Shown here: positions 1 to 64,000 of the stretch, one piece after another | Layout: each line of letters begins with the position of its first letter | Position numbering within the stretch: position 1 is the stretch's first letter | Assembly (NCBI GenBank): GCA_016793095.1 | Contig: JAEUJQ010000035.1 | Location: 62,001 to 126,000, forward strand | Direction of reading: 5' to 3' | Source of the DNA: Myxococcaceae bacterium | GTDB taxonomy: Bacteria > Myxococcota > Myxococcia > Myxococcales > Myxococcaceae | Length of the DNA stretch: 64,000 nucleotides | Notes under the pieces: model-generated | What the model was told of the DNA's origin: nothing | Database searches by the model: none | Seen by the model: the letters and a program-made list of their open reading frames with translations, nothing else | Position numbers and translations under genes: made by a program

Positions 1-221
1 ACCTCGAGCGGTACCGGAAGGAAGGCTGCGTGGTGTTCCACGGCGTCGACTTCTTCATGGTGTCGGTGCTGCTGTGGACGAAGCAGTACAAGTTCCTGGC
101 GAAGCGCTTCGTGCGCATGCCCGGCGACACCCGCACCGACGACGAGATCGTCGACTTCCTCAAGTCCCGCACCCGCGCCATCCCGGACGACGTCCCCGAG
201 GGCGCGGTGATGAATGCCTGA
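1..221 (+). CDS. 3' end of an unidentified gene (partial)
   Basis: The reading frame is open from the window edge (first full codon at base 3) to a TGA at 219-221, giving the last 72 residues of a protein whose start lies outside. The tail contains an aromatic/hydrophobic stretch (HGVDFFMVSVLLW) followed by a charged, acidic C-terminus. It overlaps the downstream barstar-like gene by 8 bases, so the two are probably co-translated. It does not resemble the C-terminus of barnase-type ribonucleases, so I cannot call it the cognate toxin. I do not recognise the family; only the frame, the overlap and the high-GC codon use support it. Confidence 0.6.
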   Translation, partial: LERYRKEGCVVFHGVDFFMVSVLLWTKQYKFLAKRFVRMPGDTRTDDEIVDFLKSRTRAIPDDVPEGAVMNA

Positions 222-603
222 CGTCTTCGTGCTCGACGGAGCCCGCTTCGACGGCCTCGAGAGCTTCTGGGACGAGCTCGAGCGGGTGCTGCTGCCGGGC
301 GTGCGCTGGGGGCGGAACCTCGACGCGCTCGACGACGTGCTGCGCGGCGGCTTCGGCACGCCCCCCGAGGGCTTCACGGTGCGCTGGGTCAACGCGGCGC
401 GCTCGAAGCAGACGCTCGGCCGCGACGAGACGGTGCGGTGGCTCGAAGAGAGGCTCGGGGTCGTGCACCCGTCGAACCGCGCCGAGCTGGCGCGGCGGCT
501 GGAGCACGCGCGGCATGGCCGGGGCGAGACGCTGTTCGACTCGCTCGTCGATATCCTCAGCGGGCACGAGGCGGAGGGTGTGCGCCTCGAGCTGATCGAC
601 TGA
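214..603 (+). CDS. barstar-family ribonuclease inhibitor-like protein
   Basis: A 129-residue protein whose N-terminal half follows the barstar fold pattern: a first beta strand with LDG, a helix (ESFWDEL), then the family's most conserved segment, RNLDALDDVLRGG, comparable to the GENLDALWD region of barstar. A second strand follows (FTVRWVN) and then a terminal helix-strand (LFDSLVDILS...VRLELID). Barstar-type proteins bind and neutralise extracellular guanyl-specific RNases in the cytoplasm. It is somewhat longer than barstar (about 90 residues) because of an insert before the last helix. The ATG overlaps the previous gene's stop. No barnase-like RNase is visible in the window. Family membership is fairly clear; the partner nuclease is unknown. 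Confidence 0.75.
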   Translation: MPDVFVLDGARFDGLESFWDELERVLLPGVRWGRNLDALDDVLRGGFGTPPEGFTVRWVNAARSKQTLGRDETVRWLEERLGVVHPSNRAELARRLEHARHGRGETLFDSLVDILSGHEAEGVRLELID

Positions 604-729
604 GCCGCGGCGGCGACTTCCTCACGTTCAGGGCGCAGCGGCGGGCGAGGTGGCCAGCGCGCGAGGAGGACTCGTGCTCCGCGCTCGCTGCGGTCACCTG
701 CGCAGCGCGTCGGTGACGGTCGCTGACGG

Positions 730-1689
730 TCAGCGCTCGGCGCGCGCAGCCTTGAGCGCGGGCCCCATCTCACGAAGTCGATCGCTCGCCTGCACCAGCG
801 TCTCGATGAGCGCCTTCTGCACGTGGAGCCGGTTCTCGGCCTCGTCCCACACCGCGCTCTGCGGGCCGTCGATGACGTCGGCGGCCACCTCTTCGCCACG
901 GTGCGCGGGCAGGCAGTGCAGGAAGAGGGCGTCGCGGTTCGCGAGCTTCATCAACGCGCCATCGACCTGGTAGCCGGCGAGGTCGGCGAGGCGCTTCTTC
1001 GACTCGGCCTCCTGCCCCATCGAGGTCCACACGTCGGTGATGATGACGTCGGCGCCCTTCGCGGCCTCCTTCGGGTCCGCCAGGAGGTGCACGTGGCCCG
1101 GCGAGCGCGCGAGCACGTCGTCGGCGGGGTGGTAGCCCTTCGGCGAGGCGAGCCTGAGCTGGTAGCCGAACAGCTTCGCACCCTCGGTGAAGCTCCGGCC
1201 CATGTTGCTGGCGGTGTCACCGATGAAGGCCAGCGTCTTACCTGCGACGGTCCCCAGGCGCTCCTCGACGGTGAAGAGGTCGGTGAGGATCTGCACCGGG
1301 TGCCCGCCGTCGGTGAGGCCGTTGATGACCGGCGCGTCGCAGTGCTTCGCGAACTCGGCGAGGCGCTCGTCTCCGAAGGTGCGCATCATCACCACGTCGC
1401 AGTAACGACCGGTGACGCGCGCGGTGTCGGCGAGCGGCTCGCCGCGCGACATCTGACTGTTCGTCGCCGAGAGATCGACCGCGTGCCCGCCCAGCTGGGC
1501 CATGGCGGCCTCGAAGGACAGCCGGGTGCGCGTCGACGCCTTCTCGAAGATCATGATCAGCGTGCGGCCAGCCATGGTGTTCACCACCCGGCGCTGCCTG
1601 CGGGCATCCTTGAGGGTGCGCGCGCGGTGGAACAGGGCCTTGTGCTCGTCGCTGGAGAGGTCGAACAGGTTGAGGAAGTCGCGCTTCAT
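730..1689 (-). CDS. argF: ornithine carbamoyltransferase
   Basis: A 319-residue cytoplasmic enzyme that transfers carbamoyl phosphate to ornithine to make citrulline. The carbamoyl-phosphate loop STRTR is at residues 52-56, the HPVQ motif near 130, the SMG ornithine loop near 223-225, and the catalytic HCLP at 258-261 followed by HRGEE. Length is typical for the family (300-335). SMG rather than aspartate-transcarbamoylase features makes ornithine the substrate. It lies 114 bases downstream of a hypothetical gene in the same orientation as argH and argJB, so it probably belongs to the arginine cluster. It converges on the barstar-like gene; the 126-base gap between them shows no clear gene or terminator. 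Confidence 0.95.
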   Translation of the reverse strand: MKRDFLNLFDLSSDEHKALFHRARTLKDARRQRRVVNTMAGRTLIMIFEKASTRTRLSFEAAMAQLGGHAVDLSATNSQMSRGEPLADTARVTGRYCDVVMMRTFGDERLAEFAKHCDAPVINGLTDGGHPVQILTDLFTVEERLGTVAGKTLAFIGDTASNMGRSFTEGAKLFGYQLRLASPKGYHPADDVLARSPGHVHLLADPKEAAKGADVIITDVWTSMGQEAESKKRLADLAGYQVDGALMKLANRDALFLHCLPAHRGEEVAADVIDGPQSAVWDEAENRLHVQKALIETLVQASDRLREMGPALKAARAER

Positions 1690-1803
1690 CGGAGCCTCGC
1701 GGGTGAGGCCCGCCCTATAGCGGACGTCGGCGTGAAATGCGTGCGCGGCGGCGTCCTGGCCTGCGGGCGCTCGCGGAGGTGGGAGGCGAGGTCGGCCTGC
1801 GCT

Positions 1804-2781
1804 TCATCGCGTGAGGCGCCGCTTCGCGTCCTCGAGGCCCGTGCGCACCAGCTCGTCGAAGCGGAGCTGCAGATCGACCTCGACCGAGCCCCTGCGCCCC
1901 ACGACGGTCTCGGGAAGCTGCAGCCCGACGGCGACGCGGCAGACGGCCCGCGCCTTCGAGAGCTCGACGAGCGCCACCTGCCCCTCCACCGTGCCGCCGA
2001 GGAAGCGCCCGTCGTCGATCACCCTCGGCCGCACGACCTTCAGCTCGTGCACGAGCGCGTGCGTCCACTCGAGGCGACGCCCCCGGCCGCAGACGAAGTC
2101 CGCGAGCTCGGCGTCGCGAACACCCGAGTCGGGTGGGTCGCACAGCGAGAACGCTGGATCGTGCGGCACGAGCCCCTGCCCCTCCTCGCCGGCCACCAGG
2201 CGCGCAGCGTCAGCCAGGACGAGCTGGGCTGGCGCCAGGGCGGAGCCGGGAGGGCAGCCCTCGGGCGCGAGGCCCATCGTCTCGATGGACTGCCCGAGCT
2301 GCGCCTTCGTCCGCCTCACGCTCGCCGCGAGCTCGGCCCGCAGCGTCGCGTCGATCTGGTCAGCCGTGCCCCCGGGCAGCTCGAGGCAGCCGCCGTAGCG
2401 CGAGGCCTCGCCCAGCACCTCCCATGCCCCCGTGCGAACGAGGCAGAGGTCATGGCCGAGGCGCCCCTGCAGCAGGTCCGACTCGGTGAACACCCGATCG
2501 ACGCGCAGCCCGCGCGGCACCTCGCTGACGCGCCCCTCGCACGACACGAGCGGGCGTCGGCCTGCGCGCCCCGCTCCGTGGTGGAACCAGTGCTTGATCA
2601 CCCAACACGCTTCGTCGGCGCTCAGCGTCGCCTTCGCCCGCAGCGCGTCGATGCGCGCGAGCGCCTGCGACCGCTCGGCCGTCACGCGCTCGAGCCGGCG
2701 GACGACCGCGACCCCGACGGCTGCACCGGCGACGAGGGCGATCGCCAGCACCACCGCCAGGGCGCGCGCGAGCCGCCTCAT
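1804..2781 (-). CDS. hypothetical exported or membrane-anchored protein
   Basis: A 325-residue protein of unknown function. Residues 5-28 form an Ala/Val-rich hydrophobic segment after MRR, consistent with an uncleaved signal anchor. A short helix predicted to coil follows (RLERVTAERSQALARIDALRAK). The rest contains several cysteines (for example CWVIKHW, SCEGRV, CLVRTG, GGCLELPGG) that could form disulfides in the periplasm. The ATG lies 3 bases from the argH stop, so it is almost certainly co-transcribed with argH, but nothing in it suggests an arginine-biosynthesis role. No domain recognised. Confidence 0.7.
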   Translation of the reverse strand: MRRLARALAVVLAIALVAGAAVGVAVVRRLERVTAERSQALARIDALRAKATLSADEACWVIKHWFHHGAGRAGRRPLVSCEGRVSEVPRGLRVDRVFTESDLLQGRLGHDLCLVRTGAWEVLGEASRYGGCLELPGGTADQIDATLRAELAASVRRTKAQLGQSIETMGLAPEGCPPGSALAPAQLVLADAARLVAGEEGQGLVPHDPAFSLCDPPDSGVRDAELADFVCGRGRRLEWTHALVHELKVVRPRVIDDGRFLGGTVEGQVALVELSKARAVCRVAVGLQLPETVVGRRGSVEVDLQLRFDELVRTGLEDAKRRLTR

Positions 2782-2784
2782 GGC

Positions 2785-4230
2785 TCAGAGCGGCGCCGAC
2801 GAGACCTGCTGGAAGAGCGTGGCCAGCCGCGGCACCGCGTTCGCCTTCTCGGCGAGCGCCTTCGCCTGGGTGCTCAAGGCGGCGAGCTGCGCCTCCACCG
2901 ACGCGGGCCCGGTGCTGCCGGCGCTCTGCTTGCGCTTCACTGCGCCCGAGGCCTCGAGCACCGAGAGCGCGTCGGCGTCGATGGCCGGGTCGATGGACCT
3001 CGCGAGCTCGCTCGACGCCTTCGTCAAGGCGATGCCCTGCTCCTGACACTTCCGCACCAGCGCGCCGACGTGTTTGTAGGCCACCCGGAACGGCATGCCC
3101 TTCTTCACCAGCGCCTCGGCGAGATCGGTGGCCTGGGTGAAGCCCTCGTCGAGGCCCACGCGGCACTTCTCGGGGTGGAACGTCACGTGGGGCAGGGACA
3201 GCCGCAGCACCGACAGCACGCCGTGCACCAGGGGCTTCGTCTCGAGCAGCGGCCCGCGGTCTTCCTGCAGGTCGCGGTTGTAGCCGCCGGGCAGCCCCTT
3301 CACCGTCGTGAGCAGGCCCATGAGGTTCCCCACCGCCCGGCCGGACTTCCCGCGGATCAGCTCGAAGACGTCGGGGTTCTTCTTCTGCGGCATCATCGAG
3401 CTGCCCATCGAGATGTCGCCCGAGAGCGTGGCGAAGCCGAACTCGGGCGTCGTGAAGTCGATGAGATCGGTGGACAGGCGGCTCGCGTGCACGAGGAAGC
3501 GCGCGGTCGCGTAGAGGTAGTCGAGGGCGAAGTCGCGCTCGCCGACGGTGTCGAGGCCGTTCAGGGTGAGCCGCGAGAAGCCGAGCAGCGCCCGCGTGAT
3601 CTCGCGATCAATCGGCAGCGAGGTGCCGCTGATGGCGCCGCTGCCCAGCGCGAGCGCGTCGGCCTGCTCGAGCGCGAACGAGAACGCCTGCGCGTCCCGC
3701 AGAAACGCCGCGCCGTACGACGCGAGCCAGTAGCCCAGGGAGATGGGCTGCGCCCGCTGGCGGTGGGTGTACGAGGGCATCAACAGGCCGCCGTCCTTCT
3801 TCGCGCGCTCGACGAGCTCGCCGATGAGGCCGCAGAGCGAGCCCAGCGCCGCACCGACCGCGTCGCGAACGTGGAGGCGCAGGTCGGTCGCCACCTGATC
3901 GTTCCGGCTGCGGGCCGAGTGCAGGAGCGCCGCAGGCGCGCCGATGGTGCGGTTGAGCTCGACCTCGACCGCCATGTGCACGTCTTCCTCGTCGGGCAGC
4001 GCCAGCGCGCCCGCGTCGTCGCGTCGCCAGAGGTCCACCAGCCCGTCACGAATGACGCGCGCCTCCTTCGCGGGGATGACGCCGGTTCGGCCCAGCATGG
4101 TGACGTGGGCCATCGAGCCCAGCAGATCTTCCTTGAGCAGCTGCCGGTCGAGCCCCAGCGAGGTCGAGAACGCGAGCACCTCGGGCAACAGCCCCGAGCC
4201 GCCGGAAGCATCAGTCTTGGCGAGCGCCAT
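2785..4230 (-). CDS. argH: argininosuccinate lyase
   Basis: A 481-residue cytoplasmic enzyme that cleaves argininosuccinate to arginine and fumarate, the last step of arginine synthesis. The fumarase/aspartase superfamily signature GSSMMPQKKNPD, with the catalytic Ser-loop, is present in the C-terminal half. HSARSRNDQV and the TH motif in SYTHRQRAQP are the other conserved lyase blocks. Length is normal. A strong Shine-Dalgarno (GGAGGAG) lies 8 bases before the ATG. It sits 24 bases after the argJB stop and 3 bases before the next ORF, which suggests an argJB-argH-ORF-argF operon. The final helical region is slightly longer than in E. coli ArgH. Confidence 0.95.
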   Translation of the reverse strand: MALAKTDASGGSGLLPEVLAFSTSLGLDRQLLKEDLLGSMAHVTMLGRTGVIPAKEARVIRDGLVDLWRRDDAGALALPDEEDVHMAVEVELNRTIGAPAALLHSARSRNDQVATDLRLHVRDAVGAALGSLCGLIGELVERAKKDGGLLMPSYTHRQRAQPISLGYWLASYGAAFLRDAQAFSFALEQADALALGSGAISGTSLPIDREITRALLGFSRLTLNGLDTVGERDFALDYLYATARFLVHASRLSTDLIDFTTPEFGFATLSGDISMGSSMMPQKKNPDVFELIRGKSGRAVGNLMGLLTTVKGLPGGYNRDLQEDRGPLLETKPLVHGVLSVLRLSLPHVTFHPEKCRVGLDEGFTQATDLAEALVKKGMPFRVAYKHVGALVRKCQEQGIALTKASSELARSIDPAIDADALSVLEASGAVKRKQSAGSTGPASVEAQLAALSTQAKALAEKANAVPRLATLFQQVSSAPL

Positions 4231-4254
4231 CGTGTGACTCCTCCAGAAGGTGGT

Positions 4255-6339
4255 TCAGCCCAGGGTGACGAGGCTGCCGATGCCCTGGTCGGTGAAGAAC
4301 TCGGCGATGATGCTGTGCGGCGTGCGCGAGTCGATCACGTGCACCCGCTCGACGCCCCGCTCGAGGGCAGTGACGGCGCAGCGGCCCTTGCGCGCGAGGT
4401 TGCCCTTGACGATGCCAGCCGCGATCTTCGCGGCGAGCGTGCTGGTGGTGAGCTGCCCGAGCAGCGCGTCGTCCTCGGTGAAGCCCGGCACGCCCACGAG
4501 GTAGACGAGCTTCGACGCCTTCGCGGCGACCGCGATCTCACTGGCCACCTGATCGGGCTCGAGCGGAACGGTGGTGCCGTCCTCCAGGAAGCCCACGGGC
4601 GAGATCACGGGCACGTAGTTGCGCTGCAGAAAGAGCTCGAGCAGCTCGTCGTTGATGCTGGTGACCTCTCCGCGCGGCGCCTCGACGCTCGAGTCCTTCG
4701 CCAGCGTCGCCTTGAGGAACGACGCGTCCATGCCTGACAGGCCGATGGCGTGCGTGCCCGAGCGGTTGAGCAGCGTCACCAGCTCGGTGTTCGTCTGGCC
4801 GTTGAGCACCATCTCCCGGCTGCGGGTGTCCCCCTTCGACGCGCCCTCGGGGCTCTCGCCGTGGACGATGATGGGCACCATGCCCACCGCGCGCAGCAGC
4901 GACACGTCCTGCGCGATCGACGCGCGCAGCGAGTCCTTGCCCATGGCCTGGCGCCCGAGCTTGAGCACCACGCGCTTGCCGGCGAAGCGGGAGATGTACG
5001 TGAGCGCCTCGGTGACGAGGTTCACCTTGAACTTCGGCGAGTAGTTGGTGAGCCGGTCGTCCTTCGCCACGCTGCCGTCCTGGGTCGGCACGAGCAGCGA
5101 GGTGTAGTCGGCGTTGATCTTCACGTAGTCGTACGAGAGGTCGCAGCCCCACCCCACCGACGCCTCGGCGCCCGCGCGCAGGTCGAGCTCCACCAGGACC
5201 TCGGGGGCCCGCATCCGCGCGCGCAGGCCCTTGTGGCCCGGCACCGACGGGCCCTCGTTCGCGTCGTTCGCCACCATCGGACCCGGTGGCTCGCGAGGAT
5301 CGAAGAGCGGCCGCGCGTCGTACACGCAGACGCCCTGCACGGTGACCCTCGCACCGGCTGGATCGACCGCGTAGCGCTGGCTGCCACACCGCGCCCCCAC
5401 CGTCGCGAGGATGCGGCCCCAGTTCGGGTCGGCGCCGAAGATGGCGGCCTTCACCAGCGTCGAGCCGGCCACCGACCGCGCGAGATCGGTCGCGATCGCC
5501 TTCGTGGGCGCACCCGCGACCCGGACCTCGAGCAGCTTGGTGGCGCCTTCGCCGTCGCGCGCCACCTCCTTCGCCAGCTCGGCGCAGAGCGACTGCAGGG
5601 CCGTCGCGAAGACCTCGAGATCGGGGCCCGGCTCGGTGAGCTCGGGGTTGCCCAGCGCGCCGTTCGCGAGCGCGAGCACCATGTCGTTGGTGCTCATGTC
5701 GTTGTCGACCGTGAGGTTGTTGAAGCTGCCGTCCATCGCGCTGACCAGCACGCGCTGCAGCATCGCCGGCGAGATGGCGATGTCGGTGCAGATGAAGGCC
5801 AGCGTGCTCGCGAGCTGCGGGGCGATCATGCCCGAGCCCTTGCAGATGGCGGTGATGCGGCCTTCCTTCCGGGCGAACCTGACCGACCGCGAAGCCACCT
5901 TGATCTGCGTGTCGGTGGTGAGGATCGCCTCGGCCGCCGACTCGACCGCCGCCTTGAGCTGCCCTTTGAGCCGCGGCAGCGCGTCGATGATCTTCTGCTT
6001 CGGCAGGCGCTGACCGATGACCCCGGTCGAGCTCATCAGGACCTGCGCCGGTTGAAGCTCGAGCGCCCTCGCGGCGGCGGCGCACAGCTCGGCGACGTCG
6101 GCGAGGCCCTCCGGCCCCGTGAGGGCGTTCGCGTTCCCCGAGTTGATCACCACCGCGCGCACGTCAGCCGCTGGCAGCCGCTTCTCGCAGTCGAGCACGG
6201 GCGCGGCCTTCGCAGCGTTGATGGTCAACGCCGCCGCCGCGCTGCAGGGGCGGTCCGAGACGATGAGGGCGAGGTCCTTCTTGAACGGCTTGATGCCGCT
6301 GTGCAGCCCCGAGAAGGTGAAACCGCGCGCGATGGGCAT
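4255..6339 (-). CDS. argJ: ArgJ-ArgB fusion: glutamate N-acetyltransferase joined to an acetylglutamate-kinase-like domain
   Basis: A 694-residue protein with two arginine-pathway domains in one frame. Residues 1 to about 413 are ArgJ: SSTGVIGQRLP near 103, KGSGMIAP at 167-174, VDNDMSTNDMVL near 211 and the C-terminal block YDYVKINADY. Residues about 437-694 match the amino-acid-kinase fold of ArgB: RFAGKRVVLK, NGQTNTELVTLLNR, AIGLSG, a conserved Asp in LEPDQVASEIA, and HVIDSRTPHS...FFTDQGIG. ArgJ recycles acetyl from acetylornithine to glutamate; ArgB phosphorylates the product. The ArgJ autocleavage Thr is replaced by Ser178 (LASTL). The ArgB glycine motifs are degenerate (LGR instead of GG, HGES instead of HGGGP) and about 25 residues around the N-acetylglutamate-binding Arg are missing. 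The ATG at 6339 (MPIARGF) fits ArgJ N-termini; the longer frame has no good start. Confidence 0.88.
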   Translation of the reverse strand: MPIARGFTFSGLHSGIKPFKKDLALIVSDRPCSAAAALTINAAKAAPVLDCEKRLPAADVRAVVINSGNANALTGPEGLADVAELCAAAARALELQPAQVLMSSTGVIGQRLPKQKIIDALPRLKGQLKAAVESAAEAILTTDTQIKVASRSVRFARKEGRITAICKGSGMIAPQLASTLAFICTDIAISPAMLQRVLVSAMDGSFNNLTVDNDMSTNDMVLALANGALGNPELTEPGPDLEVFATALQSLCAELAKEVARDGEGATKLLEVRVAGAPTKAIATDLARSVAGSTLVKAAIFGADPNWGRILATVGARCGSQRYAVDPAGARVTVQGVCVYDARPLFDPREPPGPMVANDANEGPSVPGHKGLRARMRAPEVLVELDLRAGAEASVGWGCDLSYDYVKINADYTSLLVPTQDGSVAKDDRLTNYSPKFKVNLVTEALTYISRFAGKRVVLKLGRQAMGKDSLRASIAQDVSLLRAVGMVPIIVHGESPEGASKGDTRSREMVLNGQTNTELVTLLNRSGTHAIGLSGMDASFLKATLAKDSSVEAPRGEVTSINDELLELFLQRNYVPVISPVGFLEDGTTVPLEPDQVASEIAVAAKASKLVYLVGVPGFTEDDALLGQLTTSTLAAKIAAGIVKGNLARKGRCAVTALERGVERVHVIDSRTPHSIIAEFFTDQGIGSLVTLG

Positions 6340-6463
6340 CGAGTGGGCGCGACATACGGAGAGTCGGCCACTGCAGCAAGCCCGGCGCGCGGGCGGCTCA
6401 CTTCGGCGCAGTGCGACGAAAACTGTTTCGGGCGTTCTTCTGCGAGCCGGGTAAAACAGCGGC

Positions 6464-7567
6464 ATGAGCATCAAACGCATCGCGATCAACACCGGCGGCG
6501 GAGACGCGCCGGGCCTCAACGCCGTCATTCGCGCCGCGACCCTCGCGGCCATCAACCGGGGCTGGGAGTGCTACGGCCTCCGCGACGGGTTCAACGGCAT
6601 CTTCTTCTCCGAGCGCTACGAAGACGGCGGCGCGGTGCGGCTGACGCGGGATCGGGTGCGCGGCATCGGTCACCTCGGCGGCACCATTCTCGGCACCACC
6701 AACCGGGGCAACCCCCTCAAGTTCCCCCTGCGCATGCCAGACGGCTCGGTGCGGGAGATCGATCGTTCGGGGGAGATCGTCGAGTACTTCGCGAAGAAGC
6801 AGATCGACGCGCTCATCTCCATCGGTGGAGACGGCTCCCTCACCATCGCGCACGCGCTCGCGAAGCAGGGCCTCACGGTCGTCGGCGTGCCGAAGACGAT
6901 CGACAACGACCTCGACAAGACGTTCACGACGTTCGGCTTCGACACCGCGGTGGCCTTCGCGACCGAGTGCCTCGACCGCCTGCACACCACGGCCGAGAGC
7001 CACCAGCGGCTGATGGTGGTCGAGATGATGGGGCGCTACGCGGGGTGGATCGCTTTGCACTCGGGCATCGCCGGCGGGGCACACGCGATCCTGCTGCCCG
7101 AGATCCCCTTCGACCTCGACAAGGTGGCCGAGAAGATCCGCCAGCGCGACGAGTACGGGCGCAGCTACTCGCTGGTGGTGGTGGCCGAGGGCGCCCGCGT
7201 CACCGACGGGCAGCGCGCCGTGATGGCGCCGGCCGAGGCAGGCCAGGCCGAGCGGCTCGGCGGCATCGGGGAGCAGGTCGCCCGCGCGCTGTCGAAGAAG
7301 ACGGGCAAGGAGGCGCGCACCGTCGTGCTCGGGCACCTCGTGCGCGGCGGCACGCCGACCTCCTTCGACCGCCTCGCGGCGATGCGCTTCGGGGCCGCCG
7401 CCGTCCGTGCCCTCGAGCAGGGCAAGAGCGGCGTGATGGTCAGCCTCGCGCACCCCGACGTGCAGTACGTGCCGCTCGAGCAGGTGGCCGGTCGCATGAA
7501 GGCCGTGCCGCTCGACTGCGACACGCTCGCCACCGGGCGCGACATGGGCGTCTGCTTCGGCGACTGA
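6464..7567 (+). CDS. pfkA: ATP-dependent 6-phosphofructokinase
   Basis: A 367-residue glycolytic kinase making fructose-1,6-bisphosphate. GGGDAPGLNA at 11-20 is the nucleotide-binding start and GGDGS at 121-125 has Gly where pyrophosphate-dependent enzymes carry Asp, so ATP is the likely donor. PKTIDNDL at 143-150 holds the catalytic Asp pair; Lys144 is the residue common in group-II and long PFKs rather than the Gly of E. coli. MVVEMMGRYAGWIA and GHLVRGG are further family blocks. The gene runs against the arginine genes: it is divergent from argJB (124-base shared upstream region) and convergent with argC. No clear Shine-Dalgarno precedes the ATG. Confidence 0.93.
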   Translation: MSIKRIAINTGGGDAPGLNAVIRAATLAAINRGWECYGLRDGFNGIFFSERYEDGGAVRLTRDRVRGIGHLGGTILGTTNRGNPLKFPLRMPDGSVREIDRSGEIVEYFAKKQIDALISIGGDGSLTIAHALAKQGLTVVGVPKTIDNDLDKTFTTFGFDTAVAFATECLDRLHTTAESHQRLMVVEMMGRYAGWIALHSGIAGGAHAILLPEIPFDLDKVAEKIRQRDEYGRSYSLVVVAEGARVTDGQRAVMAPAEAGQAERLGGIGEQVARALSKKTGKEARTVVLGHLVRGGTPTSFDRLAAMRFGAAAVRALEQGKSGVMVSLAHPDVQYVPLEQVAGRMKAVPLDCDTLATGRDMGVCFGD

Positions 7568-7614
7568 CGGTCGAGGCCGCCCCGTTCCCGTCCCCGTTCG
7601 TCGGAGGCTCCCTC

Positions 7615-8637
7615 TCAGCCGAGGCCCATCGTCTCGGGCCAGCCCATGGCGAGGTTGAGGTTCTGCACCGCCTGGCTCGCCGCGCCCTTCTGCAGGTTGT
7701 CGATGGCCGAGATGGAGACGCAACGCCGCCCGCTCACGGTGACGCCGATCAGCGTCTTCGGGGTGTTCACCACGTCGGCGATGCGCACTGCGTCGGCGCT
7801 CGCGAGCAGCTTCACCAGCGGCTCCGTGCCGAAGGCCCGCTGGTAGACCTCGGTCACGTGCGTCGCGGTCACCCCTTCGCGCAGCGTCGTCACCGCGGTC
7901 GAGAGAATGCCCCGCTTCATCGGGAGCAGGTGCGGCGTGAACACGAGCGACACCGGCTTCCCCGCGAGCGTCGAGAGCGTCTGCTCGATCTCGGGCGTGT
8001 GCTGATGCGAGAGCACCTTGTACGCGCGGAAGTCGGCGTCGATCTCCATGAAGGTGAACTCTTCGCTCGCCTTGCGGCCCGCGCCCGAGACGCCCGAGGC
8101 CGCGCTGATGACGATGCCGTCGAGCTCGACGAGGTCGTGCTTCACGAGCGGCGACACCGAGAGCGCCGCCGCCGTCGCGTAGCAGCCCGGGTTGGCGATG
8201 AAGCGCTGGCCCGCGATGCGCTCGCGGAAGAGCTCCGGAATGCCGTACACCGACCTCGCCAGCAGCGCCGGCTCGGGGTGCGTGAACTTGTAGAACGCGG
8301 GGTACAGCGCCGCGTCCTTCAGGCGAAAGGTGCCCGCGAGGTCGATCACCCGCGTGGACCCGAGCAGCTTCGGCGCCAGCTCGAGCGACGTCTCCGCGGG
8401 GGTCGCGAGGAACACCGCCTCGCACGAGGCCGCGCGCGCGAGCCCCTGCTCGACGGAGACGTACTGCGTCGCGCCGTCCCTGACCGCGACGCCGAGCTTC
8501 GACTCGACCAGCTGGCCCACCCATCGATCCGAGGTGAGGAAGTCGATCACCACGTTCGGGTGGCCGAGGAGCAGCCGGGTGAGATCCATGCCCGAGTACC
8601 CCGAGGCTCCGACGATGCCGATGCGTGCGCGTGTCAT
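7615..8637 (-). CDS. argC: N-acetyl-gamma-glutamyl-phosphate reductase
   Basis: A 340-residue NADPH-dependent enzyme that reduces acetylglutamyl phosphate to its semialdehyde, the third step of arginine synthesis. The Rossmann dinucleotide motif GASGYSG is at residues 10-16 and the nucleophilic Cys152 sits in NPGCYATA. A conserved His-containing segment, SHQHTPEIEQ, lies in the C-terminal domain, as does TPHLLPMKRGI. I chose ATG 8637 (MTRARIGIVGAS) over the 12-residue longer frame because ArgC proteins begin directly at the Rossmann strand. It lies downstream of the esterase gene on the same strand (121-base gap) and converges on pfkA. Confidence 0.95.
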   Translation of the reverse strand: MTRARIGIVGASGYSGMDLTRLLLGHPNVVIDFLTSDRWVGQLVESKLGVAVRDGATQYVSVEQGLARAASCEAVFLATPAETSLELAPKLLGSTRVIDLAGTFRLKDAALYPAFYKFTHPEPALLARSVYGIPELFRERIAGQRFIANPGCYATAAALSVSPLVKHDLVELDGIVISAASGVSGAGRKASEEFTFMEIDADFRAYKVLSHQHTPEIEQTLSTLAGKPVSLVFTPHLLPMKRGILSTAVTTLREGVTATHVTEVYQRAFGTEPLVKLLASADAVRIADVVNTPKTLIGVTVSGRRCVSISAIDNLQKGAASQAVQNLNLAMGWPETMGLG

Positions 8638-8758
8638 CGCTCGCACATACGCAGTGGCGCCGCGCGACTTCAACCCTGATCGGCCGTTCGTGCACCTGCG
8701 CGAGCTGGAAGCCGGTGCCCCGGCAGCGCTCTCCGGACGTCCGGAGGCACGCTCGCGC

Positions 8759-10012
8759 TCAGCGCCCCGCGCCGAGCAGGAAGCGGAGGGCCTCGGGCAG
8801 CCGCTGCGCCCAGTACTGCTCGTTGTGGGTCGCGCCGTTCTGCACCACGTACTTGAGGGTCACGCCGTCGGCATACCCGCGGTCGCGCCAGGCCTGCGCC
8901 AGCTGCGCCGTGTTCGCTGCGTCGTCCATCGACGCGCCCGCGTTCCCCGAGTCCACGTACACCTTGAGCGGCCGGAGCGGCGCCGGACGCAGCCCCGCGA
9001 CAGCGCCCAGGATCCACTTGTTGTCCCACCACGTCGAGGGAGACATCGCGCCCACGTTCCCGAACACCTCGGGCCGCTGGACGCCGGCGTGCGTGGAGAT
9101 CAGGCCACCCAGCGACGAGCCCATCACGGTCGTGTGCTCGCGCCCCGGCAACGTGCGGTAGTCGCGATCGATGACGGGCTTGAGCTCCTCGACGAGGAAC
9201 CGCAGGTAGAGATCGCCGCGGCCACCGCCGTACATCGTCGTCTGCGTCGGCGTGTACTCGTCGATGCGCGCGGCGGTGTTCTCAGGCCCCACGACGATCG
9301 CCTCGGCCACGAAGCCGTCGTTCGCCGTGCGGTTCATCGTCTCGTCGACCTGCCACTCGGCGCCGCCGAAGGCCGTCGAGGGGTCGAACAGGTTCTGCCC
9401 GTCGTGCATGTAGACGACGGGCGCGCGGAAGCTGGTGTTCTCGACGTAGGTCGGGGGCAGGTAGACCCAGACGCCGCGCGAGTTCCCCAGCACGTTGCTT
9501 CGGAAGTCCGGCCAGCGGCGCGAGAACTCGCCGAGGTCCCGGAAGAAGCGGGGGTACACGTCAACCGTCTGCCCGGGCCTCACCACGTAGTTGGGGCCCT
9601 TCGACCACTCCTGCTCGTCGAGGCGCGGCTTGAACTCGAGATCCTGCGCGTGCGCGGGCACCGAGTACTCCCAGGTGTCGGCGTCCACCTGCTGCATCGG
9701 CAGCCCCGCCATCCAGGTGAGCGGCAGCAGGGCTCCCCGCAGGAACATGCGGCGAGCACCGGTCGGGTAGTGCACGCGGATCGTCGTCACGACGCCCGCG
9801 TCGGCCACTCCTCCGGCGACCCCACCGCCCGCGCCCCCCGCGCTCCCGCCCGCGCTCCCGCCGGCGCTGCCTCCGGCGGCCCCGCCAGCGCTGCCGCCCC
9901 CCGGGCTTCCACCACCTGCAGCGACGAGCCCGCCACCAGCGCCGCCATCGGGCTGTGCTGGGCCGGGGCCGCAAGCCACCACGAGGACGCTGACGAAGAC
10001 GAGCAGGCGCAT
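8759..10012 (-). CDS. putative esterase lipoprotein (Fes/esterase D-like alpha/beta hydrolase)
   Basis: A 417-residue protein starting with a lipoprotein signal (MRLLVFVSVLVVACG), then a low-complexity Gly/Ser/Ala linker of about 50 residues, so it is probably tethered to the envelope. The catalytic domain resembles the PF00756 esterase family: VYLPPTYVE, VVYMHDGQNLFD (oxyanion region), the nucleophile elbow GSSLGG, and a final His in NGATHNEQYW. An N-terminal beta domain (VHYPTGARRMFLRG...) resembles the carbohydrate-binding-like module ahead of Fes-type esterases. Substrate cannot be read from sequence; siderophore, polysaccharide or acyl ester are all possible. ATG 10012 is preferred over an upstream alternative because it begins the signal peptide. 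Confidence 0.82.
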   Translation of the reverse strand: MRLLVFVSVLVVACGPGPAQPDGGAGGGLVAAGGGSPGGGSAGGAAGGSAGGSAGGSAGGAGGGVAGGVADAGVVTTIRVHYPTGARRMFLRGALLPLTWMAGLPMQQVDADTWEYSVPAHAQDLEFKPRLDEQEWSKGPNYVVRPGQTVDVYPRFFRDLGEFSRRWPDFRSNVLGNSRGVWVYLPPTYVENTSFRAPVVYMHDGQNLFDPSTAFGGAEWQVDETMNRTANDGFVAEAIVVGPENTAARIDEYTPTQTTMYGGGRGDLYLRFLVEELKPVIDRDYRTLPGREHTTVMGSSLGGLISTHAGVQRPEVFGNVGAMSPSTWWDNKWILGAVAGLRPAPLRPLKVYVDSGNAGASMDDAANTAQLAQAWRDRGYADGVTLKYVVQNGATHNEQYWAQRLPEALRFLLGAGR

Positions 10013-10129
10013 CGTCCGGCCCCTTACAGCGAGGCGAGGCCCGCCGTCGACAAGGGGGCGGCGATCTCGCTTCGGCGTCAAGTCAACGCTGGGCTCGGCC
10101 CACCTCCTGAGAGACACTCCCGCTTCCCG

Positions 10130-13100
10130 ATGGCCGAGCAGGTGCGCTGCGGAGTCACCTACGAATCACCCGCCGAGCTGCAGGCGGCGGTGGGCCCTCG
10201 CCTCGAGCAGAGCGAGCTCTTCGTGCCGTACCCGGACGAGGTGGCTGACGGCACCGAGGCGGCGGTCGACGTCATGCTCGACTCCGGCGCGCGGGTCGAG
10301 CTGCTCGGCCTCGTGAAGGGCCCGGACTTCGATGATCGCGGGAACATCGGCGTCGCCGTCACCCTGACCGAGGAGTCCGTCAAGACGCTCAAGGCCTTCG
10401 TCGCAGCGATGCTGACCCCGAACGAGAGCAGCCCCTCGGGCCTCTTCGCCACGACCCGCTTCACCCGCCCGAAGACCGTCCGCACCAGGGACGGGAAGGT
10501 GATCACGGCGCCGGGCGACGACGCCGGAGAGCCGCTGCTCGAGCCTGGGACCCTGCTCGAAGAGCGCTTCCGCATCGAGGCGCACGTCGCGTCCGGCGGC
10601 ATGGGCGAAGTGTACCGCGCGGCCCACGTGCACCTGAAGCGCTCGGTGGCCCTCAAGCTGCTCAAGCGCGCCTTCGCGACCGACGCCGAGATGTGGGCCC
10701 GCTTTCAGCGCGAGGCCGAGCTGGTCAGCCAGCTCGAGAACCCGCACGTCGTCCGCGTCTTCGACTTCGGCCGCACGCAAGCGGGCCAACCCTTCCTCGC
10801 CATGGAGTACGTCGAGGGCACGCCGCTCGACGCCGAGGTCGCGCGCGGCGCGCTCGAGCCCAGGCGGGCGGTCGAGATCATCTGCCAGGTCTGCGACGGC
10901 CTCGCCGAGGCGCACGCGCTGGGCATCATCCACCGCGACCTCAAGCCGCCCAACATCGTGCTGGGGAAGAAGCGCGATGGCACCGAGGTCGCGAAGATCC
11001 TCGACTTCGGCATCGCGCGCACGACGGACAAGCCGGGCGCTGAGAAGGACGGGCGGCTCACGCAGCTCGGCATGGTGGTGGGCACGCCGATGTACCTCGC
11101 GCCCGAGCAGGCGCTGGCGGCGGCCCTCGACGAGCGGACCGACATCTACGCGCTGGGGTGCGTCCTCTACGAGCTGTTGACGGGCAAGCCGCCGTTCATG
11201 GCGCAGGAGCTGACCGCCGTCATCAGCATGCACCTGACGCAGCCACCGGACGACCCAGCGAACCGTCGCGCGATGCTCGCGGGCTACCGGCCGCTGACGA
11301 ACGCGCTGCTGAAGGCGCTCGCGAAGAACAAGGCCGACCGCTTCGCCAACGTCACCGAGTTCGCGAAGGCCCTTCGGGAAGGGCTCGCGCAGTCTGAGCA
11401 AGGCAGCCCCGGAACCCCGGACGCGGGGGCGGCGCAGTCCAACCCCGACGACCTCTGGCCACCAGCGCCCAGCGCACCGGCTCCGCCGCCGCCAGCTGCC
11501 CCGACGCCTGCGGCCCGCACGCCCGCCCCGGTCGAGCGTGCGCCAGCGACCCCGCCGCCAGTCGCCGCCCCTGCGCCGGCGGCCGCCGCCGATGACTTCT
11601 TCTCGTCGAAGTCCGGCCCCTCCGCGGGTGACCGCCCGGCCCCGGTCCTCAGCGTGTCGCCGCGGCGGGCCCGACTCGACGGCCTGGGGCTGCCGCTGGC
11701 GCCGGCGGTGCTCGACGAGCTGGTCAAGGCGCGCGACGGCTTCGGGCTCACTGGCAACCGGCTCATCGTCGCGCACCTCGAGGTGACGGGCGCGCCGGTG
11801 CGATCGCCCCGGGCAAAGCGGTGCCTGGCGCGGGCGCTGATGGTCTCCCGGGCCTGGAACGCCGCCATCGATCTGGTGGAGGAGGACCGCGTCGTCCTGC
11901 TCTTCGGGGGCGAGGCGCTCGCCACCACCGCGCGCGCGGTGACGGCACTGCTGGCCATTCGCGAGGCCGTCATCGACGAGGCGGCACGAATGCCCGACGC
12001 GGGCACAGGCAACGTCCGTGCGGCGCTGATCCAGGCGTCCACCCGCACCGATCTGGACCACGACGTCGACGAGCGGGTGGTGCGAAAGGCCCAGCTGCTC
12101 GCGGCGAAGTTCGGCGCGGGCGTCATCGCGCTCGAGAAGCCCCTCGCGGCCGAGTGCGCCGACGTCGTCGAGCTCAAGCCCGCCGAGCAGGCCGACGCCC
12201 TCGAGGTGCAGGGCCGTCGTTCGCGCATGGGCGCCGCGGCCCCGCCCATCGTCGGCCGCGAGGCGGTGCTGCAGCTGCTCGACAAGCGCCTGGTGAGCCT
12301 CGGGGGCGGGGTGGTCGCGCCCTTTCTCGTGCGGGCTCCGCGAGGCTCCGGCCGATCGACGCTGGTCGCAGAGCTCGCCAACCGTGCCCGGCCCAGGGGC
12401 TTCGTGGTCGGCGTCGCGCGGAGCCCCGCGTCGCTGCGTGAGGTGCCCTTCGGCGCCGTCACCGAGCTCATCTGCATGGTGACCGGCGTGCCAGCCGAGA
12501 GCCGCACCCAGCTGCTGCGGCCCGCGCTCGAGAAGCTCGCGCTCCCTGAGGCCTCCCTCACCGCGGCCCTCGTCATCTGCGGGGTGGTGCAGCTGCCGCA
12601 CCCCTTCACGGCCGGCCAGGCGACGCAGGCCCTCCGCGCCGTCCTCAGGGCCGGAGCCAGCGGTCGGCCCGTGCTGCTGCTCTTCGACGGCATCGAGGCG
12701 TTCGACGGCCCGAGCGTCGAGACGTTCCGCGAGCTGGTGACGCGGGCGATGCCGAAGGAGCTCACCATCGGCTTCGTCGATCCCGAGGTGCCCATGGAGC
12801 GCCTCGGCTCGGTGCCGTCGGTGGACGTCACCGCGATGACCCGCGCCGACGTCTCCCAGTGGCTCACAGGCGCGCTGGCGGCGCCTCCGGCCGCGGCGCT
12901 GACCGAGAAGGCCTTCACGTTGTCGGGCGGGCTGCCCGGGCGGCTCGTCGACCTCACGTGGTGGTTGCACGATCGCGGCCTGCTCCGCCAGCAGGGGGGC
13001 CAGACGACGCTGGTCGGAGACGTGCCGCAGCTCGACGCCGACGGCATCACCCGCGCGCGGCTCGCGGCGATGCCCCTCGACGTGGTGCGGCTGCTGGAGG

Positions 13101-14287
13101 CCGCGGCGCTGTGCGGCGATGCCTTCGAGGGAGCACAGGTCAGCACCGCGCTGCCGCGCGTGTCGCCGCAGGCGCTCCAGGTCGCCTTGCAGAGCCGGCT
13201 CTTGAAGAGCGCCGGGGCCCGGCGCTGGGCGTTCGCCTCGACCCGGCTGCAGCGCATCGTCCTCGAGACCAGCTCGCCAGAGCGGCCGCTGATGCACCAG
13301 CGCCTCGCCGCGGCCATGGTCGAGCAGGCGCGCAGCGCGCCGCAGTCGGTCGACTCGGTGAAGCTCGCCGCTCACCTCAACGCGGCCCGTGACGGCGCGC
13401 GCGCCGCCGCGCTCTGGCGGCACGCGGCCGAGACCGCCCTCGCCCGGCGCGCCTTGCGCGACGCGATCGTCGCGGTGCGCGGGTGGGTGGAGGCGCTGGG
13501 GCAGACCACGCCCCTGCCCCCCGAGGTCACCCGCGCGCGGGTCGATGCCCTGGCGCGCGCCGCCGGCATGGCGTTGTCACTGCAGGACGCCACGCTGGCC
13601 CGAACCCTCGTGGATGAGGCGGTAGCCCTGCAACAGGGGAAGGACCTGGGGTCGCCCGAGCTCTCGCTGTCGGTCGCGCGCGTCCACCGGAGCGAGGCCC
13701 GGCGCGCCCGCGCGGCCGAGACCCTGTCTCTGGCGGAGACCCGGGCCGGCGACACACCGTTCGTCGCGCTGGTGGACGCCGAGCGCGCCGAGGCGCGGGA
13801 GCAGGAGGGCGATCTGCCAGGCGCCGTGCTCGCGTGGGAGAGCAGCCTCGCCCGCTCGAGCGCCGCCGAGGAGCTGGCGCGGTGGCACGGAGAGATCAAC
13901 CTCACGGCGCGCGTCGAGGCGCGGCTCGCCGGGGCCAGGCTGATGCGCAAGGAGTCGGCGGGCGCTCGTGAGCTGCTCGAGCGATCGCTCGCCCGTTGGC
14001 GCGAGACGCGGTGGCCCTCGGCCGAGGCGCGCGTCCTGGCGAACCTGGGCACCCTGTGCGTGCAGACGAACCAGCTCGCCGAAGCGGTGCGTCACTTCGA
14101 GGCGGCGGCCCTCGCCGCGGCGGCCTCGGGCGACCTGTTGTTCCAGGCGAAGATGCTGCTGCAGCAGGCGCGCGTCACGAAGCGCCAGGGGCAGGCGGCG
14201 CAGGCGAAGCAGCTCGCTCAGCAGGCGCGGTCGCTCTGCGCCGACGTGGGCTGGGAAGAGGGACGCCTGCAGGCCGAGGGCATCTGA
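10130..14287 (+). CDS. multidomain Ser/Thr protein kinase with PilZ-like, cyclase-like, ATPase and TPR regions
   Basis: A 1385-residue signalling protein. Residues 1-95 look like a PilZ-type beta barrel (LFVPYPDEVADGTEAAVDV...GNIGVAVTL). Residues about 147-420 are a Hanks kinase: glycine loop SGGMGEVY, VALKLLK lysine, HRDLKPPN near 268-275, DFGIA near 292, APE near 325. A Pro/Ala-rich linker follows, then about 180 residues with the layout of a degenerate nucleotidyl-cyclase domain. A P-loop ATPase comes next (RGSGRSTL near 739; LLLFDGIEAF as a Walker B candidate), then alpha-helical TPR-like repeats to the C-terminus. No transmembrane helix is evident, so it is likely cytoplasmic. Similar kinase-AAA-TPR architectures are known from myxobacteria; the N-terminal PilZ-like module is less common. 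Confidence 0.88.
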   Translation: MAEQVRCGVTYESPAELQAAVGPRLEQSELFVPYPDEVADGTEAAVDVMLDSGARVELLGLVKGPDFDDRGNIGVAVTLTEESVKTLKAFVAAMLTPNESSPSGLFATTRFTRPKTVRTRDGKVITAPGDDAGEPLLEPGTLLEERFRIEAHVASGGMGEVYRAAHVHLKRSVALKLLKRAFATDAEMWARFQREAELVSQLENPHVVRVFDFGRTQAGQPFLAMEYVEGTPLDAEVARGALEPRRAVEIICQVCDGLAEAHALGIIHRDLKPPNIVLGKKRDGTEVAKILDFGIARTTDKPGAEKDGRLTQLGMVVGTPMYLAPEQALAAALDERTDIYALGCVLYELLTGKPPFMAQELTAVISMHLTQPPDDPANRRAMLAGYRPLTNALLKALAKNKADRFANVTEFAKALREGLAQSEQGSPGTPDAGAAQSNPDDLWPPAPSAPAPPPPAAPTPAARTPAPVERAPATPPPVAAPAPAAAADDFFSSKSGPSAGDRPAPVLSVSPRRARLDGLGLPLAPAVLDELVKARDGFGLTGNRLIVAHLEVTGAPVRSPRAKRCLARALMVSRAWNAAIDLVEEDRVVLLFGGEALATTARAVTALLAIREAVIDEAARMPDAGTGNVRAALIQASTRTDLDHDVDERVVRKAQLLAAKFGAGVIALEKPLAAECADVVELKPAEQADALEVQGRRSRMGAAAPPIVGREAVLQLLDKRLVSLGGGVVAPFLVRAPRGSGRSTLVAELANRARPRGFVVGVARSPASLREVPFGAVTELICMVTGVPAESRTQLLRPALEKLALPEASLTAALVICGVVQLPHPFTAGQATQALRAVLRAGASGRPVLLLFDGIEAFDGPSVETFRELVTRAMPKELTIGFVDPEVPMERLGSVPSVDVTAMTRADVSQWLTGALAAPPAAALTEKAFTLSGGLPGRLVDLTWWLHDRGLLRQQGGQTTLVGDVPQLDADGITRARLAAMPLDVVRLLEAAALCGDAFEGAQVSTALPRVSPQALQVALQSRLLKSAGARRWAFASTRLQRIVLETSSPERPLMHQRLAAAMVEQARSAPQSVDSVKLAAHLNAARDGARAAALWRHAAETALARRALRDAIVAVRGWVEALGQTTPLPPEVTRARVDALARAAGMALSLQDATLARTLVDEAVALQQGKDLGSPELSLSVARVHRSEARRARAAETLSLAETRAGDTPFVALVDAERAEAREQEGDLPGAVLAWESSLARSSAAEELARWHGEINLTARVEARLAGARLMRKESAGARELLERSLARWRETRWPSAEARVLANLGTLCVQTNQLAEAVRHFEAAALAAAASGDLLFQAKMLLQQARVTKRQGQAAQAKQLAQQARSLCADVGWEEGRLQAEGI

Positions 14288-14294
14288 CTCAGGG

Positions 14295-15269
14295 TCAGTG
14301 GGGGAGCAACACCACCGAGCCGGTCGTCTGCCGGGCCTCGAGCGCCCGGTGCGCCTCGGCCACCTTCGCGAGCGGAAACGTCGTCGGCGGGCGCACCCTG
14401 ACGATGCCCCGGCTGACGACGTCGAAGAGCGCGGTTGACGACGCCTCGAGCTCGGCGCGCGAGTGGACCCAGGCGTGCAGCGAGGGCCGGGTGACGTAGA
14501 GCGACCGCGGGCCGCCGAGGCGCGCCAGCGCGAGGGGCGGCGGCATGCCGGACGACTGTCCGAAGCTGACGAGCAGACCGCGGGGGCGCAGGCAGTCGAG
14601 CGAGGCGTCGAGGGTGTCCTTGCCCACGGAGTCGTACACGACGTCGGCGCCGCGACCCTCCGAGAGGCGCCGCACCTCGTCCACCAGGCTCTGCTCCGCG
14701 GCCACGACGACGTGGTGCGCGCCCGAGTCTCTCGCGAGCTGCGCCTTCTCACGCCGCCCCACCACGCCCACCACCGTCGCGCCGAGGTGCCGCGCCCACT
14801 GGCAGGCGAGCTGGCCAACTCCACCCGCGGCGGCGTGCACCACCACGAGCTCACCAGGCTTCACTTCGTGGCACCGGCGCACGAGGTACTCGGCGGTCAT
14901 GCCCTTGAGCATCATCGCCGCGGCGAGCTCGTCCGCGATCGCGTCGGGCACCAGCACCACCCGTTCGGCCGGCAGCGTGCGCACGGACGCGTAGGCACCC
15001 ACGACGCCCGCGTAGGCCACCCGCGCCCCGACGGCCAGCGCGACCCCTGGCCCCACCGCCGTGACGACGCCAGCCCCTTCCTGACCGGGGATGAAGGGGG
15101 CCGGCATCGGGTACAGGCCAGAGCGTTGGTACACGTCGATGAAGTTGAGCCCGATCGCCGTCTGGCGCATCTGCACCTCGCCTGGACCGGGGAGCGGGGC
15201 CTCTTCCTGCATCAGCGTGAGGGCGTCGGGGCCACCTGGCTGGTTCACGCGAACGACGGTGCGGAGCAT
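14295..15269 (-). CDS. qor: NADPH:quinone oxidoreductase (zinc-independent MDR family)
   Basis: A 324-residue medium-chain dehydrogenase/reductase. It carries the quinone-oxidoreductase N-terminal block GLNFIDVYQRSGLYP, the PFIPGQEGAGVV segment and the nucleotide-binding AAAGGVGQLACQWAR. It lacks the structural zinc cysteines of alcohol dehydrogenases, as expected for QOR. It would reduce quinones with NADPH in the cytoplasm. Its stop lies 7 bases from the kinase stop, so the two genes converge tightly. No operon partner; the 94 bases between it and the downstream Spy-like gene contain nothing I can name. Confidence 0.9.
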   Translation of the reverse strand: MLRTVVRVNQPGGPDALTLMQEEAPLPGPGEVQMRQTAIGLNFIDVYQRSGLYPMPAPFIPGQEGAGVVTAVGPGVALAVGARVAYAGVVGAYASVRTLPAERVVLVPDAIADELAAAMMLKGMTAEYLVRRCHEVKPGELVVVHAAAGGVGQLACQWARHLGATVVGVVGRREKAQLARDSGAHHVVVAAEQSLVDEVRRLSEGRGADVVYDSVGKDTLDASLDCLRPRGLLVSFGQSSGMPPPLALARLGGPRSLYVTRPSLHAWVHSRAELEASSTALFDVVSRGIVRVRPPTTFPLAKVAEAHRALEARQTTGSVVLLPH

Positions 15270-15363
15270 GTCGTGACCTTGCCTGAGAACCCGTGCCCGC
15301 GGGGACTCCTCGTCGCTGACCCGGGTGGGGCTGGCGCGAACGGTGGCGTCCGCGCGCAGATCG

Positions 15364-15864
15364 TCACTCCCGCAGGTGCCGCCCCTTGCCGCCGCGCAGC
15401 TCGTGCCCCACCTTCGCCAGCACGACCGCGAGCCGCGCCTTCTTCTGTGGCGTCTGCCCTTCGGCGAGGGAGGCGTAGAGCTCCTTGTCGAGCTGGGCGA
15501 TCTGCACGCGACCGTCGAGCACCCGCTGCACGTTCTGGTCGAGCGCCGCGAGCGCCGACTGATCGCCGTCAGCAGCGGCCTTCACCGCGCGCATGGCCTC
15601 GTGCATCGCTTCGCGCACGGGCCGGCGCTTTTCGTCGAGGGCCTTGAGCTTGTCGGACAGCTTGAGGGCCTGCGCCTCGGTGAGCTCGAGCGCCTCGGCC
15701 ACGGACACCAGCAGCATCATGCGGGCCTTCTTCGCCCGCTCCTCCTGACGTTCGGCGCGCTCCTCGGGATCGAGCGCCTCCCAACGCGCTGGCCCTGTCT
15801 TCGGGGGCCCGGCGAGGGAAGTGGACGACAACGCCAGCATCGACAGCAGCAGCAGCTTCTTCAT
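15364..15864 (-). CDS. periplasmic Spy/ZraP-like helical protein
   Basis: A 166-residue exported protein. MKKLLLLSMLALSSTSLAG is a standard signal peptide. The mature part is nearly all charged helix, with a segment (ALELTEAQALKLSDKLKALD) that matches the LTxxQ heavy-metal-resistance/Spy/CpxP/ZraP superfamily pattern. It overlaps the anti-sigma gene by ATGA, so the three genes sigma, anti-sigma and this one form one operon. In the CnrYXH system of Cupriavidus the periplasmic sensor CnrX belongs to the same superfamily and works with an anti-sigma/ECF pair, which suggests a sensor or envelope-chaperone role by analogy. Function is inference; exported helical nature is seen. Confidence 0.7.
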   Translation of the reverse strand: MKKLLLLSMLALSSTSLAGPPKTGPARWEALDPEERAERQEERAKKARMMLLVSVAEALELTEAQALKLSDKLKALDEKRRPVREAMHEAMRAVKAAADGDQSALAALDQNVQRVLDGRVQIAQLDKELYASLAEGQTPQKKARLAVVLAKVGHELRGGKGRHLRE

Positions 15865-16310
15865 GGGGTCTCTCCTTCGGGAAGGTCCGGCCACATCACC
15901 TCGAAGAACACCTCATCGGCGGTGAGGTTGGGTTCGTTCTCGGCCCCGGCGGCGGAGGCGACCACGACGGGGCGCTCGACCACGCGCTCGACCACCACCT
16001 CGCGCACCGGCCGCGTCGTCCAGAAGCCGGCGGTGGCCAACAACGCGCCGGAGCCCGCGGCCGCCGCATACCCGACCCAGGAGCGCCGCGGGCGCGCGGA
16101 GCGCTGCCACTCCGACCAGGTGGACTCGACCAGCCCCTCGAGGGCCGCGCGCTCGGCGTCGGTCGGCGCGGGCAAGCTGGAACGCGCCACCACGAGGCCC
16201 AGGTCGCGCTCGAAGGCCTGACACGCGGGGCAGCCCGCGAGGTGGTCGTTGACGTCGGCGGTGCGCTGACCGCCGAGCAGCGCGAGCTCGTACTCTTCAC
16301 AGGTCTTCAT
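15861..16310 (-). CDS. transmembrane anti-sigma factor with zinc-finger-like domain
   Basis: A 149-residue protein. The N-terminus MKTCEEYEL...NDHLAGCPACQ gives Cys, then His-x3-Cys-x2-Cys, the zinc-associated anti-sigma (ZAS) pattern that binds and holds an ECF sigma factor in the cytoplasm. A single membrane helix follows at about residues 78-98 (WVGYAAAAGSGALLATAGFW). The periplasmic part is short and Val/Glu-rich, ending in an acidic tail. It overlaps both neighbours by ATGA, so translation of all three is coupled. The cognate sigma is the gene immediately upstream. Confidence 0.85.
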   Translation of the reverse strand: MKTCEEYELALLGGQRTADVNDHLAGCPACQAFERDLGLVVARSSLPAPTDAERAALEGLVESTWSEWQRSARPRRSWVGYAAAAGSGALLATAGFWTTRPVREVVVERVVERPVVVASAAGAENEPNLTADEVFFEVMWPDLPEGETP

Positions 16311-16933
16311 GGAGTGCCTCCGGGATCTCTGGCCAGCGCGCTGACCTCGTCGCGCAGCCGCTTCACGGCGTAGTGAAAGTGCGACTTCGCGTTGCCCTCG
16401 CTGATGCCGAGGGTCGAGGCGATCTCGGCGAAGGGCAGGCCCCCGTCGATGCGAAGCGTGAACACCTCGCGCTGGCGACGCGGCAACGCCGAGACTGCGC
16501 GGCGGGTGAGGGCCTCGGCCTGCGCGCGCTCGAGCTGCTCATGCGCCGACGGCGTCGGGCTCGACCTCTCATCGACGGCTCCGAGCGGAGCGCGCTTCCA
16601 CCGCCCCTCGTCGCGCACCTGATTCTTCCCGAGGTTGACGGCGATGCGCAGCAGCCACGCGCGGAAGGGCACGTCGCCCGGCGACGCGACGAGCCTGGGC
16701 ATCGTCCGGCGCGCGGCCTCGAAGGCCTGCACGAAGGCGCGTTGGGTCAGCTCGCGCGCTTCGTCTGGCGTTGACGCGTAGCGACGCACCAGGCGGAACA
16801 CCTGCTCCTGGTGCCGCCGAACGAGCTCGCCGAAGGCGTCCTTGTCACCGGTCAAGAACGCCGCACAGAGGGCGCCGTCGGTGCGCGGTTGCGCAGGCAC
16901 CAGACGAAGAGCGGGCGGAGACCGGAGTGTCAC
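16307..16933 (-). CDS. ECF-family RNA polymerase sigma factor
   Basis: A 208-residue sigma-70-type extracytoplasmic-function factor. Region 2 is visible as FGELVRRHQEQVFRLVRRYA...ARELTQRAFVQAFEA, followed by PFRAWLLRIAVNLGKNQVRD. Region 4 is LPRRQREVFTLRIDGGLPFAEIASTLGISEGNAKSHF, the helix-turn-helix that reads the -35 element. Start codon is GTG at 16933. The ATGA overlap with a ZAS-type anti-sigma gene makes this the regulated partner. A perfect dyad 19-38 bases upstream (16952-16971) is a candidate control site. Target genes are unknown; the operon itself, including the Spy-like protein, is the likeliest target because ECF operons commonly self-regulate. Confidence 0.92.
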   Translation of the reverse strand: MTLRSPPALRLVPAQPRTDGALCAAFLTGDKDAFGELVRRHQEQVFRLVRRYASTPDEARELTQRAFVQAFEAARRTMPRLVASPGDVPFRAWLLRIAVNLGKNQVRDEGRWKRAPLGAVDERSSPTPSAHEQLERAQAEALTRRAVSALPRRQREVFTLRIDGGLPFAEIASTLGISEGNAKSHFHYAVKRLRDEVSALARDPGGTP

Positions 16934-16951
16934 GAGATCGTCAACACCTGG

Positions 16952-16971
16952 GCCTTTGAAAGGTCAAAGGC
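16952..16971. promoter_or_regulatory. perfect 8-4-8 inverted repeat in divergent promoter region
   Basis: GCCTTTGA - AAGG - TCAAAGGC, with exact 8-base arms, sits midway in the 59-base gap between the ECF sigma gene and the divergent CBM21-like gene. It is AT-richer than its surroundings. Position and symmetry fit a dimeric-regulator operator shared by both promoters. A transcript hairpin is also possible. No protein in the window is an obvious binder. Confidence 0.5.
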
Positions 16972-16992
16972 GACAGCGCTAGGGTCCCGACC

Positions 16993-17442
16993 ATGAACAC
17001 GACAGAGCATCGGATGGGGGACGAAGCTGTCGCGGGCGGGGGTGAGCTGCTGCGGCCCGGGTATGTGCGGCCGAGCAGCGCTCCCATCATCCGCACCAGC
17101 CGGATTCACTTCGACGTGAACCCGACGCTGCCTGAGGTGGTGGCGTTCGCCGAGGCGCAGGGCTGGCGTGCACGGGGCTTCACGGCGGTGTCCATCGCCT
17201 GGCAGGAGCTGCACTGGACGAGCGACGGCTGGGCGACGGTGAACAAGGTGGCCTCGACCGACGTGCCCTGTCCCATCACCGGCGGCTGGTTCTCGCTGCA
17301 GGCGAAGCCCGGCACGCCGGTGGAGTTCGCGGTGCGGGTCGGCCTCCAGTGTCGCGCCCCGCAGGACACGGCTGGCGCCCGCGAGACCGGGGAGCTCTGG
17401 TTCAACAACGCGGGCTCCAATTACGCCCAGGTCACCACCTGA
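16993..17442 (+). CDS. small protein with CBM21/CBM53-like starch- or glycogen-binding module
   Basis: A 149-residue protein without signal peptide. The C-terminal 90 residues follow the CBM21 pattern known from glycogen-targeting subunits: strand VSIAWQELHWTSDGWAT, then TDVPCP, VEFAVRVGLQC, and the diagnostic end LWFNNAGSNYAQV (compare W-D-N-N-x-G-x-N-Y). Such modules bind starch or glycogen. The N-terminal 50 residues are of unknown type. It is divergent from the ECF sigma operon and shares its short promoter region. I see the motif directly; carbohydrate binding is inferred from the family. It could also be another small beta-sandwich. Confidence 0.6.
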   Translation: MNTTEHRMGDEAVAGGGELLRPGYVRPSSAPIIRTSRIHFDVNPTLPEVVAFAEAQGWRARGFTAVSIAWQELHWTSDGWATVNKVASTDVPCPITGGWFSLQAKPGTPVEFAVRVGLQCRAPQDTAGARETGELWFNNAGSNYAQVTT

Positions 17443-17450
17443 GAGGGTGA

Positions 17451-17738
17451 TCAGCGCAGCACGGGTGTTGGCGGAGGCGTCTTCTCATCGGGCATCCGGT
17501 TCAGCAGTTGAACGGCGGCGAACCACTGCTTGCCGTCGCGGGAGAGCTGCGTCGAGTGCGTGAGCTGACCGCTCTGGAAGAGCTGGCGGATCTCCAGCGC
17601 CGTGTGCTGCTGGTCACCACGTCCCTCGATCAAGAAGCGCAGGTGCTGGATGTCCGTCTCCCCCCGGCGTGAGTTCTCCGCCGTCGCTCTTGGGAAGTCT
17701 TGATCAGACCGGCCCTCGTTGTCATCGGGGCGAACCAC
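17451..17738 (-). CDS. hypothetical protein, GYF_2/DUF4339-like
   Basis: A 95-residue ORF with a GTG start 2 bases after the eutL stop, so it may be the last gene of the eut group. Residues 33-80 (RFLIEGRGDQQHTALEIRQL...GQLTHSTQLSRDGKQWFAA) resemble the GYF_2 pattern: a strand, a GP-like turn, helix L-x-x-L, G-x-L-x-x-x-T-x-L-x-x-x-G-x-x-W. These modules occur in many bacterial envelope and signalling proteins and have no enzymatic role. The first 30 residues look unstructured. No ATG is available near the N-terminus, so the start is uncertain. Confidence 0.45.
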   Translation of the reverse strand: MVRPDDNEGRSDQDFPRATAENSRRGETDIQHLRFLIEGRGDQQHTALEIRQLFQSGQLTHSTQLSRDGKQWFAAVQLLNRMPDEKTPPPTPVLR

Positions 17739-17740
17739 CC

Positions 17741-18418
17741 TCAGCGACGTTCACGCTCCGGGCGCACCAACCCGGCCATGGGAGCGCGGATGACGCTCAC
17801 CACAGCATCACTGAAGGCACGCGCAGCGGCATGAACGTCGGCTACTGAGCCGCCGAGGTAACCGCCCGCGAAGTTGGTCTCGGTCGGCGGTCCGAAGAAC
17901 TTGAGCAGCCTCACGTTGGCGGACTTGAGGGCGGCGTCGAGGCCGATCATCGCCTCGGTGGGAGGAGCGATGAGGTACGCGAGCGGGCTGCCCACCGGCA
18001 CGCCAGCCAGCGGCGCGAGGTAGCGACCGGTCTCCTCGATGACGTGGGGGAAGAAGGCGGGGGCGCTCGTACCCTCGAGGGTGACGAAGTGGATGCGGCT
18101 GGTGAGCGCCTGGCGCAACGCCCACAGCCCCTCCTTCACCTCGTCGGGGTTGGGGCCCGCGAGCGCGCCCAGGATCTCGCCCGAGAACGGCCCCGAGGCG
18201 TGAGCGCTGCCGGCGTAGAAGCTCTTCGCGTAGACGACGTCGACGTCGGCGAACTTGGTGGCGTGATCGAGCGCCGCGTAGAGCGAGTCGTCCTGATCGC
18301 AGGTGACGAGCCCCACCGAGACGTGACGTTCCGCGCAGCCCAGGGCCTTGCCGAGCGTGGGCTCGATCTGCTCGAGCAGCCGGCACGAGAGCAGCTTCGG
18401 TGGCTGCGCGACGAGCAT
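17741..18418 (-). CDS. eutL: ethanolamine-utilisation microcompartment shell protein EutL-like
   Basis: A 225-residue protein matching EutL over its whole length: VGLVTCDQDDSLYAALDHATK, VVYAKSFYAGSAH, GEILGALAGPNPDEVKEGL, APPTEAMIGLDAALKSANV, PPTETNFAGGYLGGS and AFSDAV. EutL is a trimeric tandem-BMC-domain shell protein with a gated pore and is close to this length in enterobacteria (about 219). The ATG overlaps the eutC stop (ATGA), so its synthesis is coupled to the lyase. No other shell, EutM/EutN-like, aldehyde dehydrogenase or EutJ/EutG gene is in the window. The assignment is firm; whether a complete microcompartment exists is not shown here. Confidence 0.9.
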   Translation of the reverse strand: MLVAQPPKLLSCRLLEQIEPTLGKALGCAERHVSVGLVTCDQDDSLYAALDHATKFADVDVVYAKSFYAGSAHASGPFSGEILGALAGPNPDEVKEGLWALRQALTSRIHFVTLEGTSAPAFFPHVIEETGRYLAPLAGVPVGSPLAYLIAPPTEAMIGLDAALKSANVRLLKFFGPPTETNFAGGYLGGSVADVHAAARAFSDAVVSVIRAPMAGLVRPERERR

Positions 18419-19290
18419 CAGTGGTTCACCACGTGCGGCCGGAAGGCCGGGTCGCCGCCGGTGAGCTTCACCCCGCCCCCGCCGGCCTTGAACGTGTCCT
18501 TCATGAGCGCGGCGCAGCGCGCGGCCGCCCGTTCTGGCGCGAACCCGAGGTCGCGCACGTTCGAGATGCAGTCCTTCTCGGAGTTGTCCTGGCCCAGCTT
18601 CGGGCCGTACGCGGTGTAGATGCTGAGCGAGTCGCCGGTGCCCAGGCCCGGGCGTTCGCCGACGATGATGACGGTGCTCTTCGCCTGGGTGAGCACGCCG
18701 ATCTCGTCCTGCACACCGATGCGCGCGTACTTCACGAAGAGGGGCTTGCCGACGCGGAAGCCGGCCCCCGCCAGGTGCTGCTGCAGCGCCTTCACCAGCG
18801 CAGGTCCGTTCGTGATGAGCGCATGGGCCGACAGGCCGTCGCCAGCGATCAGCTGCACATCGACCCCACGGTCGGCGTCCTTCTCGCAGCGCGCCTTCGA
18901 GGCGTCGTCGAGCCGGCGCCCCTGATCGGGGTGCAGGAAGAACTCGGCGTGATCCTTCGCGCGGGTGCGCAGCGGCACCCACCCCTGCTGCTCGGGCCAG
19001 CCGTCGGCGATCTCGGACTCGACGGCGTCCAGCGCGATGGCGTGATCGGCCCGCAGCCCGAGGTAGCTCTTCGTCAGGTACCGCGTCCCCGTGCGGCCGG
19101 TGACGATGCGCGAAGGCGTCGAGGCCCTGAGCTGCTCGATGGCCTCGGGGTTCCTGGGCGACGGCAACGGCCGGTGGTGCGGCCCCCTCCGGAGCGGCTC
19201 CTGCTCACGCACCACCGGCCTGTCTTCCTTCACGCCCACGACCTCGCGGACGACGTCGGCGACCAGGCGTCGAAGCTCGTCTTCGGTCAT
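18418..19290 (-). CDS. eutC: ethanolamine ammonia-lyase small subunit
   Basis: A 290-residue small (light) subunit of the adenosylcobalamin-dependent lyase that splits ethanolamine to acetaldehyde and ammonia. The family blocks are SRIVTGRTGTRYLTKSYL, DHAIALDAVE, GDGLSAHAL, RIGVQDEIG, and the cobalamin-contacting GERPGLGTGDSLSIY...YGP with CISNVRDLG near the C-terminus. ATG 19290 (MTEDELRRLV) overlaps the eutB stop, giving translational coupling. The N-terminal 60 residues (Pro/Arg-rich) are variable as in other EutC proteins. Acts with EutB and is followed by eutL. Confidence 0.94.
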   Translation of the reverse strand: MTEDELRRLVADVVREVVGVKEDRPVVREQEPLRRGPHHRPLPSPRNPEAIEQLRASTPSRIVTGRTGTRYLTKSYLGLRADHAIALDAVESEIADGWPEQQGWVPLRTRAKDHAEFFLHPDQGRRLDDASKARCEKDADRGVDVQLIAGDGLSAHALITNGPALVKALQQHLAGAGFRVGKPLFVKYARIGVQDEIGVLTQAKSTVIIVGERPGLGTGDSLSIYTAYGPKLGQDNSEKDCISNVRDLGFAPERAAARCAALMKDTFKAGGGGVKLTGGDPAFRPHVVNH

Positions 19291-20663
19291 CGCCCGAACT
19301 CCTTCTCGAAGACCGACGCGTCGCCAGCGCGCTCGGTCAGCCTGCCGTTGCGCCACAGCCCCATGCGCTCGAGCCACGCCTCGAACTCGGGCGCGGGCCG
19401 CAGGCCGTACAGCTCCTTGAGGGCCGCGTTGTTGTGGAAGCTGGTCGTCTGGTAGTTGAGCATCACGTCGTCGCCCATGGGGATGCCCATGAGGTAGTTC
19501 ACCCCGGCCGCTGCCAGCAGCATCTCCAGGTTCTCCTGGTCGTTCTGATCGGCGATGGCGTGGTTGGTGTAGCAGGCGTCGCAGCCCATCGAGATGCCGA
19601 TGAGCTTGCCCATGAAGTGATCTTCGAGCCCGGCCCGGGTGATCTCCTTCGCGTCGCGCAGGTACTCGGGGCCGATGAAGCCGACGACGCTGTTCACCAG
19701 GAACGGCGAGTACCGGCGGGCGAGGCCGTAGGCGCGCGCCTCCATCGTGACCTGGTCGGTGTCGTGGTGGGCGTTGGCTGACAGCGCGGTGCCCTGGCCC
19801 GTCTCGAAGTACATGACGTTGGGGCCCTGGGCGGTCCCCTCGCGTCGCGCGAGATCGTACGCCTCGTCGAGCACCGAGACCGAGACGCCGAAGTTCTGGT
19901 TGGCGCCCTGGCTGCCGGCGATCGACTGGAACATGAGGTCGAGCGGCGCTCCCCGGCGCACGGCCGCCATCTGAATGGTGATGTGCGAGAGCACGCAGTT
20001 CTGCGTCGGCACGCGGAACTTCCGCATCAGGTCCTTCACTGCGGTGAGGATGTCGATGGTGCCCTGCACGTCGCCGGTGGACGGGTTGACGCCGATGACC
20101 GCGTCACCGTTGCCGTAGGACAGGCCGTCTTTCACCGCCGCCAGGACGCCCTCGACGTCGTCGGTCGGGTGGTTCGGCTGCAGGCGTGACGAGATGCGGC
20201 CCTTCACGCCGATGGTGTTGTTGCACCGGGCGGTGACGCGCATCTTCTTGCCGGCGATCACCAGGTCCAGGTTGGACATCAGCTTCGCCACCGCCGCGAC
20301 CATCTCGGGCGTGAGGCCGGGAGAGACGCCGGTGATGTCTTCTCCCGTGGTGCGATCGTCGAGCAGCCACTCGCGGAACTCGCCGACCGTCCACCCCTGG
20401 ACGCGCTGGAGCACGTGCGGCGCGAGGCCGTCGATGACGACACGGGTCACCTCGTCCTGCTCGAAGGGCACCGAGGGCGCTTCGTACAGTTGTCTCAGGG
20501 TGACGTCGGCGAGCACGTGCTTCGCGGCGGCCATCTCACGCATCGAGCGCGCGGCGAGGCCAGCCTGACGGTCTCCCGAGCGGGGCTCGTTCGCGCGCCC
20601 CAGCACGTCCTTGAGGCTCGGGAAGGTGAAGTGCTCGCCGTGCAGGCGGGTGGAGAAGGCCAC
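19287..20663 (-). CDS. eutB: ethanolamine ammonia-lyase large subunit
   Basis: A 458-residue catalytic TIM-barrel subunit of ethanolamine ammonia-lyase. Conserved stretches include LKDVLGRANEPRSGD at the N-terminus, RCNNTIGVKGRISSRLQPNHP, GVNPSTGDVQG, IAGSQGANQNFGVSV, FETGQGTALSANAHHD and MGIPMGDDVMLNYQTTSFHN. These surround the substrate and cobalamin. The GTG at 20663 gives an N-terminus aligned with E. coli EutB; a TTG 12 codons further up is the alternative. It lies 42 bases after a lipoprotein gene on the same strand, too short a gap for a cobalamin riboswitch. No EutR-type regulator or ethanolamine permease is visible nearby. Confidence 0.94.
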   Translation of the reverse strand: MAFSTRLHGEHFTFPSLKDVLGRANEPRSGDRQAGLAARSMREMAAAKHVLADVTLRQLYEAPSVPFEQDEVTRVVIDGLAPHVLQRVQGWTVGEFREWLLDDRTTGEDITGVSPGLTPEMVAAVAKLMSNLDLVIAGKKMRVTARCNNTIGVKGRISSRLQPNHPTDDVEGVLAAVKDGLSYGNGDAVIGVNPSTGDVQGTIDILTAVKDLMRKFRVPTQNCVLSHITIQMAAVRRGAPLDLMFQSIAGSQGANQNFGVSVSVLDEAYDLARREGTAQGPNVMYFETGQGTALSANAHHDTDQVTMEARAYGLARRYSPFLVNSVVGFIGPEYLRDAKEITRAGLEDHFMGKLIGISMGCDACYTNHAIADQNDQENLEMLLAAAGVNYLMGIPMGDDVMLNYQTTSFHNNAALKELYGLRPAPEFEAWLERMGLWRNGRLTERAGDASVFEKEFGR

Positions 20664-20705
20664 GGGTGGGGTTGTCGATCCGTCCCGGCGTGGGGTCAAG
20701 CAGCC

Positions 20706-22142
20706 TCAGCGACACCGATTGGGCATCACGAAAGTGCTGCCGCCTCCGACACCGACGACGTCGAGCAGGCCATCGCCGTCCACGTCCGCCAGCGTGACCG
20801 CCGCGGCCGGGCCTGGCGACGGCGCCAACTGGCTGGGCGGGCTCACACCGCCGTCAGAGAGCACCCGCAGGAGGAACACTCCGCCGTCCGCGAGGCTGCT
20901 GGAGAGCACGAGCTCGGGCCGGCCGTCGAGGTCGAGGTCCGCGAGCGCTGGCGGGGTGTCGCTCGCGAGCGCGCCGACGGTCGCGAGCGGCGCGAACCGG
21001 CCCACCGAGGCCTGCTGAAAGAGCACGACGGTGGCGTCCTGAGTCGTGACCACGAGGTCGCGCAGGCCGTCGCCGTCGAGGTCGCCGATGGTGCACGCCG
21101 TTGGTCGGCCTGCGATCGGGAGCTGCTCCGCGATGGTGAGCCTCGCCGCGCCGTCGTTGCGGAACACGGTGGCGACGCCCGGCGACAAGCCCGAGAGCGC
21201 GACGACGTCGTGCCGCCCGACGCCCCGGACATCGCCTGTGCAGTTGGCGAAGACGTTCAGGCCCGCGTCCGTCGTCCATGGGGTCGGCAACGAGTAGCTG
21301 CCGTTCTGGTGCTTGAGGATCAACACCTCTGACGCCTGGTTCGAGACGACGAGCTCGTCGCCCGGCGTGCCGTCCAGCGGCGCCGCGGAGATGGCCCAGA
21401 CGTTCGGCACCTGGTACCGGTTCGAGAGGGTGAAGCGCCCGGTCTGGTCGTTGCGTGCGACGACCAGCTGCGCGGCGAAGAAGGCGCCGACGACGAGGTC
21501 GTCGAAGCCGTCGAGGTCCACGTCGGTGACGGCGAGGGCCGCGGGCCACGAGCTCGCCGAAAAGCGCGTCAGCACCGCGGGCCGGAGCCCGGTGGGCGAG
21601 TTGAGCACCACCCCGAGCTCGTCCTGGAACGGGTTCGTCCACGCGAAGTCTGGCCGACCATCGCGGTCGAAGTCGCCAGCGAGGAGGAAGGGTCCTCCAC
21701 CAGCCTGGGTGCGCACGGGGCCGAAGGAGAGCACGCAGCCGCCATCTCGCGCGCCGCCGCCGTCGGGCCGCGAGCCTGCATCGGGAGTGGAGGCGTCGGG
21801 GGTCGCCAGCCCTGCGTCCTGTCCTGCGTCCTGTCCTGCGTCCTGTCCCGCGTCGCCGATGCCCGCGTCGCCGATGCCCGCGTCGGTGCGGCCGGCGTCT
21901 TCTCGCCCGCTGTCAACCAGCGAGCTCGCGGGCGTGCAGCGGCCGATCGAGCACTGCTCGGTGAACGCGCACGCCGAGCACGCGGCGCCTCCGAGCCCGC
22001 AGCTCGCCGAGTCCGTGCCTTGAAGGCAGCCGCCAGTGCGGGAGCAGCAACCGGAGCAGGTCGAGGGCCCGCACGGCAGGGTCGTCGGCCCGCAGGCGCA
22101 GAGGGTGACGAGGACAACGAAGCCGAAGGGTCGCATCACCAT
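20706..22142 (-). CDS. FG-GAP/VCBS repeat lipoprotein
   Basis: A 478-residue envelope protein. The N-terminus (MVMRPFGFVVLVTLCACG) is a lipoprotein signal, followed by a Cys-rich stretch (CGPSTCSGCCSRTGGC...) that probably forms disulfides. A low-complexity Asp-Ala-Gly linker comes next, including three consecutive GQDA-type repeats. The rest is a seven-bladed-type beta-propeller with Ca-binding FG-GAP/VCBS motifs such as DFDRDGRPDF, DVDLDGFDDLVVG, DLDGDGLRDLVV, DLDLDGRPELVL and DVDGDGLLDVVG. Probably surface-exposed; ligand unknown. It is the gene just upstream of eutB on the same strand but has no evident link to ethanolamine. Confidence 0.82.
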   Translation of the reverse strand: MVMRPFGFVVLVTLCACGPTTLPCGPSTCSGCCSRTGGCLQGTDSASCGLGGAACSACAFTEQCSIGRCTPASSLVDSGREDAGRTDAGIGDAGIGDAGQDAGQDAGQDAGLATPDASTPDAGSRPDGGGARDGGCVLSFGPVRTQAGGGPFLLAGDFDRDGRPDFAWTNPFQDELGVVLNSPTGLRPAVLTRFSASSWPAALAVTDVDLDGFDDLVVGAFFAAQLVVARNDQTGRFTLSNRYQVPNVWAISAAPLDGTPGDELVVSNQASEVLILKHQNGSYSLPTPWTTDAGLNVFANCTGDVRGVGRHDVVALSGLSPGVATVFRNDGAARLTIAEQLPIAGRPTACTIGDLDGDGLRDLVVTTQDATVVLFQQASVGRFAPLATVGALASDTPPALADLDLDGRPELVLSSSLADGGVFLLRVLSDGGVSPPSQLAPSPGPAAAVTLADVDGDGLLDVVGVGGGSTFVMPNRCR

Positions 22143-22433
22143 GGAGGACACCGCAGCCCCGGCGATGATGCACCAACCGATGAAGCCGAGACGGATCGTG
22201 GGGGTTCCGGAGACGTGTTACCTCGAACGCATGCCGCTGACCGTGACTGCTGAGGACTCGACTACGTGCCCGCCGACGTCCTGTGCTGGTGTTTGCTGGA
22301 ACGCCGGAGTGCCTCGAAGCACGGCGCCAGCGTGGCGTCGGTGGACCCACAGGGCCGCACACCGTCAGTGGCCAGCGGCGTGCAGCGCTGGCTCCGCACT
22401 CAGTCATGGCGACTGAGGAAACGAGGGCCTTGA
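22143..22433. other. divergent intergenic region, 291 bp
   Basis: This gap separates the FG-GAP lipoprotein gene and the rightward hypothetical gene at 22434. ORFs cross it on both strands but show no domain, start signal or coding bias I can trust. It should hold the promoters of both neighbours; no convincing -10/-35 pair or sigma-54 motif was found. Confidence 0.4.
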
Positions 22434-23054
22434 ATGACGCGCAGCCAGACGATGGTGTTCGGTGCTCCAACCCGGCGCACCGAAGCGTGGCGGGTGTACC
22501 GGATTCGCACGGCCAACAGCGAGTACGAGCTCGAGGTACAGGAGCCTGGCGGAGCGCGCCGGTGCACCGTGCTGACGAAGCTGGCCGGAGAGGCCGCGGT
22601 GCAGTCCTTCGAAGACTCGCAGCCACGGGTCGGCGAGCGCTGCCTCTACGACGTCTCGCCGCTCGAGTGGATGGGCCAGCCCCTCGCCGTGGGCACTGCC
22701 TGCACCACTCCGATTCAGTCGGTCGACTTCGTCCGCCACGCTCCGCTGCGTACCCAGCGCGCGGCAGCGACTCCGAAGAACACGCTGGTCTTCTCCGAGG
22801 CGCCTGCCCGCGCGAGCCGTCCGGCGCCAGCCCCTGACACCGCGGCGCCGGCGCCGAAGAGCTGGGCACCGTTCCCGCTGGGGTGCGTCGAGATGCTCGA
22901 GGCGGCTGCGAGCGTGCTGGGCGCCGTGTGCCACCAGCCGAGCCTCGCCTCAGCCCTCGAGGGCGATCCCCGACTCGCGAAGCGCTACCGCCTCGCGCTG
23001 GCCCAGTGTGGCGTGCTGCTCGAGACCCTCGACGCCCGGGCCCGTGACGCCTAG
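22434..23054 (+). CDS. hypothetical protein
   Basis: A 206-residue cytoplasmic-looking protein with no recognised domain. Residues 15-100 form a compact, beta-rich region (WRVYRIRTANSEYELEVQ, RCTVLTKLAGEAA, VGERCLYDVSPLEW). A Pro/Ala-rich linker follows, then a C-terminal helical segment (CVEMLEAAASVLGAVCHQPSLASAL...RYRLALAQCGVLLETL). A purine-rich stretch (GAGGAAACGAGG) precedes the ATG at a somewhat long distance. Codon use is typical of the genome, which supports it as a real gene. Function unknown. Confidence 0.6.
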   Translation: MTRSQTMVFGAPTRRTEAWRVYRIRTANSEYELEVQEPGGARRCTVLTKLAGEAAVQSFEDSQPRVGERCLYDVSPLEWMGQPLAVGTACTTPIQSVDFVRHAPLRTQRAAATPKNTLVFSEAPARASRPAPAPDTAAPAPKSWAPFPLGCVEMLEAAASVLGAVCHQPSLASALEGDPRLAKRYRLALAQCGVLLETLDARARDA

Positions 23055-23206
23055 CGCCGCGCCTGGCCCGGGACGGTTCAGCCCTCGCTGGAAGAGCCCA
23101 TGCTCGTGGTGGCGTCGCATCGAGTACCCGGCTGTCAGACAGGCAGTCTGGCATCGCTCGGGCTCTGAGCCGGCCGGTTCGGGTGGTTCGATGCAGCGTT
23201 CGTCGC

Positions 23207-23842
23207 TCAACCCGCGTCGGGAGAGAAGACCCTCACCAGCGCCGCGGCGAGGTCGAGCCAGGGCAGCAGCGCCTCGCCCTCGGGCATCGCCCCGAGCCCG
23301 TCCACCACCACGCCGTCGTCGGCGAACGAGACCGCCCACTGGCCCTCGAAGGTGGCCGCCGTGAGCAGCGCCACGACCGGTGGCGAGAGGAAGGTGGCCT
23401 GCACCTCGGGCGCGCCCCAGACGGAGTAGCCAGTCGGCCCGCCCGTCGCCGGCGGCGGCAGCTCCGAGCGCGTCAGCAACGTGGAGATGGTGCCGAAGTC
23501 CTGCGCGCGCCACGTCGGCGTGCGGCTCACCAGCACCCACGAAGGCGCCACGCGCCCCAGCGGCATGCGCAACCGCCACGCCGTGCCGCCGCCCTCTCGC
23601 AGCAGCTGCACGGCCTCGAACTCGACGTCCCGGTGGAAGCCGTGCAGCACCCACGCGCGCTGCCCCTCGTTGCGGTTCTCGATGGCCCAGCCGTGCGACG
23701 AGGCAATGGCCTTGCGGCGGATCTGCTGCGCCGCCGCCTGTCGCGAGATGAGGAAGGCCACCACCACCGGCAGCAGCACGAAGATGGCCATCACCAGCCA
23801 CCAGGGCGTGAGGCGCTCCTGCTTCGTCGGTGGGGCGTTCAT
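23207..23842 (-). CDS. hypothetical single-pass membrane protein
   Basis: A 211-residue protein with one clear transmembrane helix at residues 14-33 (WWLVMAIFVLLPVVVAFLIS) after a short cytoplasmic N-terminus. The remaining 175 residues would face the periplasm and contain alternating hydrophobic strands, including AWVLHGFHRDVEFEAVQLL and WAVSFADDGVVVDGLG. No domain recognised. Its stop converges on the preceding rightward gene; the 152 bases between hold a small imperfect hairpin (CAGAC/GTCTG at 23136-23150) and nothing else evident. Confidence 0.65.
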   Translation of the reverse strand: MNAPPTKQERLTPWWLVMAIFVLLPVVVAFLISRQAAAQQIRRKAIASSHGWAIENRNEGQRAWVLHGFHRDVEFEAVQLLREGGGTAWRLRMPLGRVAPSWVLVSRTPTWRAQDFGTISTLLTRSELPPPATGGPTGYSVWGAPEVQATFLSPPVVALLTAATFEGQWAVSFADDGVVVDGLGAMPEGEALLPWLDLAAALVRVFSPDAG

Positions 23843-23921
23843 GGAGGCCGAAGAACACCAGAGGCGACCGATCTGCCAGCGATCGATCGCCTCCGCGGTG
23901 AAGCGGTCGTCACCCCGCCCG

Positions 23922-24437
23922 TCAGGCGGCCTTCTTCCCCGAGATCGCCGCCTCGACGTACTTCACGCCGTTCGGGGTGATCTGGTTGCCCGACTTCGTG
24001 CGCTTCGCGTAGCCGACGTGCTCGCGCAGCGCCTTCGCCGCGTTCGGGGCGGCGTACTTCACGCCGAACTTCGCCCAGAACTTCGAGGTCACGCCCGAGC
24101 TGACCTCGACGTTCAGGTTGCGCGCGACGTAGAGCGGAATGAGCGAGCGCAGCAGCTGGTCCTTCTGCTTGCCGGCCTTCACCAGCACTGCCTTCTTCGC
24201 GTGCCCGTCGAGCGCCGAAAGGACCGTCGCGAGCGCGTCGCCCGGCTCGGCCTTCACGCCCTTCTTCGCCGGCGCCGCGGTCTTCACCACGACGGGCTTC
24301 GCGGCCTTCGCGGGGGGAGGCACCTTGCCCGAGAAGCCGAGCGCCTTCATCACCTCGTGCACCTTGCGCTCGACGTACTCCTCGAGCCCGTGGATGTCGA
24401 AGATGCCCTTCTTCACCTGCTGCGCCTTGAACGCCAT
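23922..24437 (-). CDS. Lys/Ala/Pro-rich basic protein, possible nucleoid-associated protein
   Basis: A 171-residue basic protein. The N-terminal 35 residues are helical (GLEEYVERKVHEVMKALGF). Residues 38-62 form a KPA-rich linker (PPPAKAAKPVVVKTAAPAKK) like those of histone-H1-like bacterial proteins. The C-terminal 100 residues look like a winged-helix fold (HAKKAVLVKAGKQKDQLLRSLIPLYVA...HVGYAKRTKSGNQITPNGVKYVEAAI). A strong Shine-Dalgarno (GGGAGG) lies 8 bases before the ATG, suggesting high expression. DNA binding is inferred from composition only. The divergent gap to 24613 holds a GCCGA-AAAA-TCGGC dyad at 24524-24537. Confidence 0.7.
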   Translation of the reverse strand: MAFKAQQVKKGIFDIHGLEEYVERKVHEVMKALGFSGKVPPPAKAAKPVVVKTAAPAKKGVKAEPGDALATVLSALDGHAKKAVLVKAGKQKDQLLRSLIPLYVARNLNVEVSSGVTSKFWAKFGVKYAAPNAAKALREHVGYAKRTKSGNQITPNGVKYVEAAISGKKAA

Positions 24438-24612
24438 GTCGAGACCTCCCGAGGAACGCGAACGGCCCGGCGGCACGCCGGATCCAGAAGGGCAGCGCTC
24501 TAGCAAAGGGCCGAGCCGCGCGGGCCGAAAAATCGGCTCCAGATGAATCGGCGACCTGATCAGCCCGCCCCTGCGGCTCAGGCCCGGCGCGGACTGCTGA
24601 TATGCAGCCCCC

Positions 24613-26016
24613 ATGTTCCTCTCGCTCGTGGCCGTAGCGCTGACCGCGGCGCCGAGGGGCCTGCCTGACGCCGAGCTGATCACCTGGGCGCCGAAGGCCT
24701 CCGAGGTGTCGACGTTGCTGCCCTTCTTCGCTCGCGCGGGTCAGGGCTCGGTGATGGTGGCGCCCTCAGCCTGGCGGGAGAGCGCCCACCCGCTGCTGGC
24801 GTTCGACGTCACCCGGCCGGAGTCCATCAGCGCCGCAGGGGTGGCGGTGAGCGACGGCCTCGCGCTCTCGGTGCGCGGTCCCATCTCGGTCGGCTGCCAC
24901 GGCGTCTCGGACCTCCAGGCCTTCGAGGCGGCGTGCAAGGCGCGGCTGGCGCGGTTCGGCACCTTCTTCCGGCAGGAGGCTGGCGGCGTCGTCACCCTCG
25001 GCGCGCGCGACGGGCTCAACCGCGTGCAGGCGGCGGCGCTGATCAAGGGGAAGGAGTCGTGCTCCATCTCGGGCTCGGGCCACTCCATCGAGAAGCTCTT
25101 GCCCGAGGTGACGAAGGCGCTCACCGGCAAGCCGCTCTCCGGGCCGCACCTCAAGGCCGCGTCGGAGCTCCCCGCGCCGCAGTACTTCCTGCTGCCCGAG
25201 CGGCCGCAGGATCCCGCAGCGCGGCTGAAGGGCTGGGGCGCGCTCGCGCTCTCGGCGAAGGGCGACACGCTCACCGTGGACACGAAGTCGAAGGGCGTCC
25301 CCATGAGCACGCTGCAGGGCGGCGGGCCTTCCCCCTTCACGAACCTCGCGGTGCCGGGAGTCGCGACCGTGCGTGCGCGCCTGGCGAAGACCGAGCTGCC
25401 TGGCCTGATGAACCAGGTGTTCGCTTCCATGCCGGGAGCCCGAACGCTCACCCCCGCAGCCCAGGAGCTCGCGCCGAACCTCACCGGCAACGTCGCCCTC
25501 GTCATCTCCCGCGTGAAGGTGACCAGCGGCCTGAGGACGGCGCCCGCGCGCTTCTTCGCGGTGCGTTTCGTGCTGCTCGCCGAGGCCGCCGACGCCCGGG
25601 CCGCGCTGGCGCTCGTCGAGGCGATCGATCAGAAGGCCCTCGCCTTCCGCGAGGGCAAGCTCGAGGCAGGCGTGAGCAGCGGCGTGGTGTGGCTCGCCAA
25701 TGACGTGGAGGTGAAGGACGCGGCGCTGGCGGCGCTCCCGAAGGCGGCGGGCACCCAGCGGCATGGCGGCGAGCTCGACCTCGACCCGAAGGCCCTGTCC
25801 CGCGCGCTCGCCTCGGTCCCGCTGCTCGAGGTGGTGCAGTCACCCGAGCTCACGGGCGTGCTGGTGGCGGCCACCGAGCTGGGGCCGCTGCTCGACCTCA
25901 CCGCTCGCGTGCGCGGCTGGGTGGACTCGACGAGCGCCACGACGCAGCGCGCCCAGCTCACCTGGACGCTGGAGCCTGCCCCACCGGCGTCACCGGACGC
26001 CGGACCTGTGCCATGA
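24613..26016 (+). CDS. hypothetical exported protein
   Basis: A 467-residue protein with a short signal peptide (MFLSLVAVALTAAP). The mature part alternates Ala/Leu-rich helices and strands and ends in a Pro-rich tail (PAPPASPDAGPVP). Only a few cysteines. I recognise no domain; the overall pattern (LALSVRGPISVG, GNVALVISRVKV, ARFFAVRFVLLAE) resembles large exported myxobacterial proteins of unknown function. The next gene begins 7 bases after its stop, so it is co-transcribed with a thioredoxin-like protein, and the two may work together in the envelope. Confidence 0.7.
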   Translation: MFLSLVAVALTAAPRGLPDAELITWAPKASEVSTLLPFFARAGQGSVMVAPSAWRESAHPLLAFDVTRPESISAAGVAVSDGLALSVRGPISVGCHGVSDLQAFEAACKARLARFGTFFRQEAGGVVTLGARDGLNRVQAAALIKGKESCSISGSGHSIEKLLPEVTKALTGKPLSGPHLKAASELPAPQYFLLPERPQDPAARLKGWGALALSAKGDTLTVDTKSKGVPMSTLQGGGPSPFTNLAVPGVATVRARLAKTELPGLMNQVFASMPGARTLTPAAQELAPNLTGNVALVISRVKVTSGLRTAPARFFAVRFVLLAEAADARAALALVEAIDQKALAFREGKLEAGVSSGVVWLANDVEVKDAALAALPKAAGTQRHGGELDLDPKALSRALASVPLLEVVQSPELTGVLVAATELGPLLDLTARVRGWVDSTSATTQRAQLTWTLEPAPPASPDAGPVP

Positions 26017-26023
26017 AGCGGGC

Positions 26024-27304
26024 ATGACCTCCCTGCTCGTCGCGCTCGCCCTCGCCGCCACCGGTCCTGCCGTCATCGAAGACGACTACGCGAGGGCCCT
26101 CGCCGAGGCGAAGAAGACGAAGAAGCTGCTCTTCGTCGATGCCTGGGCGCCGTGGTGCCACACGTGCGTCTTCATGCGCGAGCACGTCATCAACCAGCCG
26201 GCCTTCGCGGCCTTCGGGAAAGACGTCGTCTTCGCGGCCATCGACACCGAGAAGACGTCGAACGCGCCGTTCCTCGAGAAGTTCACCGTCAACGTGTGGC
26301 CGACCCTCTTCTTCATCGACCCGGCGAGCGAGGCGCTGGTCTTCAAGTGGGTGGGCAGCGCCGACGCCGCGCAGATGAAGGGGCTGCTCGAGGCAGCGCG
26401 GCGCAAGGACGGCGTGGTGCGTGAGGCCGACGCCCTCTTCGCCTCGGGGCGCTCGCAGGAGGCGGCCGAGAAGTACGTCGCGGGGCTGAAGGGCGAGCAG
26501 GGCGACGCCGCGGTGCGCGCGACCTTGTCGATGCTGAACGCGCTGTCTGCCGCGAAGCAGCATGAGCCCTGCGCCCGCACCGCCAACGAGCAGGCGCCGT
26601 CGATCAGGGGCGTGTCCGACCGCATCAACGCCCTCACCTGGGGCCTGTCGTGCGCGCTCGAGCTGCCGAAGGACGCGAAGGACCGCGACGGCACCCTCAC
26701 ATCGCTGGTGAAGCAGGCCACCGCGGCCCTCTCGCTCGACGGTGCCCTCGCCGACGACGTGTCGGGCCTCTACGAGCTGCTCGTCGAGGAGCGCAAGGCC
26801 GCGCAGGACGACGCCGGCGTCGTGGCGCTCGGCAAGGCGTGGCTCACCTTCCTCGAGGCGGCCGCCGCGAAGGCGAAGACGCCTGCGGCTCGCGCGGTCT
26901 TCGATCCGCACCGGCTCCTCGCCGCCATGGCCTCGAAGCAGCTCGACCGCGTCATCCCCGCGCTCGAACAATCGGAGAAGGAGCTCCCCTCGGACTTCAA
27001 CCCACCGGCCCGGCTCGCGCTCGCGCACAAGGAGCAGGGCCAGCTCGACCTCGCCGCCGCCGACATCGCCCGCGCCCTGACGAAGAACACTGGCGGCCCG
27101 CGGCGCGTGCGACTCTTCGACGTCCAGGCGTCGATCTTCGCCGCGAAGGGTGACGTCACCGGACAGAGGAAGGCGCTCGCCGACGCGATCGCCTACGGGC
27201 GCACGCTCCCGGCCCCGCAGCAGCCGACGAAGAAGCTCGCAGCGCTCGAGGAGCAGCTCGCGAAGCTCGCGCCCCCGCCTCCGCCTGCTCCCGGAAAGAA
27301 GTGA
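26024..27304 (+). CDS. exported thioredoxin-fold protein with helical-repeat C-terminal extension
   Basis: A 426-residue protein: signal peptide (MTSLLVALALAATG), then a thioredoxin-like domain at about residues 20-125 with the redox motif WCHTC (Trp-Cys-His-Thr-Cys), cis-Pro in VWPTLFFID and the LFVDAWAPWC entry strand typical of thiol:disulfide interchange (DsbD C-terminal/TlpA-like) proteins. Residues 130-420 are helical repeats resembling TPR/Sel1-type solenoids (EADALFASGRSQEAAEKYVAGL...PPARLALAHKEQGQLDLAA). The C-terminus is Pro-rich. It would reduce or isomerise periplasmic disulfides; partner unknown but the co-transcribed 467-aa protein is a candidate. Confidence 0.8.
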   Translation: MTSLLVALALAATGPAVIEDDYARALAEAKKTKKLLFVDAWAPWCHTCVFMREHVINQPAFAAFGKDVVFAAIDTEKTSNAPFLEKFTVNVWPTLFFIDPASEALVFKWVGSADAAQMKGLLEAARRKDGVVREADALFASGRSQEAAEKYVAGLKGEQGDAAVRATLSMLNALSAAKQHEPCARTANEQAPSIRGVSDRINALTWGLSCALELPKDAKDRDGTLTSLVKQATAALSLDGALADDVSGLYELLVEERKAAQDDAGVVALGKAWLTFLEAAAAKAKTPAARAVFDPHRLLAAMASKQLDRVIPALEQSEKELPSDFNPPARLALAHKEQGQLDLAAADIARALTKNTGGPRRVRLFDVQASIFAAKGDVTGQRKALADAIAYGRTLPAPQQPTKKLAALEEQLAKLAPPPPPAPGKK

Positions 27305-27328
27305 CCGACCGTCTCGCGTAATGAGTCG

Positions 27329-27356
27329 CTGACAATCGTGGCGAAAGGTTTATCGT
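27329..27356 (+). promoter_or_regulatory. candidate sigma-70-type promoter for the TetR gene
   Basis: CTGACA (5 of 6 to TTGACA) and TATCGT (4 of 6 to TATAAT) are separated by 16 bases, ending 9 bases before the TetR ATG at 27366. This would give a nearly leaderless transcript. The region is AT-richer than its surroundings. Weak evidence based on pattern alone. Confidence 0.3.
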
Positions 27357-27365
27357 GCGCCCGTC

Positions 27366-28001
27366 ATGAAACGCGCACCGGCGAAGCGGGCCATCAAGCA
27401 GGATCGAGCGCTCAAGACGCGGCAGGAGATCCTCAACTCCGCCATCACGCTCTTCGCCCGTCGGGGAATCCTCGCGACGACGATGGCTGAGCTCGCCAGG
27501 GCGATCCACATGACGCCTGGCGCGCTGTACTGGCACTTCCCGACGAAGGAAGACCTGCTGCTCGCCGCCATCGAGGAGCTGCACCAGCGCTTCGTGAAGA
27601 GCTTCGAGCCGATGCTGAACAACGCCTCGAAGTGGACGGCCCACCAGCAGCTGAAGGCCTTCGTCGAGCACACCGGCCGCTACCTGCAGGACAACCGCGA
27701 GCACGGCATCTTCTACGGCATGGTGGGCGCCGAGGCGGCCGAGAACTCCGAAGACGTGGCCCAGGCGCTGCGTGACGCCCTGCAGGTCTACGTGCGCGCG
27801 GTGTCCACCATCATCAAGCACGGCCAGACGAAGACGAAGGAGTTCCGCGACGACGTGGACGCCACCACCCTCGCGAACGCCATCATCTTCGGCAACATCG
27901 GCCTCGTGGTGCAGCACAACCTCTTCCGCGAGACGCTGTCCTACCAGCCGATCGTCCAGACGCTCAGCACCCTGATGCTCGACGGCGTGCTGAAGAAGTA
28001 G
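27366..28001 (+). CDS. TetR/AcrR-family transcriptional regulator
   Basis: A 211-residue regulator. The N-terminal DNA-binding domain is classic TetR: TRQEILNSAITLFARRGILATTMAELARAIHMTPGALYWHFPTKEDLLLAAI (residues 18-70), with the recognition helix TPGALYWHF. The rest is a helical ligand-binding domain, length typical. A basic N-terminal extension (MKRAPAKRAIKQ) precedes it. It lies 61 bases after the thioredoxin-like gene in the same direction; a possible promoter is at 27329-27356. Target and ligand cannot be inferred; TetR proteins often repress neighbouring efflux or lipid genes, none of which is adjacent. Confidence 0.93.
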   Translation: MKRAPAKRAIKQDRALKTRQEILNSAITLFARRGILATTMAELARAIHMTPGALYWHFPTKEDLLLAAIEELHQRFVKSFEPMLNNASKWTAHQQLKAFVEHTGRYLQDNREHGIFYGMVGAEAAENSEDVAQALRDALQVYVRAVSTIIKHGQTKTKEFRDDVDATTLANAIIFGNIGLVVQHNLFRETLSYQPIVQTLSTLMLDGVLKK

Positions 28002-28046
28002 CCGGCCGGGTCGGGCTCGGATCGTCGGCGTCGCCTCCAGCGCACG

Positions 28047-30389
28047 TCAGGGACACGTCCACGGCGCCAGCACCGTCTCGGGGTTCCCCGTGTTGCCATT
28101 GTCGTGGTGCCAGCGCGGCCACGGTGAGGTGCCGTCGAGCCCGGGCGAGTCCACGATGACGGCGGTGAGCGCCGAGTCGTTGAGCACCGGCACGTACAGC
28201 ACGCCGATGCCACGCGCGCACTGCTTCGCGAGGCCGCGGGTGCGCACGACGTCGAGCGCCGGGCTGACGGCGCCCGCGAGAAAGGCGTTGGCCTGCGTCC
28301 ACTCGAGCGCGCCCGTCATGACGTTCACCACCGACAGGCGCCCCGACTGCGGGCTGACGAGGTAGGCGAGCCCGTTGGCCCCGAGCACGGGGGCCACCCC
28401 GCCCAGGTTCGGGCCGTCGAGCACGTCGATCCCGGCGATCGGCGCGAGCTCGGCGCCGAAGCTGCCCCCGTCGGGCATGCCGATGGGGGGCGGCGTGTAG
28501 GGGAACCGACGGAGCGTTCCGGTCCCGTCGCCGAAGACGAAGGTCGGCTGCGCGCGAGGCCCCAGCACCACCATCGGTCCGTAGCTCGTGCCCGCGTCAC
28601 TCGCGAGGCGCCCGTCGACCCTCGCGGTGAGGTCTGCGTTCCACACCGAGAGGGCGACCGGGTTGCGTGGCATCGCGAGGCGGGAGTTGCTCGCGACCAC
28701 GTCGTCGAACATCACCAGGCTCGTGGTGCCGTTCGGGTTCGGAACGAAGCGCTCCTGCTGGAATCGCGTCGCCGCGCTCGGCAGGAAGTCGACCCGAACC
28801 AGCACGGACGAGGAGCCCGTCTGCGGTTCACCGAAGTACAACCGGGCCGCCGTACCGGCCAGCGGCATCGACACCACCACGCCGCGCGGGGCGAACGAGT
28901 CGCAGCACGGCTGGCTTCCCCAGTTCTCGCAGAGCGGCGGCGTCTGGGTCGTCGCCCACGCGCGCCCCGATGTGTCCAGCACCATGAGGCGCTGATCGAC
29001 GATCGACCCCACGCCTCCCCACTCCGTCGAACAGAAGTTGTTCCCGGTCGGCTGCAGCCCAGGCGCCGAGACTGCGACCTGCGTCGTGTCGTAGCGGCGG
29101 GTCTGGTTGTTGTCGCCCTGGGCGTACACGCTTCGACCCAGGGCGATCGGCGGGATCGACACGTTGTTGATGGCCAGGTCGACGCGGGTCTCACCGAACG
29201 GCAGCACCTGCCAGAGCGCGCCGTTGTTGTTCCCGCTGTAGCCCACGCCCACGTGCACGCGCCCGTCCTCGTCGAGCGCGGGAGGGTGCAGCAGTTCGAG
29301 CCCGGCCTCGCCGCTCTCGAGCAGGCTCTTGCGGAACTTCCAGCGCGTCACCGTGAGCGCAACGTTGGCTGCCGCCGAGAGGTTGCCGAGCGCGTCGGGC
29401 AGCGGGCCCACGCCGGCGTCGAGGACGCCACGCATGGCCGCGAGCGGCACGCGCCCGAGGTCGAGCGAGAAGCACTGACATGAGCTCCCTCCCGTGCAGG
29501 TCGTGGAGCACGCGCGCGCCGTGACGGCGCCGGTCGGTGCTCCGAAGTCCGCCGGCGTGACCGTCACCGGCGCGCTCGACTCGACGCGCAGCTCGACGAG
29601 CTCGTCCTTCTTGTAGGCCAGGCCGAAGCCCGTGGTGGGATCGCGATCGGTGAAGCCGCCGTCATTGACGCGCGCTGGTGGCGGCTCGGCGACGAGCGTC
29701 ACGGTGGGCCTCCGTGCATCGACCGCGAAGGCGGTGCTCGCCGAGAAGCCCGCATCGCCGAACTCCACCCGCGCCGAGAGCGTCCACGTGCCGCTGTCCG
29801 CGGGCGTCGTGGTGTCGACGGCCCAGACGGCCACGCCCGGCTGCAGCGCGAGCAGGGGCGGCTGAAAATCGGAGGGTGTCGCGGTGACCTGCAGCAGCGC
29901 GGGCAGCGGCACCGCAGCGTCGAGGGCGGCGTGGACCTCGAGCCGCATGGGGCGACTGCCGCCGTAGACGTCGTTCGCATCCGGGCGCTGGAAGGCCAGA
30001 CCGATCACCTGCAGGGTGCACGCGCGCAGGCCCTCGTCACACGCGAAGCCGTCGGGACAGGTGAGGCAGCTCCCGGCGTCGAATGGCAGCCCGCCGTCCA
30101 TCACCCCGGCGTCGTCGGCTCCAGCGTCGGTGAGACCGCCATCCGTCCCTGCGTCCGCCGCCCCGGCGTCCATCACCGCGCCCGCATCCGCGCCGGCGTC
30201 CCCTCGCCCGGCGTCGCTGGCGCCCGCGTCCGACAGCCCACCGTCATTCGTCGCCGGGCGCAGCACGCAGAGCCCTGAGGTGCACACCGCGTCAGGGGCA
30301 CAGTCGGCGTCGGCCGAGCAGGTCGCGACGGGCTGGCAGCTGCCCAGCACGGTGAGCGCGGCCGTGATGACGAGGGCGCGGCGCGTCAT
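28047..30389 (-). CDS. lipoprotein with Asp-Ala-Gly linker and PQQ-like beta-propeller
   Basis: A 780-residue outer-envelope lipoprotein. The signal peptide ends MTRRALVITAALTVLGSC. Next come a Cys-rich EGF-like block (CSADADCAPDAVCTSGLC) and a long DAG/DGG low-complexity linker (about residues 45-105), then another Cys pair segment (CLTCPDGFACDEGLRAC). The main part is beta-rich with WGGVGSIVDQRLMVLDTSG and LYFGEPQTGSSSVLV, and it ends in the motif WPRWHHDNGNTGN seen at the end of PQQ/WD-like propellers in myxobacterial surface proteins. Probably binds or displays at the cell surface. It overlaps the upstream gene by ATGA and ends 45 bases from the TetR stop. Confidence 0.8.
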   Translation of the reverse strand: MTRRALVITAALTVLGSCQPVATCSADADCAPDAVCTSGLCVLRPATNDGGLSDAGASDAGRGDAGADAGAVMDAGAADAGTDGGLTDAGADDAGVMDGGLPFDAGSCLTCPDGFACDEGLRACTLQVIGLAFQRPDANDVYGGSRPMRLEVHAALDAAVPLPALLQVTATPSDFQPPLLALQPGVAVWAVDTTTPADSGTWTLSARVEFGDAGFSASTAFAVDARRPTVTLVAEPPPARVNDGGFTDRDPTTGFGLAYKKDELVELRVESSAPVTVTPADFGAPTGAVTARACSTTCTGGSSCQCFSLDLGRVPLAAMRGVLDAGVGPLPDALGNLSAAANVALTVTRWKFRKSLLESGEAGLELLHPPALDEDGRVHVGVGYSGNNNGALWQVLPFGETRVDLAINNVSIPPIALGRSVYAQGDNNQTRRYDTTQVAVSAPGLQPTGNNFCSTEWGGVGSIVDQRLMVLDTSGRAWATTQTPPLCENWGSQPCCDSFAPRGVVVSMPLAGTAARLYFGEPQTGSSSVLVRVDFLPSAATRFQQERFVPNPNGTTSLVMFDDVVASNSRLAMPRNPVALSVWNADLTARVDGRLASDAGTSYGPMVVLGPRAQPTFVFGDGTGTLRRFPYTPPPIGMPDGGSFGAELAPIAGIDVLDGPNLGGVAPVLGANGLAYLVSPQSGRLSVVNVMTGALEWTQANAFLAGAVSPALDVVRTRGLAKQCARGIGVLYVPVLNDSALTAVIVDSPGLDGTSPWPRWHHDNGNTGNPETVLAPWTCP

Positions 30390-31333
30390 GGCCAGTCGCC
30401 TCCGATGGTCGCCACCAGTCCGCCGGCAAACGGCACCAGCGCGACGGACGCTGGCGATTCGCCCGTGCCGCTCAACAGCGCGAGCAGGAGCCCGCCCACC
30501 GCGACCGCCCCCCCTGCCCCGAGCAGCACGAGCCCCGCCAACTGCGTGCTGTTCGCTGCTCGAGCCCTCGCGAGGGAGTCGGCGTCGGCGCCAGGCGGCA
30601 GGAAACCCCGTGCGTCCACCATGAGCGAACGAGCCGAGCCCTGCGCCAGGCCCACCAGCGCGCCTCCAGTCCCCGCGGCCGCGACACCCACGCCGAGCAG
30701 GGTGAACCCCACGATGCGCCCGACCGGCGTCGGCGGCGTCGGCGGGGGCGCGATCACCTCGGGCGGCTCGGGCACCACGGCGACCGGCGGCGGCGGCGGT
30801 GGCTCGACGACGACAGGCGGCGGGGCCGTCGCAGCCTCCTTGAACGCCGGCAAGGTCGGCACGCCCAGCCCCTTCACCGCGTCGACGAGCAGCTGCTTCA
30901 CGAAGGGCACGAGCGCGCGCTTCTTCTCGCCGCGTGGCGTGGCCGCCGAGAAGCTGCCCATGAGGCGGCCGTCGTCCCGCACCACTCGCGCCGTGACCGT
31001 GAAGACACCACCCTCGGACAGCTCCAGCATCGCGTGCAGGGCGTAGAGGCCGGCGCCTTTCACGGCGAGCTGCGCGAGGCAGTCGTTCGCGGTCCGGCAG
31101 TCTCGGCGGCCGATGGCGACCACCGCGGCGTCGAGCTCCCGCCGGCTCGGAGTGATGACCTCGCCCGCCTCCCGAACTGCCTCGATCCACGCGCCCTTCA
31201 GCTTGTCTGACGAGGCGTTGAGCTCGGGGCGAGGGTCGAACTCGAGCGGGTATGGGACGACGGTGAGCGAGCGCGGCTCCGCGAGCGCGAGCGCGGGCAG
31301 CAACACGAGGAGCGGCTCAACGCGAAGAGGCAT
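30386..31333 (-). CDS. hypothetical exported/membrane protein of the kinase operon
   Basis: A 315-residue protein with a signal peptide (MPLRVEPLLVLLPALALAEP). A periplasmic domain follows (residues 25-160; RSLTVVPYPLEFDPRPELN, DAAVVAIGRRDCRTANDCLAQLAVKGAGLYALHAMLEL), then a Pro/Val linker and two C-terminal membrane helices (FTLLGVGVAAAGTGGALVGLAQ; LAGLVLLGAGGAVAVGGLLLALL). The domain resembles the myxobacterial family in which such proteins accompany Ser/Thr kinases. It overlaps the kinase gene by 17 bases and the downstream lipoprotein by ATGA, so the three form a coupled unit. Function unknown. Confidence 0.75.
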   Translation of the reverse strand: MPLRVEPLLVLLPALALAEPRSLTVVPYPLEFDPRPELNASSDKLKGAWIEAVREAGEVITPSRRELDAAVVAIGRRDCRTANDCLAQLAVKGAGLYALHAMLELSEGGVFTVTARVVRDDGRLMGSFSAATPRGEKKRALVPFVKQLLVDAVKGLGVPTLPAFKEAATAPPPVVVEPPPPPPVAVVPEPPEVIAPPPTPPTPVGRIVGFTLLGVGVAAAGTGGALVGLAQGSARSLMVDARGFLPPGADADSLARARAANSTQLAGLVLLGAGGAVAVGGLLLALLSGTGESPASVALVPFAGGLVATIGGDWP

Positions 31334-32900
31334 GGCGACGCAACCTGTCGAGCACGCGCAGCACGCCCCGACAGTCCTGCTTCACCATCGCATCCCCGAA
31401 CGCGTCCTCCAAGTCATCCAGCGTCGCTCGAGGTGTCCCGCGCTGAGCTGCGGCGCGCTGCAGCGCCTGATGATCCTTGCGCGAGAGGGCCTTGAAGTCG
31501 TCGCTCCACGCACACGCAGGGGCGGGGTGCTTCCCGGGCTTCGCCACCACCTTGCCGGGAGCGGCCTTCGCGATGGCCGCGAGGTCGTCTCCTTCGTCGT
31601 GCGCTGGCGCTTCGGGGGACCCTGGCGCGGCGACGGCGGGAGCGGGCCCCTCCGGCTTCGGCTCGACGACCGGCTCGGCCGGTCCAGCGTTCACCTCGGG
31701 CTCGGGTGGCGTGGGTGGAGGCGGCTCGGCGATTGGCAGCGGCTGCGCCTGCACCACGACCGCCGGGGCCTGCGGCAACACGACCACCGCCACCGCGCCC
31801 GCAGCGACGAGCAGCAGGCCGATCATCGCCGCGATGAGCGCGGTTCGGGGTCTGCGCCGCTCGAGCCCGGGCGCCGTGTCAGCGGGCTCGGGGAGCGCCG
31901 GCGGCGTCACCCGGGGCAGCTCATCGCGCGACAGCCGCCGCATGGAGGGCAGCGACGAGGGGCCGCGGACGACCGTGTTCTCTCGCGACAACTTCGTGAT
32001 GAGGCGCCGCACCTCGAGCCGCGCGACGTCGGCGGACTCCGGCCGCTCTTCGCGGTGTTTCTGGAGAAACCACAGCACCAGGCGCTCCACCTCCTCGGGC
32101 ACGTTGCGCACGAAGTCGGCCAGCGCTGGCGGGGGCGCGTCGAGGTGCTGGCGCACCAGCTCGAGGGGAGACTCGGCCACGAAGGGCGGCCGGCCCGCCA
32201 GCATCTCGAACATCGTGCAGCCGAGGGAATAGAGGTCCGACCTCCCGTCGAGGTCCTCGTTGCGGATCTGCTCGGGCGAGGCGTACGCCGGCGTACCGGC
32301 GGCCGACGACGTCTTTGCCGACGACAACCCGGCCCAGGGCAAGACCGCTCCAGCGGCCGGGCGCGAGAGCCCGAAGTCGAGCACCTTCACCAGCTGCTCG
32401 CCGCTGTGCTCCCGCAGCAACATGATGTTCGCTGGCTTGAGGTCGCGGTGCACGATGCCCTTCTTGTGGGCTTCGCCGAGCGCGTTGAGCACCTGCTCGG
32501 TCACCAACAGCGCGAGCGACACGGTGAGGCCAGAGCCCGTCGCGTTCATCGACTCGGCGATCACGTCGTGCAGCGTCTTGCCGTCGATGAAGGCCATGGT
32601 GAGGAACGGCTGGCCGGTGGGCAGGTGCCCGAAGTCCAGCACCTCGACCAGGTTGCGGTGGCTGAGCGCGCCCAGCGTGGTGGCCTCCTTGAGGAAGAGA
32701 TCGAGCGCCGCCGCGTCGCGCGCGCGCTCCGCCTTGAGCACCTTCACCGCCGCGGCCCGGCCGATGGCCTTGTGGCGGGCCCGGTAGACCTCCCCCATGC
32801 CGCCAGCGCCGATGAGCTCGACGATCTCGTACGAGCCGACCAGAGCGCCCGCCCGCAGGCGGTGCTCGTCATCACGGTTGGCTTCGGCCCCGTCCGTCAC
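31317..32900 (-). CDS. transmembrane Ser/Thr protein kinase
   Basis: A 527-residue membrane kinase with a GTG start. The kinase domain spans about residues 22-300: glycine loop GAGGMGEVY, VKVLK, HRDLKPAN, DFGLSRP, APE-equivalent ASPEQ and SDLYSLGCTMFEMLAG. A juxtamembrane region and a single transmembrane helix (about residues 356-380, TALIAAMIGLLLVAAGAVAVVVLP) lead to a Pro-rich periplasmic tail that ends in a small domain with two Cys (CAWSDDF...KQDCRGVLRVLD). This layout is typical of myxobacterial Pkn kinases. It begins an operon with an exported protein and a large lipoprotein, which may be its sensor inputs or outputs. Confidence 0.92.
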   Translation of the reverse strand: MTDGAEANRDDEHRLRAGALVGSYEIVELIGAGGMGEVYRARHKAIGRAAAVKVLKAERARDAAALDLFLKEATTLGALSHRNLVEVLDFGHLPTGQPFLTMAFIDGKTLHDVIAESMNATGSGLTVSLALLVTEQVLNALGEAHKKGIVHRDLKPANIMLLREHSGEQLVKVLDFGLSRPAAGAVLPWAGLSSAKTSSAAGTPAYASPEQIRNEDLDGRSDLYSLGCTMFEMLAGRPPFVAESPLELVRQHLDAPPPALADFVRNVPEEVERLVLWFLQKHREERPESADVARLEVRRLITKLSRENTVVRGPSSLPSMRRLSRDELPRVTPPALPEPADTAPGLERRRPRTALIAAMIGLLLVAAGAVAVVVLPQAPAVVVQAQPLPIAEPPPPTPPEPEVNAGPAEPVVEPKPEGPAPAVAAPGSPEAPAHDEGDDLAAIAKAAPGKVVAKPGKHPAPACAWSDDFKALSRKDHQALQRAAAQRGTPRATLDDLEDAFGDAMVKQDCRGVLRVLDRLRRHASSR

Positions 32901-32947
32901 GTGCCCGCCAGTCTACGCCACCCCGCGCGGCGGGCGCCCTTCGAACG

Positions 32948-35900
32948 TCAGGGCTCGGGCGCGCTCATCGAGTTCTGCGGGTCGCGCGTCATCCGCAACA
33001 CGAAGTCCGCGAGGTTGTTGTTCGTGTCTTCGCCGTTGCCGAGCAGCTCATCGGCGCCACCGGGCCCCATCGAGGCGGCGGTCGACATCGAGTTCGCCTT
33101 CCGCTCGAGCGAGGCGAGGGGGCCCTGCGACGGCACCGGCGCGGCCATGCCCTCGGGGCCCGCGGCGGCGCCATACCCGACGGTGTCCACGGCGTTCATG
33201 TCGGTCACCGACGTCGACAGCGCGGGCCCGATGCGCACGTGGCCGGCGATGCCGCTGAGGCCGAGCGCACCAGCGGTGGCGAGATCGGACGCCATCGCCC
33301 CAGTGAAGCCCGTGCCGGCGCTCGCGTTGCGCACCGAGGTGATGAGGAAGTAGCGGCGCGGCGGCATCGTGGTGCCCATCGGGATGGTGGCCTTGTTCTG
33401 GTAGCTGGCGCCCGTATCCGAGCGGTACTGCAGCACCCAGCCCCCGATGTTCACCGGTGCGTTGGTCGGGTTGTACAGCTCGACGAACTCATCGGCCGCG
33501 CTGCCGGTGACGCCGACCTGCAGCTCGCTGATCACGACGTGGTTCACCGTCGACGTGGCCAGCACGTTCACCGTCGAGGTCGCCTGCGACAGCCCGAGCG
33601 TCGCCGTCACCGTCGATTGCCCCATCGTCATCGCCGTCGACGCGAAGGCGACGCTGGCGCTCATCTGTCCCTCGGGAATGGTGACGGACATCGGCACCGT
33701 GCCCACCATGCCGGTCGCGGCCAGCAGAATCGAGGTGCCGCCAGAAGGCGCGGGCAGGTCGATGCTCACCGTGAGCTGCGTCGTGCTGCCGGACACCACC
33801 GACGCCATCGCGGGCGAGAGCGTGACCTGGGTCGGCACCGCCGCAGGGCTGATCAACCGGAGGCCGGCGTCGAGCGTCGTCGAGCCGTACGTCACGAGCA
33901 GGTTGACGCTGCCGATGGGGAAGAAGGGCACCGGCGGCGGGCCCGCGTCCAGCTCACCCGCGTCGGGATCGAACCCGGCGTCCGGATCGAGCCCGGCGTC
34001 TGGATCGAACCCGGCGTCCAGCCCCGCATCGGCCGGCGGCACCCCACCGTCACCCGGCAGGCCAGCGTCAGGCACGTACACCGAGAAGAGCACCGGCAGC
34101 TCGAGCTCACCGGTGCGGAAGAACAACCCCCCGGCGTCGGCGACGCTGAGGGCGAAGGCCTCGACGGGCTGGACGCTGACGAGCAGATCCGCGAGCGCGG
34201 GAGACGACAGGCGCACCTTGAACGCCGTGGGGAAGGTCTGCGCGTTCACCTGGCCGAAGCGCAGGAACTGGCCCGAGGGCCCTGCCGCCGCGACGGACAC
34301 CGGGCGCACCGTGTCGAACGCGTTGCGCGGCTCGAGCTTGTAGTTGTCGTTGCGGAACTGCAGCACGCCGCGCACCTGCGCGAGCGGCTCCCCGGCGGTC
34401 GGGAACGGCGCGAAGGCGTAGAAGTAGTCGTTCACCCGCAGCTGCGGCCCGCCCATCATCTCGGAGATGGTGAACTCGTTCGTCGGCGCCATCTCGCCGC
34501 CAGCCGGCGGGGGCATGACGTCCACCACCACCGCGGCCCCGGCGAACCCGACGTACACGCCCTCCAGGGCCCGCGCGCGCGTGGCCATGGCGCTGTTCAC
34601 CTCGCCGGCCATCACGAGGGTCGGCGCAGGCAGCGGGTTGTTCCGCGACGTCACCACGATGCTGCCGCTCTGAATGCCGTTGAGCTGCACCTGCCCGCGG
34701 AAGTCCGCTGCGGCGCCAGAGGGGATCGTCACCCGATCGCCGGGCACCACGTCGGTGCGGCCGACGGCGCCCGGGTAGAAGACGAAGATGCCCGAGTAGT
34801 CGCGGCCCATGTAGCCCATGTCGTTCTCGTGGATCTGGGCGAAGAAGCCCAGGGAGTTGCTCGCCGTCACCAGCACGTTGGTGAGCTGCACGCGCTGGCC
34901 GATCAGCGCCGAGCCGAGGGCCTTCACCTGGTAGATCGTGGCGGGCACTCCCGGTGGGGGCGGGCACAGGTTCCCGCCAGGGTTCGCCTGCATCGGGCAG
35001 GGATCGCACGCGTCCCCCTTCAGGTCGCCGTCGGTGTCCACCTGCATCGGGTCGGGATCAGCCGGGCACTTGTCGGTCGCGTTCGGCACCCCGTCGCCAT
35101 CGACGTCCGTCGCCGAGGGGACGCTGCACGTCGTCGCGTTGGCGTCGAGCGGGCACACGTCGCAGATGTCACCGGTGCCGTCGCCGTCGGTGTCGGCCTG
35201 AACCAGCCCGTCCATCGGGCGCCGCGGGTTGAAGACGCCCGGGCAGTTGTCCATCGCGTTGGGCAGGCCGTCGCCGTCCGAGTCGGCCATCGTGCTGACG
35301 CCGGTGTACGGGTTGCCCGTGAAGAGCCAGGGCGCGCCGCGCATGGGCGTGCAGGTGGGCTCGTTCTGCGGCGGCATGTTGCAGAAGAAGAGCGGGTACG
35401 TGCTGCCGTTGGCGCCCTGGAGCGCGGCGAGCGTCGTCCCCTCGCCCGAGAGGCAGACGGACTTCATCACGCCGCACACGTTGAGCGCCTCGCAGCCCTG
35501 GCCGAGCGCGCCGGCGACGTTGGCGTCACCGACCAGCGCCGTGCCCCCGCGCATCGTCAGCACCACGTCTTCGGGGTTCGAGGTGATGACGGACCGGAAC
35601 GCGTCGGGGTTCTTGCGGCGGTAGATGGCGATGTCGGCGACGCGATTCGGCTGCAGCGTGCCGACGCGCGACGAGACGACCTGCGCCTGGGCGGCGTTCA
35701 CCGTCACCATGCGCCACAGCGACAGCGGGCTGAAGTACCGGCCGTAGAAGCTCTCGCTCAGGTAGCTCGCGCAGGCGAGCTCGCGCAGCAGGGTGATGGA
35801 GCCCGAACGCACCCAGTCGGTGCCGAGCGACACGTTGACGCCCATGCGGTGGTACAGCGGCGTCTGCGCGGTCTCTCCGTAGAGCACTACGTTGCTGCGC

Positions 35901-37480
35901 GGCGACCAGACGAGGCTCGAGCCCTTGAGCGCCGTGAGGCGGACCTCGGCCGGGCGTACGCCGACGCCGTGGATGATGGCGGTGCGCGGCCCCAGCACGT
36001 CCACTCCGCCCTGCTGCAGCCCCGACAGGCAGAGGAACTCGTTGCGCGCCGCGAGCTCGATGCCCTCGGCGATGTGCGGCAGGTACACCGCGTTCGCCGG
36101 AATGTCGGTGCTCGGGTTCGGCCGCGAGCCGTACGCGCAGGAGCCGACGAGCTGCTCCGAGGTGCTGCTGCCGAGGGGGAAGGTGTCGTAGTTGCCGCCG
36201 TTCGTGTTGGCGCCCAGGCTCTGCTGGCTGTCGCTGGTGGCCGAGGTGTCAGGGGCGTCGAGGTTGCGCAGGAAGCCCGGCGCCCCGCCGGAGCCCGAGA
36301 TCGAGGTGGTGCCAGCGAGCAGTTGGCGCAGCTCGTTCCATCGGTACTGGGCGACGGTGCCGCTGCCGCCGTTCGACACCGCGCTGTGTCCGTCGACGCC
36401 GCCGCGCCAGTCGCTGCGGTGCTCGTAGCGCTCGGGCACGCCGCCGTCGGCGAGGAGGCCGTTGGACTGGACGCCCGGCGCGACGAAGGGCGGGGCGGGG
36501 AAGGTGAGGTGATCGTGGCCGTTGATGAGGCCCGGCGAGACGAGGTTGTCACCGCAGAGCAGGGCCGTGGGGTTCGCGCCCGCCGCCGTGAGGCAGTCGC
36601 AGCCGACGCAGGTGATGAGGCCCATCGGGTTGACGACGACCTGCCCGCCCCGCAGCACCCGGCCGGGCTGCAGCACCGTGCCGACGATCAGCTTCGTGGT
36701 CGAGCCGGGGGCGACGTCGCAGGCCGCCGTGGGCGCGGGCAGCGAGGCGGCCGGGCAGGTGACGGTGAGGACCTGCGTCGGCGTGCAGTCGGTCTCGCAG
36801 CCATCCGCTGCGACGGTGTTGCCGTCGTCGCAGAGCTCGCTGCCGCGGCGCACGCCGTCACCACAGACGTTGCCAGGCGTCGCCATCACCGTCGCGGTGC
36901 AGTCGATCTCACAGCCATCGCCCGAGACCAGGTTGCCGTCATCGCACGCCTCGCCACCGTTCATCATCGCGTCGCCGCAGAACGGCCCGGCTGCCGAGAA
37001 GACGCACGCCCGGGTGCACCCGTCGGTGTCGATCATGTTGCCGTCGTCGCAGAGCTCTCCGCCCGTGCGCTGACCGTCACCGCACGTGGACGTTCCCGCA
37101 TCGCCACCGCCCGTGGAGCCGCCGCCGGTGGAGCCGCCACCCGTCGAGCCGCCACCCGTCGAGCCGCCACCCGCGGAGCCGCCACCCGCGGAGCCGCCGC
37201 CCGTGGAGCCGCCGCCCGTGGAGCCGCCGGCGGTGGAGCCACCACCGGTCGCGCCGCCGCCGGTGGAGCCGCCTCCCGTGGAGCCACCCGCGCTGCCTCC
37301 GCCGGTGCCGTTGGTGGGCTGACAGGTGGCCTCGCAGCCGTCTCCGTCGGTCTTGTTGCCGTCGTCACAGGCCTCACCAGGCTCGAGGCGGCCGTTGCCG
37401 CAGACCGTGCCGCCACCACAGGCGAAGAGGAGGGCGCCCGCCGCGACGAGGGCGAGGGTGAGGTGCAGGAGGTTTCTCAT
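32948..37480 (-). CDS. giant lipoprotein with DUF4215 repeats, amidohydrolase domain, TSP3 repeats, OB-like domain and lamin-tail domain
   Basis: A 1510-residue surface protein. A lipobox (LLFACGG) ends the signal peptide. Cys-rich DUF4215 'MYXO' repeats (LEPGEACDDGNKTDGDGC, GGELCDDGNMIDTDGC, GGEACDDGN, GSELCDDGN) and a Gly/Ser linker occupy residues 20-240. Residues about 285-680 are an amidohydrolase: LVSPGLINGHDHLTF (H-x-H metal ligands near 322), LLAGTTSISG, IIHGVG near 503, SLGTDWV near 553 and PNRVADIAIY. TSP3 Ca repeats (DSDGDGLPNAMDNCPG, DVDGDGVPNATDKCP) follow, then an OB-fold-like region (845-1060), a DAG linker and a lamin-tail domain (HVVISELQVG...DEFVELYNPT...IGGWVL). An outer-surface hydrolase is the natural reading; substrate unknown. 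Confidence 0.85.
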   Translation of the reverse strand: MRNLLHLTLALVAAGALLFACGGGTVCGNGRLEPGEACDDGNKTDGDGCEATCQPTNGTGGGSAGGSTGGGSTGGGATGGGSTAGGSTGGGSTGGGSAGGGSAGGGSTGGGSTGGGSTGGGSTGGGDAGTSTCGDGQRTGGELCDDGNMIDTDGCTRACVFSAAGPFCGDAMMNGGEACDDGNLVSGDGCEIDCTATVMATPGNVCGDGVRRGSELCDDGNTVAADGCETDCTPTQVLTVTCPAASLPAPTAACDVAPGSTTKLIVGTVLQPGRVLRGGQVVVNPMGLITCVGCDCLTAAGANPTALLCGDNLVSPGLINGHDHLTFPAPPFVAPGVQSNGLLADGGVPERYEHRSDWRGGVDGHSAVSNGGSGTVAQYRWNELRQLLAGTTSISGSGGAPGFLRNLDAPDTSATSDSQQSLGANTNGGNYDTFPLGSSTSEQLVGSCAYGSRPNPSTDIPANAVYLPHIAEGIELAARNEFLCLSGLQQGGVDVLGPRTAIIHGVGVRPAEVRLTALKGSSLVWSPRSNVVLYGETAQTPLYHRMGVNVSLGTDWVRSGSITLLRELACASYLSESFYGRYFSPLSLWRMVTVNAAQAQVVSSRVGTLQPNRVADIAIYRRKNPDAFRSVITSNPEDVVLTMRGGTALVGDANVAGALGQGCEALNVCGVMKSVCLSGEGTTLAALQGANGSTYPLFFCNMPPQNEPTCTPMRGAPWLFTGNPYTGVSTMADSDGDGLPNAMDNCPGVFNPRRPMDGLVQADTDGDGTGDICDVCPLDANATTCSVPSATDVDGDGVPNATDKCPADPDPMQVDTDGDLKGDACDPCPMQANPGGNLCPPPPGVPATIYQVKALGSALIGQRVQLTNVLVTASNSLGFFAQIHENDMGYMGRDYSGIFVFYPGAVGRTDVVPGDRVTIPSGAAADFRGQVQLNGIQSGSIVVTSRNNPLPAPTLVMAGEVNSAMATRARALEGVYVGFAGAAVVVDVMPPPAGGEMAPTNEFTISEMMGGPQLRVNDYFYAFAPFPTAGEPLAQVRGVLQFRNDNYKLEPRNAFDTVRPVSVAAAGPSGQFLRFGQVNAQTFPTAFKVRLSSPALADLLVSVQPVEAFALSVADAGGLFFRTGELELPVLFSVYVPDAGLPGDGGVPPADAGLDAGFDPDAGLDPDAGFDPDAGELDAGPPPVPFFPIGSVNLLVTYGSTTLDAGLRLISPAAVPTQVTLSPAMASVVSGSTTQLTVSIDLPAPSGGTSILLAATGMVGTVPMSVTIPEGQMSASVAFASTAMTMGQSTVTATLGLSQATSTVNVLATSTVNHVVISELQVGVTGSAADEFVELYNPTNAPVNIGGWVLQYRSDTGASYQNKATIPMGTTMPPRRYFLITSVRNASAGTGFTGAMASDLATAGALGLSGIAGHVRIGPALSTSVTDMNAVDTVGYGAAAGPEGMAAPVPSQGPLASLERKANSMSTAASMGPGGADELLGNGEDTNNNLADFVLRMTRDPQNSMSAPEP

Positions 37481-37626
37481 GGGAGGGATCCGGAGGGGTC
37501 GGCCTGAGGAGAGGAAACCTCGTCATACACACGACCCCCGTCCGAGCGCCACGCTCACCTGAGGCCGGGCGTGAGAAAGAAACCTGTCAGTGACGCGCCC
37601 TCCGCGCTTCGGCGACACTGCCGCGG

Positions 37627-39075
37627 GTGAGCGATCGCCGTCGAGAGAAGCTGCTGCCCATCGAGCGCTGGCCGACGGCGCAGGAGGCCGCGGCGAGCCG
37701 CTGGTTCTCTCCCGTGCAGGTGGGGCCGGTGCGGGCGGCGACACGCACGTGGGTGCCGGCGATGGTGCCGTGGCGCGCGACCGGCGAGGGCTTCGTCACC
37801 GACGCCGTGGTGGGGTGGTACGAGCGCTTCGCCCGCGGTCGACCCGGCGTCATCGTCATCGAGGCGACGGGGATTCGCGACGTGCCGTCCGGGCCGCTGC
37901 TGCGCGCGGGGCACGACCGCTTCGTCGAGGGCCTGTCACGGCTGACACGGGCGGTGCGCGAGGCGAGCGGCGGCCACACGAAGCTCTTCGTGCAGCTCAT
38001 CGACTTCCTCGCCATCAAGCGCCGGCCGACCCGCGAGGCGTTCCTCGGGCGGTTCCTCACCCTCACGCCGCGGCTGCGGCAGGCCCTGGGAGCGCCCCTC
38101 GACGCGCCGGACGCCGCGGTCCGCGAGCGCCTGTTGTCCCTGACCGAGGCAGCGCTGCTGCAGGTCCTCGACGCGCGCGAGGCAGACGCGCTGCGCTTCG
38201 GCCAACGGGAGCGCGTCACCGACACCCACCTGCCCCACATCGCCGGGCTGCCGCAGGTGCTGCCCGGCCTGTTCGCCGACGCAGCCCGCCGCTGCGTGGC
38301 CGCCGGGTTCGACGGCATCGAGCTGCACTACGCGCACGCGTACACGATGGCGAGCTTCCTCTCGGCGAGGAACACGCGCAGCGACGGCTGGGGCGGGCCG
38401 AGGGAGCAGCGCGTGCGGTTGCCCCTCGACGTCTTCGCTGCGGTGCGCAGCGCCGTGCCCGCGCATGTCGCGGTGGGCTGCCGGTTCCTCGCGGATGAGA
38501 TCATCGAGGGCGGCTCGGGCGTGGACGACGCGGCGTACTTCGCGACCCGCTTCGCGCGTGCAGGCATGGACTTCGTGTCGCTCTCGCGCGGAGGGAAGTT
38601 CGAAGACGCGAAGCAGCCGAAGGTGGGCCAGGCGGCGTACCCCTACACGGGGCCGTCTGGCCACGAGTGCATGCCGACGACGAAGCTGCCGGCGCCGGGG
38701 CCGTTCGGGAGGAACCTGCCGGCGGTCGCTCACATCACGAAGACGCTCCGGAGCGAGGGCCTCGCGACGCCCGTCGTCGCCTGCGGGGGCATCGCGAGCT
38801 TCTGGCAGGCCGAGGCAGTGCTCGAGGCGGGCGAGGCAGACCTCGTCGCGTCGGCGCGGCAGTCGCTCGCGGACCCTGACTGGTTCGAGAAGGTGCGCCA
38901 GGGTCGGGGCGACGAGGTGCGGCGGTGCCTCTTCACCAACTACTGCGAGGGGCTCGACCAGTCGCACGAGGTCGTCACCTGCCACCTGTGGGATCGGCTG
39001 AAGGGCCAGCCCGATGACGCGACCGTTCCCCGCACGACCGACGGCCGGCGGCTGGTCGCGCCTCCCTGGAGCTGA
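37627..39075 (+). CDS. OYE-family NADH:flavin oxidoreductase
   Basis: A 482-residue TIM-barrel flavoenzyme with a GTG start (VSDRRREKLL). Old-yellow-enzyme landmarks: FSPVQVGPVRAATRTWVPAM, GVIVIEATGI, FVQLID, the active-site HYAHAYTMASFLSARNTRSDGWGG (substrate-binding His near HLPHIAG/HYAHAY), VGCRFLADEI and VVACGGIASFWQAEAVLEAGEADLVASARQSLADPD with FMN-phosphate contacts. The C-terminal Cys residues (RRCLFTNYCEG...VVTC) hint at a degenerate Fe-S site like that of 2,4-dienoyl-CoA reductases, but the spacing is not canonical. It probably reduces activated double bonds. Divergent from the amidohydrolase gene; followed after 27 bases by a DUF3298-like gene. Confidence 0.9.
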   Translation: MSDRRREKLLPIERWPTAQEAAASRWFSPVQVGPVRAATRTWVPAMVPWRATGEGFVTDAVVGWYERFARGRPGVIVIEATGIRDVPSGPLLRAGHDRFVEGLSRLTRAVREASGGHTKLFVQLIDFLAIKRRPTREAFLGRFLTLTPRLRQALGAPLDAPDAAVRERLLSLTEAALLQVLDAREADALRFGQRERVTDTHLPHIAGLPQVLPGLFADAARRCVAAGFDGIELHYAHAYTMASFLSARNTRSDGWGGPREQRVRLPLDVFAAVRSAVPAHVAVGCRFLADEIIEGGSGVDDAAYFATRFARAGMDFVSLSRGGKFEDAKQPKVGQAAYPYTGPSGHECMPTTKLPAPGPFGRNLPAVAHITKTLRSEGLATPVVACGGIASFWQAEAVLEAGEADLVASARQSLADPDWFEKVRQGRGDEVRRCLFTNYCEGLDQSHEVVTCHLWDRLKGQPDDATVPRTTDGRRLVAPPWS

Positions 39076-39102
39076 CCGGCTCCACCATCATCAGGAGGAC
39101 CG

Positions 39103-39948
39103 ATGTTGAGTTCCCTCGTGAGCCGCTGTGGTGCCTGCTCGGTGGCGGCGTGCGGTCTGGTGGCGCTGTGGGCCGGGTCGAGCTGGGCGGCGGGCCCGAA
39201 GAGCGACGGAGTGCCGCTCACCGCCGCGCGGATCGACGGCGGCCCGAGGACGACTGAGCAGGTGACGGTGCCGAAGGGGTACACAGGGAAGCTGGAGCCC
39301 ATCGTCCAGCGGGCGTCCGACCGCGTGAGAGGGACCGGCGTCAGCATCGAGCAGCGGGGCCAACAGCTCACGGTGACCGGCCCCGGCGGCGAGTCGTTCA
39401 CCGTCGGCAGCAAGGCGGCGATCGAGGAGCTCGCGGCCGAGTGGCGGTCGCAGGTGGCCGCGGCGAAGCAGGACCCGGCGCAGCAGTTCCTTCAGCTCGA
39501 GTGGTCGCTCACGGCGAGCGTGCGCGGCGCGGGCACCGCAGGAATGCTGTTCAGCACGCTCGAGAGCCGAAGCACCTACGCGGGTGGGGCCCACCCGTCG
39601 AACAGCCTCACCCTGGCCACCCATGACGCGCGCACCGGCAAACGGGTCACGCTGGACGAGCTGCTCACGCCGCGCCAACTGAGCGCGGTGGTGAAGGTGA
39701 TCAGCGCGAAGCTGCGGACCCTCGGGAACACCGAGGGCGTGGACGGGAGCCTCTGGACCTGGAGCTCTCCGGAGGTGCTGCAGCGCACCATCAGCGAGAA
39801 CTTCGCGCTCACGACGGCCGCGAACGGCAGGGTGCAACTGCACGTCGCGTGGGAATCCGGAGTGCACGCGATCGGCGGTCAGCTCGCCCACTTCACCTTC
39901 GACGCGCCGGTTGACGCCGCCTTCCGGGCGAAGCTCGGCCTGGAGTGA
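39103..39948 (+). CDS. exported DUF3298-like protein
   Basis: A 281-residue protein with a signal peptide (residues 1-29, ending SSWAAG) and a perfect Shine-Dalgarno AGGAGG upstream of its ATG. The C-terminal 150 residues carry the DUF3298/RsiV-type signature STYAGGAHPSN, followed by TGKRVTLDELLTP, a beta-grasp-like domain found in periplasmic anti-sigma and lysozyme-responsive proteins. The N-terminal part is unassigned. Probably periplasmic; co-transcribed with the OYE-like gene. Its stop is followed within 6 bases by the 68-bp repeat array. Confidence 0.75.
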   Translation: MLSSLVSRCGACSVAACGLVALWAGSSWAAGPKSDGVPLTAARIDGGPRTTEQVTVPKGYTGKLEPIVQRASDRVRGTGVSIEQRGQQLTVTGPGGESFTVGSKAAIEELAAEWRSQVAAAKQDPAQQFLQLEWSLTASVRGAGTAGMLFSTLESRSTYAGGAHPSNSLTLATHDARTGKRVTLDELLTPRQLSAVVKVISAKLRTLGNTEGVDGSLWTWSSPEVLQRTISENFALTTAANGRVQLHVAWESGVHAIGGQLAHFTFDAPVDAAFRAKLGLE

Positions 39949-39953
39949 GGCGC

Positions 39954-40382
39954 GAGCACAACTCCGTCCACCGCCCGCGTGGTCCACGTTGCTCTCGCGC
40001 GTCACGGCGCCCTGGACCGCCGAGCACAACTCCGTCCACCGCCCGCGTGGTCCACGTTGTTCTCGCGCGTCGGCGCCGCGGGAGTGCGAGCACAACTCCG
40101 TCCACCGCCCGCGTGGACCACGTTGTTCTCGCGCGTCGGAGCGCCCCGGAGCGCCGAGCACAACTCCGTCCACCGCCTGCGTGGTCCACGTTGTTCTCGC
40201 GCGTCACGGCGCCCTGGACCGCCGAGCACAACTCCGTCCACCGCCCGCGTGGTCCACGTTGTTCTCGCGCGTCGGAGCGCCCAGGAGCGGCGAGCACAAC
40301 TCCGTCCACCGCCTGCGTGGTCCACGTTGTTCTCGCGCATCACGGCGCCCAGGAGCGGCGAGCACAACTCCGTCCACCGCCC
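39954..40382. repeat. tandem array of 68-bp hairpin-forming repeats (six full units plus a partial)
   Basis: Units begin GAGCACAACTCCGTCCACC at 39954, 40022, 40088, 40156, 40224, 40292 and 40360 (partial). Spacing is 68, 66, 68, 68, 68, 68. Each has a conserved part of about 50 bases and a variable part of about 18. The conserved part is an imperfect inverted repeat: GAGCACAAC pairs with GTTGTTCTC (8 of 9), and inner CCAC pairs with GTGG around CGCCCGC. Variable tails fall in two types: gtcacggcgccc (units 1, 4, 6) and gtcggmgcsc (units 2, 3, 5). ORFs are open on several frames of both strands only because of the repetition; no start, domain or single consistent frame supports coding. Confidence 0.9.
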
Positions 40383-40415
40383 AGGAATGCCTGCGGAACA
40401 CGGGAAGGAGCACAA

Positions 40416-40753
40416 CCTCGCAGCCGCCACTGCGGACTGCGCAAGCACCCACTGCGGACCTCGCAGCAGCCACTGCGGACCTCGCAGCAGCCACTGCGGA
40501 CCTCGCGGCAGCCACTGCGGACCTCGCGGCCGCCACTGCGGACCTCGCATCCACCCACTGCGGACCTCGCAGGCCCCACTGCGGACCTCGCGGCCGCCAC
40601 TGCGGACCTCACAGGCCCCACTGCGGACCTCGCAGGCCCCACTGCGGACCTCGCAGCCGCCACTGCGGACCTCGCAGGCCCCACTGCGGACCTCGCAGGC
40701 CCCACTGCGGACCTCGCAGCCGCCGCTGCGGAGTCCGCAGGCCCCCGCTGCGG
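40416..40753. repeat. tandem array of about fifteen 21-bp hairpin-forming repeats
   Basis: Consensus CCACTGCGGACCTCGCAGSMS, period 21, in near-perfect copies from 40427 (preceded by a partial unit) to 40753, where CTGCGG abuts the stop codon of the leftward gene at 40754. Each unit holds a perfect short inverted repeat CTGCG-GACCT-CGCAG; some copies carry CGCGG and lose the last pair. The last two units are degenerate. A single extra copy of the first array's word GAGCACAAC at 40408 lies at the junction, so the two arrays meet there. The period is a multiple of three, which keeps all frames open without meaning they are genes. Confidence 0.9.
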
Positions 40754-41611
40754 CTACTTCGTCGGCCCGGCGGGCGTCGCGACCGCTGGCGACGACGCCC
40801 CCATCAGCGATGAGAGGTTCCCGCCTGGCACCGGAAGCGTGATCGCCTCACCGTCCTCCTTCGCGCGACGCAGCGCCTTGAGCGCGAACCCCATCTCACG
40901 CAGCACGCGCCCCTCGATGCGGTTCGTGTGCTCGGAGTCGGCCCCACCCGGCAGGCCATAGGTGCGCTCGTTCGCTTCCCGCAGCGCGTCCGTCATCGCC
41001 GAGACCGACGAGAGGAACTCCGCCGTCAGCCCCACGTCGTCAGCGATCAGCTCGCCGTCGTCGCTCCGCCGCAACTGCGCCGCGAGCTGCAACAGTCCCG
41101 TCAACGTGGACTCGAGCGCGTGCGGCGCGGTCGGATTCTCGTTGCGATCGGTCACGGCCTTCGTGAAGGCCGGGTCGCCCGACGCCGCCGCCAACAGCCC
41201 GCTCGCCAACCGCTTGCGCGCCTTGTCGGCGATGTGGAACGCCCCCACCCGCTCCCCGCGCGCGACGGCGTTGCGCCCAGCCTCATCAGACGCCACCGCG
41301 TCGTCGAGCTCGGTGATCAACTGACACAGCCACGCGAACCGGTGAAGGCTGTACCCCACCACCGGCTTCTTCAGCGTCGTCGCCAACGCGCCGACGAAGC
41401 GCTCAGCCTCGGCGTGCACCGCGGCGGCCTTCGTGCGATCGCCCCACGCGTCGCACTGCTCGTCCGAGAACGCGCGCAGGTAGATGCGGCGCCGCTTCGC
41501 GTCGATGGGCGGCAGCGAGCCGAGCAGCTTGAACGCGAAGCGCGGAGCCTTCGCGGGCGCCTTCGCGGACGACGAGCTCTTCTTCGCGACAGCCTTCTTC
41601 TTCGTTGCCAT
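40754..41611 (-). CDS. hypothetical basic-N-terminus helical protein
   Basis: A 285-residue protein. The N-terminus (MATKKKAVAKKSSSSAKAPAK) is Lys/Ala/Ser-rich like a nucleic-acid-binding tail. The rest is a helical bundle (RRRIYLRAFSDEQCDAWG, FHIADKARKRLASGLLAA, GLLQLAAQLRRSDDGELIA, FLSSVSAMTDALREANE). No family recognised. A good Shine-Dalgarno (GGAGGGG) precedes ATG 41611; the longer open frame upstream is not needed. It converges on the DUF3298-like gene across the repeat arrays, its stop directly touching the 21-bp array. Confidence 0.75.
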   Translation of the reverse strand: MATKKKAVAKKSSSSAKAPAKAPRFAFKLLGSLPPIDAKRRRIYLRAFSDEQCDAWGDRTKAAAVHAEAERFVGALATTLKKPVVGYSLHRFAWLCQLITELDDAVASDEAGRNAVARGERVGAFHIADKARKRLASGLLAAASGDPAFTKAVTDRNENPTAPHALESTLTGLLQLAAQLRRSDDGELIADDVGLTAEFLSSVSAMTDALREANERTYGLPGGADSEHTNRIEGRVLREMGFALKALRRAKEDGEAITLPVPGGNLSSLMGASSPAVATPAGPTK

Positions 41612-41687
41612 GTGGGAACCCCTCCAGAGAAGGCGCGCACTGTACGCCGCGCCACTCCCCCCGGTGAAGGAGTAAGGTGAGCGCCGC

Positions 41688-43631
41688 ATGCGCGCCCTCC
41701 CCCTCGCAGCCTGCCTGGCGGTGCTCGGGTGCGAGTGCGGAGGCGTCACGCTGCGACTGTCGGGCCCCGACGTGATGCTGCGCACGGGCACCGCGCGCTT
41801 CGTCGTCAGCGTCATCGACGAAGAGGCCCGGCCGGGCGAGGGCCAGGTCCGCGTCTCGAGCGACCTCGGCTCCCTTCGCGAGGGCGCCGCGGTGACGCTC
41901 GATCGCGCCGGCGCGGCCACCGTCGAGTTCTCGTGCGCCCCCTCCGACGACCCCGCCTGCGCGGGCGACGTCGCCGTCCTCGAGGCCTCGTGGCGCCGCC
42001 AGCGGGTCGAACGGCGCGTCCGCCTGGTGGACGAGCTCCCCGTCAACAACACGGGAGGTGGTTCAGCAACCGGCGGCGGCTCGACCGGCGGAGGCTCGAC
42101 CGGCGGAGGCTCGACCGGCGGAGGCTCGAGCGGGAGCTTTGATGGCGGCAGCTCGATCGCCGACGGCGGCGCCTGCACTCCCGGTGCGAACCTGAGCTCG
42201 CTGGGCTGTGAGTTCCTCGTGGCGCCCGTGCCGCCCGAGGTCGCGACGGAAGGGTCCTGCTACGCGGTGGTGCTCGCGAACGGCGGCGCCGAGACCGTCG
42301 AGGTGCGCGTCGAGCGAGGGGGCCTGGCCCTCTTCCCCTTCTCGTACGCGTTCCTCCTGAGGGGCGCGGACGGCGGACAACCCTCGTACACGAGCCTCCA
42401 GTCGCAGGGCAGCGCGGCGCTGTTGCCATCGAACGAGGTCGCGGTGCTGTTCCTCGCCAGGGAGACAGGCGCCGGGGGAACCGCGTGCCCTCGCGCCGCC
42501 GCGGTCTCTCAACCCTTCCAGGTGACCGGGCCTGCCGTGCTGGACGCGTTTCGCATCACCACCTCGGGTCCCGTCGCCGCCTACGACATCTACCCTTACG
42601 GCGGCGCGCCGAGCCACGTCACGAGCGCGAGCCTGCTGTTGCCGACGACGGCCTGGGCGACGACCTCGGTCGGGCTCACGCCAGCGCCACCGACCGGCCC
42701 GTACAACCCCTTCCTCCAGATCTTCGCCACCGAGGATCTCACGATGACGTTCATCGAGTCGCCCGTCGCCATCGTCGGGGGAGGTCCGGTGGTCGGCAGC
42801 CCGGCGCGGCAGGTGGTGGGCCGGCTGCTCCGGCGAGGCGAGGTGCTGCAGCTCCAACAGGCCGAGCAGCTGGGCGGCGCCGTCGTGCGCTCGTCGAGGC
42901 CGGTCGCCGTGTGGGGCGGCCACGCGTGCATGTACCTGCCGAACCCGGTGCCGGCCTGCGACTCGGCGCACCAGCAGCTCCCGCCCGTCAGGCACCTGGG
43001 CAGCGAGTACGTCGCCGTGCGCCCACCCTCACGCGCGAGCACCGGTGAAGATGCGCTCTGGAGGTTCGCCGGCACCACCGCCGCCACCCTGCTGACGTAC
43101 ACACCGCCCGTCCAGGGAGCGCCGACCCGCCTCGACCCCGGCCAGGTGGTGGAGTTCTGGGCCCCCGGCCCCTTCGTCGTCCGCGCCCAGGATCAACAGC
43201 ACCCCTTCCTCGCCACCCAGCTCATGCGCGGCGGCCAGTCGGTCGGCGGGCTCGGCGACCCCGAGTTCGTCCTGCTGGTGCCGCCCGGGCAGTTCCTCTC
43301 CTCGTACCTCTTCTTCACCGATCACACCTACGCCAACACCCACCTCGTCTTCACGCGCCGGCAGACGATGAACGGCACGTTCGAGGCGGTCACCCTCGAC
43401 TGCGGCGCGCCCCTCTCGTGGCAGCCGACCGGCGACCCGCGGTTCCAGTACGCGATCCGCTCCTGGCGGCGCGGCGAGAGCGGCGGGTGCACCAACGGCA
43501 TCAGGCGCGCCTCCAGCCCCGAGCCGTTCGGGCTCACCGTCTGGGGCACCGACTCCTGGGTCAGCTACGCGTACCCCGCCGGCATGGGCGTGGCGGAGCT
43601 CAACACCATCGATCCCGATCCGATCCAGTAG
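41688..43631 (+). CDS. lipoprotein with IgGFc-binding-like domain
   Basis: A 647-residue protein. The signal ends MRALPLAACLAVLGCECGG (lipobox LGC). Residues 20-115 form an Ig-like domain; a GGGSTGGGS linker follows. Residues about 200-600 match the IgGFc-binding N-terminal domain family (PF17517): DAFRITTSGPVAAYDIYPYGG, SASLLLPTTAWATTS, AVWGGHACMYLPN, SAHQQLPPVRHLGSEYV, FWAPGPFVVRAQDQQHPFLATQLM and HLVFTRRQTMNGTFEAVTLD. In bacteria such proteins are secreted or surface-displayed and likely bind proteins or glycans; IgG binding itself is not implied. First of four co-oriented envelope genes. Confidence 0.82.
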   Translation: MRALPLAACLAVLGCECGGVTLRLSGPDVMLRTGTARFVVSVIDEEARPGEGQVRVSSDLGSLREGAAVTLDRAGAATVEFSCAPSDDPACAGDVAVLEASWRRQRVERRVRLVDELPVNNTGGGSATGGGSTGGGSTGGGSTGGGSSGSFDGGSSIADGGACTPGANLSSLGCEFLVAPVPPEVATEGSCYAVVLANGGAETVEVRVERGGLALFPFSYAFLLRGADGGQPSYTSLQSQGSAALLPSNEVAVLFLARETGAGGTACPRAAAVSQPFQVTGPAVLDAFRITTSGPVAAYDIYPYGGAPSHVTSASLLLPTTAWATTSVGLTPAPPTGPYNPFLQIFATEDLTMTFIESPVAIVGGGPVVGSPARQVVGRLLRRGEVLQLQQAEQLGGAVVRSSRPVAVWGGHACMYLPNPVPACDSAHQQLPPVRHLGSEYVAVRPPSRASTGEDALWRFAGTTAATLLTYTPPVQGAPTRLDPGQVVEFWAPGPFVVRAQDQQHPFLATQLMRGGQSVGGLGDPEFVLLVPPGQFLSSYLFFTDHTYANTHLVFTRRQTMNGTFEAVTLDCGAPLSWQPTGDPRFQYAIRSWRRGESGGCTNGIRRASSPEPFGLTVWGTDSWVSYAYPAGMGVAELNTIDPDPIQ

Positions 43632-43672
43632 CCCCGGTGACGCGGAGCCACGACTCGCGGTAGGGGGCGCTC

Positions 43673-44680
43673 ATGGTCTTCGCGCTGCTGCCGCTCGCCC
43701 TCGCCGCTGCTCCGCTCGACGTCGCGCTCCTGTCGAAGGACGCCGCGTCGTCCACCCTCGAGGTCCGCTGGCAGCCGCTGACGTCGCCCACCCTCGCGGA
43801 GCCCTTCGCCGCCCTGCCCGTCCACCCCGACGAGACGTTCCGTGGAGTCGTGCTCCCGGGCACGCGCACGGTGGCGGTGGTGCGGGTGCCGGCGCTGGTG
43901 CGCGACCCCTCGTTCGCGGCGACCCTGTCCCTCGTGACGCCGGACGGCGCCGAGCGGGTGCTGGCGACGGGGCTCGCGCGCGCCTCGAAGCCCGTGCTGG
44001 TGGGCGCGCGCCTGTTCGTCGAGCGCGGCCGCGCGGGCGCGCCGTCCCCCACGGACTACCGCGTGGACGAGCTCACCGTGTCGGAGGTGGATGTCCTGAG
44101 CGGCCGCCTGCGCACCGTCTACGAGACGAAGGGCCTCTCGACCCACCTGGCTGGCGCCGTCGGGCGCGAGCTCGTGCTGTACGTCGCCGGGCCGCAGGGC
44201 GCGAAGGTCGAGGCGGTGCACGTGGACACGCTCGCCGTGCGCACGCTGGTGCCCGCGCTGCCGCCGATGGCCCATGACTTCACGGTGGACGTCGCCGGGA
44301 AGGCGGTGCTCTTCACCGTCGCCGAGCCGGGCGTCGAGCGGTGGTTCGTCGAGCGGGTGGAGCTCGCCACCGGCCGGCAGCAACGGCTCGCTGAAGGAGA
44401 CACGGTCGCCCTGCTGCCCACCGTGCTGCCGGGCGGGGTGGCGTACCAGCGCGCTCCCGGCGAGGGCCTCGTGTGGGCTGGCCGCGAGGGGGTCGCGCTG
44501 CCCTCGCGCGGGCCGGGCTTCGAGCGCGTGCGCTTCGTCGTCGAAGGGCTGGTGTTCGCGCGCCACGAGACGGCTGACGCTGCGCCGGTCGTCACGGTGA
44601 CCCGCGTGAAGGACCTCGGCGTGGTGTCGCTCGCGCAGCCGACGGGCGCCATCGTCGACGTCGCGGGGGTCGCGCGATGA
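43673..44680 (+). CDS. hypothetical exported beta-propeller-like protein
   Basis: A 335-residue protein with a signal peptide (MVFALLPLALAAAP). The mature sequence is a run of about 40-residue beta segments (VAVVRVPALVRDP, VLVGARLFVERG, LSTHLAGAVGRELVLYVAGPQG, LVPALPPMAHDFTVDVAGKAVLFTVAEP), suggesting a beta-propeller or similar repeat. No catalytic motif. The stop overlaps the start of the transglycosylase-like gene by ATGA, so translation is coupled; a shared envelope role is inferred. Confidence 0.7.
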   Translation: MVFALLPLALAAAPLDVALLSKDAASSTLEVRWQPLTSPTLAEPFAALPVHPDETFRGVVLPGTRTVAVVRVPALVRDPSFAATLSLVTPDGAERVLATGLARASKPVLVGARLFVERGRAGAPSPTDYRVDELTVSEVDVLSGRLRTVYETKGLSTHLAGAVGRELVLYVAGPQGAKVEAVHVDTLAVRTLVPALPPMAHDFTVDVAGKAVLFTVAEPGVERWFVERVELATGRQQRLAEGDTVALLPTVLPGGVAYQRAPGEGLVWAGREGVALPSRGPGFERVRFVVEGLVFARHETADAAPVVTVTRVKDLGVVSLAQPTGAIVDVAGVAR

Positions 44681-45822
44681 GGCTCCTGACCCTCGTCGTC
44701 CTCGCCCTCGCCACCGACGCGCTCGCGCAGTTCTGCCCGTCGTACACGGCGTCGAGCCCCAACAACACCGGCGACTGCGCCGTCGAGGCTGTGCCCGGCA
44801 CCAACCCCACCGTCGCGCAGTGGCAGGCCATCTTCGACACCGTCTCGAAGGGCCCCGCCGCCTGGGGCGCCGGCGCGCCGACCGTCAGCATGCTCGGCGT
44901 GGGCTGCAACCGCCCCACCCCTCCCTCGAGCGAGGTGGCGCGCTTCCCGTGCGAGCTGATCAAGGCCATCGCCATGCAGGAGAGCAGCTGGAAGCAGTTC
45001 TGCCCGCCCTCCACGCCCGCCGATCAGGTCGGCCGGCCGTCGCAGACCATCATCTCGTTCGATTGCGGCTACGGCATCGGCCAGGTGACGAGCGGCATGC
45101 GCCGGTTCGATCCGACGCCGGCGTACGATCGCAGCCGCGTCGCGTCCGACCCGCTCTACAACCTGCAGACGGGCATGCAGATCATCACCGACAAGTGGCG
45201 GGTGACGAACTGCGTGGGCGACAACCAGCCGCGCCTCATCGAGCACTGGTACAGCGCCACCTGGGCGTACAACGGCCTGTCGTCGTCGAACAACCCGAAC
45301 AACCCGAACTTCAGCACCACCCGCGGCGTGTGCCAGCCGGGCAGGTGTCCGTCCGGGTCGGCGCCGTACCAGGAGCGCGTCTGGGGGTGGATGGAGTTCC
45401 CGCCCACGGCGGGGCACTGGCCGGTGACGCGCGCCGCCTACCCGCGCCTGTCCGACGTCGGCGCCGGCGTCTCGCGGCCTCCGGCGCTGCCTGATCCGAC
45501 CTGCGCGACGCCCACCAGCTGCACGCTGACGCGGCCGCTCCACGTGTCGGTGTGCCTCGCGCCTGACGCTGGCACCGTGATGCCCCCGGTGGACGCAGGC
45601 CAACCGGTAGACGCAGGCACCGACGCCGGCAGCGGACCGGGCCCCGACGGAGGCGCCATGACCCCCGACGGTGGTGAGCCCGCCCCCACCGAGCCCCGCG
45701 TCGTGCGGCTCGCCCCCACCGACTACCCCGTCGCGAAGGGCTGCGGCTGCGGCGCCATCGACGGCGCCTTCCCGCTCGCCCTGCTGGCGCTCCTGACGCG
45801 GCGTCGCTCCAAAAAGCAGTAG
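44677..45822 (+). CDS. lytic-transglycosylase-like surface protein with MYXO-CTERM tail
   Basis: A 381-residue protein. Signal peptide MRLLTLVVLALATDALA. Residues 90-210 resemble the SLT lysozyme-like fold: the catalytic Glu102 in KAIAMQESSW, the GYGIGQVTSGM block and a C-terminal helix (LYNLQTGMQIITDKWRV...WAYNGL). It would cut peptidoglycan glycan strands. Several cysteines suggest disulfides. A DAG-rich linker precedes a complete MYXO-CTERM tail (KGCGCGAIDG, hydrophobic FPLALLALL, TRRRSKK), the signal for myxosortase-dependent surface anchoring. Coupled by ATGA to the upstream gene. Confidence 0.8.
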   Translation: MRLLTLVVLALATDALAQFCPSYTASSPNNTGDCAVEAVPGTNPTVAQWQAIFDTVSKGPAAWGAGAPTVSMLGVGCNRPTPPSSEVARFPCELIKAIAMQESSWKQFCPPSTPADQVGRPSQTIISFDCGYGIGQVTSGMRRFDPTPAYDRSRVASDPLYNLQTGMQIITDKWRVTNCVGDNQPRLIEHWYSATWAYNGLSSSNNPNNPNFSTTRGVCQPGRCPSGSAPYQERVWGWMEFPPTAGHWPVTRAAYPRLSDVGAGVSRPPALPDPTCATPTSCTLTRPLHVSVCLAPDAGTVMPPVDAGQPVDAGTDAGSGPGPDGGAMTPDGGEPAPTEPRVVRLAPTDYPVAKGCGCGAIDGAFPLALLALLTRRRSKKQ

Positions 45823-45848
45823 ACACGCGCTGGGAAAGCCGTAAGTCC

Positions 45849-45867
45849 GCGGCCCTCGGCAGGCCGC
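45849..45867 (+). terminator. possible hairpin between the transglycosylase-like gene and ompA
   Basis: GCGGCC - CTCGGCA - GGCCGC, a perfect 6-bp GC stem with a 7-base loop, is followed by TTCCTT. It lies 27 bases after the upstream stop and ends 19 bases before the ompA ATG. It could be an intrinsic terminator or a leader structure in ompA mRNA; the pyrimidine tract is short, so termination is uncertain. Confidence 0.35.
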
Positions 45868-45885
45868 TTCCTTCGAGGGGTTTCG

Positions 45886-47355
45886 ATGCACACGCACTTC
45901 CGGCTCGTCACACTGACAGCCCTGCTCACTTCGCTGTCCGTCTACGCCGAGCAGTCGCCCGTCAACATTCACCTCGAAGTGGGAGGCGGCTCCGGGCTCG
46001 ATCGCGCCGTGCCGGTGACGGGCGCCGGCCTCAAGGTGGACACCACCCTGCTCAAGTTCCTCGGGCCGATCGCGCCGCAGGTCGAGATGTTCGGCCTGTC
46101 CACGTTCAACAACTTCACCGGCTACCTCGACCAGGGCGCGGCGTTCGGCCTGGGCCTCGGCGCGCGGCTGCGCCTCTTCAATGACGAGAAGGGGTACTAC
46201 TTCAACCCCGGCGCGAAGGGCCGCTCCGGCAACTTCTGGGGGAACTGGTACTTCGACGCGCACTTCGCCTGGTCCTTCGCGAAGGATCCGCGGGAGCTCG
46301 GGCCCGGCTTCGACGTCGGCACCGGCTACTCGTTCTCCCTCGTCGAGGCGCTGCACCTCGGGCCCTTCGTCACGTTCCGCCTGATGGGGCCCCATCAGGT
46401 CATCATGGCTGGCCTCGCCGTCACCATCGGCGCGCCCGACACCATTCCCGCCGAGACCGATTGGGACAACGACGGCGTCTTCGGTGAGACCGACAAGTGC
46501 CCCGACACTGCCGGCCCGAAGGAGAGCAACGGCTGCCCCGCGGACGACAAGGACAAGGACGGCACCCCGGACAAGACCGACAAGTGCGTCGAGGTCGCGG
46601 GTCCGAAGGAGAACTCCGGCTGCCCGTGGGGTGACAAGGACAGCGACGGCCTGCTGGACAACGAAGACAAGTGCGTCGACCAGGCCGGCCCGAAGGAGAA
46701 CGGCGGCTGCCCGTGGGGCGACAAGGACGCCGATGGCCTGCTCGACAACGCCGACAAGTGCCCTGATCAGGCCGGCCCGAAGGAGAACGACGGCTGCCCT
46801 GACACCGACAAGGACGGCGACGGCGTCGTCGATCGCCTCGACGCCTGCCTCGAGGTCGCGGGCGAGAAGGACAACAAGGGCTGCCCGTACCCCGACACCG
46901 ACGGCGACGGCGTGAACGATCGCGTGGACAACTGCGTGAAGGACCCCGGCCCCGCTTCGAACCAGGGCTGCCCCGAGAAGGTGAAGCAGCTCGTCGTGAT
47001 CACCCGCGAGAAGCTGGTCATCAAGGACAAGGTCTACTTCGACCTCAACAAGGCGACCCTGCAGGCGCGGTCGAACGCGCTGCTCGACCAGATCGCGGCG
47101 ATCCTCAAGGACCACACCGAGATCAAGATGCTCCAGGTCGAGGGCCACACGGACAACACCGGCGTCGCGGAGAAGAACCTGACCCTGTCTCAGGACCGCG
47201 CCAACTCGGTGAAGGCCTACCTCGTGAAGAAGGGCGTCGAGGACGCGCGCGTCAAGGCGATCGGCTTCGGCCAGACGAAGCCGGCTGACACGAACGACAC
47301 GCCCGTCGGCCGCGACAACAACCGCCGCGTCGAGTTCAACATCCTCGATCAGTAG
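45886..47355 (+). CDS. OmpA-family outer membrane protein with TSP3 repeats
   Basis: A 489-residue protein. Signal peptide to about residue 21 (YAEQ). Residues 22-185 form a beta barrel-like N-terminal domain (NIHLEVGGGSGLDRAVPV...FVTFRLMGPHQVIM). Residues 190-375 are thrombospondin-3-type Ca-binding repeats (DWDNDGVFGETDKCPD, DKDSDGLLDNEDKC). Residues about 385-489 are the OmpA C-terminal peptidoglycan-binding domain: KVYFDLNKATLQ, VEGHTDNTG, LSQDRANSVKAYL, VKAIGFGQTKP and NNRRVEF. It tethers the outer membrane to peptidoglycan. Good Shine-Dalgarno (GAGGGG) 6-7 bases before the ATG. Last of the four envelope genes. Confidence 0.92.
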   Translation: MHTHFRLVTLTALLTSLSVYAEQSPVNIHLEVGGGSGLDRAVPVTGAGLKVDTTLLKFLGPIAPQVEMFGLSTFNNFTGYLDQGAAFGLGLGARLRLFNDEKGYYFNPGAKGRSGNFWGNWYFDAHFAWSFAKDPRELGPGFDVGTGYSFSLVEALHLGPFVTFRLMGPHQVIMAGLAVTIGAPDTIPAETDWDNDGVFGETDKCPDTAGPKESNGCPADDKDKDGTPDKTDKCVEVAGPKENSGCPWGDKDSDGLLDNEDKCVDQAGPKENGGCPWGDKDADGLLDNADKCPDQAGPKENDGCPDTDKDGDGVVDRLDACLEVAGEKDNKGCPYPDTDGDGVNDRVDNCVKDPGPASNQGCPEKVKQLVVITREKLVIKDKVYFDLNKATLQARSNALLDQIAAILKDHTEIKMLQVEGHTDNTGVAEKNLTLSQDRANSVKAYLVKKGVEDARVKAIGFGQTKPADTNDTPVGRDNNRRVEFNILDQ

Positions 47356-47396
47356 GCTCCGGCATCGGCGGTGCTGAGGACCCGCGACTGAACCGC

Positions 47397-47726
47397 ATGC
47401 CGAGGGTGCGTCGTCGTGCGGTCGCGTTGCCGTCGTCTCCAGTGAGCCCACGACGAGTGGGCGGGCCGGCTCAGCGCTGCGAGCCGCAGGCCGGATCTTC
47501 GGCCGAACTGCCACAGGCATCAGGCGTCAGGTCGCTCGGCGTTCATGGGGAGCTCCGCAGCCCGCGTCGACGTCGGAAGCTCGCGACCGACGGGGTGCGA
47601 GAGCTGATGCGGCTTCGGCGAGCTGAGGCGCCGGGTTGGCGGGAGTTCCTCGAGCGCAGGTTTCCTCCGAAGGTCGGAGCGGAGCGGGCAGCGAAGCTGG
47701 CGTCAATCACCGCGGTGGGCGAGTGA
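47397..47726 (+). CDS. doubtful short ORF or gene remnant
   Basis: A 109-residue ORF in the 351-base gap after ompA, with only a plain ATG. The N-terminal half is low-complexity Arg/Pro/Ser and looks non-coding. The last 45 residues (VRELMRLRRAEAPGWREFLERRFPPKVGAERAAKLAS) have protein-like composition and high GC at third positions, so this could be the degraded 3' end of an older gene. It overlaps the convergent lipoprotein gene by 20 bases. No family recognised. Confidence 0.3.
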   Translation: MPRVRRRAVALPSSPVSPRRVGGPAQRCEPQAGSSAELPQASGVRSLGVHGELRSPRRRRKLATDGVRELMRLRRAEAPGWREFLERRFPPKVGAERAAKLASITAVGE

Positions 47727-48480
47727 AGCGCCGCTTCTGCCACTCGAGGCCGGTGAGCACGAGATAGGCCTCGCCCTCGTCGGTCTCAGCCACCGCTTCG
47801 AGCCCCTCGGCGCGGAGGGCCTGCGAGACGCGCTCGCCGATCTTCCGGTCGGCCTCCCCGCCCTCCCGGAAGCTGCCGAACTCGAGGACGAGCTCGCCCG
47901 ACTCCGAGACGCCGTCTGCGTCCTGGTCGGTGAAGAAGACGTAGCCGTCGGCCCGTTTGCCGTCCTCCAGCCAGTCCTCACGCAGGGCCTTCATCTCCTC
48001 GAGCCCGCACTTGCGGCAGTCGGTGAAGCGCTCGCGCGCGATCACTCCTTGCTTGTCGAGGGCCGTGAAGGCGCGGGTGAGGCGGTCGGGGGCGGTGAGG
48101 TAGCGCCACGCGGCCTCGCGCCGGCGATGGGCGGCGAGCTCGTCGTCCACCAGCGCCTCGATCTCGGACCGCAGCGACTCGCGGCCATCGGCGCTCTGCA
48201 TCGCGAGCTCGACGATGTCCTTGCGGCCGAGGAAGCCATCGGCGACGCGCCACCCCACCAGCTCACGCGCCTCGGCGAGCAGGATCGACCTGGGTCGTCG
48301 CTTCGACTCTTTGTCCTTCTCGGGGCGCGCGCGGGGGCCAGCCTTCGCCGACAGGACCGCCGCCGCCACCGCGGGCGTGGGGTCAGCCTCGTCCTGTGGC
48401 TTCTGCGGCTCGCCTGACGACCGGCCCTGCTCACAGGCGAGCAGGATCGACGCGGCGAGCACGGCGGCGCGGAGGCACAT
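47707..48480 (-). CDS. DUF6891-like lipoprotein
   Basis: A 257-residue protein with a lipoprotein signal (MCLRAAVLAASILLACEQ). After a Lys/Arg-rich linker it contains helices (RSILLAEARELVGWRVADGF, LRSEIEALVDDELAAHRR), then a DUF6891-type core: a Cys pair (FTDCRKCGLEEMKALR), the GYVFFTDQD strand and ELVLEFGSFREGG. DUF6891 proteins are uncharacterised. Envelope location inferred from the lipobox LACE. The gene ends within the preceding short ORF and precedes a CBS-domain gene on the same strand. Confidence 0.72.
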   Translation of the reverse strand: MCLRAAVLAASILLACEQGRSSGEPQKPQDEADPTPAVAAAVLSAKAGPRARPEKDKESKRRPRSILLAEARELVGWRVADGFLGRKDIVELAMQSADGRESLRSEIEALVDDELAAHRRREAAWRYLTAPDRLTRAFTALDKQGVIARERFTDCRKCGLEEMKALREDWLEDGKRADGYVFFTDQDADGVSESGELVLEFGSFREGGEADRKIGERVSQALRAEGLEAVAETDEGEAYLVLTGLEWQKRRFTRPPR

Positions 48481-48516
48481 GCAGGCGCGAGGTCTACTCC
48501 TCGAAGGGGGCCCTCG

Positions 48517-48969
48517 TCACGCGGCTGCCTGATCGTCGGCCGGCTTCACGTTGAACTCGAACGGCAGCACGTCGGTGACGGTGTCCGGCTCGGTCAACAG
48601 CTCGATCAGATCGGTCGAGGTGACCAGGCCGATCAGCTCGTCCTTCAGGCTGACGATGGGGATGGAGTCGATGCGGTGCTCGAGCATCAGCGCGGCGAGC
48701 CGCGACACCGGCGTCGCTGGTTGGCAGGTGATGGGGTGCGGCGTCATGGCCTCGCCCACGGCGAGCGGCGGAAACGAGATCGCGCCCCCCTCCAGCACCA
48801 GGGCCCGCAGCAGCAGATCCCGATCGGACACGATGCCCACCAGGCGGCCCGAGAAGACGACGGGCAGGTGGCGCACGTTGAGCTTCTTCATCAACGACCA
48901 GGAGCGCTCCAACCCGAAGTCGGGGGTGATGCACGTGACGTCCTTCGTCATCACCCGGCTGGCTTTCAT
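48517..48969 (-). CDS. tandem CBS-domain protein
   Basis: A 150-residue protein made of two CBS repeats: KASRVMTKDVTCITPDFGL...VRHLPVVFSGRLVGIVSDRDLLLRAL and VGEAMTPHPITCQPATPVSRLAALMLEHRIDSIPIVSLKDELIGLVTSTDLIELL. Such stand-alone pairs bind adenine nucleotides (AMP, ATP, SAM) and act as energy or ionic sensors, often on a separate target. ATG 48969 (MKASRVMTKD) has a GGAGG Shine-Dalgarno 7 bases upstream. The C-terminal tail (PFEFNVKPADDQAAA) is unrelated. It lies 105 bases downstream of rpe on the same strand; no target is identifiable. Confidence 0.9.
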   Translation of the reverse strand: MKASRVMTKDVTCITPDFGLERSWSLMKKLNVRHLPVVFSGRLVGIVSDRDLLLRALVLEGGAISFPPLAVGEAMTPHPITCQPATPVSRLAALMLEHRIDSIPIVSLKDELIGLVTSTDLIELLTEPDTVTDVLPFEFNVKPADDQAAA

Positions 48970-49074
48970 GTCACGACCTCCGCCGTCGGGCACAGCATCA
49001 ATCGGGCCAATGGCCGGCCGTCACGTTCCAGCGGGAGTCCGGGAAGGCGGCGCGAAAAACCTGCGTCGCGCAGG

Positions 49075-49731
49075 TCAGGGGCGCAGCGCAGCGATGGCCC
49101 GGGCGTAGTCCTTCTCTTTGAAGACCGCGTTCCCCGCCACCAGCACCGTGGCGCCGGCAGCCACCACCCGTCGGGCGGTGTCGGCGTTGATGCCGCCGTC
49201 CACTTCGATGTCCACCTTCGAGCGCCCGCGTGCGTCGAGCAGGTCGCGCAGGCGCTTCACCTTGTCCACGGTGGCCTCGATGAAGGCCTGGCCGCCGAAG
49301 CCGGGGTTCACGCTCATGAGCAGGACCTGATCGACCTCGCCGAGCACTTCCTCGAGCGTGACGAGGGGCGTCGATGGGTTCAGCACCACCGAGGGCTTCG
49401 CGCCGGCCGCGCGGATCTGCTGCAGCGTGCGGTGCAGGTGTGGGCACGTCTCCTGGTGCACGGTGATGAGGTCGGCGCCGGCCTTCGCGAAGTCGGCGAT
49501 GTACTTCTCGGGCTCGACGATCATCAGGTGCACGTCGAGGGGCAGCGACGTGGCGCGCTTCACGGCCTCGACGACGAGGGGCCCGATGGTGAGGTTGGGC
49601 ACGAAGCGGCCGTCCATCACGTCCACGTGCACGTAGTCGGCGCCGGCCTGCTCGATGGCGCGCACCTCGTCGGCGAGCCGCCCGAAGTCCGCCGAGAGAA
49701 TCGAGGGAGCCACCTTCACCGTCTTCGTCAT
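49075..49731 (-). CDS. rpe: ribulose-phosphate 3-epimerase
   Basis: A 218-residue TIM-barrel metalloenzyme of the pentose phosphate pathway that interconverts ribulose-5-phosphate and xylulose-5-phosphate. Family blocks: [34 protein letters not shown] (catalytic Asp and metal ligands), [26 protein letters not shown] and [19 protein letters not shown]. Length is standard. It overlaps the stop of the upstream metallo-beta-lactamase-fold gene by ATGA, and an internal AAGGAG in that gene serves as its ribosome-binding site. Confidence 0.96.
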
Positions 49732-50642
49732 CGCGTCACTCCTTGCGCGCGCGCCCGCAGGGCCCTGTCCATCAGCCGCACCGTCTTCTCACGGTTCGCG
49801 CCGAACGGCACGGGCTCGAGGCTCGGCGCGCCCACGAGCCGCACCTCCGCGACCACCTCGTCCTCCGAGAAGCCCCGGGCCTGCGCCGCGATCACCTCGA
49901 GCTCGATCCGGGCCAGGTAGTCGCGGGTTCGCACGAGGGTCTCCCGGCCCACGGGCGCGCCGTGGCCTGGCAGCGCGGTGACGAAGTCGAGCGCCAGCAA
50001 CGACTCCACCGTGTGCCGGAACGCCAGCACGTCGCCGCCCGCCTTCACGTCGATGACCGGCTCATTGAGCTCGGTGACGAGGTCGCCAGTGACCAGCAGC
50101 TTGCGGCGGCTGAGGTACGCGACCAGATCGCCGTCGGTGTGGCCGCGCCCCGGGTGCCAGATGCGCACGACCTCGTCGCCGAGCCGCAGCTCGATGGGCC
50201 CGCCCACCTCGACCCAGTCGGCGCGCACGCCCTGCGCCTCGAGCCGCTTGCGCGTCGCTTCGTGCACGAGCACCGGGCCCAGCGCGCGGTACCGGTCCAG
50301 GCCATCGGCGTGGTCGAAGTGGGAGTGCGTGAGCATCACCCGGCGCACGTCACGCACCAGCTCCTCCTCCACGCGGTGCCGCAGCGACTTCGCCGCTCCC
50401 ATGAACTTGGTGTCGATGAGGAAGGCGTCGCGGCCATGGGTGAGGAGCAACGAGTTGCCGCCCCCGCCCAGGAAGAAGCGCAGGCGCGCGTCGAGGGTGC
50501 GCTCCTCGACGCGGAGGAACTGCTGGGTCGCGCAGCCGGCGAGCAGGGCCGTGACGCACACCACCGTCGAGAGCGCCGCGCGCCGGGTCTGGCCAGGGGC
50601 GCGGCCATCACGGTTGCGGAGCCGCGCTCGCCAGAGGAACAT
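49728..50642 (-). CDS. metallo-beta-lactamase-fold lipoprotein hydrolase
   Basis: A 304-residue protein. The N-terminal basic region and hydrophobic stretch end in LLAGC (Cys37), a lipobox, so it is probably an outer-envelope lipoprotein. The MBL motif HSHFDH is at residues 106-111, followed by [10 protein letters not shown] (third metal His), TGDLV and LPGHGAPVG (C-terminal ligand His). This is the glyoxalase-II/lactonase-like branch with two metals. Substrate is unknown; lactones or thioesters are plausible. It is co-translated with rpe downstream and divergent from the HD-GYP gene, with only 9 bases between the two starts if the GTG start is used there. Confidence 0.87.
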
Positions 50643-50651
50643 CGCGCTCCC

Positions 50652-52193
50652 GTGTCTACCAAGCCCTCCGACTTCCAGGCAGACGAAACCACCTCGCCCT
50701 CGATGTCGCCGATCCAGCTTGCGCTGAGGCGGAACTCGAAGCTGACCTCGATCCTCGAGGTGGCGAAGGCGATGACCGCCGAGCGCAACCTCGACACGCT
50801 GCTGCCCCTCATTCTCCGCGAGGCGGCGCGCGTGGTGGAGGCCGACCGCTGCAGCCTCTTCATCGTCGATCGCGCGCGCAACGAGCTGTGGAGCCGCGTC
50901 GCCCAGGGCGCCCGTGAGGAGATCCGCCTGCCCATCGGTCAGGGCATCGCGGGCACGGTGGCGGCCACCGGGGAGATCGTCAACATCAAGGACGCCTACG
51001 AGGATCCGCGGTTCAACCGGGACTGGGACGCGAAGACGGCCTACCACACGAAGAGCATCCTCTGCGTGCCGATGCGCGACACGCGCGGCGACATCACCGG
51101 CGTCATTCAGGCGCTCAACGCCATCGACGGCGCCTTCGACGCCGAAGACGAGGAGCTGCTGCTCGCGCTCGGTGGCCAGGCCGCCCAGGCCATCGAGAAC
51201 GCGATGCTGCACGAGGAGATCAGCCGGCTCTTCGAGGGCTTCGTGCAGGCGTCGGTGATGGCCATCGAGTCGCGCGACCCCACCACCGCCGGTCACTCAG
51301 GCCGGGTCGCCTCGCTCACGGTCGGCCTCGCCCAGGCGACCGAGGCCGCGCCCGCCGGCCCCTACCGCGGCACCCACTTCAGCCAGGAGCAACTGCAAGA
51401 GCTCCGCTACGCCTCGCTCCTGCACGACTTCGGGAAGATCGGCGTCCGGGAGCCGGTGCTGGTGAAGGCCGAGAAGCTGTACCCGCACGAGTTCGAGAGC
51501 ATTCGGCAGCGCTTCGAGCTCGCGCGCAAGGATCGACAGCTCGGCTCGGTGCAGCGACGGCTCGAGATGGTGAAGCTGCGCGGCGAGCGTGAGATCGGCG
51601 CCATCGAGCAGGAGGAAGACGCGCGGTTGGCGCGAGAGCTCAAGGAGCTGGACGAGGCGCTCGAGTTCATCATCGCGTGCAACAAGCCCACCGTGCTGGC
51701 GCAGGGTGGCTTCGAGAAGCTGGCCGGCCTGGGCGAGGTGTCGTTCACCGACGCGCACGAGCGGCCCCAGATGGTCCTCACCGCTCACGAGATCCAGGTG
51801 TTGTCGATCCCACGCGGCTCGCTGTCGGCGACGGAGCGGCGCGAGATCGAGTCGCACGTGACGCACACGTTCAAGTTCCTGTCCCAGATCCCCTGGACCC
51901 GGGTGCTCAAGCGCGTGCCGGAGATCGCCTACGCGCACCACGAGAAGCTGGATGGCAAGGGCTACCCGCGCTCGCTCGCCTCCGAGCGCATTCCGCTGCA
52001 GTCGAAGATGATGGCCATCTCGGACATCTACGACGCGCTGACCGCCAGCGACCGGCCGTACAAGAAGGCCGTGCCCCACGAGAAGGCCCTCGACATCCTC
52101 CACATGGAGGCGAAGTCGGGGCAGCTCGACAGCGAGCTGATCCGCGTCTTCGTCGAGGCCGACGTGCCGCGACGGGCGCTCAAGGGCGGCTGA
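50652..52193 (+). CDS. GAF-HD-GYP cyclic-di-GMP phosphodiesterase-like protein
   Basis: A 513-residue cytoplasmic signalling protein. I use GTG 50652 (VSTKPSDFQ); ATG 50703 is the alternative. Residues about 37-180 are a GAF domain (LLPLILREAARVVEADRCSLFIVD...PIGQGIAGTVAATGE...AYHTKSILCVPM). The HD-GYP domain has HSGRVASL, the catalytic HD in LLHDFGKIGVREP, and HHEKLDGKGYP, so all diagnostic residues including GYP are intact. This family hydrolyses cyclic-di-GMP. Between HD and HH/GYP lies a charged insertion of about 130 residues (about twice usual) with a coiled-coil-like stretch (KLRGEREIGAIEQEEDARLARELKEL). Nothing adjacent identifies its target. Confidence 0.9.
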   Translation: MSTKPSDFQADETTSPSMSPIQLALRRNSKLTSILEVAKAMTAERNLDTLLPLILREAARVVEADRCSLFIVDRARNELWSRVAQGAREEIRLPIGQGIAGTVAATGEIVNIKDAYEDPRFNRDWDAKTAYHTKSILCVPMRDTRGDITGVIQALNAIDGAFDAEDEELLLALGGQAAQAIENAMLHEEISRLFEGFVQASVMAIESRDPTTAGHSGRVASLTVGLAQATEAAPAGPYRGTHFSQEQLQELRYASLLHDFGKIGVREPVLVKAEKLYPHEFESIRQRFELARKDRQLGSVQRRLEMVKLRGEREIGAIEQEEDARLARELKELDEALEFIIACNKPTVLAQGGFEKLAGLGEVSFTDAHERPQMVLTAHEIQVLSIPRGSLSATERREIESHVTHTFKFLSQIPWTRVLKRVPEIAYAHHEKLDGKGYPRSLASERIPLQSKMMAISDIYDALTASDRPYKKAVPHEKALDILHMEAKSGQLDSELIRVFVEADVPRRALKGG

Positions 52194-52291
52194 AGCTCAC
52201 GCCCCCGCGACCCCCTCCGTCAGCCCGAAAGCAGCCGCGGTGATGAACGCCATCGGCGCGCGCGATTCCCGGCGCCGCGCGGACCTTGGAT

Positions 52292-52308
52292 TTGCGAACC
52301 GTTTTCAA
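52292..52308 (+). promoter_or_regulatory. candidate Fur-type 7-1-7 operator upstream of feoAB
   Basis: TTGCGAAC-C-GTTTTCAA is an imperfect inverted repeat (6 of 8 pairs), whose core TGCGAAC-C-GTTTTCA has the 7-1-7 layout of Fur boxes. It sits in a locally AT-rich stretch 15 bases before the feoA ATG. Iron-responsive repression of feo genes by Fur is well known; here the match is only structural. Confidence 0.4.
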
Positions 52309-52323
52309 CTACGAGCAGTGGCG

Positions 52324-52581
52324 ATGACTCGCGACGGGACGACCGCAGCCACCGTGACGTCGCTCGACACCCTCCTGCCCGGTGCCTCGGCGACGGTGAA
52401 GGCGCTCCACCTGCCACCGAGGGAGGCCACCTGGCTGCGGGCGGTGGGGCTGCGCGAGGGCACGGTGGTGGCGGTGCTGCGGCGGGCGCCGTTCTCGGGG
52501 CCGCTGCACCTCAGGCTCGGCGAGCGCTCTGAGCTGGCGCTCGCCCGAGAGCTGGCGACGCACGTCGAGGTGGCCCCGTGA
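52324..52581 (+). CDS. feoA: ferrous iron transport accessory protein FeoA
   Basis: An 85-residue SH3-like protein. Features: LDTLLPGASATVKALHLPPREATWLRAVGLREGTVVAVLRRAPFSGPLHLRLGERSELALARELATHVEV, which follows the FeoA pattern (short beta barrel, LxxxGLxxGxxV, and the Gly-rich LRLGxxxLALxxxxAxxI end). FeoA assists FeoB in Fe(II) uptake at the membrane. ATG 52324 gives the usual size; upstream in-frame extension is not needed. Overlaps feoB by GTGA. Confidence 0.9.
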   Translation: MTRDGTTAATVTSLDTLLPGASATVKALHLPPREATWLRAVGLREGTVVAVLRRAPFSGPLHLRLGERSELALARELATHVEVAP

Positions 52582-54458
52582 CGACTCCCGTCGTCGCCCT
52601 CGTGGGTCGGCCCAACTCGGGCAAGTCGTCTCTCTTCAACGCGCTCACGGGGGCGCACGCGAAGGTCGGCAACTTCCCCGGGGTCACGGTCGAGGTGCTC
52701 GAGGCCGAGCTGAAGGCGCCCGGGAGCGAGCCCCTGCGCTGCGTCGATCTGCCCGGCGTCTACACCGTCGAGGGCGAGGTGGACGCCGAGAGCGACGAAG
52801 GCCACGCGCGCCGCTTCCTCGACGAGCTGCACCGATCGGGCTCCCCGGCCCTCATCGCCCAGGTAGTGGACTCGACCCAGCTCGCGCTGGGCCTGCAGCT
52901 CACCGTCGAGCTCCGTCGGCGGGGCCTGCCCCTCGTCCTGATCGCGACGCAACACGACGCGCTGATCGCCCAGGGGTTCGAGCTCGACGCCGACGCGCTC
53001 TCGCAGGCGCTCGGGGTGCCGGTGATCGCGACGAGCGTGCGCGACGCGGCGTTGGTGGAGCGGATCCAGAAGGTGCTGGTGGACGCGCTGCAGCTCAAAG
53101 CGACGCCTCCTTCGACGGCCATCGACGTCGAGGCGACCGTGCGGCAGGTGCTGAGGCCACGCGAAGACGCGAAGACCGCGTTCGCGAGGGCGCGCGCTCG
53201 CTCCGAGCGGCTCGACGCGGTGCTGCTGCACCCGGTGGTGGGCCCTGTCTGCTTCCTCGGGCTGATGACCGCGCTGTTCGCGGCGGTCTTCTTCGTCGCC
53301 GAGCCCATCACGGCCCTCATCGACGCGGCCAACCAGGCGCTTGGCGCCCGCATCGAGGCCGCGCTCGGGCCAGGGCTGCTCTCGTCGCTGCTCGTCGATG
53401 GGGTGCTCGGTGGCGCGGGCACGGTGCTGGCCTTCCTGCCGCAGATCGTCACCCTCACGGTCGCGCTCGAGCTGATTGACGCGTCGGGCTACCTCGCGCG
53501 CGGCACCTTTCTGGTCGATCGGCTGCTGCGCGTCGCGGGGCTCGGCGGGCGCTCGTTCGTGCCGTTGCTGTCGGCCCACGCGTGCGCGGTGCCGGCCATC
53601 TCGTCGGCGCGCATCATCCGCGACCCGGGCCAGCGGCTGCGCACGATCCTGGTGCTGCCGCTGATGACCTGCTCGGCGCGGCTGCCAACCTACGGGCTGC
53701 TCATCTCGACCTTCTTCGCGTCGCAGTCGGTGTGGCTCCGCGGGGGGCTCTTCGTCGCGCTGTACTTCGCCGGGCTCGGCTTCGGCCTCGTCGCCTCGCT
53801 GGCGCTCGGGCGCACGGTCGAGAAGACGGCGAGACCGCGACCGCTGGTGCTCGAGATGCCGCCGTACCGCCTGCCGCGGGCGTCGGTGGTGGGCCGGGTC
53901 GGCCTCCGAACGGCGAGCCGCTTCGTCCGCGACGTAGGCTCGGTCATCGTCATCGCGGCGCTCGTGTTGTGGGCGCTGCTCACCGTGCCGGGCCCGATGA
54001 AAGGCAGCCCGCCGCCGGGCGCTTCCCCGCGCGCGGTCGCGATGCACAACAGCCTGGCGGCGTCGGTGGGGCGCGCGCTCGAGCCCATCACGAGGCCCGC
54101 CGGCTTCGACTGGCGCCTCAACGTCGGGCTGATTGGCTCCTTCGGTGCGCGCGAGCTGATGGTGGGGACGCTCGGTGTCATCTTCGGCATCGAGGACGCG
54201 GCAGACGACGCCGCTCCGCTGGCCGAGCGCCTCCGCGAAGCGCGCCGCGCTGACGGCACGGCCGCCTACAGCGGCGCCACCGCCCTCGCGCTGATGGCCT
54301 TCTTCATCATCGCCTGCCAATGCATGAGCACGCTCGCGGCCGTGCGGCGGGAGACCCGGACGTGGCGGTGGCCGGCGTTCCTGCTCGTCACCACGTACGC
54401 AGCAGCGTGGCTCCTGGCGGTCGCGGTGTACCAGGCATCGTCGGCGCTGCTGAGCTGA
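52578..54458 (+). CDS. feoB: ferrous iron transporter FeoB
   Basis: A 626-residue protein with a GTG start. N-terminal G domain: G1 GRPNSGKSS (10-18), G2 FPGVTVE, G3 DLPGVY. The G4 position reads TQHD rather than NxxD, which should weaken guanine recognition. Then about nine membrane helices including the Cys-containing pore block SAHACAVPAISSARII and Gate-type segments LIGSFGARELMVGTLGVIFG. At 626 residues it is shorter than typical FeoB (about 700-800); the C-terminal soluble part is missing, and no feoC follows. It imports Fe(II) driven by the G domain. Confidence 0.9.
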   Translation: MTTPVVALVGRPNSGKSSLFNALTGAHAKVGNFPGVTVEVLEAELKAPGSEPLRCVDLPGVYTVEGEVDAESDEGHARRFLDELHRSGSPALIAQVVDSTQLALGLQLTVELRRRGLPLVLIATQHDALIAQGFELDADALSQALGVPVIATSVRDAALVERIQKVLVDALQLKATPPSTAIDVEATVRQVLRPREDAKTAFARARARSERLDAVLLHPVVGPVCFLGLMTALFAAVFFVAEPITALIDAANQALGARIEAALGPGLLSSLLVDGVLGGAGTVLAFLPQIVTLTVALELIDASGYLARGTFLVDRLLRVAGLGGRSFVPLLSAHACAVPAISSARIIRDPGQRLRTILVLPLMTCSARLPTYGLLISTFFASQSVWLRGGLFVALYFAGLGFGLVASLALGRTVEKTARPRPLVLEMPPYRLPRASVVGRVGLRTASRFVRDVGSVIVIAALVLWALLTVPGPMKGSPPPGASPRAVAMHNSLAASVGRALEPITRPAGFDWRLNVGLIGSFGARELMVGTLGVIFGIEDAADDAAPLAERLREARRADGTAAYSGATALALMAFFIIACQCMSTLAAVRRETRTWRWPAFLLVTTYAAAWLLAVAVYQASSALLS

Positions 54459-54526
54459 GCGCCTTCCCGGGTCGACCTCACCGCTGGGCTGCCGAGAAGC
54501 TGGCTCAGGCGGGCCCTCGCAGTCGG

Positions 54527-55483
54527 TCAGAACGGCGGGAGCAGCGCAGTGTGCATGGCGTAGCCCCCGGGCCGCGCCTCGAGCAGGGCGACGACGCGGC
54601 CGAGGTGCGTGGCGACGACCAGGGGCGACGGAGGCGGAAACCCGGCAGCCGGCCTCCACCGGGGCGCCGTCGGCTTCGCGCGGATCGACACCACGCCCTC
54701 GCCAGGCTTCAGCCGTCCCCACTCGTCGTCGTGCAGGGCGACCGTCGGGAGCCACGGGACCGCGTCGAGGCCAGCGAGCGTGGTGACGACACCTTCACCA
54801 GGATCGAGCCAGGGGCCAATCTGCGTCCGCGTCAGGGTCGAGAGGTGCGCGCTGCAGCCCAGCTTCCGCCCGAGGTCGCGGGCGAGGCTGCGCACGTAGA
54901 AGCCGCCGCGACAGGTGAGCCGCATGACGCTCGACGCAGGCAGCGCGTGGCGTACCCACTCGGCGCGATGGAGGAACACGTCGGCCGCGGGCAGCTCGAC
55001 GAGCTCTCCGCGGTGCGCCTTCTGGTACGCGCGCTCTCCGCCAACGCGCTTGTTGCTCGTCGCTGGCGGGACCTGCTTCGTCCACCCCAGGAACGACCCG
55101 AGCGCGGCGTCGAGCTGGAGGGCCGTGAGCGAGCCCGCGTCACCGGTGGACACCACCGCGCCTCCACCGTCACAGGTGTCGGTCTCTGTCCCGAAGACGA
55201 CGGTGGCCTCGTACGTCTTGGGCAGCTCGTGCACGCGCTCGAACAACCTGGTGGCCGAGCCGATGAGTATCGGCAGCAGGCCGGTCGCGAACGGATCGAG
55301 CGCGCCCGCATGGCAGAGCTTCCACGCTCTCCCCGGCGCCGCGTCGAGCATCTGCTGCACCTCGCGCACGAGCGAGTGACTCGTCACGCCCGCCCGTTTG
55401 TGCAGCAGTCGCACGCCGGGCCGTGGCCGGCCCTCGCCTTCCGCTCGCCCATCGGCGACGCTCTGAGTCCTTCGTGCACCCAT
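54527..55483 (-). CDS. truB: tRNA pseudouridine(55) synthase
   Basis: A 318-residue enzyme that makes pseudouridine 55 in the T-loop of tRNAs. The catalytic Asp63 is in CHAGALDPFATGLLPI, the TruB form of motif II. Other blocks: RPGVRLLHKRAGVTSHSLVREV at the start, YEATVVFGTETDTCDGGG, the QVPPATSNKRVGGERAYQKAHRGE segment, and GGFYVRSLARDLGRKLG. ATG 55483 matches TruB N-termini and lies after a close GGAGG. The frame continues upstream but has no good start. It is divergent from the coiled-coil gene at 55635. Confidence 0.93.
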   Translation of the reverse strand: MGARRTQSVADGRAEGEGRPRPGVRLLHKRAGVTSHSLVREVQQMLDAAPGRAWKLCHAGALDPFATGLLPILIGSATRLFERVHELPKTYEATVVFGTETDTCDGGGAVVSTGDAGSLTALQLDAALGSFLGWTKQVPPATSNKRVGGERAYQKAHRGELVELPAADVFLHRAEWVRHALPASSVMRLTCRGGFYVRSLARDLGRKLGCSAHLSTLTRTQIGPWLDPGEGVVTTLAGLDAVPWLPTVALHDDEWGRLKPGEGVVSIRAKPTAPRWRPAAGFPPPSPLVVATHLGRVVALLEARPGGYAMHTALLPPF

Positions 55484-55602
55484 GCCTCCGCCCACACTGG
55501 ACTTGACCACGGAAAACTGTGGATCGCTGGCTTTCCGGCGCCCGCGCACCCTGACGCACCTTCGCAACCGGCTGAATTCCCATGCGTTTCGGGTCGATTC
55601 TC

Positions 55603-55618
55603 TGGCACCGCGGTTGCT
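55603..55618 (+). promoter_or_regulatory. consensus sigma-54 (-24/-12) promoter
   Basis: TGGCAC-CGCGG-TTGCT matches the sigma-54 consensus TGGCAC-N5-TTGCW, with the invariant GG and GC 10 bases apart (55604-55605 and 55616-55617). It sits in the divergent gap between truB and the coiled-coil gene and points to the latter. Transcription would start about 12 bases beyond the GC, leaving only some 7 bases before the ATG. Confidence 0.55.
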
Positions 55619-55634
55619 GTAGAACCCGCTCGTC

Positions 55635-56786
55635 ATGAACTTCCGCGCCGCCCTCCTCTCGCTGCTCCTCGGCCTCTCGGCCTGGGCCGCGGCTGGCGTC
55701 GAGGCGATGCGCGCCAACGCGTCGGGACTGCGGGCGCAGGTGGCTCAGCTTCGCGGCGAGCAGCTCGCGAAGCGGAACGAGCTGTCGGTGGTGTCGAGCC
55801 GCATCGAGAGCCTCAAGGGCCAGTCGAAGGGCGCGCTGCTCGCAGGCTCGGAGCTCGATCAGTCGCTCAAGCGGTCCCAGGAGCTGTCGGGCTCGCTGAC
55901 GGAGCTCGCGCAGAAGCTGGCCGCCCGTGAGACCGAGCTCGAGAGCGCGAACCTGGCGTTGCTCGAGGGCCTGTCGGGCGAGCTGAACCGGCTGCGTGGG
56001 GAGTTCGATCGCCAGACGGACCGCGCGGCGCGGAAGTCGCTCATCGATCAGCTCCGCAAGCTGCGCGCCGAGCGTGAAGCCGTGCGCGCCGCGCTGCCGG
56101 CCGCGAAGCTGCCCAGCCTCGAGACGCTCAAGCCCACTGACGACCCCGAAGAGCTGCTCGAGCAGGCCGACCTGTTGCGCGACAACGAAGAGAAGGTGCG
56201 CCGCGAGCTGAAGGCCGTCGAGACGCGCCTCACCCAGCGCCGCGAGGAGCTGGAGCTCGACCGCCGCGTGCAGCGCTTCATGGGCGAGGAGTCGATGTTC
56301 GACGACCAGGACCGCCGCCTGCGCCTGCAGCGCAAGGACACGATCACCGGCGAGGCGCCGGCTGGTCCCTCGCGCTCGGCGAACACCGAGAGCTTCTCGG
56401 CTGCGTCCGACAACAACACGGCGAGCCCTGGTCCGGTGACGGCGGGGAGCGCACCTCCGAACACCACGCCGCCCTTCTCGCTCGGTGGCTTCGCGCCCGC
56501 GCCTTCTGCTGCTCGTGGAAACGACGTGACGAACTTCGGCGCCGGTGCGCCGGGCGGCCAGAAGAACGAGGGAGTCGCGCCGGGCGGCCTCGACTCGCGC
56601 GGGGTGTCGATCACCAGCAGCTCCGACGCCCGTCCGCAGATCGGCGCTGGCTCACGCAGCATCGCGACTGGCGACGAAGACGAGATGGAAGACCTCGACG
56701 TGCAGCGCCGCAAGCTCCAGGGCCTCGCCGAGGAGCTCAAGCGGAAGGCCGCCGAGCTCGAGAAGAAGGCGTCGCAGCTGCGCTGA
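55635..56786 (+). CDS. exported coiled-coil protein
   Basis: A 383-residue protein with a signal peptide (MNFRAALLSLLLGLSAWAAAG). Residues 24-220 are a long heptad-type coiled coil (RAQVAQLRGEQLAKRNELSV, ELAQKLAARETELESANLAL, DRQTDRAARKSLIDQLRKLRAEREAV, RRELKAVETRLTQRREELEL). A Ser/Pro/Gly-rich disordered region follows (260-345), then a short C-terminal helix (RRKLQGLAEELKRKAAELEKKASQL). It looks like a periplasmic scaffold or tether. Preceded by a consensus sigma-54 motif; 17 bases upstream of a lysozyme pseudogene in the same direction. No known family. Confidence 0.75.
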   Translation: MNFRAALLSLLLGLSAWAAAGVEAMRANASGLRAQVAQLRGEQLAKRNELSVVSSRIESLKGQSKGALLAGSELDQSLKRSQELSGSLTELAQKLAARETELESANLALLEGLSGELNRLRGEFDRQTDRAARKSLIDQLRKLRAEREAVRAALPAAKLPSLETLKPTDDPEELLEQADLLRDNEEKVRRELKAVETRLTQRREELELDRRVQRFMGEESMFDDQDRRLRLQRKDTITGEAPAGPSRSANTESFSAASDNNTASPGPVTAGSAPPNTTPPFSLGGFAPAPSAARGNDVTNFGAGAPGGQKNEGVAPGGLDSRGVSITSSSDARPQIGAGSRSIATGDEDEMEDLDVQRRKLQGLAEELKRKAAELEKKASQLR

Positions 56787-56803
56787 GCGGTTCCTCTTCG
56801 AGC

Positions 56804-57504
56804 ATGGCGCGCCCCGTCCTCGCGCTCACCGCTGCCCTCGCGGCGCTCGCGCTCGTGCTCGTCACCACGCTGGCCTGGGAACCGGAGGACGCGGCTCGTC
56901 CTGCGCGGCCGAGAGCGCCTTCGCGCTACGCCGTGCTCGGCATCGACGTCTCGCACCACGCGGGCGACATCGACTGGGCGCAGGTGGCGGAGGCTCGCGT
57001 GGCTCAAGGCGTCGGAGGGCGGCGACCTGCGTGACCGCCGCTTCGTCGAGAACGCCGCAGGCGCACGCGACGCGGGGCTGCTCGTCATCCCGTACCACTT
57101 CTTCACGTTCTGCCGGCCCGGCGCCGATCAGGCGAGGCACTACCTCGACGTGATCGCCAGGGTGCCACGCACGCTGCCGGCGGCGGTTGACGTGGAGTCG
57201 GTGGGCAACTGCACGAGCACCGGACCTGGCGACGGTTCGGCGACAGCTCGAGGTGTTCCTCGAGCTCGTCGAGGGCGCGCTCGGCGAGCGGGTGGTCGTC
57301 TCTTCGATGGCCGGAGAGGCAGCTGGGTGGCTCCACGGCCTCGCGCGACCGCGCTGGATCCGTTCGATCGGGCGGGAGCCAACGGGCCAATGGGTGTTCT
57401 GGCAGTTCGACCCCTCTGCGAGGGTGCCGGGCATCGCAGGCCCCGTGGATCTCGACGTATTCGTGGGCGCACGACCCGACCTCGAGCACCTGCGGAGCCG
57501 CTGA
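56804..57504 (+). pseudogene. GH25 lysozyme-like gene interrupted by two frameshifts
   Basis: Three consecutive frames join into one GH25 (Lyz-type muramidase) protein. Frame A starts at ATG 56804: signal-like MARPVLALTAALAALALVLV, then GIDVSHHAGDIDWAQVAEAR with the catalytic-site Asp motif. Near 56999 the match moves to another frame: WLKASEGGDLRDRRFVENA...LLVIPYHFFTFCRPGADQARHYL...LPAAVDVESVGNC, carrying the DxE pair. Near 57225 it moves again to TVRRQLEVFLELVEGALGERVVVSSM...GQWVFWQFDPSARVPGIAGPVDLDVF, ending in TGA 57504. At least one residue group is missing at the first break. Two independent indels mean either a decayed gene or sequence errors. Intact, it would cleave peptidoglycan. Confidence 0.8.
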
Positions 57505-57699
57505 GCGCGTCCGGTCTCCATCGGAGGAGCGCGCGCGACGCGCTCGCCGGGTCTCGAGGGTGCCGGCGACCACTCTGCTGCTGCGAGCCGGGCCCGCGAG
57601 AGCACGAAGACGGCCAGCCCGTCAACGCACGACGGGCGCGACGTGACGACGGGTGGGAATACCGGCGCGGCCCTCATCAGCGCAGCGACGTCGAGCGTG
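57505..57699. other. convergent intergenic region, 195 bp
   Basis: Between the end of the lysozyme remnant and the stop of the large leftward gene. ORF frames across it on both strands show no protein-like features. No convincing terminator hairpin was found. Confidence 0.4.
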
Positions 57700-60600
57700 T
57701 CAGCACCCGCCTTCACGTCGGCGACGCCTGCTCCCGACAATCAGCGCGAGCGACACCAGCCCCAGGCCGCTCTCGGCGCCGCTGCAGCCGCAGCCCTTCG
57801 GTGGCTGCATCGCGCCGCCCCCTCCTCCGGCACCACCCATCATCGCGCCACCGCCAGCCGTCGAAGAGCCGCCGCCAGCCGTGCCACCCGCTGTCGCACT
57901 TCCACCGCCCGCGGCCCCACCGCCCTGCCCGACGCAGAGGTCGTCCACCGTGCCATCACAGTCATCGTCGAGGCCGTTGCAGAGCTCGAGCGACGGCTTC
58001 ACCTCGCCCGTGCAGCGCGTGTAGCTGCCGTTGGCGCAGGTGCGCATGCCGCCGACGCAGACGCCGACGCCGCGCGTCTCGGACGGACCGGTGTAGCAGG
58101 GGCGTGGCTCGTCGACGCGGCACTTGCAGGCGTCGTCCACGGTGCCGTTGCAGTCGTCGTCGAGGCCGTTGCAGGTCTCGGCGGTCGGGGTCATCGGCGT
58201 GCAGGTGCGCATCGTCCCCGCGACGCAGCGGCCCACGCTCTTCATCGCGCACGCGCCGACGCCGCACCGGTCGTAGCCGAGGAGCGCCTGGGTCTCGCGC
58301 GCGACCTCCTGCAGCCCGTCGCAGTCGTCGTCGGAGTTGTTGCAGACCTCGGGCGTGGGGATCTTCCCGCCGAAGGCGATGAACCAGCCCCCGTCAGCCC
58401 GGTTGCACTGCAGCACGCCCTCGGCGCACGGCCGCGTCGGCACGGTGCCGGGGCCCGCGTAGAACGACCGCGACGGGCGTGGGCCACCGTCCGGGAAGCG
58501 ACAGTCGAAGTCCTCGTCGTAGAGGCCGTCACAGTCGTTGTCCTTCGTGTCGTCCACCTCAGGCGAGCCGACCCCCGCGTCGCAGGTCTGAGGTACGCCG
58601 TTGAAGCAGTTGTTGACGAGGCGGTAGCAGTTGCCGAGCCCGCAGGCCGTCTGCCCCAGCCCGTCGTCGGCGACGCCATCGCAGTCGTCGTCCTGGCCGT
58701 TGCAGACCTCGGTGCGGGGCTGGTTGAGCGGCAGACAGGTGAGGCGACCCGACTGGCAGCGGCGCTCGCCGGCCTGGCAGATGCCGTACTCCCCCACCAC
58801 GGCGCAGCTCGCGCCGCCGCCCGGGTTGTCCTCGTCGATCAGCCCGTCGCAGTCGTTGTCGAGGCCGTCGCAGGCCTCGGCGAAGGGTCCGATCTGATCG
58901 CGGCAGGCGCCCCAGAAGCCGCTCCGGCAGATCTGCGTGCCTTGTCGGCACTCGCCGGCGCGCAGCGTGTTGGTGTCGGCCGTGTAGCAGGCGCGGCGTT
59001 CTCCATCGGGACACTGCGGCTCGTTCGTCTCGCAGTCGGCGCCGAGCTGCGGCCCTGGGTCGTACGGCGCAGGGCAGGTCTGGTCCACGCCGAGCGCCAC
59101 CTGCAGGCTGCCCACCGTCGGGTACGTGTGCCGTACGCCATCACCGTCGGTGAAGAGGAAGTAGTACGGGTGGCAGCCATTGGGCAGCACATCGGGGTCA
59201 GGGAAGCGCGTCTCGAAGGTGCCGTTCGAGTCCCTGCCCCAGGCTCGCTCCATGTCGAAGCAGTGACCGGCCACCACCACGGCCGCGCGCTGCGGCGCCT
59301 TGCCAGAGCGATCGAAGTAGTTCGCCGCGAACCAGAGCTGCGCGGTCGTGCCCGGGTTGGGCGGGGGGTGCATCGCGCTCGCGGCGGGGATGCGGGGGAT
59401 CGTCACCGGTCCTCGCCCGAAGGCCACTGCCCAGTACGGCATCGAGCACTGGCCCCCTTCGGCGCGGAACAGCCCGGCGGAGAACTCCGTTCCGCCGTCG
59501 GCGTAGATCTGGGCGCGGTTCTGACCCGACTGCATGAGGTTGCACCACAGGTCGAAGGCGGAGGGCACGTTGCGCGCGATGGTGGTGGCGGAGAGGGTGT
59601 TGAAGCCGAAGAAGCCGTAGCGGGCCTGCGCGGTCTGGCCGACGCCCGCGTCGCACGTCTGGCCGCACATCGCGCCGGTGCAGGCGCCGGGAGAGATGCA
59701 GCCGGGCCCGGTGCCAGCGTCGCCGATCTCGCAGCAGCTCTCGTTCTGGTAGCAGCCGATCTCGGCCATGTGCCGCGCCGAGAAGCGGGCGCCGAGGTTC
59801 GCCTCTCGCGAGTACACCAGGGGCGCGCGATCAGGGTTCGCGCCGACCTCGCCAGTGTGATCGCCGCACATGTTGTTGTTCGGGGTGCGGCCGGAGACGC
59901 GGGCCTGGTTGACGAGGACGTGGAGCATGCGCTCCTGATCGGCCGGGTACCCGCTCGCTGGCTCGCCGAGCGCCTGGCTCAGCTGGGCGACGGGCTCGAG
60001 GCCCGAGTCGGTCGCCGAGCTGCAACCCGCCAGCGCGAGGCCCAGCGCGAAGAGGCTCGTCAGGAGCGCCGACTTCGAGGCGGGCTCGCGACGCCTTTCC
60101 CGCCTCCGGCGTACCGCGAGGAGCGCGAGCAACGGGAGCGCCAGCAGCGCGTCTCCCGCCCCGGAGCAACCACAGCCCTTCGGCATCTCGGTCGAGCCGC
60201 CGCCTGCGCCACCGGCCATGCCGCCGCCCGTGCCAGAGCTGCCCTCCTGCACGGTGACGCTCGCGGAGCTGACGAAGAGGCCACAGGTCGCGGTGACGGT
60301 GACGGAGCCCGGCTGGGCGGGGGCGGTGAGGACGCCGGCTGCGTCGATGGTGCCGGCCGACGCGCTCCAGGTGCAGGCCGGCGCCTGGACATCGGCGCCC
60401 GCGAAGTCCTTGCCCTGCGCGGCGAACGCCTGCGTCCCTCCCGTCGAGACGACCGCCATCGCCGGGCTGAGCTCGACCTTCGCGACGCCGGGCTGCACCG
60501 TCACCGTCACGAAGCCCGTCACGGTGAGCTCACGATCGTCCTTCACGTCCACGCGCAGCGTGTAGGTGCCGGGACCGGCGAAGGTGATGGTGGTCTGCTT

Positions 60601-63600
60601 CGCGGCGTTCGTGTTGTTCGGCGAGAACGTCACCAGGGCCGGCGGGTTCGACGCGCCCCAGTGGTAGGTGAGGCCGCTCTCGGCCATGTCGTCGGTCGCG
60701 CTGACGGCGCCGGTGGCGACACCGCCCATGACGGGGCTGGGCGTCACGGTGGGGCCCATGGTGATGCGCGGCACCGGGCCGATCTCGGTGCGGACCATCG
60801 CCGTCGCCACGCGCCCGCCGACGCTGGCGGTGACGGTACACATCCCGGTGGAGGTCGCGGTGAAGCGGCCGGTGGGCGTGATGCTGCCGCAGCCGCTCAC
60901 CATCCACTCGATGTCCTCGGCGGTGTCGAGCGGCTGGCCGAACTGATCGGTCGCCGACGCGTTCAACTGCCGCGAGTCGCCCACGTTGATGGGGCCGGTG
61001 GGCACACCGAAGATGCTGACCGAGGTGGCCGTCGGGACCACGACGACGGAGAGATTGGCCGAGACCGACAGGCCGCCGAGATCGGTCGCGGTCACGCGGA
61101 AGGAATAGGCGCCCGCGCGCTGGAAGGTGACCGTGACGTTCTTCGCGCCGTTGTTCATGTTGTTGTTGAAGGTCACGGCCTGAGGCCCGAACGAGCGGGT
61201 CCACGCGTAGGTGAGATCGGCCTCGCTCCCGGGTGCGGGATCGTCGGCGAGCACGAAGAGATCGGCGGTGGTGCCGACGATGGGGATGGGCGTCGCTGAG
61301 GGCGGCACGACGATGAAGGGCCGCGCGTTGGCGCCCTGCACGCTGAAGTCCTGGCCGGTCGCGTCTCCGCCGTCGAGGGCGACGCTGCGGGCGGCGGGCG
61401 AGAAGGTGAAGCCCGGCTTGAAGGGCGCGACGGTCCACGTGCCCTCGGGGACGTTGGCCAGCGCGTACTTGCCAAGGCCGTCAGTCGTGCCGGACGAGAC
61501 GATGCCGCCGTCAGCCGAGGTCGCGCGCACCTCGGTCGAGAGGAGCGGCGCGCCCGCCTCGTCGATCGTCCCGCGCACGAGCCACAGGGGCTCGGTCGAG
61601 GCGGTGGCGTTGAAGATGAGGTTGGTGACGGGCATCGAGCCCACCGTCACCGGGTTCATGAACATCGGCACGATGCGCTGGTTGGGGGCGGTGGCGACGA
61701 AGTTGTACGAGCCGGCCGGCACGCGGGGGAAGCTGAACGCCCAACTCGCCCCCATCTGCGTCGTCTGCACCGAGCGAACCCCGTCGCTCACCGTGTGCGG
61801 GCCCGCGGTGCCCGTCACCACGCCCGAGACCGGCACGACCTCTTCGATGAAGTTGCAGCCCGACACCGCGCCGCCGTTCACGGTGATGGGGTTGGTGCAG
61901 TTGACGAGGGCGAAGGTCTGCCCCGGCATGCCGCGCGCCGTCAGCGTGTACTGGCCGTTGGGGACGTTGGTGAGCTGGTAGTTGCCCTGCGCATTCGACA
62001 CGGTGGTGTACGCGCCTGCCGAGATCGTCACGCCGGCGAGCGCCTGGCCCACCGAGGTGACGTTGCCGAAGATGCCGAAGCCCGCCCGAATGGCGTTGAA
62101 GTTGATGTTGGTGGCGCCCGTGGCCGGCACCGTCACCGGGTTGGTGAACGCGGGCGACAGGGTCCACCCGGGCCTGGACGCCGTCACGGTGGTGGACGTC
62201 GGCGTCACGCCGACCAGCACGTAGTCGCCGTTGGAGTCCGAGAGGGTGGTGCGCATGCCCGAGGTGACGCGCACCGCGTCGACGCCCAGCATGGTGTTGA
62301 CGTCGGTGATGCGGCCCGAGATGCGCGTCGTCGTGGGGTTGCCGACGCGCACGATGACGTTGGCCGAGGCGACGCCGCCCTTCATGTCGCTGACGGTCAC
62401 CCGCATCACGGCGTCACGCGCGGTGGTGAAGCGGTTCGTCACCATCGCGGTGTTGGTGGAGACGAAGGACTCGCCGCTCGGCGCCTGCAACGACTCCCAC
62501 CAGTACGCCAGTTGGTCGCCGTCAGGGTCCATCGTCATCGCGGTGAAGGTCACCGTCTGGTTCACCGCGGCCTGCGTCAGCGACGCCGTGAGCGTCACCG
62601 TCGGCGGCCGGTTCGAGGTGAAGGCGCCACGATTGACCGTGACGTTGAGCGAAGCGGGCATCGTGTTGCCGACGCCGGTCGGGGTGATGTGAATCCCCGC
62701 GGGAGGGTCGGAGAACGTGCGGCCCACCTGGAGCGGCGCGTCACCAGCGGTCGCGGTGCCCGGGTTCATGTCGAGCAGGTTCGACTCGTCGGACTGCGGG
62801 TAGCCCCAGAAGATGACGGCGCTTCGGGTCAGCGCGCCACCTTCACTGGGCCGGTACTCCACCCAGTAGTCACGCGCCCCGCTGATGGGCACCTTGAGGC
62901 CGTGGATGCCGCCGAGGCTCGGCTGATCGAGGTCGTACACCTGGAAGGTGCCTGACTGCGCCGGCTGCGCGACGACCTGGATCTGCGAAGCCGAGAACCA
63001 GTCGAGGTCCCACTTGTACCAGGCGTTGAAGTGCCCCTTGAGCCCGGTCGCGTTGTCGATGTCGCCCGAGCCCATGGTGTCGAAGGGGTTGCCGTATTCC
63101 TGGCTCGAGCCCGCGCCGATGATGGTCTCGTTGGGGGCCTGCCAGAAGTTCGCGTGGCGCAGCCCGAAGTTGTGCCCGAGCTCGTGCGCGAGCACGCCGA
63201 GGCCATAGCTGCCGTTGATCCACGTCCCGCGCGCGCCCACGTACCCGAGGCCTGCCCAGCTCCAGGCCGAGATCCGCCGGAAGGCGACCACCTCGAGGTC
63301 GAAGTTCGACTGGGGGAAGCCGGCGGTGGCCGCCGCCGAGCGGGCGTCGGAGAGCAGCTGCGACGTGGCGTTCATCGAGCCATACGACGCCTTGGTGCGG
63401 GGCATGCGAAGCACGGTGGGCGTGACGGTGCCGGTGATGCTGGTGAGGTTGAAGCTCGCTGCGCGGTAGTAGCGATCGAGCTCGGTGATGACCGCCTGCG
63501 CGCTGGCGACCGTGAGGGGCTCGCCCGGGTCATCGCTGAAGTCCACGCGGATGTAGAGGACCCGCTTGTTCCCGACCGTCCACGGGGAGGCCTCGGGCTC

Positions 63601-64000
63601 ATCGGGAACGTTCGAGTACGGCACGGCGCCTTCATCGAGGGCGAGCGTCTCGTCGAGGGCGCTGCCGGTCAGCCGCATCGCGGCGCGGGTCTTCAGCCGA
63701 CGGAGCTCGCCCGACGGGTACACGTCGTACCGGCGGCTCCCGACCCAGGCCTGCACCCGCAGCGGCCTGCCGAACTCGCAGAGCACCTCGTACCGGCCCA
63801 GCACGTCGACGGGCAGCTCCAGGTGCTCGGCGACCGACGGCGGCAGGCCCACCCGTGACTCGAAGTGCCGGAGCGCCTGTCGGGGCTCCGTGCGCATCAG
63901 CTCCTTGAGCAGCGGCCGGCGGGCCTTCGCGAGGAGCACGCCCTCGCGCTCGAGGCGGGCGCGCTCGAAGTCGGAGTCAGCGGCCCGGTACTCCCTGGCC
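57700..64000 (-). CDS. two-part surface protein: M11-like metalloprotease with MYXO-CTERM fused to CAP-like/MopE-like protein with second MYXO-CTERM (5' end outside window)
   Basis: The frame is open from the right edge to TGA at 57700, about 2100 codons (residue numbers below count from GTG 63939). Part 1: a propeptide, then a zinc metalloprotease with HELGHNFGLRH at about 252 and EYGNPFDTMG, resembling gametolysin (M11) peptidases, then PKD/Ig-like, carboxypeptidase-regulatory-like and Big2-type beta domains to a Gly/Ser linker. A full MYXO-CTERM tail follows (KGCGCSGAGD near 1253, LLALPLLALLAV, RRRRERRR). Part 2: a lipoprotein signal (ALLTSLFALGLALAGC, Cys about 1306), a CAP/SCP-like domain (MLHVLVNQARVSG, ARFSARHMAEIGC), MopE-type Cys repeats (ACDGLDNDCDGLIDED, EVCNGQDDDCDGVADDG) and a second MYXO tail (KGCGCSGAES near 2046). 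No ATG/GTG/TTG start lies between the parts. Confidence 0.82.
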   Translation of the reverse strand, partial: AREYRAADSDFERARLEREGVLLAKARRPLLKELMRTEPRQALRHFESRVGLPPSVAEHLELPVDVLGRYEVLCEFGRPLRVQAWVGSRRYDVYPSGELRRLKTRAAMRLTGSALDETLALDEGAVPYSNVPDEPEASPWTVGNKRVLYIRVDFSDDPGEPLTVASAQAVITELDRYYRAASFNLTSITGTVTPTVLRMPRTKASYGSMNATSQLLSDARSAAATAGFPQSNFDLEVVAFRRISAWSWAGLGYVGARGTWINGSYGLGVLAHELGHNFGLRHANFWQAPNETIIGAGSSQEYGNPFDTMGSGDIDNATGLKGHFNAWYKWDLDWFSASQIQVVAQPAQSGTFQVYDLDQPSLGGIHGLKVPISGARDYWVEYRPSEGGALTRSAVIFWGYPQSDESNLLDMNPGTATAGDAPLQVGRTFSDPPAGIHITPTGVGNTMPASLNVTVNRGAFTSNRPPTVTLTASLTQAAVNQTVTFTAMTMDPDGDQLAYWWESLQAPSGESFVSTNTAMVTNRFTTARDAVMRVTVSDMKGGVASANVIVRVGNPTTTRISGRITDVNTMLGVDAVRVTSGMRTTLSDSNGDYVLVGVTPTSTTVTASRPGWTLSPAFTNPVTVPATGATNINFNAIRAGFGIFGNVTSVGQALAGVTISAGAYTTVSNAQGNYQLTNVPNGQYTLTARGMPGQTFALVNCTNPITVNGGAVSGCNFIEEVVPVSGVVTGTAGPHTVSDGVRSVQTTQMGASWAFSFPRVPAGSYNFVATAPNQRIVPMFMNPVTVGSMPVTNLIFNATASTEPLWLVRGTIDEAGAPLLSTEVRATSADGGIVSSGTTDGLGKYALANVPEGTWTVAPFKPGFTFSPAARSVALDGGDATGQDFSVQGANARPFIVVPPSATPIPIVGTTADLFVLADDPAPGSEADLTYAWTRSFGPQAVTFNNNMNNGAKNVTVTFQRAGAYSFRVTATDLGGLSVSANLSVVVVPTATSVSIFGVPTGPINVGDSRQLNASATDQFGQPLDTAEDIEWMVSGCGSITPTGRFTATSTGMCTVTASVGGRVATAMVRTEIGPVPRITMGPTVTPSPVMGGVATGAVSATDDMAESGLTYHWGASNPPALVTFSPNNTNAAKQTTITFAGPGTYTLRVDVKDDRELTVTGFVTVTVQPGVAKVELSPAMAVVSTGGTQAFAAQGKDFAGADVQAPACTWSASAGTIDAAGVLTAPAQPGSVTVTATCGLFVSSASVTVQEGSSGTGGGMAGGAGGGSTEMPKGCGCSGAGDALLALPLLALLAVRRRRERRREPASKSALLTSLFALGLALAGCSSATDSGLEPVAQLSQALGEPASGYPADQERMLHVLVNQARVSGRTPNNNMCGDHTGEVGANPDRAPLVYSREANLGARFSARHMAEIGCYQNESCCEIGDAGTGPGCISPGACTGAMCGQTCDAGVGQTAQARYGFFGFNTLSATTIARNVPSAFDLWCNLMQSGQNRAQIYADGGTEFSAGLFRAEGGQCSMPYWAVAFGRGPVTIPRIPAASAMHPPPNPGTTAQLWFAANYFDRSGKAPQRAAVVVAGHCFDMERAWGRDSNGTFETRFPDPDVLPNGCHPYYFLFTDGDGVRHTYPTVGSLQVALGVDQTCPAPYDPGPQLGADCETNEPQCPDGERRACYTADTNTLRAGECRQGTQICRSGFWGACRDQIGPFAEACDGLDNDCDGLIDEDNPGGGASCAVVGEYGICQAGERRCQSGRLTCLPLNQPRTEVCNGQDDDCDGVADDGLGQTACGLGNCYRLVNNCFNGVPQTCDAGVGSPEVDDTKDNDCDGLYDEDFDCRFPDGGPRPSRSFYAGPGTVPTRPCAEGVLQCNRADGGWFIAFGGKIPTPEVCNNSDDDCDGLQEVARETQALLGYDRCGVGACAMKSVGRCVAGTMRTCTPMTPTAETCNGLDDDCNGTVDDACKCRVDEPRPCYTGPSETRGVGVCVGGMRTCANGSYTRCTGEVKPSLELCNGLDDDCDGTVDDLCVGQGGGAAGGGSATAGGTAGGGSSTAGGGAMMGGAGGGGGAMQPPKGCGCSGAESGLGLVSLALIVGSRRRRREGGC
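60022..60180 (-). other. internal junction: MYXO-CTERM tail running into a lipoprotein signal peptide
   Basis: On the minus strand codons run KGCGC (60180 down) - hydrophobic helix - Arg cluster - EPASKSALLTSLFALGLALAGC, ending at the Cys codon 60022-60024. Normally the first ends a protein and the second begins one. No stop lies between them, and no ATG, GTG or TTG within the 16 codons before the hydrophobic core of the signal peptide. This is the point to inspect for a lost stop/start or an assembly error. Confidence 0.8.

What the first reader, a model, noticed from the sequence alone, without database searches (positions are those of the whole stretch)
17741..20663. eutB-eutC-eutL without other microcompartment genes
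The lyase subunits are translationally coupled to EutL, a tandem-domain shell protein. The window shows no hexameric or pentameric shell, no aldehyde dehydrogenase and no regulator. EutL alone cannot form a closed shell, so it might act as a pore or scaffold for the lyase, or the missing shell genes lie elsewhere.
Basis: partly seen in the sequence, partly recalled or inferred. Interest (0 to 1): 0.5.

Follow-up and report, generated by a model that had tools for sequence, protein, structure and literature searches.

The report
Ethanolamine add-on for myxobacterial microcompartment
Three overlapping genes for breaking down ethanolamine sit apart from, but appear to belong to, a protein-shelled compartment whose other shell genes lie elsewhere in the same myxobacterial genome, an arrangement that has already been described.

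Summary
The idea that EutL stands alone does not hold. The same genome encodes BMC-T, BMC-H, BMC-P, acylating aldehyde dehydrogenase and a second BMC-T at the end of contig C71, and two BMC-P genes plus a class II aldolase on C2. The H, P and one T protein are closest to the Haliangium ochraceum (HO) shell. Of 195 genomes of the phylum, 33 of 34 with this EutL also have BMC-P. In a Bdellovibrionales assembly eutBCL lies directly in front of a shell and aldehyde dehydrogenase. Best reading: a satellite 'EUT module' letting an HO-type compartment use ethanolamine, published in 2021 (PMC8217296). Extra points: no EutA detected in 195 genomes, no PduL in this genus, one genome with eutBCL and no shell detected. 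Low interest.

The parts
19287..20663 (-). eutB, ethanolamine ammonia-lyase large subunit (458 aa, GTG start)
   Evidence: PF06751 678 bits; NF011649 658 bits, cut-off 554
18418..19290 (-). eutC, ethanolamine ammonia-lyase small subunit (290 aa); overlaps eutB by 4 nt (ATGA)
   Evidence: PF05985 225 bits; junction read
19234..19290 (-). predicted encapsulation peptide: EutC residues 1-19, amphipathic helix, followed by a variable linker
   Evidence: Best hydrophobic moment 0.70. By eye, with the labels known, a like helix is seen in 26 of 26 EutC from EutL genomes and 0 of 5 from genomes without EutL; a strict pattern matched 14 of those 26 and 0 of 5. Identity within the genus 0.82 for residues 1-19, 0.68 for the linker, 0.89 for the core
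17741..18418 (-). eutL, BMC-T shell protein with two BMC domains (225 aa); TGATG overlap with eutC
   Evidence: PF00936 two stretches; best solved relatives 3u27 and 4edi, E 2.6e-57 and 5.3e-57

Best explanation
The three genes form a satellite EUT module of an HO-type bacterial microcompartment whose shell is encoded on other contigs. EutL trimers are inserted into the HO-type shell as a pore for ethanolamine. EutBC is drawn into the lumen by the N-terminal helix of EutC and cleaves ethanolamine to acetaldehyde and ammonia. The shell's own acylating aldehyde dehydrogenase (C71) turns acetaldehyde into acetyl-CoA. Shown: the gene order and overlaps, the shell set in the same genome, the co-occurrence across the phylum, and a relative in which both parts lie side by side. 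Inferred: assembly of EutL into this shell, encapsulation of EutBC, the pathway and the regulation.
For: Shell in the same genome: CcmP-like BMC-T (cut at the contig end), BMC-H, BMC-P, AldDh and a second BMC-T on C71, and two BMC-P plus a PF00596 aldolase on C2. BMC-H (5djb, HO-5815), BMC-P (5v74) and the CcmP-like BMC-T (5v74, HO-5816) have the HO shell as best solved match apart from an engineered fusion in the first row for BMC-H (the CcmP-like query is the complete copy of a genus relative, L149; that 5v74 is the H. ochraceum shell is recalled, the HO names are in the tables). Co-occurrence: EutL in 34 of 195 genomes, 33 of them with BMC-P, against 40 of the 161 without EutL (Fisher p 7e-16, kinship not corrected). 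Of 40 EutL genomes that I picked from the 80 loci, 39 have BMC-P; 7 of the 40 are Bacillota, most or all with shell genes of their own beside eutL, and at least one repeats a genome already counted. Adjacency: L186 runs eutB-eutC-eutL-BMC-H-BMC-P-AldDh-RnfC/PduS-like-BMC-T-BMC-T on one strand; in L185 eutL, an RpiB-DeoC protein and shell genes share a contig. EutC helix. S. enterica EutC residues 1-19 target cargo to Eut shells (PMC3299773, passages). Published description of EUT modules among HO satellites (PMC8217296, passages).
Against: No experiment. EutA was not found although the published module is described with EutA/B/C. PduL phosphotransacylase was not found in any of the 7 genomes of the genus and in only 10 of 34 EutL genomes, two of those weakly, so recycling of CoA inside the shell is unexplained. 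G011 (92% complete, 170 contigs) has eutBCL but no BMC-P, no HO-type AldDh and only one weak BMC hit, probably EutL itself. The helix judgement was by eye; the strict pattern matched 14 of 26, and the hydrophobic moment is not specific, since internal stretches of the two fused EutBC proteins reach 0.51 and 0.59. In the side-by-side locus L186 EutC does not show the helix. In the Salmonella work EutS was needed for targeting by the EutC peptide (PMC3299773), and no EutS was identified here, where the genome has a single BMC-H gene. The second BMC-T of C71 matches PduT-type structures slightly better (120.9 bits) than 5dih (109.8 bits), which I recall to be the HO protein.
Confidence: 0.84

Rival explanations
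1. EutL works without a shell, as a scaffold or regulator of the lyase in the cytoplasm.
For: G011 carries eutBCL with no BMC-P and no HO-type AldDh detected and a single weak BMC hit. Apart from eutB and eutC, no neighbour group was found in more than 9 of 33 compared loci.
Against: 33 of 34 EutL genomes of the phylum have BMC-P. In the 38 genomes with standalone EutB, the 6 without EutL have a more distant EutB (53-58% identity to the window's, against 71% or more in the rest) and, in the 5 where EutC was found, no helix. This gap is not general: in named assemblies some EutL-linked EutB of Myxococcota or proteobacterial bins are only 56-61% identical (L209, L214, L215, L216, L221). G011 is a 170-contig assembly at 92% completeness.
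Confidence: 0.07
2. A relic: the eut genes are remnants of a lost classical eut operon and no longer act with a shell.
For: Pfam scans of 15 neighbouring ORFs within about 14 kb showed no EutA, EutT or transporter; EutA and PduL were not found in the genome.
Against: All three frames are intact, and EutL is conserved over the phylum (22 sequences, mean column identity 70%; EutB and EutC). The module recurs with the same shell in many genera.
Confidence: 0.05
3. The module serves a different, undetected classical Eut compartment in this genome.
For: 8.8 Mb assembly in 93 contigs, 98.65% complete, so a small gap is possible.
Against: Whole-genome PF00936 and PF03319 searches show one shell set only, and genomes of the same genus show similar counts.
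Confidence: 0.03

Closest known systems
EUT module satellite loci of HO, SPU3 and SPU6 BMCs (Sutter et al. 2021, PMC8217296; passages read)
   Same: [quoted passage not shown] same proposed role of adding ethanolamine as a substrate
   Different: EutA is part of the published description; none was detected here or in 195 genomes of the phylum at E 1e-15. Supplementary Fig. 4 was not available to me.
[quoted passage not shown] PMC8217296)
   Same: BMC-H, three BMC-P, CcmP-like BMC-T, second BMC-T, AldDh, and a satellite with two BMC-P and an aldolase
   Different: Second BMC-T slightly closer to PduT structures than to 5dih; the aldolase here is PF00596, and I do not know the family of the published one
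Classical Eut operons (EUT1, EUT2)
   Same: EutB, EutC, EutL families; EutC N-terminal targeting helix (PMC3299773)
   Different: No EutA detected; no BMC-H or BMC-P gene beside it; aldehyde dehydrogenase on another contig

Membership tests
EUT module satellite (PMC8217296) | EutB and EutC signature enzyme | tested here: met
EUT module satellite (PMC8217296) | EutL-type BMC-Tsp | tested here: met
   below TIGR04502's own cut-off (270.6 of 300 bits), above NF011934's
EUT module satellite (PMC8217296) | EutA reactivating factor | tested here: not met
   own genome: one 33-bit local hit in an ORF that reads as FtsA (named by eye, no family scan); 0 of 195 genomes at E 1e-15. Whether every published module has EutA could not be checked, so this is a difference in content, not a clear exclusion.
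EUT module satellite (PMC8217296) | Distal from a main locus that has BMC-H and BMC-P | tested here: met
   window on C47, main locus on C71
HO BMC type I | BMC-P triplet | tested here: met
   3 PF03319 matches
HO BMC type I | Satellite with two BMC-P and an aldolase | tested here: met
   C2:70123-70637 plus PF00596 gene behind it
HO BMC type I | CsoS1D- or CcmP-like BMC-Tdp | tested here: met
   CcmP model 196 bits, below its cut-off of 340, on a partial protein; HO-5816 best match for the full-length relative
HO BMC type I | BMC-type acylating AldDh | tested here: met
   NF011927 653.8 bits, cut-off 403
Classical Eut operon | Eut shell genes in the same operon | tested here: not met
Functional Eut metabolosome | EutBC inside the shell; growth on ethanolamine | not testable with these tools
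   needs experiment

The most novel reading that the evidence does not exclude
eutBCL is a mobile three-gene plug-in, without EutA, that converts HO-type compartments to ethanolamine use across Myxococcota and Bdellovibrionota, with the lyase reactivated by an unknown factor; in a few lineages such as G011, EutL serves the lyase without any shell.
Probability: 0.08. Interest if true: 0.5.

Novelty: new member of a known kind. Interest (0 to 1): 0.18.

Why it matters
The HO shell is a widely used engineering chassis whose natural function was called enigmatic in 2021 (PMC8217296). Genomes like this one give a simple test of one natural substrate, and a natural example of a compartment that takes on a new pathway through one pore protein and one tagged enzyme. 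The idea itself is already in print.

Tried and rejected
EutL alone as a pore or scaffold: rejected for this genome once the shell set on C71 and C2 was found. EutA as a hidden partner: the single weak hit lies in an ORF that reads as FtsA. Known RNA element such as a B12 riboswitch: none at gathering score. Sigma-70-like promoter scan: 0 found; such scans say little in a GC-rich genome. Upstream FG-GAP gene (20706-22151) as an operon partner: not among the neighbour groups shared by three or more of 33 loci. ECF sigma gene (16307-16933) as a regulator: its group is found in 8 of 33 loci, close relatives with the same surroundings, where it stays a few genes from eutL; this neither supports nor excludes a role. 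PADLOC scan of two neighbours: nothing. EutL without shell in G208: its contig carries a BMC-T beside eutL, so a gap is likelier.

Errors and choices. Searches used the antisense translation of the window's three eut genes by mistake; one search repeats them correctly and replaces their numbers. In one search the BMC-P3 reference was out of frame and gave no family; one search shows that gene. One search used lists copied. Its 38 'standalone' EutB genomes were chosen by bit score and include two fragments (G054, G156); fused 440-470-bit EutBC proteins and genomes G173 and G179 were left out. The EutC helix count leaves out the two fused proteins (L111, L112). One search compared the window with 32 of the 80 loci, using a simple gene caller of my own; one search used 40 of the 80.

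Literature: passages of PMC8217296, PMC4207490, PMC3299773, PMC11157265 and PMC13185154; all other papers in search listings only. Searches for descriptions of such a module in myxobacteria gave PMC8217296 as the only one I judged relevant from the listings; this covers only the held open library.

Full report
What is there. Three genes on the minus strand, eutB (19287-20663), eutC (18418-19290) and eutL (17741-18418), overlap by 4 nt (ATGA) and 1 nt (TGATG). Pfam and NCBIfam identify all three. EutL is 225 aa with two BMC stretches; its best solved relatives are 3u27 and 4edi, E 2.6e-57 and 5.3e-57. In 22 aligned EutL proteins of the phylum D41, D43, D44, E81 and F111 are invariant. I recall that ethanolamine binds near the matching acidic residues of clostridial EutL, but the paper is not held and I did not verify it.

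The rest of the compartment. The genome (8.81 Mb, 93 contigs, 98.65% complete) has six PF00936 matches: two are EutL itself and four lie at the end of contig C71. PF03319 gives one BMC-P on C71 and two on C2. On C71 the order is CcmP-like BMC-T (cut by the contig end), BMC-H, BMC-P, a 69-aa ORF without a Pfam match, acylating aldehyde dehydrogenase with a helix-like N terminus (by eye), and a second BMC-T. Of four stretches taken from the same genus, two (L149, L150) show the run from CcmP-like BMC-T to the second BMC-T in this order; in L148 the contig ends at BMC-H, and in L151 my gene caller named no CcmP-like gene. On C2 the two BMC-P genes are followed by a class II aldolase gene, as published for satellites of type I HO BMCs (PMC8217296, passages). 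BMC-H, BMC-P and the CcmP-like BMC-T are closest to HO shell proteins among solved structures, an engineered fusion in the first row for BMC-H apart. The second BMC-T matches PduT-type entries slightly better (120.9 bits) than 5dih (109.8 bits), which I recall as the HO protein.

Link between the two parts. In the 195 genomes that the tool searched for the phylum, EutL was found in 34 and BMC-P in 73. 33 of 34 EutL genomes have BMC-P, and 40 of 73 BMC-P genomes have no EutL, so the module is an optional extra of the shell (Fisher p 7e-16 without correction for kinship). The HO-type aldehyde dehydrogenase was found at E 1e-60 in 70 of 195, none of them without BMC-P, and in 32 of 34 EutL genomes; G011 and the fragmented G156 lack it. 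G011 lacks both, and its single weak BMC hit is probably EutL. Of 40 EutL genomes picked from the 80 loci of titled assemblies, 39 have BMC-P; 7 of the 40 are Bacillota, and at least one (G225) repeats a genome already counted, by its contig coordinates. The one miss, G208, has a BMC-T gene beside eutL on its 4.4-kb contig, so its miss is probably a gap. In the Bdellovibrionales assembly of locus L186, eutB, eutC and eutL run straight into BMC-H, BMC-P, aldehyde dehydrogenase, an RnfC/PduS-like protein and two BMC-T genes, all on one strand, with an amino-acid-permease-family gene on the other strand. In L185 eutL precedes an RpiB-DeoC protein and a shell set.

Neighbours. In 33 loci (the window and 32 of 80) the eutC, eutL and eutB groups occur in 26, 23 and 22; the next group occurs in 9. 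An ECF sigma gene and a TetR-family gene lie in the window; no link to eut is shown.

Targeting. EutC of the window begins MTEDELRRLVADVVREVVG, hydrophobic moment 0.70. By eye, with the labels known, a comparable helix is seen in 26 of 26 EutC proteins from EutL genomes and in 0 of 5 from genomes without EutL. The moment was 0.37-0.90 in 24 of the 26; the other two needed the upstream frame. A strict pattern matched 14 of 26 and 0 of 5. The moment alone is not specific: internal stretches of two fused EutBC proteins reach 0.51 and 0.59. Within the genus the helix is better conserved than the linker behind it (0.82 against 0.68; core 0.89). The first 19 residues of Salmonella EutC direct cargo into Eut shells, but that needed EutS (PMC3299773, passages), and no EutS was identified here. 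EutC of L186 does not show such a helix.

Two kinds of EutB. Of 38 genomes with standalone EutB, 32 have EutL; the 6 others have EutB 53-58% identical to the window's, against 71% or more. This gap is not general: L209, L214, L215, L216 and L221 have eutL beside an EutB of 56-61% identity, and their EutL group with the Bacillota rows in the tree.

Gaps. EutA was not detected in this genome or in any of 195 at E 1e-15. PduL was not found in any of the 7 genomes of the genus; it was found in 38 of 195 overall, 10 of them with EutL, two of these weakly. How the lyase is reactivated and CoA recycled is open. The EutL tree of 81 rows puts the window in a set of five with Archangiaceae, Myxococcaceae and Myxococcales assemblies (100/99 support), and Bdellovibrionota rows fall in several places among Myxococcota, so transfer between phyla is possible but not proven.

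Verdict. A satellite EUT module of an HO-type microcompartment, a kind already described in 2021.

Noticed in passing
L103 (G011:C127:36000-49691): eutB-eutC-eutL with no BMC-P, no HO-type aldehyde dehydrogenase and a single weak BMC hit in a 92% complete assembly: of 34 EutL genomes of the phylum the only one without a detected shell.
   Followed up: partly
L186:7640-15379: Single-strand run of eutBCL, BMC-H, BMC-P, aldehyde dehydrogenase, RnfC/PduS-like protein and two BMC-T genes in a Bdellovibrionales assembly, with an amino-acid-permease-family gene beside it.
   Followed up: partly
L185:2-7300: eutL next to an RpiB-DeoC fusion protein and an HO/SPU-like shell set, a candidate mixed SPU and EUT locus.
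   Followed up: partly
L162:12675-14210: Hsp70-family protein (511 aa) whose group lies near eutCL in four loci of close relatives. EutA is of the Hsp70/actin fold (recalled), so it could be looked at as a reactivase; it is not at the window's locus.
   Followed up: no
L081, L086, L088, L090 and L115, L117: In several genomes of genus g4 eutB lies apart from eutC-eutL (about 19 kb away on the same contig in G069), whereas G070 of the same genus has them together.
   Followed up: partly
L183, L193, L196, L203: A shared gene group (c15) follows eutL in most of these four Myxococcales loci; not identified.
   Followed up: no
G192, G196, G220, G223: Seven or eight BMC-P matches in one genome, against three in most relatives; more than one compartment type may be present.
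   Followed up: no
window 20706-22151, minus strand: FG-GAP repeat protein gene ending about 43 bases upstream of eutB; not in a shared neighbour group.
   Followed up: partly

Follow-up and report, generated by a model that had tools for sequence, protein, structure and literature searches.

The gene at 57700..63999 of the analysed window, a 64,000-nucleotide stretch of a Myxococcaceae bacterium genome, is probably a natural polyprotein gene, from whose product two envelope proteins would be released by myxosortase and signal peptidase. It is a single ORF on the minus strand, as are all of the window features described below, and its reading frame was without a stop from 57700 to beyond the window end. 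On the contig (C47), the frame continued upstream to an ATG at window-equivalent position 64095 (C47:126095) for a total of 2131 aa; the stop-to-stop length was 2148 codons and the ATG was codon 17, giving MSRAFPLALTLLASLPAFAG. The order of domains was an N-terminal signal peptide, a metzincin-like protease, PKD/CnaB repeats, a MYXO-CTERM, a lipobox signal, an unclassified domain, MopE repeats, and a second MYXO-CTERM. The internal MYXO-CTERM, lipobox signal, MopE repeats, and terminal MYXO-CTERM had been described in an earlier annotation of the window (the sequence-only reading), which missed the N-terminal signal peptide located just beyond the window edge.

The protease half contained the sequence HELGHNFGLRH in a metzincin active-site region (63154..63261), where the Pfam match to Reprolysin_3 (residues 247-282) was weak at 20 bits. 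The match to M11 (PF05548) was 17.3 bits, below the Pfam cut-off of 21, and that to the M6 domain (TIGR03296) was partial and below its cut-off (51 bits). The first half was designated metzincin-like because HEXXHXXGXXH was present; the family M11, to which the sequence-only reading had likened it, was kept as one option only because the matches consisted of weak M12B/M11 and partial M6 hits. The remainder of the first half comprised a PKD domain (62365..62598; PF00801, E 4.6e-12, residues 468-545), CarboxypepD_reg/CnaB-like repeats (61339..62070; PF13620 and PF13715), and a PKD-like domain directly ahead of the internal sorting tail (60496..60699; PF22352, residues 1101-1168).

The second half began with a domain that was conserved among relatives (59041..60024). 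It had earlier been labelled CAP-like, a label that is unproven because a Pfam search gave no match even at E<=10, a PDB sequence search gave no convincing match, and the AlphaFold model was of low confidence (pLDDT 33). The MopE-type (DNDCDG) repeats were confirmed by PF11617 (E 3.5e-17) and occupied 57930..58890, the outer limits being set by eye. The terminal MYXO-CTERM (57715..57795; C47:119715-119795) matched TIGR03901 with 13.8 bits and was followed by the stop 4 residues on.

The internal MYXO-CTERM (60100..60177; C47:122100-122177) consisted of a GCGC signature, a hydrophobic helix, and RRRR, and the Cys, helix, and Arg cluster were preserved among relatives. It scored 18.1 bits against TIGR03901; both copies thus fell short of the curated 20-bit cut-off, in common with most clear terminal tails of the source genome, and internal and terminal matches had similar scores (medians of 18.1 and 16.5, respectively; Mann-Whitney p=0.29). 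The extreme C-terminal position usual for such tails was held by the second copy, and 799 residues trailed the internal one. The linker RRRRERRREPASK (60073..60111) is shared between the end of this MYXO-CTERM and the n-region of the signal peptide behind it and is predicted to be cytoplasmic. Directly after it, in frame, was the lipobox signal SALLTSLFALGLALAGC (60022..60072), in which SALLTSLFALGLALAG was followed by the lipobox Cys at 60022-60024. Signal peptides were assessed by simple rules, by which RRRRERRREPASK-SALLTSLFALGLALAG-C provided the positive n-region, hydrophobic h-region, and lipobox Cys of a lipoprotein (Sec/SPII) signal, located internally rather than at the N-terminus usual for bacterial lipoproteins. 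A complete MYXO-CTERM in the middle of the ORF followed by an in-frame lipoprotein signal, as first noticed in the sequence-only reading, was borne out by the open frame, the TIGR03901 matches, and the lipobox. The signal was terminated by Cys in all fused relatives of the window family. ATG, GTG, and TTG were sought in frame within the window joint, and none was found.

The case had been regarded as unique, but the same joint was found in at least eight families. Based on TIGR03901 matches, the source genome contained eight genuine internal MYXO-CTERMs, every one with an in-frame Sec or lipoprotein signal 1-25 residues on, and its remaining MYXO-CTERM tails reached a stop 0-31 residues past the match. 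A ninth internal match (C74) was discarded, as its frame was without a domain and was apparently a spurious antisense ORF. Approximately 100 such junctions were read among relatives, in at least eight families, and a set of 65 from seven family groups was used for measurement. Linkers in this set were short (median 10 aa) and always of positive net charge (+2 to +10), with 18 acidic residues among 708. The second signal ended in a lipobox Cys in families A and D and in AxA-like sites in families B, C, and E, and the sorting Cys was retained in every aligned junction, in part by selection. With a profile of the joint at E<=1e-6, about 89 full-length matches were stop-free versus about 7 with a stop, and all 20 of the profile matches subsequently fetched and read were genuine. 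Among 53 homologous loci from three families, a MYXO-CTERM near the second signal was never found in another frame or separated from it by a stop. By sequence comparison, the joint is conserved across at least eight unrelated protein families and, being recurrent and conserved, is therefore not an error; as read across these junctions, it is a reusable module within this myxobacterial group.

The search of relatives for joined or separate halves that the sequence-only reading had proposed showed the window fusion in all seven genomes of the genus and in five other genera (g18, g10, g2, g3, and g9), and both halves and both signals were kept from genus to family level at 53-79% identity. The suggestion that a deletion had fused two neighboring genes is refuted, as far as a recent event is concerned, by this depth of conservation. 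Within the window genus, an ATG in the joint was retained in some species and lost in the window genome, and the ATG had therefore become dispensable. In a tree of the second half, the window fusion needed at least one to two changes, and the number of origins was not resolved by this tree. Standalone or split versions of the halves, which have a stop and an ATG of their own, were also present in relatives. Since one relative (G024) encoded the two halves as distinct codirectional genes that flank a single other gene, fusion of adjacent genes long ago is the likely origin of the joint. One gene pair occurred in both split and fused form: the upstream gene of the split pair in another relative (G068) shared 71% identity over 441 aa with the corresponding half of a fused protein from its own genus; this match was obtained by BLAST with the low-complexity filter off, and BLAST of upstream partners with the filter on gave no match. 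One uninterrupted frame thus joined two proteins that also occur apart, which is the arrangement of a polyprotein.

In the proposed mechanism, the N-terminal signal peptide would export the first half until the MYXO-CTERM helix halted in the inner membrane (N-out, C-in). The Arg-rich linker would remain cytoplasmic and double as the n-region of the following signal peptide, and this second signal would re-start export (N-in, C-out). The first half would then be cut at the Cys-containing tail by the myxosortase MrtX, and the second by LspA in the window family or by signal peptidase I in other families. The expected outcome is two separate envelope proteins in equal amounts, with a two-helix hairpin left as waste. 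MrtX was encoded in the source genome (337 bits versus a cut-off of 180), and cleavage of MYXO-CTERM tails by this enzyme has been demonstrated in both M. xanthus and E. coli (PMC11980579). The published assays used terminal tails bearing at most a short epitope tag; in the present joint, MrtX would have to cut ahead of a second export signal. Of the three readings offered earlier, the natural polyprotein was the best supported (by anatomy, recurrence, conservation, and an encoded MrtX), with the topology, both cuts, and the fates of the products as the parts that we infer.

An uncleaved fusion, in which the MYXO-CTERM helix would stay paired with the hydrophobic stretch behind it as a permanent helical hairpin that anchors one large two-domain protein in the inner membrane, is unlikely. 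Cut and uncut hairpins look alike in sequence, and the linkers are short, but the retained sorting Cys and the lipobox Cys or AxA-like sites would be useless to a plain hairpin, relatives have the halves as separate, separately sorted proteins, and MrtX is encoded. There is a smaller chance that the second half is made mainly from a start codon within the joint, the fused frame being incidental. Such initiation would fit the ATG or GTG retained in the joint of some members and the approximately nine ordinary MYXO-CTERM genes of the source genome that overlap, or lie within about 50 nt of, a downstream signal-peptide gene; however, 25 of the 65 joints, that of the window included, were without ATG, GTG, or TTG, and the first half would be stop-less in every member. 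That an old gene fusion is tolerated as a relic, with one half or one signal functionless, is very improbable: the joint was most likely born from a fusion of adjacent genes, but both halves and their signals have persisted from genus to family level, and the same grammar is common to independent families. A sequencing or assembly error that deleted a stop and a start, another of the earlier readings, is refuted, for although the source assembly is a draft in 93 contigs, the same open joint was present in the independently assembled genomes of the genus and the five other genera, six of them named MAGs.

Beyond the polyprotein reading of this gene, we favor, somewhat more cautiously, a general, reusable membrane-hairpin cassette in which a sorting tail joined head to tail to a signal peptide, with an Arg cluster common to both, would allow partner surface proteins to be translated as a single chain, co-exported 1:1, and released by two different membrane proteases, as a bacterial counterpart of the viral polyprotein junction. 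If this is correct, polyproteins, usually considered rare in bacteria, would be common in a social bacterial group by means of a sorting tail plus signal peptide, Sec could move a single chain outward, inward, and outward once more, and myxosortase would work mid-chain. Surface-protein partners (proteases, OmpA-anchored adhesins, and metal-binding repeats) could be synthesized at a fixed ratio. For annotation, a MYXO-CTERM should not always be taken as the protein end, as such ORFs conceal a second secreted protein.

The tripartite tail is the same as in known MYXO-CTERM/myxosortase sorting (TIGR03901, NF040593), for which MrtX is encoded here too; the difference is that the tail is internal and a new export signal replaces the stop codon. 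In Bradyrhizobium japonicum, the cytochrome b/c1 precursor FbcH yields two proteins from one ORF via signal peptidase at an internal signal, but it has no sorting tail and is a single respiratory-complex case rather than a repeated module. In Flaviviridae polyproteins, host signal peptidase is described as cutting at internal signal sequences (PMC7601889); the likeness lies in a membrane helix with a signal sequence directly behind it and in cleavage on the opposite membrane face, whereas these are eukaryotic viruses that have unrelated machinery and are not known to use a sorting enzyme. TraA/TraB of M. xanthus, as reported, pairs a MYXO-CTERM adhesin with an OmpA-type partner in two overlapping ORFs, in contrast to the one frame of the window joint (PMC11980579). 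The closest published case is MXAN_5598 of Myxococcus xanthus, a large adhesin with an internal MYXO-CTERM followed by an outer-membrane beta-barrel/OmpA part, for which the authors propose a gene fusion with a processed N-terminal part (mBio 2025, PMC11980579). The fused protein L342 of a relative (G064), adjoining ftsZ, had the same joint and is probably the MXAN_5598 ortholog. Internal-tag cases are termed rare in the accessible text of that report, with MXAN_5598 as the one named and a second signal peptide not described, whereas the present joint follows a fixed two-signal grammar, with eight cases in one genome and many families in all.

The single ORF proposed in the sequence-only reading, with internal and terminal MYXO-CTERM sorting tails and an internal lipoprotein signal, is real and its frame is open. 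It lies on the reverse strand and has no stop from position 57700 to past the window end; on the contig (from a genome of 8.81 Mb in 93 contigs) it spans 2148 codons stop to stop. An ATG at codon 17, beyond the window end, opens a normal signal peptide, MSRAFPLALTLLASLPAFAG (here as throughout, signal peptides were called by rule), followed by a metzincin-like protease (motif HELGHNFGLRH), PKD and CarboxypepD_reg repeats, and the internal MYXO-CTERM (60100-60177). A linker, RRRRERRREPASK, leads to the internal lipobox signal, which ends at the Cys at 60022-60024; next come the first domain of the second half, of unproven class, the MopE repeats, and the terminal MYXO-CTERM (57715-57795), with the stop four residues further on. 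Four sorting signals are present in this ORF: the N-terminal signal, the internal tail, the internal lipoprotein signal, and the terminal tail. Elsewhere in the same genome, contig C66 (6974-7972) carries a second M6/metzincin-like protease paralogue with 49% identity, in a 1755-aa frame.

All TIGR03901 matches of the genome were read save one. The tails were bimodal, with terminal ones ending 0-31 residues past the match on the one side and internal ones on the other; scores were similar in the two. Eight internal tails were genuine, on contigs C47 (the window), C19, C30, C13, C39, C52, C34, and C22, so that the window case has seven counterparts; a ninth, on C74, was dropped as a spurious frame. 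Each of the eight is followed in frame, 1-25 residues later, by a second signal of signal peptidase I or lipobox type. Beside the first domain and MopE protein of the window, the second halves comprise a CARDB/Ig protein, three proteins that read as TolB/CsgG-like, a short domain preceded by a matrixin, an apparently VWA-like lipoprotein after MopE repeats, and an OmpA protein after cadherin/TSP3 repeats. On contig C79 (306599-306795), tandem repeats of the stretch that encodes the MYXO-CTERM of a 707-aa ORF lie just downstream of it with a period of 113 nt, each copy in a different frame, perhaps a slippage product.

Five of the genome's joints (internal tail, linker, and in-frame second signal) were used as queries against relatives. 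Readable junctions numbered 65 in seven family groups, the window genome's own included and a few genomes being met twice. In the aligned joints, a Cys and a hydrophobic helix lead into an Arg cluster and a short, positively charged linker, after which come a hydrophobic stretch and an AxA or lipobox site; since the Cys served to find the joints, its apparent invariance is in part a selection effect. Linker net charge was +2 to +10 in all 65, and 18 of 708 linker residues were acidic. By hand tally of the match list, in which few weak matches were read, a joint profile searched against 144 relatives (E<=1e-6) gave approximately 89 full-length matches without a stop versus approximately 7 with one, spread over roughly 49 genomes. 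Twenty further matches were fetched and all proved genuine; most of another 17 were readable, with new kinds of second half that included an Rhs-like lipoprotein and a protein bearing CxxCH haem motifs. In a relative from another family of the same class (G135:C22:45860-46015), CxxCH haem motifs mark the protein that follows the internal tail and signal peptide; in G056 (C1:199412-199549), a lipobox signal and an Rhs/YD-repeat-like stretch follow the tail. The joint was rare across a sample of the wider phylum, so its occurrence centres on the order and class to which the window genome belongs.

A stop-transfer and restart topology with two cuts is the most likely working of the fused proteins. 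The N-terminal signal would export the first half and the MYXO-CTERM helix would stop transfer; the Arg cluster would stay inside, where it would end the first protein's tail and also act as n-region for the second signal, and the second hydrophobic stretch would restart export. The first protein would then be cut by myxosortase (MrtX), and the second by either lipoprotein signal peptidase (LspA) or signal peptidase I. The MrtX gene is on contig C61 at 7752-8027 (NF040593, 337 bits versus a cut-off of 180), and three further CPBP-family intramembrane protease genes lie on C88, C82, and C20. In both M. xanthus and E. coli, MrtX has been shown to cut MYXO-CTERM tails in a Cys-dependent manner (PMC11980579).

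The second half could instead be translated by internal initiation from a start codon in the joint. Between the last helix residue and three residues inside the next hydrophobic stretch, 25 of the 65 joints have no ATG, GTG, or TTG; within the window genus, the ATG is kept in G001, G003, and G005, while the window genome lacks it, as do G006, G002, and G004. Such decay is to be expected after the downstream start has become dispensable, and it argues against internal initiation.

The loss of a stop and a start by sequencing or assembly error, also raised earlier, is ruled out by the relatives, the window joint being open throughout the genus (seven of seven genomes, with 71-79% identity in the joint region for the other six) and in five further genera (g18, g10, g2, g3, and g9). 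A scan of named genomes found the fusion in six MAGs, some of them perhaps genomes already counted here, listed by name. Linker length ranges from 4 to 28 residues; genus g9 has an extra repeat-like stretch inside the linker, and the frame is nonetheless open. In the window family, the G014 locus on contig C633 has an extra in-frame linker stretch (HPERSE...) in which the motif LRSG recurs; this stretch looks like a dispersed repeat insertion.

The two halves, sought in relatives as joined or separate genes, occur in both states. They are separate in G010, on different contigs, and in G024, where a HEAT-repeat-like gene stands between them: the protease gene closes with a MYXO-CTERM and stop of its own, and the second protein starts at its own ATG with its own lipobox signal. 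The OmpA family pair is likewise two genes in G068, with the second signal approximately 236 nt past the Arg cluster; the upstream gene and the matching upstream half of a fused protein of G064, from the same genus, are 71% identical over 441 aa. Among 53 homologous loci of three families, no convincing case was found of a MYXO-CTERM that lay near the second signal (within approximately 60 nt) but in another frame or separated from it by a stop. The window genome holds about nine ordinary pairs in which the stop of a MYXO-CTERM gene and the start of a signal-peptide gene lie within approximately 50 nt, several overlapping by 4 nt. Such adjacent pairs are likely the raw material of joints, made by stop loss. 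At C20:67626-68594, two MYXO-CTERM genes of approximately 300 aa each are adjacent, and since the second ATG is in frame 3 nt past the first stop, loss of that one stop would yield a new polyprotein.

A published M. xanthus protein with an internal MYXO-CTERM, MXAN_5598, is encoded beside ftsA and ftsZ; the authors, who regard such internal tails as rare, suggest a gene fusion and propose processing of the N-terminal part, and the main-text passages concerned make no mention of a second signal peptide (PMC11980579). A fused protein adjoining ftsZ in G064, probably the MXAN_5598 ortholog, does have a second signal, GRGCSTSGAGTFMPLALLLLALPLLRRVRRQARGVAAGVAGSVVLAGALAAQPAQAQ. Nothing closer was found in searches of open-access literature for bacterial polyproteins of such make. 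A bacterial precedent for splitting of this kind is the FbcH precursor of Bradyrhizobium, which is split at an internal signal sequence.
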